Shown here piece after piece: positions 1 through 38,090 of a stretch of 38,090 nucleotides of DNA (its first letter is position 1; the number at the start of each line of letters is the position of its first letter). The DNA comes from Candidatus Gastranaerophilales bacterium. Its GTDB lineage: Bacteria > Cyanobacteriota > Vampirovibrionia > Gastranaerophilales > Gastranaerophilaceae. The position numbers and the translations under genes were made by a program. The notes beneath the pieces were generated by a model. It was not told the origin of the DNA. It saw nothing but the letters and a program-made list of their open reading frames with translations, and did no database searches. Where the stretch lies: assembly GCA_947584965.1 (NCBI GenBank), contig CANPWQ010000014.1, forward strand, positions 1 through 38,090, read 5' to 3'.

Positions 1-74
1 CGGGATGTAGCGCAGCTTGGTAGCGCACCGTGTTCGGGTCGCGGGGGTCGCAAGTTCGAATCTTGTCATCCCGA
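1..74 (+). tRNA. tRNA-Pro (anticodon CGG)
   Basis: A full cloverleaf can be folded. The acceptor arms are CGGGATG (1-7) and CATCCCG (67-73) with discriminator A74. The anticodon stem is 28-32/40-44 around loop TTCGGGT, giving anticodon CGG at 35-37. The T loop is TTCGAAT. CCA is not encoded; a T run follows directly. Because the gene begins at base 1, any promoter lies outside the window. It resembles the tRNA-Pro(GGG) at 6798-6871, and the two share their 3' flank. Confidence 0.95.
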
Positions 75-126
75 TTTTTTAAGGATTTTGCGTAGGCTGG
101 AGCGTAGTGAAATGCCGAAATAACAC
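75..126 (+). repeat. Repeat downstream of tRNA-Pro (copy A)
   Basis: The stretch after the tRNA (T run, AAGGATTTTGCGTAGGC, then GAAATGCCGAA) recurs in inverted orientation directly downstream of the other tRNA-Pro (6741-6797 read on the minus strand). I count about nine differences over roughly 56 positions by eye, including one T-run length change. It may be a tRNA trailer carried along in a duplication, or a dispersed element that sits at tRNA 3' ends. Confidence 0.75.
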
Positions 127-355
127 CGATGTCTTTTAATGTCCGTTTTGAGTCGGAAGTTTTTTGTTCCCTATTCGCCTCTGTTACAAACATAATGCCA
201 ATATCTTTGGTCGGAAACAATATGATTTGCTCTTTTTGAAATCGGTCAAAAACGGACTTTTATTACTCCCAAACGGACTCAAAATTTTTAAGCGGAAAAT
301 CAAGTTATTACTGAAAAGTACTTAAAAAACAAATTATCATTAAATTAAAAAAAAT
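127..355. other. Intergenic stretch with short inverted motif
   Basis: No gene is visible between the tRNA repeat and the stop of the HNH gene. TTTTGAGTCGG near 147-157 is mirrored by CGGACTCAAAA near 283-293 with one mismatch, and AACGGAC occurs again near 252-258. This could be the remains of a small inverted-repeat element. I see no terminator with a clear T tail. Confidence 0.4.
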
Positions 356-1231
356 TTAATATAAGTTACTTTTACCCAAGTTACATTCAGAACACAGTAT
401 TTGCAAATTTTCTATTATTGTTTCTCCACCTTTTGAATAAGGTATTATATGGTCAACATGTAATTCTATATTTATATCTTTTGCAGGAGAACGACCACAT
501 AATACGCACTTAAAATTATCTCGTTTCAATACTTTATATCTCAACCTTAAATTTATATTTCTTGATGTTTTATGCTTAATAATGGCATTAGTCGTTTGTT
601 CTGACTCTTTTGAGATAATATTTTCAATTACGGTTTCTTCTTTATCTTCCATATTCATATAAGTAATAAATTTTTCAAGTGTATTATACCAACTACCATA
701 TTTAGTCACATAAGGCTTTGCTGAACACAATGATAATGGTTGTCGCATATCTTTATAATAAGGTTGTCTTCCTAATTTCTGCCAAACATTCAATAAATTA
801 TCAAATAATTCTTCTTCCGTTAAATTTTTTGATACTTTATAGTACAGATTAGCAGCTTTTAATGCTTTATTCCATGTTTTAAATACTCTTTGAATTCTTC
901 TATGATTATATTTTCCATGTATATCATATTCAGTGGCAGATAAATTAAAAGAATTGAGTTTTTTAGAAACTCTTTGAATATCTTCTATATAATCTTCTAC
1001 CGTTGTATCAGAATAACTGATTTTACTGCAATTCAGGTTTGCCATAGAAAGACATTTTGCCCAATTACCAAATCTCCTTATTAATGATGATGGACTATAT
1101 TTTCCGTACTTTTTATATTCTTCAATGGTTATAACATCTTTATTTAAAATTTTAGCTACAATTTTCAAATCTAAAATATATTCATTATCAGAAATATTTC
1201 TTCTTTTTCTTAGTTCAAATTTCATAGCCAT
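356..1231 (-). CDS. HNH endonuclease with homing-endonuclease-associated repeats
   Basis: The last 65 residues form an HNH nuclease domain: C-x2-C (CVLCGRSP), then ELHVDHIIPYSKGG with the catalytic His-Asp-His block, NLQILC and a C-x2-C pair (CSECN) for zinc. The first 190 residues contain three imperfect repeats of about 55 residues, each with a Y-x-K/H-x-G-K-Y and F-G-x-W or F-K-T-W pattern. This matches the helix-turn-helix repeat found attached to homing and other HNH endonucleases and presumably recognises DNA. The protein is 291 residues, starting M-A-M; M3 is an equally good start. It is the last gene of a three-gene minus-strand set, 10 bases after the 64-residue gene. There is no intron or intein around it, so it may be a free-standing homing nuclease or a defence nuclease. 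Confidence 0.8.
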   Translation of the reverse strand: MAMKFELRKRRNISDNEYILDLKIVAKILNKDVITIEEYKKYGKYSPSSLIRRFGNWAKCLSMANLNCSKISYSDTTVEDYIEDIQRVSKKLNSFNLSATEYDIHGKYNHRRIQRVFKTWNKALKAANLYYKVSKNLTEEELFDNLLNVWQKLGRQPYYKDMRQPLSLCSAKPYVTKYGSWYNTLEKFITYMNMEDKEETVIENIISKESEQTTNAIIKHKTSRNINLRLRYKVLKRDNFKCVLCGRSPAKDINIELHVDHIIPYSKGGETIIENLQILCSECNLGKSNLY

Positions 1232-1241
1232 AATCCTATAA

Positions 1242-1436
1242 TTAATTATTCAAAATACTTTTAGCAATATTTCTTCTGTTTATGTCGTCTTTTAAGTAGG
1301 GAAAAGCTTGTTTTAATAATTCAGACAGAGTGGCTTCTTGCATATTTAATCTGAACTCAAATTTATTTCTTGATTTCGCAATTTTGCAAGCCGTTGTAAA
1401 CATATTCAATAATTCTAAAGCATCTTTATCTGTCAT
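1242..1436 (-). CDS. Small protein overlapping a zeta-like kinase, possible antitoxin
   Basis: This 64-residue helical, charged protein has no motif I recognise and no signal peptide or membrane segment. Its ATG lies inside the end of the upstream kinase gene (11-base overlap, different frame), which suggests translational coupling. Position and size suit a partner of the kinase, for example an antitoxin. In classical epsilon-zeta modules, however, the antitoxin gene comes first, so that role is inference from context only. Confidence 0.6.
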   Translation of the reverse strand: MTDKDALELLNMFTTACKIAKSRNKFEFRLNMQEATLSELLKQAFPYLKDDINRRNIAKSILNN

Positions 1437-2034
1437 TATTTTCTATTTTATCCTTTGCAAATTGGAATATACTTTCAAATTTATTTTGTAATTCTTTATT
1501 TATTATATCATATTTATCTTTTTGTCCAAAAGAAACTATTGAAGGAGCATAATCATATCCGTTATAGAATAATGTCCATTCATCGGTTATATTTTTATAT
1601 TTTGTCCAAAAATTCATTATACTTTTATAATATCTGCGGATTATATCGGCTTCAGCAACATTGTGTCCGCCGTTTTTTACTCTTTGTTTAACTCTTTCAA
1701 TACAAGAAGTACAATTTTGCAAGAAAGAATACACTAAAATGATTTTATAATTTTGTTTTTTTGCTTTTTCTATTATTCTGATAATATTATTGCCCGATAA
1801 TGTTGATTCAACGGCAAAAGACTTATTGTTATTAAAATATTGTTGTAATCTTTTAAAATAAACTTTTCCTGCCGATATTGGAACTTTATCAATAGCATTA
1901 GGCGAAATTTCTTTTGCAATTTCATCAGCATTTAAAAAATCAAGATTTTTTTCTTTAAGTAAAACCTCAGCTAAAGTACTTTTGCCCGAGCCGTTTGCAC
2001 CTGCTATTATGTATAATAATTTCTGATTTTCCAT
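1426..2034 (-). CDS. Zeta-toxin-like P-loop kinase
   Basis: A 202-residue protein with an N-terminal Walker A motif GANGSGKST (about residues 12-20), followed by LNADEIAKE and FAVESTLSG. These three blocks match the zeta toxin/AAA_33 family, which phosphorylates small substrates; classical zeta toxins phosphorylate UDP-N-acetylglucosamine. The E-S-T-L-S-G block corresponds to the substrate-side motif of that family. Many chromosomal members of the family have no proven toxicity. It heads a minus-strand set with the overlapping 64-residue gene and the HNH gene. Confidence is high for fold and family, lower for a toxin role. Confidence 0.8.
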   Translation of the reverse strand: MENQKLLYIIAGANGSGKSTLAEVLLKEKNLDFLNADEIAKEISPNAIDKVPISAGKVYFKRLQQYFNNNKSFAVESTLSGNNIIRIIEKAKKQNYKIILVYSFLQNCTSCIERVKQRVKNGGHNVAEADIIRRYYKSIMNFWTKYKNITDEWTLFYNGYDYAPSIVSFGQKDKYDIINKELQNKFESIFQFAKDKIENNDR

Positions 2035-2148
2035 AGTTGAATTTTATCATAAATGTTGATTATGTACTAATTACTAAGAATAAGATTTAATAGTAATTAT
2101 AGCCTTATCTGGTTCATATCTTGTCATTGCAACATCAAACTAAGTGTT

Positions 2149-2349
2149 CAAAATAATCAAACTGAAAGTTCCGGTACAACCGAAATAGCGAACGACTTTG
2201 CGAAGCAAACAGTGAGCGACTTGAATGTGTGAAGCAATAATCCTTATGGCGTTTAAATTGCTCGCAAGTTCTCACGCTTCGTACAGCTCTAATTTAATTG
2301 TTATATTTTCACACCAATTGCGATTATAACAGGCAGTTTGATTATTTTG
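2149..2349. mobile_element. MITE-like element with 16-base terminal inverted repeats
   Basis: CAAAATAATCAAACTG at 2149-2164 is perfectly mirrored by CAGTTTGATTATTTTG at 2334-2349. The two ends enclose about 170 bases without an ORF, and inside sits the 68-base dispersed repeat (2181-2248). The bases GTT lie just left of the first end and just right of the second, which could be a 3-base target duplication. Size, terminal repeats and lack of coding fit a non-autonomous miniature transposon, but no matching transposase is in the window. Confidence 0.5.
2181..2248 (+). repeat. 68-base dispersed repeat (copy B)
   Basis: This segment, rich in GCGAA and AGCGA motifs, recurs in inverted orientation at 6677-6744 with 66 of 68 positions identical by eye; the differences are T/G near position 45 and C/A near position 63. 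At 6677-6744 the repeat continues into the tRNA-Pro trailer repeat. Here it is isolated inside the 2149-2349 element. Confidence 0.85.
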
Positions 2350-2612
2350 GTTTTTTCCATTTTGAAATTTTATAATTTTTCTAGTTGGTTCTCAATAAAT
2401 CATTATAAGAATGCCTTTAGCAATACATAATCCTGCTTTTTTAGTTTTTTTAATAATTTTAGATTAAATTCTTTTACCAATCTCGCTTATACAAAGTATT
2501 TAATTTTTTTTTGAATTATTAATTGTTAAATTATGTTAAAATTTTAATTTTTTTTCTAAAGTTTCTAATTTTTTTGCCGATATGTTTATATAAAATTAGA
2601 AAGGAGAATTAA
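2350..2612. other. A/T-rich intergenic region upstream of small gene
   Basis: No ORF, hairpin or RNA gene stands out. TATATAAA at about 2587-2594 lies 20 bases before the Shine-Dalgarno of the small gene and could be a -10 box, but no convincing -35 is placed for it. Confidence 0.4.
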
Positions 2613-2795
2613 ATGAATATTAACAGACTTCCCAACATGATACAACTTACTGGTGGCGATGGAGGTGGAAGGGGAAGATTGAATCAAACCTTAAAAAATC
2701 AATCTGACCAGGTTTGTATTAATAAAAGCCTAAACAAAACCCCAACTAAAAATGTAGGCAAAAATAATTCTAATAATATTGACTTAAGAGGTTAA
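2613..2795 (+). CDS. Small orphan protein, 60 residues
   Basis: Support for a real gene comes from its signals: an AGAAAGGAG Shine-Dalgarno 7 bases before ATG, and a strong hairpin terminator starting 11 bases after the stop. The product has a glycine-rich block (LTGGDGGGRGRLNQ, residues 12-25), one cysteine, and an Asn/Lys-rich tail ending in IDLRG. There is no signal peptide or membrane segment. I do not recognise it. A peptide precursor or a small regulatory protein is possible, but nothing in the sequence shows it. It stands alone between a MITE-like element and the QueC-like gene. Confidence 0.65.
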   Translation: MNINRLPNMIQLTGGDGGGRGRLNQTLKNQSDQVCINKSLNKTPTKNVGKNNSNNIDLRG

Positions 2796-2805
2796 AATTT
2801 TTTTT

Positions 2806-2836
2806 AAAGGAGTTAATTTAATATTAACTCCTTTTT
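2806..2836 (+). terminator. Rho-independent terminator after small gene
   Basis: The arms AAAGGAGTTAAT (2806-2817) and ATTAACTCCTTT (2823-2834) form a perfect 12-base stem with a 5-base loop, followed by Ts. The T run before the stem (2798-2805) could give some termination in the other direction. Confidence 0.9.
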
Positions 2837-3028
2837 ATAATTATTTTATTTTTTTGAATTAAATAATAAAAAAACAATAAATGTAATCTTTGAATTTAAT
2901 TAATTGATAAAAAATTGAAATTTTTTGTTAAAATTTAAAATATGTTATTATTGGGATTGGGTTTGACTTCCTTTAATCAATCTACTTATTTAATTATCCT
3001 AGTAGATTTTTAGAATAAGCCACAATTT

Positions 3029-4348
3029 TTATATTTTAAATTTTAAAAATAAAATGGTGTATTTCTTTTTCTTTGAATTATTTATTTTTTGAACACTGTA
3101 TAATTTGCGCAAAATGTTTTTTAAGATTATTTTTTTTCGCTGTTGGTTAAAATCAAATGTAACAAACCAGTTTAACTCCGGATAATCTGTCTGCAAATTT
3201 GGGGAGTTTATAAATTTTTTTTGCATTGACAGCCAATACTTATATGCAAAAAGTGTTGAAAAATTGTCTTGCAGGAATATTTTTTTTAAATCGTTTTGGG
3301 TTTTTTCTTTATCATAAATAAAACCGAATTCATTAGGATCATATCCTTCTATTATAATACCTATAATAGTTCTTAAGCATTTTTCACAAATATTGCAGTT
3401 AGAATTATTATTATTTTGTGATTCCCAGCATACATGAAGATTTATTTTATAATTATGATTTTGAGAGAACTCGCAAATATTATGAATTTTATCTTGCCTT
3501 TGAAATTCATAACCGTCGTGTACAACTTGTGCATCAATAAAACGAATTTCATTGTCTATTTCAGGAACACTGGCTAAGGGCTTTTTTATAATGTCTTTTG
3601 ATGAGTTTGTGGAAGCGAAATAAATAAATCTTGAATGATTAAGATATGCAATTGGTGCGGCATGAGTTATTACACCTAAGCTATGTTGGATTTCATGCCA
3701 CCAGCCTACTTCTCCTCCCCCCCCCCATATATTTCGCAGAGGTTTTATTAACTTCTCAACCCTTCCTGTAATAAATGATTTTAAATTTGTTTTAAAAAAA
3801 ACTGTATTCAAGTTAAAATCTTGTGCGGTTTGATTTACTTTTTGTTTAAAATCTTTAATACTTTCAATATTATTTGCATCAATGTCTGCGCCAAACATTG
3901 TCATAAGAATAGGTTTTTCTTTATAATGGCTTATTAAAGTTTGCCAAGCATCAGCACCCATTGAAAAAAAACTGACAGGCGCTCCAATTTTATCCGAATT
4001 ATTACTTATAACTTTATTTACCGTAATTTTTCCTCTAAACTTGAGCTTTTTCCATATTTTTTTGTAACCTGATTTAATATATTCCAGACGGTCATAAAAC
4101 GTTTTATCCAGTTCATCTACATATAAATTTGCATTACAAATCCATATAATGGGTAATACATTCCCCAATAATGGTATAACAGCAACAGAATCCGGAATTT
4201 CTTCAGTATTAATTTTAGGCTCTGCAATATATTCAATAAAAAATTTATCATTTTCGTTAAAATATTTTGCTAATTCTTTAGAATATTCATATTCATATTT
4301 AATGATATTTTTATTTTTAATTATTTTATTTATTTTAAAATATTTCAT
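3029..4348 (-). CDS. QueC-like PP-loop protein, phase-variable (in frame)
   Basis: A 439-residue protein. SFFSMGADAWQTL (about 125-137) resembles the N-type PP-loop (S-x-G-x-D-S) that binds ATP in QueC and related enzymes. The segment APIAYLNHSRFIYFASTNSS and the cysteine cluster C-N-I-C-E-K-C-L-R-T (about 340) match the QueC-type C-terminal half with its zinc site. The last Ser/Ala of the PP-loop deviates from consensus. Homologous folds make 7-cyano-7-deazaguanine, but this diverged form next to glycan genes probably has another substrate. Codons 208-211 (WGGG) are encoded by a run of ten G on the coding strand (3717-3726); the reading frame is intact. A one-base slip would remove the C-terminal half including the zinc site. 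It is divergent from the GT2/pyruvyltransferase gene at 4453. Confidence 0.65.
   Translation of the reverse strand: MKYFKINKIIKNKNIIKYEYEYSKELAKYFNENDKFFIEYIAEPKINTEEIPDSVAVIPLLGNVLPIIWICNANLYVDELDKTFYDRLEYIKSGYKKIWKKLKFRGKITVNKVISNNSDKIGAPVSFFSMGADAWQTLISHYKEKPILMTMFGADIDANNIESIKDFKQKVNQTAQDFNLNTVFFKTNLKSFITGRVEKLIKPLRNIWGGGGEVGWWHEIQHSLGVITHAAPIAYLNHSRFIYFASTNSSKDIIKKPLASVPEIDNEIRFIDAQVVHDGYEFQRQDKIHNICEFSQNHNYKINLHVCWESQNNNNSNCNICEKCLRTIIGIIIEGYDPNEFGFIYDKEKTQNDLKKIFLQDNFSTLFAYKYWLSMQKKFINSPNLQTDYPELNWFVTFDFNQQRKKIILKNILRKLYSVQKINNSKKKKYTILFLKFKI
3717..3726 (-). repeat. Poly-G(10) tract in the QueC-like gene
   Basis: Ten consecutive C on the plus strand read as ten G in the coding strand. 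With ten, the frame continues through WGGGGEVGWW. With nine or eleven, stop codons follow closely in both alternative frames (TAG or TGA within about 12 codons). Confidence 0.9.
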
Positions 4349-4391
4349 CTGTAATATTCCATTATTTGGTTTAAAAGTAAATATTTGTAAG

Positions 4392-4419
4392 TTGATTAAA
4401 AAATTATTTTTTTTATAAT
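4392..4419 (+). promoter_or_regulatory. Predicted sigma-70 promoter for the 4453 gene
   Basis: TTGATT (4392-4397) and TATAAT (4414-4419) are separated by 16 bases, and the likely start of transcription is about 27 bases before the ATG. A second TATAAT sits at 4425-4430. The intergenic region is divergent with the QueC-like gene. Confidence 0.45.
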
Positions 4420-4452
4420 TAAATTATAATACAAAAAAGAGTTAGTTGTTTA

Positions 4453-6498
4453 ATGTCAAAACCTAAAATATCTGTAATTGTTCCGATACATAATGATGAA
4501 AAATCTTTAAGAGTATGTCTTGACAGCTTATTTAATCAATCTTTTAATGATTTTGAAGTAATATGTGTTGATGATTGCAGTAGTGATTCTTCGGCTGATA
4601 TTCTTGAAGAATTTAAAAATAAGAATTCGAAAATAAATGTCATACATAATTCCAAAAAATTAGGAAATGCGACATCAAAAAACATTGGTCTGGATTTAGC
4701 AAACGGAGATTATTTATTTTTTCTTGATACCTCCAAGTACATGCCAAAATATACGTTAGAAAAATTATATAATAGTATTACACAATCAAACTCTGATATC
4801 GCAGTTTTAAATAAAATTCCGTTAAATAATTACCGTATTTGCTTAGAAAATTTTATAGAAACTATTGTAAAAATTAATATTTTTGAAAAGTTTAAATTGT
4901 ACTCAAAAAGTTTTATTACAAAAAATAGTGTTAAATTTATTCAAGAAGATAATATATATGATGAACAGAACTTTATAATTAAACTATTGTCAAATTTTCC
5001 GAAATTAACATTTATAAATTATATGGAACTTACGGATAGCATACCGGATAATGAAGATAAGCATCGAGTACATAATAAAATCGAAATGAAGGATATGCTA
5101 AATGATGTGTTTGAATATTTATATTCTAAAAATACAAAACCTCAAGCTGAAATTCTTTCCAGATTAATTAAAACTTCTAATTTATATAATAAGTATTTTG
5201 AAAAAAGTATTTTATTCGTTATAAAATATAAATTTTCAAAAGATGAAAAATATATTAAATTATTGGGAGTAGATTTATTTAAACAAAAAATTAAAGGGGC
5301 GGTAAAAGTTTTAAGAATTATCGGAATACCCGTATTAAAAAAATCCGTACCACCTTTGAAAGAAATAAAATTTGAATGTCATAATTCTGACTTAATTAAA
5401 AATTATTTTTGTACTTTAAAAACAGATAATAACAATCAAGATATAGAAAACGAATTAAAACAATTGGGAAAGTTTTATTTCATTCCGATTAATGGCAATT
5501 TAGGCGATTCAGTAATATGTTCATCCGAATATCAATATTTTTCTGCGAAACACTTAGAATATATTGTTTATAATTATAAAAATTCAATCATAACCCCGCA
5601 TTGCATAGTCTTTACGGGGGGGGGGATTTTTAATCGGTTATATACAGAAGTTTATAAAAATATACTTAAAATAGCAGATTCTCCGCTTATGCAAAGATGT
5701 GTTATTCTTCCCTCCAGCATTTATAATTGCGATGATGCAGTTAAAGCGTTTGATGAGCGATTTACCATATTTTGCCGAGAAAGACAAAGTTATGAATATT
5801 GTAAATCATTAAACTCAAAAGCAAAGTTTCTTTTAGCTGATGATATGGTCATAAATGCAGATTTCAGCAATTATAGTGAAAATTTTTATAATCGGCATAA
5901 TTTTGAAAAGTTTTTATCCTGCGGTGATGAATATATTAATTATATAAAAGATAAGATATTTCCTGTTTATCAAAAAGTCTTTTTTAATATATTATCACGT
6001 ATTAAAGACATATCTGACTATAATATCGGATTTATTATAAGAGAAGATGTTGAATCATTAAAACATTTCAATTTAAATGTAAAAACTTTTGATTTATCTG
6101 CTGCGAGCGATGGTTGTTTTGGTGATGAAGCATTATGTTTCATGATATCAAAGCTATTTATATCGGCAATTAACATATTTAATATAATTGTAACCGATAG
6201 ATTACATGTTGCTATTTGTGCTGCTAAACTTAATAAAGAGGTATATTTACTTGATAATTCATATAAGAAAAATTCTTCAATCTATAATTTTTCTTTAAGC
6301 GGATATAAAAATGTTCATTTAGTTTCATTTGATGAAATTGAAACTAATCTAAGCAAATATAAACAAAAAGAAAAACAAATTTCAAATGTGCTTAAAAATT
6401 TTAATGGTAATAAGTTGGAATTTATTTCTTTTAAAGATTTTTTATTGAAATATGGCAGTATTCCTCAAGAACATGATAAGAATAAAAGGTATATTTAA
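4453..6498 (+). CDS. GT2 glycosyltransferase fused to polysaccharide pyruvyl transferase, phase-variable (in frame)
   Basis: This 681-residue protein has two parts. Residues 1-125 are a GT-A family 2 domain: ISVIVPIHNDEKSL, VICVDDCSSDSS, GNATSKNIGL and a YLFFLDTSKY acceptor-side motif. Residues about 340-660 match polysaccharide pyruvyl transferase: INGNLGDSVI, FTGGGIFNR, FCRERQSY, and the TDRLHVAICAAKL...LLDNSY block typical of EpsO/CsaB-type enzymes, which attach ketal pyruvate from phosphoenolpyruvate. The conserved GGG motif (389-391) is encoded by a ten-G run at 5616-5625. A one-base slip there would leave the GT2 domain but delete the pyruvyl transferase core, so switching would change decoration more than chain transfer. 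There is no signal peptide, so it acts in the cytoplasm. The Shine-Dalgarno is weak. Confidence 0.8.
   Translation: MSKPKISVIVPIHNDEKSLRVCLDSLFNQSFNDFEVICVDDCSSDSSADILEEFKNKNSKINVIHNSKKLGNATSKNIGLDLANGDYLFFLDTSKYMPKYTLEKLYNSITQSNSDIAVLNKIPLNNYRICLENFIETIVKINIFEKFKLYSKSFITKNSVKFIQEDNIYDEQNFIIKLLSNFPKLTFINYMELTDSIPDNEDKHRVHNKIEMKDMLNDVFEYLYSKNTKPQAEILSRLIKTSNLYNKYFEKSILFVIKYKFSKDEKYIKLLGVDLFKQKIKGAVKVLRIIGIPVLKKSVPPLKEIKFECHNSDLIKNYFCTLKTDNNNQDIENELKQLGKFYFIPINGNLGDSVICSSEYQYFSAKHLEYIVYNYKNSIITPHCIVFTGGGIFNRLYTEVYKNILKIADSPLMQRCVILPSSIYNCDDAVKAFDERFTIFCRERQSYEYCKSLNSKAKFLLADDMVINADFSNYSENFYNRHNFEKFLSCGDEYINYIKDKIFPVYQKVFFNILSRIKDISDYNIGFIIREDVESLKHFNLNVKTFDLSAASDGCFGDEALCFMISKLFISAINIFNIIVTDRLHVAICAAKLNKEVYLLDNSYKKNSSIYNFSLSGYKNVHLVSFDEIETNLSKYKQKEKQISNVLKNFNGNKLEFISFKDFLLKYGSIPQEHDKNKRYI
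5616..5625 (+). repeat. Poly-G(10) tract in the pyruvyl transferase domain
   Basis: The run starts at the third base of the Thr codon and supplies the three following Gly codons (T-G-G-G). The open frame continues for almost 300 codons downstream, so the ten-G state is ON. Confidence 0.9.
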
Positions 6499-6676
6499 AA
6501 TTGCATATACCTAACTGTTTATAATGATTTCAGCACATTATAAAGAAAGTATTCATGTTAAATTTTTAGCAAAGTTTAAAAATTAAGTTTATAAAATAAA
6601 AAAAAGAGTGGTGGAGGAAGCAGATTTTCAAGGTGTAAGCCGTAGAAAATCACGTAACGCGAATGAGATTAAACAA

Positions 6677-6744
6677 CATAATGATTATTGCTTCACACCT
6701 TCAAGTCGCTCACTGTTTGCTTCGCAAAGTCGTTCGCTATTTCG
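6677..6744 (-). repeat. 68-base dispersed repeat (copy C)
   Basis: Inverted copy of 2181-2248 with two mismatches by eye. It abuts the tRNA-Pro trailer repeat at 6741-6797, so here the two repeats form one continuous unit downstream of the tRNA. Confidence 0.85.
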
Positions 6745-6797
6745 TTGTTACTTCGGCATTTCGCTTCGCTTCTGCCTACGCAAAATCCTTAAAAAAA
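6741..6797 (-). repeat. Repeat downstream of tRNA-Pro(GGG)
   Basis: Read on the minus strand this follows the tRNA directly (T run, AAGGATTTTGCGTAGGC, GAAATGCCGAA) and matches 75-126. The T run may also serve as terminator of the tRNA transcript, though no strong hairpin precedes it. Confidence 0.75.
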
Positions 6798-6871
<74 letters not shown>

Positions 6872-6881
6872 ATTTTATATT

Positions 6882-6990
6882 AATTTCAATTTTTTCGAGC
6901 CTGAAGCGCACTACGTGCTACCTCTCGTCGAACAATACTCAATTGTTCTCCTCGGTAGAGTCAGGCTGCGCTACATCCCGATTTTATATT
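6882..6990 (-). pseudogene. Broken tRNA-Pro fragments with nested hairpins
   Basis: The 29 bases at 6962-6990 repeat 6853-6881 (5' part of tRNA-Pro plus its upstream flank) with a single G/A difference. Between them, AGCCTGA (6898-6904) mirrors TCAGGCT (6961-6967); nested inside are CTACC/GGTAG and GAACAAT/ATTGTTC, plus a short CAC-TAC-GTG hairpin. The segment at 6898-6915 also resembles the tRNA D-arm region in the opposite orientation. No complete cloverleaf exists, so this is tRNA-derived debris or a structured element, not a working tRNA. Confidence 0.6.
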
Positions 6991-7064
6991 CATTTTACAC
7001 CCAAAAAATTATTTTTCAATATACTTATTTAATTCTTACATCACATTTTTCTGTATAGTTTCCG

Positions 7065-7394
7065 TCAGAAAAATTTAAGCTTGATTTTACGTATTCCGGC
7101 AAGTACATTAATAACATCATAATTAGAATTTTTCTTATCTTTTAATACTGATAGTGAATGTCTGATTAATGAATAATTCAGAGCGAATAAATTAACATGA
7201 GCGTCTTTCACAAGGTTATCAACAAAGTTTATACCTGTATAACATAATAAGACCAAAACACCGTTGGGATTGTCCTTTTTAAATTTATTTATTATGGATA
7301 TACAGTCCTTATATGTTTGTTCATAGTCAAATTTATCGATATAATGACGTGATTTATTAACATTATTTAAAAAGTTAAAACCCGTAAATTTTTT
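7065..7394 (-). pseudogene. Remnant of an unidentified gene (C-terminal piece)
   Basis: A frame of 109 codons is open from a stop at 7395-7397 down to a TGA at 7065-7067. It has no ATG; the only possible starts are a TTG (7256, giving 63 residues) or similar. The translation reads like real protein (HYIDKFDYEQTYKDCISI, NPNGVLVLLCYTGINFVD, LKDKKNSNYDVINVLAGI), which suggests the tail of a decayed gene cut off at its 5' side close to ugd. I cannot name the family. It sits between tRNA debris and ugd, a likely rearrangement point. Confidence 0.45.
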
Positions 7395-7427
7395 TTATGA
7401 TACGATAATTTTAGGAAAAAATATAAA

Positions 7428-8720
7428 ATGAATATATGCATTATAGGAACAGGTTATGTGGGATTAGTTGCCGGCGCATGTTTCGCGGATATGGGCAACA
7501 GTGTTATTTGCATGGATAAAGATTCCGAAAAAATAGAAAAGTTAAAACGGGGAATTATTCCCATCTATGAACCGGGGCTTAGTGAATTAATCGAAAAAAA
7601 TGTGCAAGCAAATCGTTTAGAATTTACAGATGATATTAAATATTCAACTGAAAAATCTAAAGTATGTATAATAACGGTAGCAACTCCTCAGGATAAAGAC
7701 GGTTCTTGTAATTTAAGTGCGGTTATAGAAGTTGCAGAAGAAATAGCAAAGTATAGCAAAGAATATAAGGTATTAGTAAATAAATCAACAGTTCCCGTAG
7801 GAACGGCAGATAAAATAAAACAAATAATAAAAAAAATAACAAATGTCCCTATTGATATAGTTTCAAATCCTGAATTTTTAAAGCAAGGAAGTGCCGTAGA
7901 TAATTTTTTATCTCCCGATAGAGTAATAATAGGGTCAGATTCTGAAAAAGCATTAAAAATAATGCAGGATATATATTCTACATATTTTAAAAAAAATAAC
8001 AGAATAATGACAATGGATATAAAATCGGCAGAAATGACAAAATATGCAGCCAATGCCTTTTTATCGGCAAAAATTTCTTTTATAAATGAAATTGCAAATT
8101 TATGTTCAAAGGTTGGAGCAGATGTAGAACAAGTTAGGCTTGGAATATCAGCAGATACAAGAATAGGTAATAAATTTTTATTCCCCGGTATAGGCTTTGG
8201 AGGAAGTTGTTTTCCTAAAGATGTAAATGCCTTGATAGCCATTGCAAAAGAAAACGGTTGTGAAAGCAGAATGCTTGAAGCTGTAAGAGATGTAAATATT
8301 AATCAAAGAAAAATATTTCTTAATAAAATAATAAATTATTACAACGGAGATATAAAAGGTAAAACATTCGCTATTTGGGGATTAGCATTTAAGCCGAAAA
8401 CAAATGATATGAGAGAAGCCCCCTCTATTGATATCATAAACGGATTAATTGAACGCGGGGCTAAAATAAAAGCCTATGATCCTAAAGCTATGGACAATGC
8501 AAAAAAAATATTCGGAAATAAAATAGAATATACTAATTACTCATTTCAAGTATTTGATAATGCTGATGCACTTATATTGTTAACAGAATGGAATGATTTT
8601 AGAAATCCGGATTTTGAAGTAATAAAATCAAAATTAAAAGATAAAATAATATTTGACGGAAGAAATCAATATAATCGTGAGATGTTAAAAAATTTGGGTA
8701 TAAATTATATAAATATATAA
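7428..8720 (+). CDS. ugd: UDP-glucose 6-dehydrogenase
   Basis: The 430-residue length and all three domains fit the UDP-glucose/GDP-mannose dehydrogenase family. The N-terminal Rossmann motif is GTGYVGLVAGACFA (residues 7-20). The NAD-side STVPVGT block is near 124. The catalytic cysteine is in GFGGSCFPKD at about residue 261. The C-terminal UDP-binding part has FKPKTNDMREAPS. It oxidises UDP-glucose to UDP-glucuronate in two NAD-dependent steps, a precursor for acidic surface polysaccharides. An AGGA Shine-Dalgarno lies upstream of ATG. It is transcribed alone; its nearest functional partners are the glycan genes on both sides. Confidence 0.95.
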   Translation: MNICIIGTGYVGLVAGACFADMGNSVICMDKDSEKIEKLKRGIIPIYEPGLSELIEKNVQANRLEFTDDIKYSTEKSKVCIITVATPQDKDGSCNLSAVIEVAEEIAKYSKEYKVLVNKSTVPVGTADKIKQIIKKITNVPIDIVSNPEFLKQGSAVDNFLSPDRVIIGSDSEKALKIMQDIYSTYFKKNNRIMTMDIKSAEMTKYAANAFLSAKISFINEIANLCSKVGADVEQVRLGISADTRIGNKFLFPGIGFGGSCFPKDVNALIAIAKENGCESRMLEAVRDVNINQRKIFLNKIINYYNGDIKGKTFAIWGLAFKPKTNDMREAPSIDIINGLIERGAKIKAYDPKAMDNAKKIFGNKIEYTNYSFQVFDNADALILLTEWNDFRNPDFEVIKSKLKDKIIFDGRNQYNREMLKNLGINYINI

Positions 8721-8901
8721 ATTGTAAAGTTTTGCAAATACGAAAAAAAGAGCATAAAGTGTAATAAATACAGTAATTTTTAATTTTTTATAAATTTATA
8801 TTATAAAAGTCATGAAATTTTTTGTTATAATCAAGACTTCAAGATAGCAAAATTTTTTTTTAGAAGATTTTAAACGAATGTAGAGTGTATGGAAAGAGAT
8901 T

Positions 8902-9873
8902 ATGAAAATTAGTTCTATCACAATGAATACAGGGTATTTAAAAGGCAGGGCGGTCGAGCACTCGATAAGCAGCGGAAGCGTGAATGCGTATGGAAAGAGT
9001 GCGAAAAAAAAATTGAATAATGAGCAAATAAACACGACCATTGGGTTAAACTCCAATGGTCGTGCGAGCTTTAGAGGCGGAATTCCGATGCTTCACAAAG
9101 CCGCGGAATTTACATCAAAAAATCCGTTGGTAGCGGAAGCATTATTTGCCATTTTGATAACCTGCGGATTAAGACCTTTAACAATAATGGCGACAGCTAA
9201 AACGGAAGAAGATAAAGAGAAATGTTCATATCAAGCAGCGAAATCAATATCCTCCGGTGTCGTAGGTTTAGGAGTAACTGCTCTAATCGGAACGGTTATA
9301 GCAGCTGCCGCTTCAGCTGCAAATGGCAGAGGCGCATTTAAAATGCCTGAAAAAATGAAACAACAATCTTTCGAGGTAGTTAAAAAGGGCGTTGAAGCAT
9401 TAAAATCACTTAAAGATGAATTAATTACAAACGGAAAAAATGCTGAAGTAGCTAATCAAATTCAACACCTTATTAATGGTGAATCTTCGCTGAATTTAGA
9501 AATATTTAAAGATGCAAGTAAAGGCGCTGAGGGAAAATTTATTCATGAAATAGAGCAGATAGCACCTCAATTAAGTGAAACTGTTAAAATGGCTTTAAAA
9601 GAACAACGTATATTAAACAATTATCCAAAAACAGCAAAAAATGTAATAGATAAATTATTTCAACCGATATTTATGCCGATAAGAGCAAATATTACTGTTG
9701 CATTAGTTCCTGTTATACTCGGACTTTTAGGCTTGAATAAAAAAGGTAAAAAATCAAAAGGTACAAATTCTCAAAAACCTTATGATTTATTATCTTATGT
9801 AAATTTTCAAACAAAAAATGAAAAAGAGTTATTTCAATCTTTTGCGGGGGTAGCTAATCATGAAAATAAATAG
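8902..9873 (+). CDS. Membrane-associated protein with N-terminal F-R-G motif
   Basis: A 323-residue protein of unknown function. The short ASFRGG motif at about 54-59 parallels SPAFKGI in the next gene; such N-terminal F-K/R-G motifs are, as far as I recall, common in Gastranaerophilales proteins. Hydrophobic stretches occur at about 73-95, 112-136 (Ala/Gly/Val-rich) and 276-293, with a charged helical middle. GGAAAGAG lies 6 bases before the ATG. The N-terminus before the motif is about 28 residues longer than in the neighbour and contains a perfect 12-base hairpin (9033-9064), so this part may be an insertion. It overlaps the next gene by 14 bases, so the two are probably translated together. 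Confidence 0.7.
   Translation: MKISSITMNTGYLKGRAVEHSISSGSVNAYGKSAKKKLNNEQINTTIGLNSNGRASFRGGIPMLHKAAEFTSKNPLVAEALFAILITCGLRPLTIMATAKTEEDKEKCSYQAAKSISSGVVGLGVTALIGTVIAAAASAANGRGAFKMPEKMKQQSFEVVKKGVEALKSLKDELITNGKNAEVANQIQHLINGESSLNLEIFKDASKGAEGKFIHEIEQIAPQLSETVKMALKEQRILNNYPKTAKNVIDKLFQPIFMPIRANITVALVPVILGLLGLNKKGKKSKGTNSQKPYDLLSYVNFQTKNEKELFQSFAGVANHENK
9033..9064. repeat. Perfect 12-base inverted repeat inside a coding region
   Basis: CACGACCATTGG (9033-9044) and CCAATGGTCGTG (9053-9064) form a perfect stem with an 8-base loop. There is no T tail. It lies just upstream of the codons for ASFRGG. Confidence 0.9.
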
Positions 9874-10756
9874 TATAACACCGGTACAATACCAAAAAAT
9901 AAAGACACCCCAAAAAATGAGTCAACCGCAAACAAGTCCTGCATTTAAAGGTATAGTTCCTCAACCGGTGGTAAACGGTTTATCAAACTTCTATGAGAAT
10001 TTAGCATCAAAAGGCGGGTTTCAAAAATTTATAAAGTGGTTTAGTAATTCACCTAAATCATTTACTCATTTAATGGTTGCGGAAAGCTGTTTCTTGTCGG
10101 GATTTTACATGATTAATACTTTAAAGAACAAGAAAATAAAAAAAGAACAAAAACCGCAAATGTTAATTAATGACGCTTTAACACTCGGAGTATCCACAGC
10201 AGGGGCTTATCTGCTTGACGATAAAATTACAAATTTTGTAACGAAGGCAGCCGAAAAATATTTTGTTAATCATAAAGATTTCTATTCAAAATTAGGTTCA
10301 AAAATAAAAGAAACGGCAAATGAAAATTTAGTAAAAAAAGTTGCTGAAGCTGTTCAAGTAAATGAACCCGAAAAATTAAAAGCCGGAGTTGAAGAAATTG
10401 CAAAATTTGCAGGCGAACAGTTAAAAGAACTTGTTGGAAAAGAAGGCCATTTAAAGGCATTTCAAATAACTCCTGAAAAACTAAATGAAGTTCAAACATC
10501 AATAAAAAATGCAGTGGTTAATAATTCGGAAAATGTTCAAAAAGCTGCTGAAGCAGCAAAAAATGCAGCTAATGATGTCTTTAATTCATTAGCAGCAAGA
10601 GCTGAAGCTGATAAAATTTTACCGGGTATTAATAAATTAAAGACAATAGTAATATTTGGTATTATATACAGATACTTGGGACCTGTTGTTATTACGCCTA
10701 TAGCAAATAAAATAAGTGCTAAGTTCTTTGATAAAAAGAAAGAAGAAAAAAAATAA
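9860..10756 (+). CDS. Membrane-associated protein with N-terminal F-K-G motif
   Basis: A 298-residue protein of unknown function with the same plan as its upstream neighbour: start MKINSIT (compare MKISSIT), a SPAFKGI motif at about 28-34, hydrophobic stretches at about 72-88, 97-115 and 260-280, and a long Ala/Glu/Lys-rich helical middle likely to form coiled coil. Its ATG lies inside the end of the 8902 gene, and it is followed immediately by a terminator, so the two genes form an operon. The shared architecture suggests old duplication and a joint role, perhaps at the membrane. Confidence 0.7.
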   Translation: MKINSITPVQYQKIKTPQKMSQPQTSPAFKGIVPQPVVNGLSNFYENLASKGGFQKFIKWFSNSPKSFTHLMVAESCFLSGFYMINTLKNKKIKKEQKPQMLINDALTLGVSTAGAYLLDDKITNFVTKAAEKYFVNHKDFYSKLGSKIKETANENLVKKVAEAVQVNEPEKLKAGVEEIAKFAGEQLKELVGKEGHLKAFQITPEKLNEVQTSIKNAVVNNSENVQKAAEAAKNAANDVFNSLAARAEADKILPGINKLKTIVIFGIIYRYLGPVVITPIANKISAKFFDKKKEEKK

Positions 10757-10783
10757 AAAAGAGGCATTAGCCTCTTTTTTTTT
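10755..10783 (+). terminator. Rho-independent terminator
   Basis: GAGGC-ATTA-GCCTC with flanking A and T runs extends to a stem of 11 bases or more and ends in nine Ts. It starts at the stop codon of the 9860 gene. Confidence 0.9.
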
Positions 10784-10958
10784 GACTTTTAAAAAAAAAT
10801 CATTAAATTTAAACAGAGTATGAATATCCCATAAATTACTTCCGAGATTGCAGGGAAAATGGTAACTTTACATAACTTAACAAATAAGAAAAAAAATTAA
10901 AGTTATTTACTAAACCTGCCGATAACATGTTCAGAGTAACAAGAAACGGAGAAACAAA

Positions 10959-11936
10959 ATGGGCTTAGCAGCTTCACAAGCAAGATTTTTAGGTATAACG
11001 GCAAGAAAATCCAACATAGAATATGAAGGACAACAAGTTAACCAACAAAGAACAGCGTTGGCTGAAGAAGTCAATTCATTATACAACAAGTTATTATCAT
11101 TAGATGTACCGGTTGCACCTGATGCTACAAAGTATTATGAAACAAATTATTCATTCTCATTAACAAATACATCAGGATACGACGGTGATTATTTAATAAA
11201 AAATTACTATCAAAATGATGATGGTAGCTATTATATGAATGTTGAGCGTTCATATAAAAAGAATGTTGCAGTAGGTACATTATTAGCGAATGCAACAATA
11301 AATTCAGAAGACGTGGAAAGTGGTAAGAAATATACATTAAACACTACTGAAGGTTCGTTTGAATTACATTCAAATGCCCAAAACAGTTCCAGTATGATTC
11401 AATTAATAAACAATACATACGGCGAAGGGACAATAACTGATGATGAACTATATTATTATCAAGATTCACAAGGGGTAACACATTATATAGCTAAGTCGGT
11501 TGTAGAAAGTTATTCTAAAGAAGAACCTATTGATATAAATTCCTATATAACAGATAACAAAGATGTAACAGAAAATATTATATTGCAAAGTGCAACAGTA
11601 GAACTTGATGCAAACGGACGTTTTGCAAAAATATCTGCTAAAGATCCTAATACCGGTTTAACATTATTTAATTCAGCAGAGATTGATACATCAAGAGTAT
11701 ATGACCAAGAAGGATATGATGCTGCATTAAGAGATTATACAATGAGCAAAGAAGAATACGACAAAATGATAGCAGACTTAAATGCTCAAACAGATTCACT
11801 GCAGCAGGAAGATAAAGTTCTTGAATTAAGATTAAATCAAATTGATACAGAACAGCAAGCACTTCAAACAGAGTTAGAAGCTGTTAAGAAAGTATTGGAT
11901 GATAATATTGAAGCAACATTTAAAACATTCTCATAA
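10959..11936 (+). CDS. Conserved-looking protein with M-G-L-A-A-S-Q-A-R start and C-terminal coiled coil
   Basis: A 325-residue protein without signal peptide. The N-terminus MGLAASQARFLGITARK continues as an amphipathic helix to about residue 50. The middle (55-230) is rich in Thr, Ser, Tyr and Asn and probably beta-structured. Residues about 265-322 are a long Glu/Gln/Leu helix fit for coiled coil. Helix ends around a beta-rich centre recall exported filament or axial proteins, but no flagellar or type III gene is nearby to support that. Shine-Dalgarno GGAG is 8 bases before ATG. The gene at 11993 follows, and one terminator closes both, so they are likely cotranscribed. Confidence 0.65.
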   Translation: MGLAASQARFLGITARKSNIEYEGQQVNQQRTALAEEVNSLYNKLLSLDVPVAPDATKYYETNYSFSLTNTSGYDGDYLIKNYYQNDDGSYYMNVERSYKKNVAVGTLLANATINSEDVESGKKYTLNTTEGSFELHSNAQNSSSMIQLINNTYGEGTITDDELYYYQDSQGVTHYIAKSVVESYSKEEPIDINSYITDNKDVTENIILQSATVELDANGRFAKISAKDPNTGLTLFNSAEIDTSRVYDQEGYDAALRDYTMSKEEYDKMIADLNAQTDSLQQEDKVLELRLNQIDTEQQALQTELEAVKKVLDDNIEATFKTFS

Positions 11937-11992
11937 AACATAAAAAGTAAGTAAGCAAACACAAATAAACACAAGGATAAGGAATGTAGAAG

Positions 11993-12805
11993 ATGAGTTA
12001 TAAGAATGACAGTTACTTGGTAATTTCAAATAAATACGGTTCGTTAAGCAGCGATGCAAAAGCAATGTTATTTGAAACTTATGACCTTTTAAGAGATATA
12101 ACGGTAAGCGGATCTGCGTCAGACGGTGCAGGTTTTGGTACTGCGGGCAGTTTTTTATGGAAACTTGCAAGCATGATATCACCCAGCTCATTTATGTCAA
12201 CAATGGGCGGAGGCACAGCGCTTAATATACCGGGTACTTCATATTGGGCTCCATCCAATTCAACAAGTGCCTCGAATTCTGCATTCGGTATAGGTTCTTT
12301 ATCTCAATATTCGGGATTTACCGGTGGCGCAAGTCCTATAGTACAAGGTTTTGGAAGTACTTCCTCTGATATGGGCGCAGTAACAGGCGGAGCTTCTTCT
12401 TTAACTTCTGTATCAGAAATTGCGGGTTCTACCGCAATGAATGCGTTAACATACACTGCAGGTTTAGCATCCGGCTTCGGGTTCGGTGACAGCTTTTTAC
12501 TTCCTGCCGCAGGTATTGTATCAGGTTTTGGAGGTATTTTGCAAGCAATGTCTCCTTATTTAGGTTCATTAGGACTTGGTACTACTTTAATCGGCAACTT
12601 GTTGCAAGGCTGCTCAAGCGCCCCTCTTGCAGCTTACCAAAAAGTTACGAGCAGTATTTTAAATAACGCGGATACTATTTTGGAAAACAAAGTAAAAAAT
12701 ATTGAAACAGTTTGTAAAATGTTAGATGCACAAAATGATGTCGTCAAAAAGATGTTAAAAGAAGATATTGACGGCATGAAAGATAAAGTTCAAAATCTTG
12801 CTTAA
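11993..12805 (+). CDS. Gly/Ser-rich protein with hydrophobic centre
   Basis: A 270-residue protein of unknown function. The first 45 residues are ordinary. Residues 45-210 are very rich in Gly, Ser, Ala and Phe (runs such as GAGFGTAGSF, SGFGFGDSF, GSLGLGTTLIG). The last 55 residues form charged helices ending in DGMKDKVQNLA. The composition suggests a membrane-active or self-assembling segment flanked by soluble ends. AAGGA precedes the ATG by 13 bases, a long spacing. It is paired with the 10959 gene. Confidence 0.65.
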   Translation: MSYKNDSYLVISNKYGSLSSDAKAMLFETYDLLRDITVSGSASDGAGFGTAGSFLWKLASMISPSSFMSTMGGGTALNIPGTSYWAPSNSTSASNSAFGIGSLSQYSGFTGGASPIVQGFGSTSSDMGAVTGGASSLTSVSEIAGSTAMNALTYTAGLASGFGFGDSFLLPAAGIVSGFGGILQAMSPYLGSLGLGTTLIGNLLQGCSSAPLAAYQKVTSSILNNADTILENKVKNIETVCKMLDAQNDVVKKMLKEDIDGMKDKVQNLA

Positions 12806-12825
12806 TTAATTTTTCTTAGTTACAT

Positions 12826-12847
12826 AGCCCTCAAAAGAGGGCTTTTT
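12826..12847 (+). terminator. Rho-independent terminator
   Basis: AGCCCTC-AAAA-GAGGGCT forms a perfect 7-base stem with a four-base loop followed by TTTT, 20 bases after the 11993 gene. Confidence 0.9.
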
Positions 12848-12852
12848 AATTG

Positions 12853-12858
12853 TATAAT
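12853..12858 (+). promoter_or_regulatory. TATAAT -10 box directly before an ATG
   Basis: TATAAT ends 6 bases before the ATG at 12865, so transcription would begin at or next to the start codon (leaderless mRNA). No clear -35 is visible; the position falls in the preceding terminator. Confidence 0.4.
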
Positions 12859-12864
12859 ATATTT

Positions 12865-13416
12865 ATGAATAAAGTTATAAATAAAAGTTTTTATAAAATT
12901 AATACAATAGAAACAGCGAAAAATCTGCTTGGAATGATTTTGTGCAGACGATTGGAAAACGGAACAATCCTGCGGGGCAAGATTGTTGAAACAGAAGCAT
13001 ATACTCAGGAGGAACCCTCATGCCACGCATACAGAGGTAAAACTAAACGTAATACCCCGATGTTTGAAGCAGGCGGAATTTCTTATGTATATTTCACTTA
13101 CGGCATGCACTACTGCTTAAATATTGTAACGGAACGCAAAGACTACGCTGCTGCGGTTTTAATCAGAGCCATTGAACCATTAAATGGTTCTTTTTCAAAT
13201 ACCAACGGACCTGCTAAATTATGCAAAGCACTGAATATTGATAAAAATTTAAACGGAATAAACATTTGTTCAAATAAATCTCCTTTATGGATTGAATACG
13301 GTGAAAAAATAGAAAACGAAAATATAATAACCACAACAAGAATAGGAATAAAACAAGCTGCCGACCTTAAATGGAGATTTTATATAAAAGGCAATAAATG
13401 TGTATCAAAACCTTAA
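12865..13416 (+). CDS. 3-methyladenine DNA glycosylase (AAG/MPG family)
   Basis: A 183-residue protein matching the short bacterial AAG/MPG family: AKNLLGMILCRR, IVETEAYTQEEPSCHAYRGKT with the catalytic Glu of the ETEAY motif, NTPMFEAGGISYVYFTYGMHYCLN, VLIRAIEP and NGPAKLCKALNI. It removes alkylated purines in base excision repair. I chose the ATG at 12865. A TTG at 12850 would add five residues but lies upstream of the TATAAT box and next to the terminator, so it could not be on a transcript from that promoter. There is no Shine-Dalgarno. Its stop overlaps the convergent rsmI stop by 4 bases. Confidence 0.9.
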   Translation: MNKVINKSFYKINTIETAKNLLGMILCRRLENGTILRGKIVETEAYTQEEPSCHAYRGKTKRNTPMFEAGGISYVYFTYGMHYCLNIVTERKDYAAAVLIRAIEPLNGSFSNTNGPAKLCKALNIDKNLNGINICSNKSPLWIEYGEKIENENIITTTRIGIKQAADLKWRFYIKGNKCVSKP

Positions 13417-14222
13417 TTTAATGCAAGTTTATACACTTTATTTTTATTTATTCCGTATAATTTAGAGATAATTATTGAAATATCTTTAGCAGAATAATTT
13501 TCTTCTTTAAGCAGTTTAATTTTTTCGATTATTTCATTATCGTCTTGAATAGTATTATGTTCAAAAACCATTACGGCTATTTCACCTTTCAAAGGATTTT
13601 TTTGATAGTACTCAATAATATTTTGAACCGAATTTATTTTTACTTCTTCAAATACTTTGGTTAATTCTCTGGCAACAGCAATTTTTAAATCATTACCGTA
13701 ATTAAGCGACAAATTTTCAAGCGTAGAGATTAAACGATTTGGCGATTCATAAAAAATACAATTTGTGTGTTTAAATTTATTTAAGATTTCAATTTGCTGT
13801 TTATTATTTCTCGGGATAAATCCTATAAAAGCGAAATCCTCACTTTTCCTCGGAATTTGGCTTAGAAATGCGGTAACGGCACAAACTCCCGGAATTGCGA
13901 TTATTTTAATATTATTTTTAATTAAAGTTTCTATTAAAACGCTTCCGGGGTCTGAAATTAAAGGAGTCCCGGCATCCGATACAAGTGCAATTTTTTTGCC
14001 TTGAGTTAGTAAACTTAATATTTTTTCACTGCGTTCTTTCTCATTAAATTTATGGCAATCAAACAACTTAGCCGTTATTCCGTATTTTTGCGCAAGAATT
14101 TTTGTAACTCTGGTATCTTCACAAGCAATACAGTCAACGGTTTTAAGAATTTCAATTGCTCTTAATGTAATATCTGCAAGGTTTCCTATTGGAGTTGCAA
14201 CAACATAAAATTCACTCGGCAT
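13413..14222 (-). CDS. rsmI: 16S rRNA (cytidine-1402-2'-O)-methyltransferase
   Basis: A 269-residue protein with the complete RsmI signature: FYVVATPIGNLADIT (residues 5-19), CIACEDTRVT, ALVSDAGTPLISDPG (about 80-94), IPGVCAVTAFLSQIPR, FIGFIPR and FYESPNRL. It methylates the ribose of C1402 in 16S rRNA with S-adenosylmethionine. It lies 6 bases downstream of the STAS gene, so the two are cotranscribed, and it overlaps the convergent glycosylase gene by 4 bases. Confidence 0.95.
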   Translation of the reverse strand: MPSEFYVVATPIGNLADITLRAIEILKTVDCIACEDTRVTKILAQKYGITAKLFDCHKFNEKERSEKILSLLTQGKKIALVSDAGTPLISDPGSVLIETLIKNNIKIIAIPGVCAVTAFLSQIPRKSEDFAFIGFIPRNNKQQIEILNKFKHTNCIFYESPNRLISTLENLSLNYGNDLKIAVARELTKVFEEVKINSVQNIIEYYQKNPLKGEIAVMVFEHNTIQDDNEIIEKIKLLKEENYSAKDISIIISKLYGINKNKVYKLALN

Positions 14223-14228
14223 TATTTA

Positions 14229-14513
14229 TTAAGCCTTTCTGCCATTTATCGGATTTGTTGTCAAATTTAAAAATGTTTTATTAAGCCCTGTCACATCTAA
14301 TAATTTATTCACATCGGAATTAACATTTTGTATTGATAATATTTTGCTGTTTAACAATGCTAATTTTTGCAAATTTAACAATGTTTTTATTGCTTTTAAA
14401 TCAATATTTTCAGTAGTAGAAAAATCAATTACAATATTGTTTGTTTTTTCAAAATCAATATTATCAATATTTTTAATATTCTTAAAAACTTCCGAGGCAT
14501 TTATAACTTGCAT
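14229..14513 (-). CDS. STAS-domain protein
   Basis: A 94-residue single-domain protein with the STAS fold pattern: an NIVIDFSTTENIDLKAIKTLLNLQKLALLN core followed by an ILSIQNVNSDVNKLLDVTGLNKTF segment. In anti-sigma-factor antagonists the loop after the third strand carries a phosphorylated Ser (D-S-x-G). Here the corresponding residues read I-D-L-K, so regulation by Ser phosphorylation in the usual way looks unlikely. No anti-sigma kinase gene is near. It is probably cotranscribed with rsmI. Confidence 0.65.
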   Translation of the reverse strand: MQVINASEVFKNIKNIDNIDFEKTNNIVIDFSTTENIDLKAIKTLLNLQKLALLNSKILSIQNVNSDVNKLLDVTGLNKTFLNLTTNPINGRKA

Positions 14514-14579
14514 AAAATATTATTCATCCGTTTGTTGCATAAAATAATATTAATATTTTATTTAAAATAATGCAAGTAT

Positions 14580-15281
14580 TTAACCGGCTTTTCTGATTTC
14601 TTGAGGCAAGTCGTTATATGAATTTATACTAAGTTCTTTCGGAATACTTACAACAGAGTTTTTAAAACTGCCCGTAACTTTGTAATTCATTGACGGCAAT
14701 ATATCGGGACGTAAATTATTTTTATTGCGCAAGGTTGAATTATATGTATTAACGGTCTTTTTACTTAGTTTTTTAGGAGTTTGGAGATTATTATTTTTCT
14801 TTTTTGGCTTAAAAATTGCAATGAGCGCAAAAATAATCATCAATGAGAATAAAGTATATTTATTAAAAGAGTTATTTATTAAATCAGCTTTTGATAATGT
14901 TCCGTCATACAGTGAATTAACATAAATTTGAGAATTTTCAATATTTTTTCCCTGAATGGTTATTGCGGTATTATCAGCATTTTTCTTTTGAACAATAACA
15001 TTGTTTAAGTCCGAATTAGAATCATAAGATATTTCAATTGTGTCAGAGGGTACGGCCGAGTCAACAATAAATGCCATGGAATTGGTATCTTTGTTAATTT
15101 TGCTTAAACTTACGGGTTTATCAGCGTTAAGTATAATATTATAACCGTTGTTTTCATTTTGTTTTATATCTACCGAAGATATTACGTTAAAATCAGCAAA
15201 AGAAGATAAAGCCGAAATCATAAAAACGGCATAAAAAATAAATGATTTTAATACAAAACTAAACTTAATCCTCAAATTCAT
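14580..15281 (-). CDS. Secreted membrane-anchored protein, AMIN-like N-terminal domain
   Basis: A 233-residue protein with a signal peptide or N-terminal anchor (residues 9-29, ending A-D-F). A beta-rich domain at about 32-118 has a pattern like AMIN domains (ISSVDIKQNENNGYNIILNADKPV, then MAFIVDSAVPS). A transmembrane helix is at about 143-158 (TLFSLMIIFALIAIF), followed by a basic stop-transfer KPKKK and a cytoplasmic tail. AMIN domains bind cell envelope or secretin partners; that link is tentative. It stands upstream of the STAS/rsmI pair, 66 bases away. Confidence 0.55.
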   Translation of the reverse strand: MNLRIKFSFVLKSFIFYAVFMISALSSFADFNVISSVDIKQNENNGYNIILNADKPVSLSKINKDTNSMAFIVDSAVPSDTIEISYDSNSDLNNVIVQKKNADNTAITIQGKNIENSQIYVNSLYDGTLSKADLINNSFNKYTLFSLMIIFALIAIFKPKKKNNNLQTPKKLSKKTVNTYNSTLRNKNNLRPDILPSMNYKVTGSFKNSVVSIPKELSINSYNDLPQEIRKAG

Positions 15282-15451
15282 TACATCTCCGACGATTACT
15301 TATACCCTTGTAAATGTATTTTAAATTTTTTTTTAAATAAAAACATCAATCCAACGGTTTATAAAAATATCTAAATCTTAAGATTAATATCCTTGCAATA
15401 AGATTGAAAAAATAATACTATAAATAAATAATAAATCTGCAAGGGGTAAGC

Positions 15452-17743
15452 ATGTTAGAGTTTCTTTTTAAAAAAGCACCGAATGAAAATAAGTCGGAAA
15501 AAATTAAAAATAATTATAAAAAAGTAAAAGAATTATATGCTAAAGAACCAATATCAAATGAACGAAAAAAAGAATTGGGTGATTTAATTGAAAAATACGG
15601 ATACTTGCCCTATTCGCAGTCAAAAGCGTTGGAAGAATTAAGCAGCGCTGAAACTATATTTTGTCTTGAAAAAAAACTTGAGTTAAATGAAACATATAAA
15701 AATAACGAGCTAAACTTTGAAGAAAATTTGATTAGTGCGGTAAAAAGAGCAGGATACACGGATGCTGATTGGATAAAAAGAGAGCAGCATGATATAAAGT
15801 TAATTAATTTAGCAGGATTAGGCAATGGTGCAGAGGATTTAAGCCCCGCAAAATTTATTGATTGGTTAAAACAAATAGTTATCTTGCCCTCAGGTAATTT
15901 ATCCCAAGGGGTTATGGCTACTACAATATATTTAGTACCGTTTCATCCCAGAGATTTCGGCAATGCCTATTTAACTTCAAGTGCGGAAGAAGTCAGTGAA
16001 AGACTGGCAGATAAAGAATTAAAACAAAACGGAATAACCTCAAAAGAACAAATAAAATTATTTATTACACTGGCGCAATTAGCGGGACATCCCGTAATAT
16101 ATGACGTATTCCCGCAAAACGGCAGGTACTCGAAAACCGTTATGGTTCATCCCGAACTTGCAAGATGGATTGATGTTAAATTTTTAACCGAAGAAATATC
16201 TAAATCATTAAATTTCGTTGCCATAAAACTTTCAAAAGAATTTGATGAAGATGATGTAACGATTGTAAGAAACATATATAAATCGACGTTAAAAAGCGGT
16301 TCTACCGATTTAACCGCTGAATTTAAGCCTATATATAACAGATTTAATGAGGAGCTTGAACAAAAGAAAAAAGAGCTTTCAAATTTTATGACACGAAAAG
16401 AAGAACAAAAGAAACTTCAAAAACGGGTAAAAAATATAATAGCTAAAATAGAGGGAGTTAACCCTAATAAAATTAAAAAAGATACGGATATTACAAAACG
16501 CGGAGAGATAATAAATGCGCTTATAGATGAGGGTTTATGGACTTTGCCTGACGGTGCGTGGTGTTCAAGCGGAATTCCGATATTTGAAAAAATGTCAGAG
16601 GGCGGAGCATATCCTATATTTACTCACTACAATGCAAAAGGGCATGATGTAACAAAATTTGCCGATTCTGATTGTCAGACTCCTTATTATTTTGTTTACC
16701 TTGAAAACGGTGAATACAACTTAAGTGCCGTTAATTTTTATTTAAAATATCTGCAGGATTTACAGGAAGATTACAATTTTGACGGATTTAGAATGACGCA
16801 CTCGGATTTTGTTGTGGATGAGATGAGTGAAAAAGATTTACGCCCCATAAGTTATCGTGCGCCAAGAATGGTATTAACAAAAGCAAATGAGATATTAAAA
16901 TCAAAAGTTCCCTATTTCGCGTCTATGGCGGAATACCGACTTTGGGGAGCATATTTAAAAGAATATCATCAGGACATGAAATTTGATTTACTCTGGGGTA
17001 ATGATACAAAAACCGATTATGAAAAAATCCCCTCGGAAGTCATTGCAAATAACCGCGAGCTTCAAGAATATAACGGCGAAATATATAAAAATTCGCTATT
17101 ATCAATATTAAAAACATACAACAATCAAGACGGAGATTTTAGAACCGTTAACAGATACATCGGTTTAATGGATTTTGATGAGGCAATATTTAAGTGGTTT
17201 AAATTTAAGTTTCTGCCTGCTGGCAAACTTGCTCAGCGCCCGTGCTTATATGTTGACGGGGATGAGTCATTTTCAAAAGACGGTATTGAAGCAACAATAC
17301 AGGAAGAAGTTTCTTTAATACGAGAAAGAAATGATGAATTTTACGATAAATTTGATGCAATAAGAAGGTTTGCAATAAATAATGAATTAACTCTTAACGG
17401 GGAAGCTCAGATAATTAATCAGCAGAAAAACGGATTTGTCAGCTGGATGATATCAAAAGAAACCGTAAAAGAAGCTCTCATTATTGCCGCAAACTATTTA
17501 CCGTGTGAAGAAAAAGTATTAAAACAAAATTCTGACGGGACTATGGAATATACAATAAAGAATAATCATCCGATAGAAAATAAAAAAATAGAAATTCCTG
17601 CAGATTATGAACTTGAATGCGAATATATCTATGAGGCGGATAAAAAAGATTTTATTCCGCACTACTGTGGAAAGGGTATTAAAACAATAGAAATAAAAGA
17701 GCTCAAACCCTCAGAATTTAAAATATACAAAATTAAAAGATAA
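15452..17743 (+). CDS. GH13-like (alpha-amylase fold) protein with altered active site
   Basis: A 763-residue protein. The first 110 residues are charged helices. The remainder resembles an alpha-amylase-type barrel: GHPVIYDVFPQNGR (about 210-223) recalls region I, FDGFRMTHSDF (about 442-452) recalls region II, and YFASMAEYRLWG (about 488-499) recalls region III with the acid/base Glu. In region II the residue that is the catalytic Asp in GH13 (G-F-R-x-D) is Thr here, so either the enzyme is inactive as a hydrolase or it belongs to a related family with shifted catalysis. There is no signal peptide. The Shine-Dalgarno is AAGGGG. NagZ starts 2 bases after its stop, so the two work from one transcript. 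Confidence 0.5.
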   Translation: MLEFLFKKAPNENKSEKIKNNYKKVKELYAKEPISNERKKELGDLIEKYGYLPYSQSKALEELSSAETIFCLEKKLELNETYKNNELNFEENLISAVKRAGYTDADWIKREQHDIKLINLAGLGNGAEDLSPAKFIDWLKQIVILPSGNLSQGVMATTIYLVPFHPRDFGNAYLTSSAEEVSERLADKELKQNGITSKEQIKLFITLAQLAGHPVIYDVFPQNGRYSKTVMVHPELARWIDVKFLTEEISKSLNFVAIKLSKEFDEDDVTIVRNIYKSTLKSGSTDLTAEFKPIYNRFNEELEQKKKELSNFMTRKEEQKKLQKRVKNIIAKIEGVNPNKIKKDTDITKRGEIINALIDEGLWTLPDGAWCSSGIPIFEKMSEGGAYPIFTHYNAKGHDVTKFADSDCQTPYYFVYLENGEYNLSAVNFYLKYLQDLQEDYNFDGFRMTHSDFVVDEMSEKDLRPISYRAPRMVLTKANEILKSKVPYFASMAEYRLWGAYLKEYHQDMKFDLLWGNDTKTDYEKIPSEVIANNRELQEYNGEIYKNSLLSILKTYNNQDGDFRTVNRYIGLMDFDEAIFKWFKFKFLPAGKLAQRPCLYVDGDESFSKDGIEATIQEEVSLIRERNDEFYDKFDAIRRFAINNELTLNGEAQIINQQKNGFVSWMISKETVKEALIIAANYLPCEEKVLKQNSDGTMEYTIKNNHPIENKKIEIPADYELECEYIYEADKKDFIPHYCGKGIKTIEIKELKPSEFKIYKIKR

Positions 17744-17745
17744 AA

Positions 17746-18753
17746 ATGGATATAAAAAATTTAACGCTTAAAGAAAAAATAGCACAAATGTTTATTGTCG
17801 GATTTAACGGAAGAAATTTTGAGTCCGACAAGTATTTTATGACGCTTTTAAATTTAAAATTAGGCGGTGTTATATTTTTTACTCAAAATATAGAAAGTGA
17901 AAAACAAATTAAGGAATTAATAATAAATCTTTCCAAAACAGCCCAAATTCCGATGTTTTATTCAATTGACCAAGAGGGAGGCAGAGTAGAGCGAACCGAA
18001 AAAATCCATAACGGGAAAAAATATTTAAGCGCAAAAAATGCATTTGAAATGGGATTAACATTTTTGCAGGACCAAACAAAAGAAATAGCGCTTGAACTTA
18101 AAAATTACGGAATAAATATGAACTTTGCGCCTGTTTTGGATGTTAATACAAACGAATTAAATCCGATAATAGGAGAAAGAGCATATTCAAATAAAACCGA
18201 AGAAGTAATATCAGCAATGAGAGTCGTGCTAAAAGAGTATGAAAAATACGGAATAATAACCGTAGGCAAGCATTTTCCGGGTCATGGCGCTGCAGGTGCC
18301 GACTCGCATAAAACTATGCCCGTAATTGATTTACCCCAAACAGAGTTAAAAGAAAAACATATAAAACCCTTTGAAGAAGCCATAAAATTAAATATTCCCG
18401 CAATAATGGCAGCCCATGTTTTATATACTGATTTAGACAGTGAATATCCCGCTTCAATATCATCAAAAATACTAAACGGAATACTGAGAAATGAACTAAA
18501 ATATAACGGATTAATCATAACTGATGATATGGAAATGAACGGCATAAAAAACTATACGGCTTATGAAGCCTGCATAACCGCTATTAATGCGGGTGTTAAT
18601 ATGTTTATTTTCAGGAGCGCAAATAATAATATAATTGAGCTGATTAAAAAACTTGAAACAGCAGTAATAAATAATGTTATTTCGGAAGAAAAAATTAACG
18701 ACTCCGTAAAGAAAATCATAGAATTAAAATGCCGATATGGAATTATCAATTAA
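17746..18753 (+). CDS. nagZ: Beta-N-acetylhexosaminidase, GH3 family, NagZ-like
   Basis: A 335-residue GH3 enzyme. The barrel motifs are present: FYSIDQEGGRVER (about 76-88), NFAPVLDVN, KHFPGHGAAGADSHKTMP (from 175) with the Asp-Ser-His dyad that acts as acid/base in NagZ, and ITDDMEM with the nucleophile Asp near 260. There is no signal peptide, as in cytosolic NagZ, which removes GlcNAc from muropeptides in peptidoglycan recycling. It is translated from the same message as the GH13-like gene; the ATG comes 2 bases after that stop. A role on other GlcNAc glycans is possible. Confidence 0.88.
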   Translation: MDIKNLTLKEKIAQMFIVGFNGRNFESDKYFMTLLNLKLGGVIFFTQNIESEKQIKELIINLSKTAQIPMFYSIDQEGGRVERTEKIHNGKKYLSAKNAFEMGLTFLQDQTKEIALELKNYGINMNFAPVLDVNTNELNPIIGERAYSNKTEEVISAMRVVLKEYEKYGIITVGKHFPGHGAAGADSHKTMPVIDLPQTELKEKHIKPFEEAIKLNIPAIMAAHVLYTDLDSEYPASISSKILNGILRNELKYNGLIITDDMEMNGIKNYTAYEACITAINAGVNMFIFRSANNNIIELIKKLETAVINNVISEEKINDSVKKIIELKCRYGIIN

Positions 18754-18804
18754 GGTATAAACAACAATAATAATTTTCTTTATCTTTTAAAAAAAGGAGG
18801 GACT

Positions 18805-19059
18805 ATGAGGAAAGTTATTATAAGTTTATTTGTACTTTTAACCTTTATAAACACGGTAAAAGCCGCACAAAATTTGGAATTATCAGAAATTATAAAGCAA
18901 GCAAGAGAAAATGCACTGCAGCAAAATCCACAAACTAATATGCAAAAAGCAATACAGCCCGTAAAAAATGAAGTTAGCGAAAAAACAACGTGCGAACAAA
19001 ACGCGGCAGAAAAAATAAATCCCGTAGAGGTATTGGGAAATCAATCAATTAACAAATAA
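18805..19059 (+). CDS. Small secreted protein
   Basis: An 84-residue product with a textbook signal peptide (MRK, hydrophobic ISLFVLLTF, cleavage near VKA-AQ at about residue 20) and a mature part of about 64 residues rich in Gln, Glu and Asn with one Cys (TTCEQN). A very strong AAAGGAGGGA Shine-Dalgarno sits 4 bases before ATG. I do not recognise it. It lies 51 bases after nagZ, so it may be cotranscribed or have its own promoter. Confidence 0.75.
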   Translation: MRKVIISLFVLLTFINTVKAAQNLELSEIIKQARENALQQNPQTNMQKAIQPVKNEVSEKTTCEQNAAEKINPVEVLGNQSINK

Positions 19060-19415
19060 AATTAATTCAAATGTTGCTTATTATTTATAAAACAGTTACT
19101 ACAAATATGTATGTGACGGGTAATAAAAAGTGTTTAATTTTAAGTTTCATTTGGAGAAAGAAAAATAGATAATAAATATACTTACGAGGCCGAATAGCAA
19201 ATTCAACAAATGAAATGCGGGTATCGGCGGCAAAATTAACAACGCAATGCCGTAATTATGATGAAGATGAAATAATAAATTTCTTTTATCCGTTATTTGA
19301 ACGCAACGGATTTGTTATAAAGGCGGACAGATGTATCCGAAAACAGGCATGCGAGCATTTGGAAAAACGGAAAACCATTGCCAAAGATGAATTCACGCTA
19401 AATTGTGCGGATAAA
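19060..19415. other. Intergenic region with a weak 70-codon open frame
   Basis: A plus-strand frame 19215-19427 (ATG start, 70 residues with four Cys, including the stretch FFYPLFERNGFVIKADRC) is open but has no Shine-Dalgarno, and its end runs over the stop of sucD on the other strand. It reads somewhat like protein and could be a small gene or a remnant. I would not annotate it as certain. No RNA gene or terminator is evident. Confidence 0.3.
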
Positions 19416-20288
19416 TTATTTATTTAAAAGATTTTTAATTGTATCGCCAAGCAAGGCAGGGTTTTTGCAAACCGTAACTCCGGCATTCGTCAGAGCTTGC
19501 ATTTTGCTTAATGCTGTACCTTTTCCGCCCGAAATTATAGCACCTGCATGTCCCATGCGCTTGCCTGCAGGGGCGCTTAATCCTGCAATAAAACTTACAA
19601 CAGGCTTTGTAACATAACTTTTAATATATTCCGCAGCTTCTTCTTCGGCACTTCCGCCTATTTCGCCTATCATACAAATTGCTTGTGTCTGTTCATCTTT
19701 TTGAAAGGCTTCAAGGACATCAATAAAACTTGTACCTATGACAGGGTCACCGCCGATACCTATGCAGGCAGATTGCCCTAATCCCAATTTTGTAAGCTGA
19801 TAAACCGCTTCATAAGTAAGCGTTCCGCTCCTTGAAATAACACCGACAGAACCTTTTTTATGGATATCAGAGGGCATAATACCTATTTTACATTCCTCAG
19901 GTACAATTAACCCCGGGCAATTAGGACCTATAAGCCTTGCGCCGTTTAATTTGACTGCGGATTTCGCATTCAGCATATCATAAACGGGAATTCCCTCTGT
20001 TATACAGACTATTAATTTTATTCCGGCCTCTGCCGCTTCTATAATAGCATTTGAAGCAAATCTTGCGGGAACAAATATCATACTTGCATCGGGGTTTACC
20101 TCTTTTACGGCTTCTTTTACGGTATTAAAAACTTTAACCCCGAGAATTTGCTGTCCGCCTTTATTTGGCGTTACTCCCCCGACTAATTTTGTGCCGTACT
20201 TTTGACAGCTCTGGGCGTGAAATGAACCCTCTTTTCCCGTAATTCCCTGAACTATTAATTTTGTATCTTTATTAATAAATATAGACAT
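19416..20288 (-). CDS. sucD: Succinyl-CoA synthetase alpha subunit
   Basis: A 290-residue protein: the CoA-binding Rossmann motif [13 protein letters not shown] (14-26), [23 protein letters not shown]-like [47 protein letters not shown] and [15 protein letters not shown] with the phosphorylated active-site His. It couples succinyl-CoA hydrolysis to nucleoside triphosphate formation. Its ATG overlaps the sucC stop by one base (TAATG). It is the last gene of the operon that begins with the heptose kinase-like gene. Confidence 0.96.
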
Positions 20289-21418
20289 TATATTTTTTTA
20301 ATTACCTCGATTGCTTCATTTAAGTCATTAACAACAGTAAATTTTAATCCCGAATTATTAAGAATATCGGCGCCCTCTTGTTTATTTGTCCCCTCCATTC
20401 TGACAATAACGGGGATATTGATGTTAAGAGTTTGAATTGCATTTTTTACACCCTGCGCAAGGAAGTCACAGCGCAATATTCCGCCGAATATGTTAATAAA
20501 AACAGCTTCAAGATTTTCATCCGATATTAAAAGTTTAAACGCTTTTTCAATCTTTTCACTGCTTGCTCCGCCTCCGACATCAAGGAAATTTGCGGCATTC
20601 TTACCTGCCAGCCTGATTATATCCATAGTAGCCATTGCAAGCCCTGCCCCGTTTACCATACAGCCTATTGTACCGTCTAATTTAATATAATTTAATCCGT
20701 CCTTTTGGGCTTGAAGTTCGTAGGGGTTTTCCTCAGCTTCATCTTTTAATGCCAAAATATCCTCGTGCCTAAACAGTGCATTATCATCAAAGTTAATTTT
20801 TGCGTCGAGTGCAATCACTTCACCTTGTTTTGTTACAACTAAGGGATTAATCTCAACCAGCAGTGCGTCTTTTTCTTTTGCAAGAGTGTATAAAGAGTTT
20901 ATAATATTAATTATCTGCCCATTAATACTATCATTGAACCCGAGTTTTTTAACTGTTTGCGCAGGGTTAAAATTATCTTTTATCAATTCCGTATAAATTT
21001 TTTCGGGCGAAGTTTTTGCCGTTTCTTCTATATCCATACCGCCGTTTGAGGAAATTATCAGCGAAATTGCTTCATTAGCACGGTCAAAAGTTAAACTTAA
21101 ATAAAGCTCCTTATCAATATCAACAGCCTGCTCAATCAATATTTTATTGACTTTTTTCGCCCCTGCCTGCGAAGATACAAGCTCCATACCAAGTATTTCA
21201 TCGGCAAATTTTAGGGCGTTTTGATAATCTTTTGCTATTTTTACTCCGCCCGCTTTACCTCTGGCACCCGAATGCACCTGCGCTTTAATTACACAGGGAA
21301 CACTGAAATTATTAATAACTTGCGCTATATCTTCCTTTTTTTCGCATAAAACAGACTTGGGAACTTTAATTCCATACTGTTTAAATAATTCTTTCGCTTG
21401 ATATTCGTGTATTTTCAT
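20288..21418 (-). CDS. sucC: Succinyl-CoA synthetase beta subunit
   Basis: The start is the ATG at 21418 ([16 protein letters not shown]), which gives 376 residues, normal for SucC. A longer frame would add 17 residues that the family lacks. ATP-grasp features are present: [29 protein letters not shown] with metal ligands, and [14 protein letters not shown], plus the ligase domain with FLDVGGGAS and [11 protein letters not shown]. The start overlaps the stop of the O-antigen ligase gene as ATGA, and sucD follows with a one-base overlap. Confidence 0.96.
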
Positions 21419-22740
21419 TCTGTCTTTTCTTCTCTTAAATAAACCGTCAATATTGAACACATTGTCCAAAAGATAAATTGAATTTGAGGTCTAAAGTAAA
21501 CCGTATCAAATAATCCATGCACCATAACCGCTATAATTCCTAATAATGAGGAAAATATTATTATTTTTTCGTTTCCGTTAATACCTCTTTGCAGTTGTTT
21601 TATACCGTTATAAATTAAAGAACCGAGAAATGCAATATAAGCAATTAACGCAAATATACCGCTTTCAACAGCCAGTTCCAAAAATACGCAGTAACAGCTT
21701 AATGCGTCAAACCCTGAGAGCATATAAAGCCCGTAGATTTCTCTGAAAACTTTATTTCCTACGCCTATTCCGCATATCGGATTATCCAAAAACATCTGCC
21801 AGCTTGAATGATAAACATTTAACCTGAATGACGTTGAAGAATCGCCTCTCATAATAAATATAGACATTAATCGTTTTAAAATTCCGTGATTTACTGCAAT
21901 GAATGCAACAACGGCACCTATTAAAAGCGGAATAATTTTTTTAATTTTATCGAATGTAATAACAATAACACCCAAAATAATTGTAAATAAGGCGAGATAA
22001 GCGCCTCTGCAGCCTGTTAAAAAGATGACATAAGCAGTTAAAAGCGAACAAATTGACCAAATAACGGTATTTACCGTTTTTTTATTTTTAACGGATATTC
22101 CGAGCATTGCAATAACGGCAGGAAATGAGGCAATTAAAAATCCGCCGAATAAATTGGGATTATATGGCTTTAATGTTCCGTAGACTCTTGGTAATACATC
22201 CTCAGGGTTTACATAGCTTGTATCCTGCCATGTTGATATGTTTTCAAGCCCAATATAATTTTGAATTAATCCTATAATACTTTCAATACCCGTTATAATC
22301 GCTATGGTTAATAATATTAAAGGTATAAATTTCTTTCCATTCTTTAAGAATTGGCACATTGCAAAGTAAAAAGAAATATATATAACTGTTTTCATAAATC
22401 CGTAAAGACTTTGAGGAAGCATTGAGGACGTAAAATTAGATATTAAACAGATTAACAGGTATATTAACAAGAAAAAATTACATTTTTCAAGTTCTATTTT
22501 TTCGCCTTTTGTAATCAATACTTTAAAAAATACCGAAAGAGGTACTAAAATCGCAATTACACCAAGTGTTTCTGTACTTGCAAACGTAGAAATAACATAT
22601 GTTAAAAGAATTGCAAGCAAAATGAAAAAATCCCAAAACGATAATAAAAGACTGTTTTGCCTTATTTTATCCGTTTTATTTTGTATTGCGCTCAAGCATA
22701 AGTTTATAAAATCAAATATTTTAGACTCTAATATTTTCAT
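21415..22740 (-). CDS. O-antigen ligase family membrane protein
   Basis: A 441-residue protein with about eleven hydrophobic segments and the Wzy_C/WaaL pattern: a periplasmic loop (about 150-190) and the block SFRLNVYHSSWQMFLDNPICGIGVGNKVF (conserved Arg, Trp, P-x-x-G-I-G) near 300-330. Such proteins join polysaccharide to lipid A core, to protein or to another acceptor on the outer side of the inner membrane. It overlaps the genes before and after by four bases (ATGA) and is cotranscribed with heptose kinase-like and sucCD genes. A WaaL-type ligase or a Wzy-type polymerase cannot be told apart from sequence alone. Confidence 0.8.
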   Translation of the reverse strand: MKILESKIFDFINLCLSAIQNKTDKIRQNSLLLSFWDFFILLAILLTYVISTFASTETLGVIAILVPLSVFFKVLITKGEKIELEKCNFFLLIYLLICLISNFTSSMLPQSLYGFMKTVIYISFYFAMCQFLKNGKKFIPLILLTIAIITGIESIIGLIQNYIGLENISTWQDTSYVNPEDVLPRVYGTLKPYNPNLFGGFLIASFPAVIAMLGISVKNKKTVNTVIWSICSLLTAYVIFLTGCRGAYLALFTIILGVIVITFDKIKKIIPLLIGAVVAFIAVNHGILKRLMSIFIMRGDSSTSFRLNVYHSSWQMFLDNPICGIGVGNKVFREIYGLYMLSGFDALSCYCVFLELAVESGIFALIAYIAFLGSLIYNGIKQLQRGINGNEKIIIFSSLLGIIAVMVHGLFDTVYFRPQIQFIFWTMCSILTVYLREEKTE

Positions 22741-23255
22741 TGTTGATTTTGATTTTCTTCAACCTCATAAATTCCCGAAATAGTACCGGAGTATTTGTAT
22801 TTTTCGCCCTCTATAACAACAGGAATACCCATTTTTATTTTATTCCCGCCTGCAACATATCCGTCAGGAGTCTTTTTTGCTTTATCTTCAAGTCTTATAA
22901 TTAAATCATAAAGATCAGGTGTTGAAACATCTTCAGCGACAATAAATCCTTTTTCATTATTTGCGGGAACTAAAGTTACTCTCGGGCGCCCGTCAAGTGC
23001 GATTATTTTTAATTTTGTATAAGGTACGTTTCTTATTGTGATAAACGCGTCATCGCCTGCCTTAAAAGGAGCTACCGTGTCTGAAATAGTTACGCCTCTA
23101 AAAAATACTTCAAACTGAATTGTTACTTCCTTTTCTATCGGAAGATTAGAAAAGTTCTTTTTCTTAACCAATACAAAAGTTCCGATACCGCCAAGTATGA
23201 TAACAAGTAATATAATTATATAATCCGTCAGTTTTAATTTTTTAAACAAATTCAT
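22737..23255 (-). CDS. DUF4330-like membrane-anchored protein
   Basis: A 172-residue protein with one N-terminal transmembrane helix (about 11-29, IIILLVIILGGIGTFVLV) and a beta-rich outer domain: VEVFFRGV-like FEVFFRGVTISDTVAPFKAGDDAF, then PDGYVAGGNKIKMGIPVVIEG. The layout agrees with the DUF4330 family, which I associate mainly with cyanobacteria; function unknown. Its stop overlaps the ligase start, and it follows the kinase gene by 8 bases, so it likely serves the same polysaccharide export step. Confidence 0.6.
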   Translation of the reverse strand: MNLFKKLKLTDYIIILLVIILGGIGTFVLVKKKNFSNLPIEKEVTIQFEVFFRGVTISDTVAPFKAGDDAFITIRNVPYTKLKIIALDGRPRVTLVPANNEKGFIVAEDVSTPDLYDLIIRLEDKAKKTPDGYVAGGNKIKMGIPVVIEGEKYKYSGTISGIYEVEENQNQQ

Positions 23256-23263
23256 AATCTCTC

Positions 23264-24298
23264 CTAAAATTTAATTTTATAAATTTCCATATTCATCTTA
23301 TTTAAAACCGATTTTAAAATCGGAACAGTAGTAGTAGCACATCCAAACGACCTGATAACGATACTTGCCGCAAGGTTGCCAACTATTGCAGCATTCTTTT
23401 TGCTCATGCCTGCCGCCAAGCCTAAAGTATAAGTAGCAACAACAGTATCCCCTGCCCCTGTTACATCAAACACATCAGTTTTATTAAAAACGGGGATTTT
23501 TTCATAATTACCGTTATTTTCAAATAACGCCATGCCGTCACCGCCGAGGGTAATTAATACGGAGTCGGCATTGGTTTTTTCAAGCATCACTTTTCCTGCC
23601 TGTTTAAGTGTTTGTTCATCTTTAATAAAGAACCCAACATATTTTTCGGTGTCAGGCTGGTTTGGAGTCATTGACGTTACGCCGTTAAATCTGTTTAAAT
23701 CCTTTTGAGAGTCAACAACGATAACCTTATTATATTTTTTGCATAGCTCAATTGCTTTATTTATAACCTTATCGGTAAGTATGCCAATATTATAATCGGA
23801 TAAAATAACAGCGTCGTGCTTTGGTATTGCAATTTCCATTTGAGCCAGCACTTTATTTTCCGTTTCCACTGACAACGGCTCTATAGTTTCGCGGTCAATT
23901 CTGACTATCTGCTGAGTGACCGATTGCGAGCAAGAACCTGATATTCTGGTTTTAACCGTAGTCGCGCGGTCTTTATCCTGAACCATATATTCGGTATTAA
24001 TTCCTGCTTCTTTAAAGGTATTTAATAGAATAGGAGCATAGTAATCATCACCGTATAAACCTATAACGCTGACTTTCCCGCCGTTTAATGTTACTAAATT
24101 ATGTGCGGCATTTGATGCGGCACCGAGTATTATTTTGGTATTATAATGGCGCAAAATAAGTACGGGAGCTTCACGGCTCATACGGTCAGTAGTACCGTAA
24201 ACCATTTCATCTATTGCCATATCCCCTATTACAAGCACCGACGGTTTTGATAAATTATCAAGCCCTTTTATTATTTCTTCTTTATCTACCGTAAACAT
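23264..24298 (-). CDS. PfkB-family sugar kinase, heptose-7-phosphate kinase (RfaE/HldE N-terminal domain-like)
   Basis: A 344-residue kinase: LVIGDMAIDEMVYGTTDRMSREAPVLI (about 21-47) matches the RfaE N-terminal domain (GDxxLDxY...RISPEAPVPV), followed by GAASNAAHNL, a DYNIGILT segment and the PfkB signature DVTGAGDTV with catalytic Asp near 289. RfaE domain I phosphorylates D-glycero-D-manno-heptose 7-phosphate. The adenylyltransferase domain of bifunctional HldE is missing, so it would need a separate partner. First gene of the operon with DUF4330-like, O-antigen ligase and sucCD. Confidence 0.82.
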   Translation of the reverse strand: MFTVDKEEIIKGLDNLSKPSVLVIGDMAIDEMVYGTTDRMSREAPVLILRHYNTKIILGAASNAAHNLVTLNGGKVSVIGLYGDDYYAPILLNTFKEAGINTEYMVQDKDRATTVKTRISGSCSQSVTQQIVRIDRETIEPLSVETENKVLAQMEIAIPKHDAVILSDYNIGILTDKVINKAIELCKKYNKVIVVDSQKDLNRFNGVTSMTPNQPDTEKYVGFFIKDEQTLKQAGKVMLEKTNADSVLITLGGDGMALFENNGNYEKIPVFNKTDVFDVTGAGDTVVATYTLGLAAGMSKKNAAIVGNLAASIVIRSFGCATTTVPILKSVLNKMNMEIYKIKF

Positions 24299-24323
24299 AT
24301 TTTACTCTCCGATATAATTCCTT

Positions 24324-24329
24324 TATAAT
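24324..24329 (+). promoter_or_regulatory. TATAAT -10 box upstream of the 24357 gene
   Basis: TATAAT lies 27 bases before the ATG in the divergent gap to the kinase gene. No clear -35 and no Shine-Dalgarno for the gene are visible. Confidence 0.35.
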
Positions 24330-24356
24330 AGTAGCATAAAATAAAAGATTTGATTT

Positions 24357-24989
24357 ATGGATATAATAAGAGATAAAAATTCAAAAGTTTCATTTATAGG
24401 TATATCTTTAGGCGGCATAAGCACAATTGAATCCGCAGTTGCCGTTTTGGATAGAAGTTTGCATATTATTACTCTTGATAAACTTTTTTCCATGAGCGAT
24501 GTTAAATATTTCCTTGATAATTTTGCAGGAAAACAAAACGCTGTTATTATGGTATCAATTCCTGAAAATGAAGTAATGTTAAGTCATAAATGGAAGTATA
24601 ATTCCAGAACTTATGATTTAGTAAATTTTGACAAAAAAATGATTAACCGTGAAGATTGGACAAACAGGTTTTCCTCGCGAGGAAGCGAATATTTTAATGA
24701 GTTAAGTACAAAAGGAACGGATATATTCCGTTTTGACACTGATAATATGAAAAAAGTTATTGGTAACTGCTGTGCATTCCGTGACAGAACCCCTACCGAC
24801 TGCAAATCATTACAGGATACTTTAAGAATAAAATATAATATGCGCGAGCTTCCCGTGAATATGCTGCCCGTTGCACAATTAGAAGCTATATTGGGTGCCA
24901 TGCTTGCAAATATGACAATTATTAATAATATTGAATTTGATTGTAAAGTTATCGGAGAGTTTGAAAATCTCAAAGTTATAGGAATTTAA
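24357..24989 (+). CDS. Uncharacterised protein, possibly RNase H-like fold
   Basis: A 210-residue cytoplasmic protein. The start VSFIGISLGGISTIESAVAVLD followed by LHIITLD recalls RNase H-like proteins such as DUF429, which begin with a strand, an acidic or glycine turn and a second strand. However, the usual first acidic residue (G-I-D) is I-S here, so the match is weak. The end LPVAQLEAILGAMLANM with a preceding CAFRDRTPTDCKS segment also fits that type of domain. Monocistronic, divergent from the kinase operon. Confidence 0.5.
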   Translation: MDIIRDKNSKVSFIGISLGGISTIESAVAVLDRSLHIITLDKLFSMSDVKYFLDNFAGKQNAVIMVSIPENEVMLSHKWKYNSRTYDLVNFDKKMINREDWTNRFSSRGSEYFNELSTKGTDIFRFDTDNMKKVIGNCCAFRDRTPTDCKSLQDTLRIKYNMRELPVNMLPVAQLEAILGAMLANMTIINNIEFDCKVIGEFENLKVIGI

Positions 24990-25004
24990 CTCTCCGATAA
25001 ATAT

Positions 25005-26003
25005 TTATCTTTTAAAAACAAATTTAACATTTAAATCAGCCGGAGCACTTGGTGATGAGGGTTTGTTCTTCCACAATTTTATATACAGCTGCGGTAAATC
25101 CGATTTAACTGCTGGAGTTTGTGTTTGCGTTGGAGCCGGTGCGGCATTATTTCCAAGATTTACGGAATACACTTTTTTAACGGGCGCCTGAGCAGTTTTT
25201 TGATTAGTATTTGTTTGAGGCGCTGAAGCACTACTACTGCTTAACTGAGTTTTTATCGGTTTAAATTGCAAATCATCACGCATTCGCGACCAATTATTAC
25301 AACCGCCGCTAACTCTGCAAGAAGTGCCTAAATGGATAAAGTCACTTATTTCTTTTACTGATGTACTCAAATTATCATCTGATATAAATCTTATTTTATA
25401 TGTTGATTTACTTTTATCCAAATACATATAATTATATCCAAAGTCTTTAGCATTTATTGCCGTAAATTGATAAGCACTATTATCATTTGAAAAATCGGGC
25501 AATTTTTTATATGTTATTTCCACTTCTTTTTTACTTTTTGTATACACCGCATTTAAAGGAACCATTATTTGAGAGAATTTGCTGCAAAAAGGTGTTTCCT
25601 CCGGTGTTGCAGGTATTCCATACGGATAATGTATGAAAACAGGTAATGAAGGGTTAATTAAATCTCTGCTGTGGCATGAGGGTCCATTTATCCTAAATGT
25701 AAAATTATCAGGATTATTTGGATTATATGTGTAACACCAATCAATAGATATCCAAGGTTTATTATCTTCTATTCCGCCGAAAACTTCTTCCGAGGGTTCA
25801 TAGTTTGGTGATGCAAAAATGGATTTTGCAACATAAGATTTTCTTATATTATATATTTCTTGTTTCGTTTTATAATTTAAACTTATAGGTTGATTAATAA
25901 CAATATTTTCTACATCTTCCGCATTATTATTTAATGGAAATACCAGATTTATAACCGTTACAGCAAAAATTATTCCAAGTGTGCTTATTAATTTTTTTTT
26001 CAT
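25005..26003 (-). CDS. Secreted protein of unknown function
   Basis: I start the gene at the ATG at 26003: an AGAGGG Shine-Dalgarno lies 6 bases upstream, and the product then begins MKKKLISTLGIIFAVTVIN, a regular signal peptide (332 residues). A longer frame adds six residues before it. The mature part has five cysteines (among them WCYTYNP, SCHSR, TSCRVSGGCNNW) that could form disulfides. A Gln/Pro/Thr/Ala-rich linker at about 255-305 leads to a short beta-like C-terminal segment (PQLYIKLWKNK, then DLNVKFVFKR). No family recognised. It is the last gene after the GT8 gene, 35 bases away. Confidence 0.65.
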   Translation of the reverse strand: MKKKLISTLGIIFAVTVINLVFPLNNNAEDVENIVINQPISLNYKTKQEIYNIRKSYVAKSIFASPNYEPSEEVFGGIEDNKPWISIDWCYTYNPNNPDNFTFRINGPSCHSRDLINPSLPVFIHYPYGIPATPEETPFCSKFSQIMVPLNAVYTKSKKEVEITYKKLPDFSNDNSAYQFTAINAKDFGYNYMYLDKSKSTYKIRFISDDNLSTSVKEISDFIHLGTSCRVSGGCNNWSRMRDDLQFKPIKTQLSSSSASAPQTNTNQKTAQAPVKKVYSVNLGNNAAPAPTQTQTPAVKSDLPQLYIKLWKNKPSSPSAPADLNVKFVFKR

Positions 26004-26038
26004 ATTAAACCCTCTGTTCATACTATTATTTTTAAATG

Positions 26039-27053
26039 CTATAAGTTATTATCATTTTTTTCTTTAACATTTTTCTTATTTATTTTTATTGTCCAAAAAA
26101 GAATATGATATATTCTTCTTTCTTCTGTTTCTTCATATACAAATATTTTATAAAATAACCTTAAATGATATTTTATTTTTTGTTGTAATGTCATTTCTGC
26201 TTTTAAGGAAGAATATTGATTATAATACCACCATTCATTTGATTTTGCCATTAATACATTTTTCCAAGGTTTTATTTTTTCCGTATAATGTATTATTTTA
26301 GGATGTTTTGCACAATATTTTATATATTTTTTATTTTTATTGGTTTTGACAATTTTATCATTACGATAAAAACTGTCTTGAACATTCCAGCTTAAATCAA
26401 GCGGTATTACTTTTTCATGGCATACATCATTAATAAGTTCCTGATCCAATTGCAATTTATATTTTCCCTGCTTCCCTGCTTCAAGAAGTTTTTGGACTAT
26501 TTTATCTTCCCGCCATTTTTTTAAGTTTATTAATAATACTCCGGTATTTATACAAAAATAATCATAAGGAAAAACATTTTTCCAATATTTACCTAAATAT
26601 GTACAACCTATATCCTCTACACCCGCAATATAATTTTCGTTTAAGTCTATATCATACAACTCTTTTAATGACGTTTTTATAATAAGATCACAATCCAAAT
26701 ATATTAATTTATCTAACTCAGGCAATATATCTGCTAAATACATTCTTGAGTATGTCGTTTTAGTTATGTGCGAGTGTGCTTCTTCACACCCCCCCCCCAC
26801 ACATATATTGAATATCAGAATCAAAGTTTTTTAATTTATCAGAATTTAAATCCATAAAGTTTATGCTAAAATCTTTAATGGTTTTTAATTCTTTAATTTT
26901 ATTTTTTAACTCATCCGGCACTTGATTACACAAAATTATAAAATTTAACTTATCAGAACCGGAAGCATTCTTTAATATCGATGTTATGACAACCGACAAC
27001 GGTTGAAAATAGTTTTTATCCGAAACCAATGCTATATTAATTGTTTCATCCAT
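26039..27053 (-). pseudogene. GT8 glycosyltransferase, phase-variable, frameshifted (OFF) at a poly-G tract
   Basis: The N-terminal frame (27053 to 26784, 89 residues: TINIALVSDKNYFQPLSVVI, typical GT8 start) stops two codons after a run of ten G. The adjacent frame (ending 26039) carries the rest: SHITKTTYSRMYLADILPEL, YLDCDLII with the D-x-D metal site, GVEDIG, FNTGVLLINL-like CINTGVLLINLKKWR, and DQELINDV. With nine G the two join without gap into 337 residues, a normal GT8 length. So it is better called a switched-off gene than a decayed one: no other lesion is seen in either part. The OFF product lacks the D-x-D site. The start lies within the end of rfbG (22-base overlap), so it belongs to the rfbF operon. 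Confidence 0.88.
26789..26798 (-). repeat. Poly-G(10) tract splitting the GT8 gene
   Basis: Ten C on the plus strand equal ten G in the coding strand after the TGT codon. Ten G gives C-G-G-G-V then TGA. Nine G gives C-G-G-G-C-E-E and continues to the end of the GT8 domain. Confidence 0.92.
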
Positions 27054-28114
27054 TTAGCACAACCCTCATATTCTTTTATTTGTTTTATCGTATAATCAAA
27101 CATATCAACATCTTTTTGATAAAAATGTTTATACCAATCAGCTGTTTTTTCAATTGCAGTTTCTGCTGTATAAGCAGGACTCCAATTCAAAATTTTATGC
27201 GCTTTTTCTATATTTAACATTAAACAATTTGCTTCGTGTAAATTATCGTGTTTTTGAATATGAACACAACCCTTTCCATAAATATCAATAAATTTCAAAA
27301 CAACATCCGATACATTTAAAACACTGTCCTCCTCGGGACCGAAATTAAAGCCGTCCGCATAAATTTTACCACTTTCAAGTAATTTTCGCCCTAATAATAA
27401 ATAACCTGATAATGGTTCTAAAACATGCTGCCAAGGTCTGACGGATTGCGGATTTCTTATATCAACAGGCAAATTTGTATTTATTGCTCTCACACAATCG
27501 GGAATAAGCCTGTCTAAAGCCCAGTCACCTCCGCCTATAACATTTCCCGCTCTAGCCGTCGCCATTGCCATTGTACCTTCATCTTGTAAAAAAGAACGCC
27601 GATACGATGATGACATTATTTCTACACATCCTTTGGATGAAGAATACATATCATACCCGCCCATCGGCTCATCTTCCTTGTAGCCTCTGTTTATTTCTTT
27701 ATTCTCATAACATTTATCCGTCGTTATGTTTACAAATGCTTTGACACTTTCACATTTTCTTGCCGCCTCAAGAACATTTAAAGTCCCGATTACATTTGTT
27801 TCATACGTTAATAAAGGTTCCGAATATGATAATCTGACTAACGGCTGTGCGGCTAAGTGAAATACGATTTCGGGTTTAAATTCTTGTATTGTTTTTTCCA
27901 GTTTTTCTTTATCTAAAATATTGCCTGTTACTGATTTTGTTATTTTTTCTTCAAGATTTAATTCTTTATACATTGACGGTTTTGTATTTGGAGATAACGA
28001 ATAACCCAAAACTTCCGCACCAAGATATGTTAACCATATACTAAGCCAGCTTCCCTTAAAACCTGTATGACCTGTAACCAATATTTTTTTATTTTTATAT
28101 ATCTCAAATAACAT
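27032..28114 (-). CDS. rfbG: CDP-glucose 4,6-dehydratase
   Basis: A 360-residue SDR-type enzyme: TGHTGFKGSWLSIWL (14-28, the G-x-x-G-x-x-G NAD site with the FKGSW typical of RfbG), HLAAQPLVRLSY, TTDKCYEN, the Y-x-x-x-K pair in YDMYSSSKGC, and RAGNVIGGGDWA and RPWQHVLEPLSGY, all strong RfbG markers. It converts CDP-glucose into CDP-4-keto-6-deoxyglucose. Third gene of the operon, after rfbF and a GT2; the next gene (GT8) starts within its end. Confidence 0.95.
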   Translation of the reverse strand: MLFEIYKNKKILVTGHTGFKGSWLSIWLTYLGAEVLGYSLSPNTKPSMYKELNLEEKITKSVTGNILDKEKLEKTIQEFKPEIVFHLAAQPLVRLSYSEPLLTYETNVIGTLNVLEAARKCESVKAFVNITTDKCYENKEINRGYKEDEPMGGYDMYSSSKGCVEIMSSSYRRSFLQDEGTMAMATARAGNVIGGGDWALDRLIPDCVRAINTNLPVDIRNPQSVRPWQHVLEPLSGYLLLGRKLLESGKIYADGFNFGPEEDSVLNVSDVVLKFIDIYGKGCVHIQKHDNLHEANCLMLNIEKAHKILNWSPAYTAETAIEKTADWYKHFYQKDVDMFDYTIKQIKEYEGCAKWMKQLI

Positions 28115-28125
28115 TTATTATTTGT

Positions 28126-29067
28126 TTACCTTTTATAACTTTCTTTTTTATTTATAAAATTTAAAATATTATAAATTCCTTTTTTAATTAATATTATTAT
28201 ATAATTTATGTACAAATATGGTTTATATTTATAATATTTTAATAAATATTTAAAGTATCCGTCTTTATCAAAATTAAATTTTGAATGTATATCAAAATAA
28301 TACTTACTTATATGTTTTGTTAATGTTAATTTTATAAATTTTTCATAGGTCTTTTTTGTTATAATGTTTTCATTTAACAATTCATTAACTATATCAATTA
28401 AATTAACACCGAATACCTGTGCAACATTATATCCGCCTTTGTTACTTAAATAAATGATTTCCATTATTGCACCGTTTACAATATATATTCCTTTTTCATT
28501 TGCTAATCTTGCCAGTATATCTGTTTGTGCAAAGTTTTTATTGGAAAATCTGTCCGAATTTTCTAATAACTTATATTTTTCGGTTTTTACACATAAACCG
28601 CCAATCCAAGTACATTCGTATGTTAATTCATTTATTGCATCATCGGCTGTTTTATAATATTTTTTCTCGAGTTTTTCGGATTTAGTTTTTTTATTTCTGA
28701 AAAATATTACATTAACATCTGTTTTCTTTAAAAATTCAATTATCTCAGTCAGGTAATTTTCGTTATATAATAACGTATCATTACTTAATTTAGCATAAAT
28801 ACCGTCCGCCTGTTTTAGTACTTCAACAAAATTTTTGTCTTTTATATTTTCCTTTTGTCTTATATATTTAATTTTGCCCGAATATTTCAATACCAATTCT
28901 TCACATATTTTTTGAGTTTCATCGGTGGAACAATTATCAGATATAATTATTTGTATATCCTCACTATTTTTAAATACAGCAATACTTGTTATACTTTCAA
29001 TTGATTTTTTAAGATAATCACATCTGTTATATGTTGGAATACATATTGATAAAACAGGTTTGGTCAT
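28126..29067 (-). CDS. Glycosyltransferase family 2
   Basis: The start is the ATG at 29067 (MTKPVLSICIPTYNRCDYL, 313 residues). It overlaps the rfbF stop by one base (TAATG), and the 19 extra residues of a longer frame lack family similarity. The GT-A core shows SICIPTYNRCDYLKKSIESI, IIISDNCSTDETQKI and a KLSNDTLLYNEN segment where the D-x-D usually is (here S-N-D). The C-terminal 60 residues are basic and Tyr-rich and may sit on the membrane. It probably transfers a sugar in glycan assembly. The sugar may be the CDP-derived one made by its neighbours; this is inference from context. Confidence 0.85.
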   Translation of the reverse strand: MTKPVLSICIPTYNRCDYLKKSIESITSIAVFKNSEDIQIIISDNCSTDETQKICEELVLKYSGKIKYIRQKENIKDKNFVEVLKQADGIYAKLSNDTLLYNENYLTEIIEFLKKTDVNVIFFRNKKTKSEKLEKKYYKTADDAINELTYECTWIGGLCVKTEKYKLLENSDRFSNKNFAQTDILARLANEKGIYIVNGAIMEIIYLSNKGGYNVAQVFGVNLIDIVNELLNENIITKKTYEKFIKLTLTKHISKYYFDIHSKFNFDKDGYFKYLLKYYKYKPYLYINYIIILIKKGIYNILNFINKKESYKR

Positions 29068-29861
29068 TAACAGTTCTCCGAATAATTCATCCATACTGCC
29101 CACGGAGCTTGATTTTTCTGCCACATTTCCGTTAACTCGTTTTTATCTTTAAGGGTATCCATTGCTTTCCAAAAACCATTATGTTTATATGCATTTAATT
29201 GTTTATCTTTTGTTAAATGTTCAAGCGGTTCACGCTCAAATATTACATTATCATCATTTGGTATGTAATCAAACACATCTGGTTCACATACAAAAAATCC
29301 GCCGTTTATCCAAGATTCTTCGCCTTTTGGTTTTTCCATAAATGACGTTATCATATTATCTTCTTTTATTACTAATGCTCCAAATCTGCCCTGTAATTGT
29401 ACCGCAGTCATTGTAACCGTTTTATTTGACTGTTTGTGTGCTTTTATTATTTCATTAATATTTACATCAGATACACCGTCGCCATATGTTAATAAAAACG
29501 GTTCATTCCCTATATACGCTTGGGCTTTTTTTATTCGCCCGCCTGTCATGGTTTTTTCACCCGTATATAACATTGTTACTTTCCACGGTTCGGTTTTTGT
29601 TCTGTGTATTTCCACCGTATTATTTATCATATCTACCGTTATATCCGAGTATTGTTGATAATAATTCACGAAATAATCTTTTATAACATGTGATTTATAG
29701 CCTGTTAATATAATAAAATCATTAAAACCATAATATGAATATAATTTCATAATATGCCATATTATTGGTTTACCGCCTATTTCTACCATTGGTTTAGGAA
29801 TTAGTTGCGTTTCTTCACTGAGTCTTGTCCCCAGCCCTCCGGCTAATATAACTACTTTCAT
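29067..29861 (-). CDS. rfbF: Glucose-1-phosphate cytidylyltransferase
   Basis: A 264-residue nucleotidyltransferase: ILAGGLGTRLSEETQLIPKP (5-24) with MVEIGGKPIIWHIMK, ILTGYK, LTYGDGVSDVN (about 124-134), GRFGALVI, EKPKGEESWINGGFFV, FEREPLEHL and GFWKAMDTLKDKNEL, all characteristic of RfbF. It makes CDP-glucose from CTP and glucose 1-phosphate. First gene of the operon rfbF, GT2, rfbG, GT8. The rfbH gene that usually follows for 3,6-dideoxyhexoses is not in the window. Confidence 0.96.
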   Translation of the reverse strand: MKVVILAGGLGTRLSEETQLIPKPMVEIGGKPIIWHIMKLYSYYGFNDFIILTGYKSHVIKDYFVNYYQQYSDITVDMINNTVEIHRTKTEPWKVTMLYTGEKTMTGGRIKKAQAYIGNEPFLLTYGDGVSDVNINEIIKAHKQSNKTVTMTAVQLQGRFGALVIKEDNMITSFMEKPKGEESWINGGFFVCEPDVFDYIPNDDNVIFEREPLEHLTKDKQLNAYKHNGFWKAMDTLKDKNELTEMWQKNQAPWAVWMNYSENC

Positions 29862-29927
29862 TACAACCCTCGTTTTTATATCCGATTTTTATATTAACAC
29901 AAAATTACTTGTAATAAAAAATCAGAT

Positions 29928-29949
29928 AAAAAAACCTCCCAAAGGAGGT
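29928..29949 (-). terminator. Terminator of tRNA-Leu
   Basis: On the minus strand ACCTCC-TTTG-GGAGGT forms a 6-base stem followed by a run of Ts, directly downstream of the tRNA. Confidence 0.8.
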
Positions 29950-29952
29950 AAA

Positions 29953-30041
29953 TGGTGCCGATGGCCGGACTCGAACCGGCACACAGGGTGAGCTGCGTCA
30001 GATTTTGAGTCTGATGCGTCTACCAATTTCGCCACATCGGC
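29953..30041 (-). tRNA. tRNA-Leu (anticodon CAA)
   Basis: On the minus strand the acceptor arms GCCGATG and CATCGGC pair, followed by A and an encoded CCA. The anticodon stem TCAGA/TCTGA encloses CTCAAAA, anticodon CAA. A long variable arm and the 89-base length fit a class II tRNA-Leu. Unlike both tRNA-Pro genes it encodes its CCA. Confidence 0.96.
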
Positions 30042-30061
30042 TTATTGTATCGCACTTGCTT

Positions 30062-30090
30062 ATTTTATCTTAAATATATTTTTTTTTCAA
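30062..30090 (-). promoter_or_regulatory. Predicted promoter of tRNA-Leu
   Basis: On the minus strand TTGAAA (30090-30085) and TAAAAT (30067-30062) are separated by 17 bases; transcription would begin about 13 bases before the tRNA. Confidence 0.5.
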
Positions 30091-30098
30091 CGTATTTA

Positions 30099-30128
30099 TT
30101 GACCTAAAATAATCTAAACTGTTACAAT
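30099..30128 (+). promoter_or_regulatory. Predicted promoter of the 30137 operon, near-leaderless
   Basis: TTGACC (30099-30104) and TACAAT (30123-30128) with an 18-base spacer. Transcription would begin at about 30135, one or two bases before the ATG at 30137, so the message would have almost no leader and no Shine-Dalgarno. Confidence 0.5.
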
Positions 30129-30136
30129 TAAATAAA

Positions 30137-31687
30137 ATGGATAATGAAAAAGAAAATATTATAATAATTGGCGCAGGCCCCGCAGGATTAAGCTGTGCAT
30201 ATTACTTTCTTAAATATACGGACTTAAAGCCTGTAATTATTGAAGCAAGCGAATTTATCGGCGGAATTTCAAGAACTCACTTTCATAACGGAAACCGCAT
30301 GGATTTAGGCGGTCACAGATTTTTTACCAAAAGTGAAGAGGTAATGAATTTATGGAAAGAAATTTTCCCCGTTCAAACTTCACCCTCGAAAGATGAAATA
30401 ATGCTTGGCGCTAAACCCTGCGAAGATAAAACCGCCGACCCCGAAATTAATGATATTGTCTTTTTAAAACGCAGACGTATTTCAAGAATTTTCTTTTTAA
30501 AAAAGTTTTTTGATTATCCTATATCATTTAAACTTCAAACTTTTATAAATCTCGGTTTAATTAATGTTTTAAAAGCAGGTATTGGATTTTTTATTGCCAA
30601 TATTCATAAACGCAGAGAAAACTCGCTTGAGGACTTTTACATTAACAGATTTGGCAAAAATTTATATAAAATGTTTTTTGAGAACTACACCGAAAAAGTA
30701 TGGGGCATTCACCCGAATAAAATTTCTCCCGACTGGGGAAGCCAAAGAGTTAAAGGGTTATCTTTACTTTCTGTTTTAAAAAATGCTATTTTCAAACCTT
30801 TTATAAAAAAAGAAAAAATTGAAACTTCTTTAATTGAAGAATTTTTATATCCGAAAAAAGGCCCGGGGCAGCTATATGAACAAATGGCAGAAATCATTAC
30901 AAACAAAGGCGGGAGCATTATTTTAAATAATACGGTTATTGGTATTAATTTTACAAATAACAATATTTCATCAGTACAAACAGTTGATAAAGACGGGCAA
31001 AATCATACTTTTAACTGCAAAGCCGTATTTTCTTCCATGCCCGTTAAGGATTTAATAAACTCTTTTAATAAAGAAATTGACGAAAAGATAAAAGAAACGG
31101 CATTAAATTTGCCGTACAGAGATTTTATGACAGCAGGACTATTAGTCAGGAAAATGGCTGTAAAAAATACAACAAAATATAAAACCGTCGGTAATATAAT
31201 TCCCGATTGCTGGATTTATATTCAAGAGCGGGATGTAAAACTCGGCAGAGTTCAAATTTTTAATAATTGGTCGCCATATATGGTTAAGGATTTTGAAAAT
31301 ACCGTTTGGCTCGGACTTGAATATTTCTGCAATGAAAATGACGAATTATGGTCTATGGAAGATAATGATTTTATTTCTATGGCAAAATGCGAGCTTGAAA
31401 AAACAGGACTTATAAAACAAGAAGATGTTTTGGATTCTGCGGTTATAAGGGTTAAAAAAGCATACCCTGCATACTTTGGAGCTTATAAAGACTTTAATAT
31501 CATAAAAGAATACTTAAATACAATAGAAAACCTTTATTGCATAGGCAGAAACGGCCAGCACAGGTATAACAATATGGACCACTCTATTTTAACGGGGCTG
31601 GAAGCGGTAAAGGCATTTATTAATAATTCTTCCAAAGAAAACATCTGGAGCGTAAATACCGAAAATGAATACCACGAACAAAAATAA
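30137..31687 (+). CDS. FAD-dependent oxidoreductase, UDP-galactopyranose mutase/amine-oxidase-like
   Basis: A 516-residue flavoprotein. The dinucleotide-binding motif [15 protein letters not shown] is at 8-22, then [14 protein letters not shown] and the [16 protein letters not shown] segment typical of UGM-like and protoporphyrinogen-oxidase-like proteins. The C-terminus has the FAD end motif [18 protein letters not shown]. Family members near glycan genes often act as mutases or dehydrogenases on nucleotide- or lipid-linked sugars; the substrate cannot be read from sequence. The last 23 bases overlap the next gene. Head of a four-gene operon up to 36107. Confidence 0.75.
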
Positions 31688-33329
31688 TCTGCTTGAAATT
31701 ATTATCTTTTCAATTTTTTGTATATCGGTTATTATTTTATCCTGTTTTCATGAACCTTGGTTTGATGAACTGCAAGCGTGGGGAATTTCTAAAGATACAA
31801 TTTTCAATATTTTATTTGTAATCCCGCATTATGAAGGACATCCTCCGCTTTGGCATTTACTTTTAAAACCGTTCTCCGTAATGAATTTATATCCCGATAC
31901 GGGATTAAAAATTGTTAATTTTGCTTTTATGCTTCCTGCCGTTTGGCTGTTAATTTTCAAGTCAAAATTACCCCCCCCCGTGAGGTTTTTACTTCCTTTT
32001 ACTTATTTTATTTTTTATCAGTATTCAATAATTTCCAGACCATATTGCATTTATTGTTTAGCTATGTTTTTAATTGCTTGTTTTTACAATACAAAAAATG
32101 AACACCCGTTTATGTTCACTACTTTTCTGGCTCTACTGTCATTATCCTGCTCTTTTGGAATGGCTGTGGCTTGCGGACTTTCTTTAGTTTGGATTATTGA
32201 ACTGATTAAATCTAAAACTCCTTTTAAGGATAAATCTTTTATTTCTCTGTTAATATTGTTTATTTTTGCCTGCATTATTGTAGTGCTTATAATACCCGAT
32301 AAATATAATTACCAATTTGCAAATTTATGTGCAAAAGATAATATTGTCAGATGTATATATTCTTTCCTTATTATGCCGGCAGACGCTTTAATATATGATT
32401 TTTATAATTATGATAATAATTCCATTCACTTTATTGATTTTAATTATTATATAAACCCTACAACCAACGGAGTAATGGCTAAATTACAAGTTATGTTTTT
32501 TACTGGATGTTTTTTGGGGATAATTTTAAATACATTGTTAATTTGCTTTTTTATAAAAACAAAAAATTTTTTATTATTTTTTATTCCTTATATTTTATTT
32601 ATGGTAAGCGGAATATATTATATAAGTCCTCATCACGCAGGATTATTAACGGTATTACTAATATCACTGTTTTGGATTGTATTTAGTAAAAATGATATTA
32701 ACTTAAATAACGGATTTAAGAAATTACTTGTTCTTTTTACCGTATTAACTATGGGAGTTCAGATTTATTGGAGTATCTTTGCCGGTATTCATGAAATAAA
32801 ATACGATTTTTACCCTGCAAAAGCTCAATATAATTATATAAAACAACACCGGCTTGATAAGTATAAACTTATGGCAGATTGGCAGATGATAGGACCGCTT
32901 ATAATAAATAACAAAACAAAAAAATTATATATAGAAAACGGAATTAATAACAGGAATAAGAATACCATTCATTTTCTTTCCAATGATTATAGTATTATAA
33001 CGCAACAGGAACCTGAAATCCAATGGATATCAACTTGCATTAATCAATATTTCAACAAAAATATATTTTATAACGGCAATAATAAACTTTATACTATTCA
33101 CAAATACACAACTCCATCCGAAAGATTAAAGATTTTTAATAATTGGAGAAATTTAGGAATACCTGATATTATTGTTGATACACTAAATATTAATGACGTT
33201 TTTTTAGATAAAAATTCATTATCTGAAAATTATATTTTACTTAAATCTTTTGATTATAAAATCATATTTAAAAACAGTTATTCATCTAAGTCTTCAAAAT
33301 TTTATATTAATAAAGATTTAAAATTATAA
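31665..33329 (+). CDS. GT39-like membrane glycosyltransferase, phase-variable (in frame)
   Basis: A 554-residue protein with about nine to eleven transmembrane helices in the first 370 residues and a soluble C-terminal part. The first outer loop has [16 protein letters not shown] (about 28-43), matching the acidic D-E loop of PMT/ArnT-type (GT39-like) enzymes, which use polyprenyl-linked sugars outside the membrane. [15 protein letters not shown] follows. Codons 103-105 (P-P-P) are encoded by nine C (31971-31979), in frame. A slip would truncate the protein after the second membrane segment. It is a close paralogue of the next gene, very similar at the DNA level in the first 500 bases. It starts within the end of the flavoprotein gene. 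Confidence 0.75.
31971..31979 (+). repeat. Poly-C(9) tract in the GT39-like gene
   Basis: Nine C encode P-P-P in KLPPPVRF. The paralogue at 33339 has KLPAPVKF there, with the run broken by a G (CCCGCCCC), so only this copy is expected to slip. Confidence 0.9.
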
Positions 33330-33338
33330 AGGATATGT

Positions 33339-34991
33339 ATGAAAAAAAATAACATAATAGAAATTATTATCTTTTCAATATTTTGTATATTAACAATTAC
33401 TTTGTCATTCTTCCATGAACCTTGGTTTGATGAACTGCAGTCTTGGGGAATTTCTAAAGATTCAATTTTTAATATTTTATTTGTAATTCCGCATTATGAA
33501 GGACATCCTCCGCTTTGGCATTTACTTTTAAAACCGTTCTCCTTAATGAATTTATTTCCCGATACGGGATTAAAAATCGTTAATTTGGCGTTTATGATGT
33601 CTGCTGTTTGGCTGTTAATTTTTAAATCAAAATTGCCCGCCCCTGTAAAGTTTTTACTTCCCTTTACTTATTTTATTTTTTATCAGTATTCAATAATTTC
33701 CAGACCATACTGCATTTATTGTTTAGCTCTATTCTTAATAGCAACATTTTATAATTCAAAAAACGAACACCCGTTTAGATTTATGGGGGTTCTTGCTTTA
33801 CTTTCGTTATCCTGCTTATATGGATTAGTGGTTGCCTGCGGTTTTTCTATCGTATGGATTATAGAATTAATTAAAAATAAGACTCCTTTGAGAAATAAGT
33901 CTTATTTATCATTGTTTATTTTATTTATTTTTGCTTGTTTAATTTTATTAATTATTATGCCTGACAAAAGTAATTATATTTTTAATGATACATATGTAAG
34001 AGATAATATTGTAAAAGGGCTTTATTCATTATTTGTTTTACCTGCGGATGCTTTGTTTTTTGATGTATATAACTGGGGTGTAAGACTTCTTAACATAGAC
34101 TTTGCATATTTTATTAATACCCCTGATAATCCGAAACTTTACGATACAAAAATATTATTTTTTACGGGATGTTTTTTGGGGTTGATTATTAATGTATTTT
34201 TAATTTGCCTGTTTAAACATTTAAAAAGTCTTTTAATATTTATTATTCCGTATTTAACATTTCTAATACTCGGATGTTTTTATATTTCACCTCATCACAT
34301 AGGATTATTAACAATTCTATTAATATCTATATTTTGGATTGTTTTATCTGCAAAAAAGTGCGACAATACTAATTATAAAAAATTACTTACATTATTTACC
34401 GTTTTAGTAATTTCAATGCAAATTTACTGGAGTATTTCTGCCTGCATTCTTGAGGTTAAATATAACTATTATCCGGCAAAAGCCGAATATAATTATTTAA
34501 AACAATTTAATCTTGAAAATTATAAAATAATGTCGGCTTGGATGGAGTCAGATCCTATATTTGTTCATAAAAAGACCGGAAAAGTCTATATGGGAAAAGA
34601 AATTAAAACATATAATGACTTTATAAACATATCTAAAAATTATGAATTGAAAGTAAAAAATGAATTAAATATGCAATGGCCTGCTGTCTGCATAGGACAA
34701 TACTTTAATAAAAATATTTTTTATAATTTTAATTCGGATAATAAAAAAATGTATATAATTCATACTCATTTATCGGCGCAAGAAAAAGCAAAGATTATAG
34801 CACAATGGAATCAAATGGGCTTGCCCGATATTATTGTCGGCAGACCAAATATTGATATTATTTTTTCTAATGAAAATTCACCGTCAAAAAAATATGTTTT
34901 GCTAAAACTTTTTGATTATGGAATGATATGGAAAGATAAATATTATCCTATTGATGAGGAAATATATATTCTAAACGGGTTAAAAATATAA
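33339..34991 (+). CDS. GT39-like membrane glycosyltransferase (paralogue without tract)
   Basis: A 550-residue tandem paralogue of the preceding gene, starting 9 bases after it with its own AAGG. It has the same topology, [16 protein letters not shown] loop and ISPHH segment near 310. The N-terminal 160 residues are nearly the same as in the neighbour, while the central loops (about 200-270) and the C-terminal soluble domain differ widely, which suggests different sugar or acceptor use. The proline codons at 103-106 do not form a homopolymer, so this copy is probably always expressed. Confidence 0.75.
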   Translation: MKKNNIIEIIIFSIFCILTITLSFFHEPWFDELQSWGISKDSIFNILFVIPHYEGHPPLWHLLLKPFSLMNLFPDTGLKIVNLAFMMSAVWLLIFKSKLPAPVKFLLPFTYFIFYQYSIISRPYCIYCLALFLIATFYNSKNEHPFRFMGVLALLSLSCLYGLVVACGFSIVWIIELIKNKTPLRNKSYLSLFILFIFACLILLIIMPDKSNYIFNDTYVRDNIVKGLYSLFVLPADALFFDVYNWGVRLLNIDFAYFINTPDNPKLYDTKILFFTGCFLGLIINVFLICLFKHLKSLLIFIIPYLTFLILGCFYISPHHIGLLTILLISIFWIVLSAKKCDNTNYKKLLTLFTVLVISMQIYWSISACILEVKYNYYPAKAEYNYLKQFNLENYKIMSAWMESDPIFVHKKTGKVYMGKEIKTYNDFINISKNYELKVKNELNMQWPAVCIGQYFNKNIFYNFNSDNKKMYIIHTHLSAQEKAKIIAQWNQMGLPDIIVGRPNIDIIFSNENSPSKKYVLLKLFDYGMIWKDKYYPIDEEIYILNGLKI

Positions 34992-35000
34992 GAGGTTAGT

Positions 35001-36107
35001 ATGAATAAGAATAAGAAGAAGAAAAAATCATCGGATTTATCATTAGTTAATAATATTCTTATAGTTTTTATAATTATCGGAATTTCTGTTCTTTCATATT
35101 TATTTTTTTCAGTTATGAATTCACAAAAAAAAGAACCTGCTACGCCGATAAAAAATGAAAATGAACAAACTCAAACAGAAACCGTAAAACCGGAAACACC
35201 CGAAAAACAAATTCCGCCTGTCACAGCGGTGGAAACCCCTAACCTGCCTCCTTTTGAATATTATAAATTTAAATATATTTATACAATTAATGTTAAGGGG
35301 AAACTTAAAGTCCTTAATTTAAAAATACAAGTTCCTCAAACGGAAGAAAATAAACAATATATTAAAATTACTTCCGTTTCTTTAAAGCCTGATAAAGTTT
35401 ATAATACGGAAAACGGAGTAATCAGCGAATATAATTTTAAGGACGTCACAAAACCTGTCGTAGTATTTTATGAGGGCATTATAAAAACAAGAACTTATAA
35501 TCTCGAAGTCGCAAAATTAATGAACCGAAATATAAATCCCGAGCAAGATTTAAGCAGATATTTAAAACCCGAAAAACTTATTGAGTCAGCTGACCCCGTA
35601 ATAAAAAATATTGCAGCAAGTATAACGGGAAATTCACAAGAAGAAATAATCCAAAAAGTTTATGAATATTTGCAAAAACGAATAACTTATACCGTAATTA
35701 ATCGTGATATAGGCGCAAAACAAGCAATAACCCAAAGAAAAGGGAAATGCAGTGAATATGCTGCCGCAATGACAGCTATATTACGCGCAAAAAATATACC
35801 CGCAAAAGTTGTTTCAGGTGATATCCTTAGAGAAAATGATACTCCGCACGCTTGGGTTGAGGTTTATTTCGATAAGTACGGCTGGGTAACTTTTGATCCT
35901 ACTCATCAAGGTATTACTAAATATAAGGAAGTAAACGGAAAACCAGTAATTGTGGGGACTATTTATAATTCGGCAAACCCGGGCATGAGCTATATTAAAA
36001 ACAGCTCAAATATATTATCATTTAATCCTATTATGTTTATGTATGCTACAAAACAAAAAGGTCAAGCATCATATAATGAAGTCTTTGAAATAGAACGCTT
36101 GAAGTAA
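35001..36107 (+). CDS. Membrane-anchored transglutaminase-like protein
   Basis: A 368-residue protein with an N-terminal basic segment and one membrane helix (about 19-42), so the body is outside the cytoplasmic membrane. A Thr/Glu/Pro-rich linker (about 45-85) is followed by a beta domain. The transglutaminase/protease core has KGKCSEYAAAM (Cys about 250), HAWVEVYF (His about 283) and FDPTHQG (Asp about 298). These are the triad of the papain-like transglutaminase family. It may crosslink or cut peptides at the cell surface. Last gene of the operon, 9 bases after the second GT39-like gene, with an AGAGG Shine-Dalgarno. Confidence 0.85.
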   Translation: MNKNKKKKKSSDLSLVNNILIVFIIIGISVLSYLFFSVMNSQKKEPATPIKNENEQTQTETVKPETPEKQIPPVTAVETPNLPPFEYYKFKYIYTINVKGKLKVLNLKIQVPQTEENKQYIKITSVSLKPDKVYNTENGVISEYNFKDVTKPVVVFYEGIIKTRTYNLEVAKLMNRNINPEQDLSRYLKPEKLIESADPVIKNIAASITGNSQEEIIQKVYEYLQKRITYTVINRDIGAKQAITQRKGKCSEYAAAMTAILRAKNIPAKVVSGDILRENDTPHAWVEVYFDKYGWVTFDPTHQGITKYKEVNGKPVIVGTIYNSANPGMSYIKNSSNILSFNPIMFMYATKQKGQASYNEVFEIERLK

Positions 36108-36214
36108 AATAAATAACCGTATCCTTAGAAATAATTCCTTTCTATAGAAGCCAACTCGAAATAAAATCTTTTTTACAAATAAAAATGGGAATATCAGCTA
36201 TAAATGCTTCATAT

Positions 36215-37132
36215 TTAATGATTTACTAATATATTTATTAATGCTTGTGTCAGAGGATAACCTGTTTTCTTTTCTACATTAATGAACATAGGAGCAGGAT
36301 TAGCTTCAATGAAAACATATTCATTTTTTGAATTTAATCTTATATCAATACCCGAATATTTTAAATCACAAATTTTCATAACTTTTAAACAATCTTGTTT
36401 TACCTTTTCAGGCAGTTCTATAGGAATCAATTCTGCATTTCCGTCGGTTCTAAAGTCGATATTATCTGTTCGAATTTCTAAAGCATAAATTTCTTCTTGG
36501 TAAGCATAAACTCGAATGTCAGTACCATCAATATATTCTTGGAATTGAACAGGAGAAACAATTAGTTGTGATAATTTCTGTTTAGTAAAATCATCTTTAG
36601 TCATTTTTTTAGTATATGCACCGCCGCGTACAGGTTTTAAAATTATTTGCTCATTATTAGATTCAAAAAAATCTAAAACAGAATCTTTATCATTTGTTAT
36701 TAAAGTTCTAGGTACTCTTATGTTATTTTTCTTAAACAAATTAGTAAGATAAGGCTTTTTCTTATGTAGTTCAAATGCATTTATTGAATTAACCCAATTA
36801 ATTTTTAAGGAATAAAAAAGACTGTATAAAGCAGATTCACGCTCACGGTATACCATATTAGACAAAAAATCAGTATTATCCCCATCATCAATTGTTTCAT
36901 TTTTAATACCGGAAAAGTTTCTCCAGTATACACTTTTAATATCGGAAAAATCAATTTTTTTGTTATCTATAATTATACTGCCTGAATTTTCACAATCCGC
37001 TTTCCAGCTGAAAAGTACATCATATGGATATTGAGCAGTATCTAAGAAACAATATTCTTCTTTAATATCTTGAAGATGTTTTGCAACGTGTTTTGCATGT
37101 TCTTCTTCTTTATAACCTAAAATAACAATCAT
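36215..37132 (-). CDS. ATP-grasp ligase, MvdC/MvdD (graspetide synthetase)-like
   Basis: A 305-residue protein. The N-terminal part (IVILGYKEEEHAKHVAKHL, DIKSVYWRNFSG) has the layout of the pre-ATP-grasp domain of microviridin-type ligases, with YWRN in place of the usual W-Y-R-R. The ATP-grasp domain follows: IILKPVRGGAY (nucleotide Lys), VQFQEYIDGTDIRVYAY, and YSGIDIRLNSKNEYVFIEANPAP with the metal-binding E-x-N. Such enzymes join side-chain carboxylates to Thr/Ser/Lys in ribosomal peptides; RimK-type peptide ligases are the alternative. An AGAGG Shine-Dalgarno is present. A 47-codon frame on the same strand upstream (37201-37344) could be its substrate. Confidence 0.7.
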   Translation of the reverse strand: MIVILGYKEEEHAKHVAKHLQDIKEEYCFLDTAQYPYDVLFSWKADCENSGSIIIDNKKIDFSDIKSVYWRNFSGIKNETIDDGDNTDFLSNMVYRERESALYSLFYSLKINWVNSINAFELHKKKPYLTNLFKKNNIRVPRTLITNDKDSVLDFFESNNEQIILKPVRGGAYTKKMTKDDFTKQKLSQLIVSPVQFQEYIDGTDIRVYAYQEEIYALEIRTDNIDFRTDGNAELIPIELPEKVKQDCLKVMKICDLKYSGIDIRLNSKNEYVFIEANPAPMFINVEKKTGYPLTQALINILVNH

Positions 37133-37200
37133 ATATACCTCTGTTTTTTTATATATATTATATTAATACTTAAATAATTTCTTCACACATATATTTTAAA

Positions 37201-37344
37201 CTATTTATATTTTATACTGTTATTTAAATAGTTCTCTTTCCTCAAAAATTCGGATATAAATTTTGCAGGATCGTCAGCTTTTCCCTGATATTGACCAACG
37301 CGAATTGTTAAAGGTAAAATGGAAACTTTGTTAGGAAACCTCAT
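37201..37344 (-). CDS. 47-residue ORF, candidate precursor peptide
   Basis: ATG at 37344, TAG at 37201, 68 bases before the ATP-grasp gene on the same strand. An in-frame TAA lies two codons upstream, so the ATG is the only start. The peptide begins MRFPNKVSILPLTIRV and continues with GKADDPAKFISEFLRKENYL, rich in acidic and Lys/Ser residues that a side-chain ligase could join. It lacks the known microviridin core motif (T-x-K-Y-P-S-D). Purine-rich AGGTGG lies about 20 bases upstream, too far for a normal Shine-Dalgarno. It is called from position and composition only. Confidence 0.4.
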   Translation of the reverse strand: MRFPNKVSILPLTIRVGQYQGKADDPAKFISEFLRKENYLNNSIKYK

Positions 37345-37452
37345 CGGTTATTCTTTGATTTCCACCTAATTATCCTATTAATTAAAACTATTTAAAGATT
37401 GAAAAAAAACATAAATTATGTTTTTATTTATGTATTAATTTATAGGTTATTT

Positions 37453-37947
37453 ATGATTAAAAAATTTTTAATTATTTGTCTGATTTTCATAGCTTTAATA
37501 GGCGCTGTCTTTTGGTTATGCTTTTACAAAAGAACTCCTATCAAGAACCTTGACTACTATTATAAAGATAATAATACAACCATTTGTTTTCCACATTTGG
37601 ACAATTGTTGTTCTGCAGAACCAACACAAATTAGTTTTATCAATAATAAAACATTTATAGGTCTTGGTATTGGTGAACAATTGTATGATACTTCTACCTA
37701 TAAATACGATAAAAAAACAGATAAATATACCGTTGATATGCTACTTGACCGAGATTTTAGCACCGACTTGGGTTATTATTCTAAATGTCCCTACGATGAT
37801 GGGATAATAACGCATGTACTTTTTGGAATTACATATATCCCGTCAAAGAAAATATTTAAAGCAGAATATAAAGGCTTTTTATCATCAAAAGAAATTGTTA
37901 TAAATGACTCATATGGTAATCCATCAACACACTATTTTAGACATTAA
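37453..37947 (+). CDS. Membrane-anchored or exported protein, probably interrupted by an in-frame stop
   Basis: Starts at the ATG at 37453 (MIKKFLIICLIFIALIGAVFW, membrane anchor or signal; 164 residues). A TTG 54 bases earlier is open but would put a second hydrophobic stretch in front. The outer part has four Cys (CFPHLDNCC and YYSKCPYDD) and alternating strands. No family recognised. After the TAA at 37945 the same frame stays open to the window end (see next entry), so the intact protein was probably at least 47 residues longer. Confidence 0.6.
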   Translation: MIKKFLIICLIFIALIGAVFWLCFYKRTPIKNLDYYYKDNNTTICFPHLDNCCSAEPTQISFINNKTFIGLGIGEQLYDTSTYKYDKKTDKYTVDMLLDRDFSTDLGYYSKCPYDDGIITHVLFGITYIPSKKIFKAEYKGFLSSKEIVINDSYGNPSTHYFRH

Positions 37948-38090
37948 AACTTATATTACACTAAAGATAAACATTTTATTGGCGAATTAGATGATACATT
38001 AAAATATTTAAATGAAGAAGTAATAAAATCCTTTAACCCACCTAATAATTGTAATTATGGGGTTGATATTATTTACTTATTAAAAAATTA
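37948..38090 (+). pseudogene. In-frame continuation after the stop at 37945, cut by the window edge
   Basis: The frame of the preceding gene continues without stop for 47 codons and reads like protein (LYYTKDKHFIGELDDTLKYL, then EEVIKSFNPPNNC). This suggests a nonsense change (for example AAA to TAA) in a once longer gene. A separate gene start was not found here. Confidence 0.45.

Follow-up and report, generated by a model that had tools for sequence, protein, structure and literature searches.

A candidate phase-variable PP-loop enzyme of the QueC/QatC branch, encoded among surface-glycan genes in a gut lineage of the Cyanobacteriota

The PP-loop proteins of family PF06508 were surveyed in 2026 in a study that covers QueC, QatC, Cap9, LarE, NASAT and GMP synthase, and in which the words polysaccharide, glycosyltransferase and pyruvyl are not used (PMC13329287). 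One of these proteins, WbpG/NASAT, belongs to the QueC superfamily and is a zinc-binding PP-loop enzyme whose substrates are LPS sugars (PMC10607449; cluster 5 of PMC13329287). The closest described system of a different kind is the set of poly-G contingency loci of Campylobacter, whose tracts are 9G in 52% and 10G in 30% of cases (PMC6321876); a 2025 review notes that multi-locus phase-variable genomes seem to be limited to pathogens, with database bias as a possible cause (PMC11868660). Our literature searches found no report of multi-locus phase variation for gut Cyanobacteriota and no paper joining QueC, PP-loop and polysaccharide. Here we describe a gene from a Candidatus Gastranaerophilales bacterium, in a window of 38,090 nucleotides (the whole stretch of DNA that was analysed; GenBank contig CANPWQ010000014.1), which resembles both systems. 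On balance, the best explanation is that it encodes a member of the PP-loop ATP-pyrophosphatase superfamily, in the QueC/QatC branch, that tailors a surface glycan and is phase variable, a reading that we hold to be reasonably probable.

The gene occupies positions 3029-4348 of the minus strand, begins with ATG and encodes a protein of 439 amino acids with a PP-loop of the QueC/QatC fold. Its PP-loop motif, S-M-G-A-D-A (residues 129-134; 3947-3964, minus strand), is recognized from the sequence and from alignments, and a QueC-type zinc cysteine cluster, C307-x10-C318-xx-C321-xx-C324 (NCNICEKCLRT; 3377-3430, minus strand), from its sequence pattern; cysteines are found at positions 71, 292, 307, 318, 321 and 324, relative to a PP-loop beginning at 129. 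A tract of ten G lies on the coding strand at 3717-3726 (minus strand), in the codons of a WGGGG motif that falls in a low-confidence loop of the structural model (residues 209-212). The reading frame, both motifs, the tract and the divergent orientation with respect to a glycan enzyme are all present as an earlier note on this DNA had described them. Family alignments display F-[S/T]-G-G-x-D-[S/A], S-x-P near residue 260, R284 and C...NCxxCEKCxRT, with [S/T]GGxD[S/A] as the usual PP-loop motif among relatives. The zinc motif of the window protein, Cx10CxxCxxC, is a spacing variant of Cx8CxxCxxC, which is found in its exact form in the nearest relatives (L002, L047 and L003).

The AlphaFold2 (AF2) model of the window protein, built from a nine-sequence alignment (pLDDT 82.8, pTM 0.83), contains the Rossmann-like core of a PP-loop ATPase, as does the model of the relative L047 (pLDDT 84.5). 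A Foldseek comparison with the PDB returned QatC as the sole match below E 0.001 (E 4.6e-5). Structural alignment with VIA-align superposed model residues 1-398 on residues 4-457 of QatC (9y01_B; Z 14.3, 314 residues, rmsd 5.6), which is nearly the full length, with the N- and C-terminal extensions around the QueC core included; QueC followed (3bl5/2pg3; Z 13.3, core region), then Cap9 (Z 11.8), with the remaining PP-loop enzymes below Z 10. The model of L047 gave the same order of matches (QatC Z 14.7). NASAT (8WEX) was not among the 50 fold matches listed, an absence that does not exclude similarity. Profile comparison by hhalign with the canonical QueC of the same genome gave a probability of 95%, with both the PP-loop and the Cys cluster aligned, and a profile search of the PDB returned mostly PP-loop enzymes as best matches, led weakly by QatC (E 0.14). 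The earlier note had taken the gene to encode a QueC-like PP-loop protein; we regard a QueC-related PP-loop fold as practically certain, and a QueC-type fold bearing a QatC-like N-terminal extension is strongly supported.

Despite sharing the PP-loop core with QueC, and the exact Cx8CxxCxxC motif in its nearest relatives, the window protein is about twice as long, has no match to Pfam QueC (PF06508) above the gathering score, and is encoded away from queD and queE, neither of which is named among the annotated neighbors of the homologues or in Pfam scans of the window. Weak matches to PF06508 were obtained for four of 12 relatives (best E 0.006), and the QueC motifs YxQxHxxE, VPxRN and YPDC (PMC13329287) are absent by pattern in all 20 members. 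As the specific motifs and the operon partners of QueC and QatC are missing, we do not claim membership in either group. A role in queuosine synthesis or DNA modification was considered and rejected, since no linked que or modification gene was seen and a canonical QueC is encoded elsewhere in the genome (contig C15); no evidence was found for the modification of DNA or RNA that the earlier note had offered as an option. DUF6395 (PF19932) resembles the family in its SGGVDS motif, C-terminal Cys cluster and similar length (hhalign 79%), but is a separate Pfam family with no match to the window protein, and is a sister PP-loop family, on which our searches found no paper. One DUF6395 protein (L003 16117-17433, minus strand) shares a Priestia plasmid glycan region with a member of the window family.

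Searches with the window protein alone found no match in Pfam, NCBIfam, PADLOC or PDB sequences, none in phages by tblastn, and none among viral contigs (IMG/VR) with the single sequence as query. The family is nevertheless widespread, and is as yet unnamed: relatives occur in a Tenericutes MAG (37% identity), in 17 plasmid records from Priestia, Pseudobutyrivibrio and haloarchaea (25-31%), in cyanobacteria, and, with an alignment as query, in eight IMG/VR contigs. Four species of a sister genus have the same PP-loop/zinc domain joined to a D-Ala-D-Ala carboxypeptidase domain of the Peptidase_S11 family (L039 835-2706, L040 793-2655, L041 583-2445 and L043 736-2604), which hints at a cell-wall role. 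Closer to the window, a search of 34 other genomes from the same genus did not find the gene, and for the pyruvyl-transferase part of its neighbor (see below) a smaller sample of genomes gave no same-genus match among those listed. Given this lack of same-genus matches, gene and neighbor together resemble an island that was acquired. The genome also lacks PF00124 reaction-center genes, which are present in same-phylum genomes, and we therefore take the organism to be non-photosynthetic; genome size, low G+C and gene content suit a gut lineage of the Gastranaerophilales type.

On one side the gene is flanked by HNH and zeta-toxin-like genes, and on the other by genes that Pfam assigns to glycan metabolism: the divergent neighbor (4453-6498, plus strand) encodes a glycosyltransferase 2 (GT2) domain fused to a polysaccharide pyruvyl transferase (PF04230), and is followed by a gene of the UDP-glucose/GDP-mannose dehydrogenase family (7428-8720, plus strand), which could possibly supply uronic acid. 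A 60-residue frame with a glycine-rich stretch and no family match adjoins the PP-loop gene (2613-2795, plus strand), and a RimK-like ATP-grasp protein with an MvdD pre-ATP-grasp domain, a relative of graspetide-type ligases, is encoded at 36215-37132 (minus strand). Across bacteria, archaea and cyanobacteria, the genes around family members encode glycosyltransferases, flippases, sugar dehydrogenases and the like; every neighborhood seen is either a surface-glycan cluster or made up of phage genes, and none is a queuosine or Qat operon. The earlier note had named the lack of a predicted PP-loop fold, or homologues always in queuosine clusters, as refuting its reading, and neither was seen. 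Within a small test set comprising six cyanobacterial genomes and that of the window, picked by family match rather than neighborhood and having two to three PF04230 genes each, five of nine loci have a PF04230 gene within 3 kb against 0.04 expected (P 2.5e-10), a statistically strong association with pyruvyl transferases. The glycan setting that the earlier note had pointed out is thus borne out by homologue neighborhoods and by these statistics, and the window gene very probably belongs to a surface-glycan pathway. Glycan plasmids of Priestia carry tandem pairs of family members (L003 7515-8723 and 8923-10128; L004 7536-8744 and 8935-10140). On the prophage-type contigs L047, L048, L050, L051 and L052 the family gene is single and lies amid phage genes, an arrangement suggestive of lysogenic surface conversion; in L052 a flippase-like gene directly follows it.

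The G10 tract of the PP-loop gene does not arise by chance: it is one of four G runs of at least nine in the window (seven overlapping 9-mer matches), where dinucleotide shuffles give an expectation of 0.00. Another G10 tract (5616-5625, plus strand) falls at the FTGGGIF glycine motif of the GT2/pyruvyl transferase gene, which is assembled in frame; a third (26789-26798, minus strand) was placed by frame analysis at the break of a glycosyltransferase 8 (GT8) gene (26039-27053, minus strand) that is assembled OFF, in two frames (26784-27053 and 26039-26824); and a run of nine G on the minus strand (31971-31979), C9 on the coding strand, is in frame inside the gene at 31665-33329 (plus strand). 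Genome-wide there are 42 G tracts of at least nine and none of exactly seven. The run-length spectrum over about 176 kb, made up of the window and tract-bearing stretches, a choice that enriches the 9-12 class but not the gap below it, holds 32 runs of five, one of six, none of seven or eight and 41 of nine to twelve, and we conclude that the tracts form a real class. Tract counts range from 0 to 119 among same-genus species, many having 20-119 and some none, while in most other genera of the order 7G runs outnumber 9G runs.

Those tract genes that Pfam recognizes belong mostly to glycan-related families. About 13 tract genes are clearly in frame as against five split at the tract (in silico shifts and assembled frames), in an assembly of 74 contigs where homopolymers are error-prone and where the single assembled state of a gene may reflect either a true OFF variant or a homopolymer error; the split genes are the GT8 gene of the window, two GT2-type genes (one judged by eye), a LicD and a GT-D gene. 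Removal or addition of one G at 3717-3726 in silico leaves a longest spanning frame of 232 or 218 amino acids, and the off-frame product is truncated before the Cys cluster. The Campylobacter contingency loci are similar in having G9/G10 tracts within surface-glycan frames by the dozen per genome, and the proportions here, 25 of 41 tracts being 9G and 14 of 41 being 10G, are much like theirs (PMC6321876). The two organisms differ in phylum, and the Cyanobacteriota genome of the window has mutS and mutL domains, on which ground mismatch-repair loss was rejected as the cause of the tracts. Campylobacter is not known to have mutS or mutL. Judged from these sequence features, the genome-wide set looks like a multi-locus phasome, and the phase variation of the PP-loop gene that the earlier note had proposed, by switching through its G10 tract, is highly likely. 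That mutS and mutL are present might be taken to mean that the tract is incidental and the gene not switched; the tract-length spectrum, the abundance of tracts across the genus and the glycan genes split at tracts make this improbable.

Of the functions that could be assigned to such a protein, phage defense is suggested by QatC (9y01; PMC13279940), which among solved structures comes closest along almost the whole protein and shares a QueC-type core with a beta/alpha extension at the N-terminus and a helical part at the C-terminus, a length of about 400 amino acids and the combination of a PP-loop with a C-terminal four-Cys site. Like QatC, many members also bear an HP motif close to the active site (PMC13329287), and phase variation is possible for phage defense genes. 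The protein would then be a QatC/Cap9-like modifier placing a deazaguanine-type group on the N-terminus of a partner protein, which we consider quite unlikely: the spacing of the Cys site is not alike, the motifs Cx19CGxCxxRR and D(x)4R(x)7WxR are missing by pattern in all 20 members, PADLOC gives no QatC match for the family proteins themselves, and neither the HNH, zeta-toxin-like and glycan genes around the window gene nor the other neighborhoods seen include qatA/qatD-like genes (qatB has no Pfam model; PMC13329287). Superfamily and context would also agree with an amidotransferase that converts an N-acetyl sugar to an acetamidino sugar, as NASAT/WbpG is a PP-loop enzyme with a zinc tetracysteine in a surface-sugar pathway (8WEX; PMC10607449). 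This precedent also makes two statements of the earlier note too strong, namely that QueC relatives make deazaguanine bases and not sugars, and that a PP-loop ligase acting on a surface molecule would be new. In NASAT, however, the Cys motif (CxxC...[GN]xCxxC) precedes the PP-loop, while in the window protein the cluster follows it, as in QueC; the pattern CxxCxn[GN]xCxxC is absent from the window protein, no hisH/hisF-like ammonia-supply genes are found among the annotated neighbors, and we give an activity of this kind little credence.

A different concern is that the window copy is decaying or catalytically dead, SMGADA marking the loss of ATP chemistry in a relic of horizontal transfer. 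The earlier note had described this motif as diverged from S-x-G-x-D-S; measured against the usual motif of the family, the final Ala is common to some relatives, while the Met is private to the window copy. The second position of SGGxDS is Gly in all 19 other aligned members and Met130 in the window copy alone (n = 20), so that this copy is of uncertain activity and could have altered catalysis or none; the full SGGxDS is found in about half of the 19, and the window motif is not intact. The absence of the gene from the other same-genus genomes searched fits a relic too. Set against this, the 439-residue frame is intact, 16 of the 17 columns conserved in at least 90% of the 19 other members are kept, the Cys site, Asp133 and Arg284 among them, with Gly130 to Met as the sole change, and in bearing a G tract the gene resembles other contingency genes. 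In the sister genus the motif reads SRG[IV]DS in three species and SRGISS in one, and position 2 can therefore vary. A dead copy thus seems unlikely.

The surface-glycan tailoring enzyme that we prefer suggests a model for the activity of the locus. Slipped-strand mispairing at the G10 tract would switch the gene on and off at random, ten G giving the ON state and nine or 11 a product that ends short of the zinc site. In the ON state, the enzyme would spend ATP to adenylate a carboxylate of the glycan or its precursor, either a pyruvate ketal or a uronate, and the activated carboxylate would be passed to ammonia or an amine to give an amide-type group, in the manner of QueC acting on carboxy-deazaguanine. 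The proposal of a carboxylate substrate draws on the chemistry of QueC together with the pyruvyl-transferase and dehydrogenase neighbors, and by this analogy it is offered tentatively; since the haloarchaeal loci have no annotated pyruvyl transferase nearby, the carboxylate donor would not be uniform across the family. It is more doubtful that both parts hold together, with the family activating surface-glycan carboxylates, which would be new for the fold, and a Campylobacter-like poly-G phasome switching it with mismatch repair present.

If this model is correct, a fold whose known roles lie in tRNA bases and phage defense would gain a surface-glycan branch, and a family missed by Pfam, NCBIfam and PADLOC would have a testable function. 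The dozens of G9-G12 tracts, located mostly at glycan genes and found across the genus, point to phase variation at multiple loci in gut Cyanobacteriota, and random switching of surface sugars would bear on how a common gut lineage resists phages and is recognized by the immune system.
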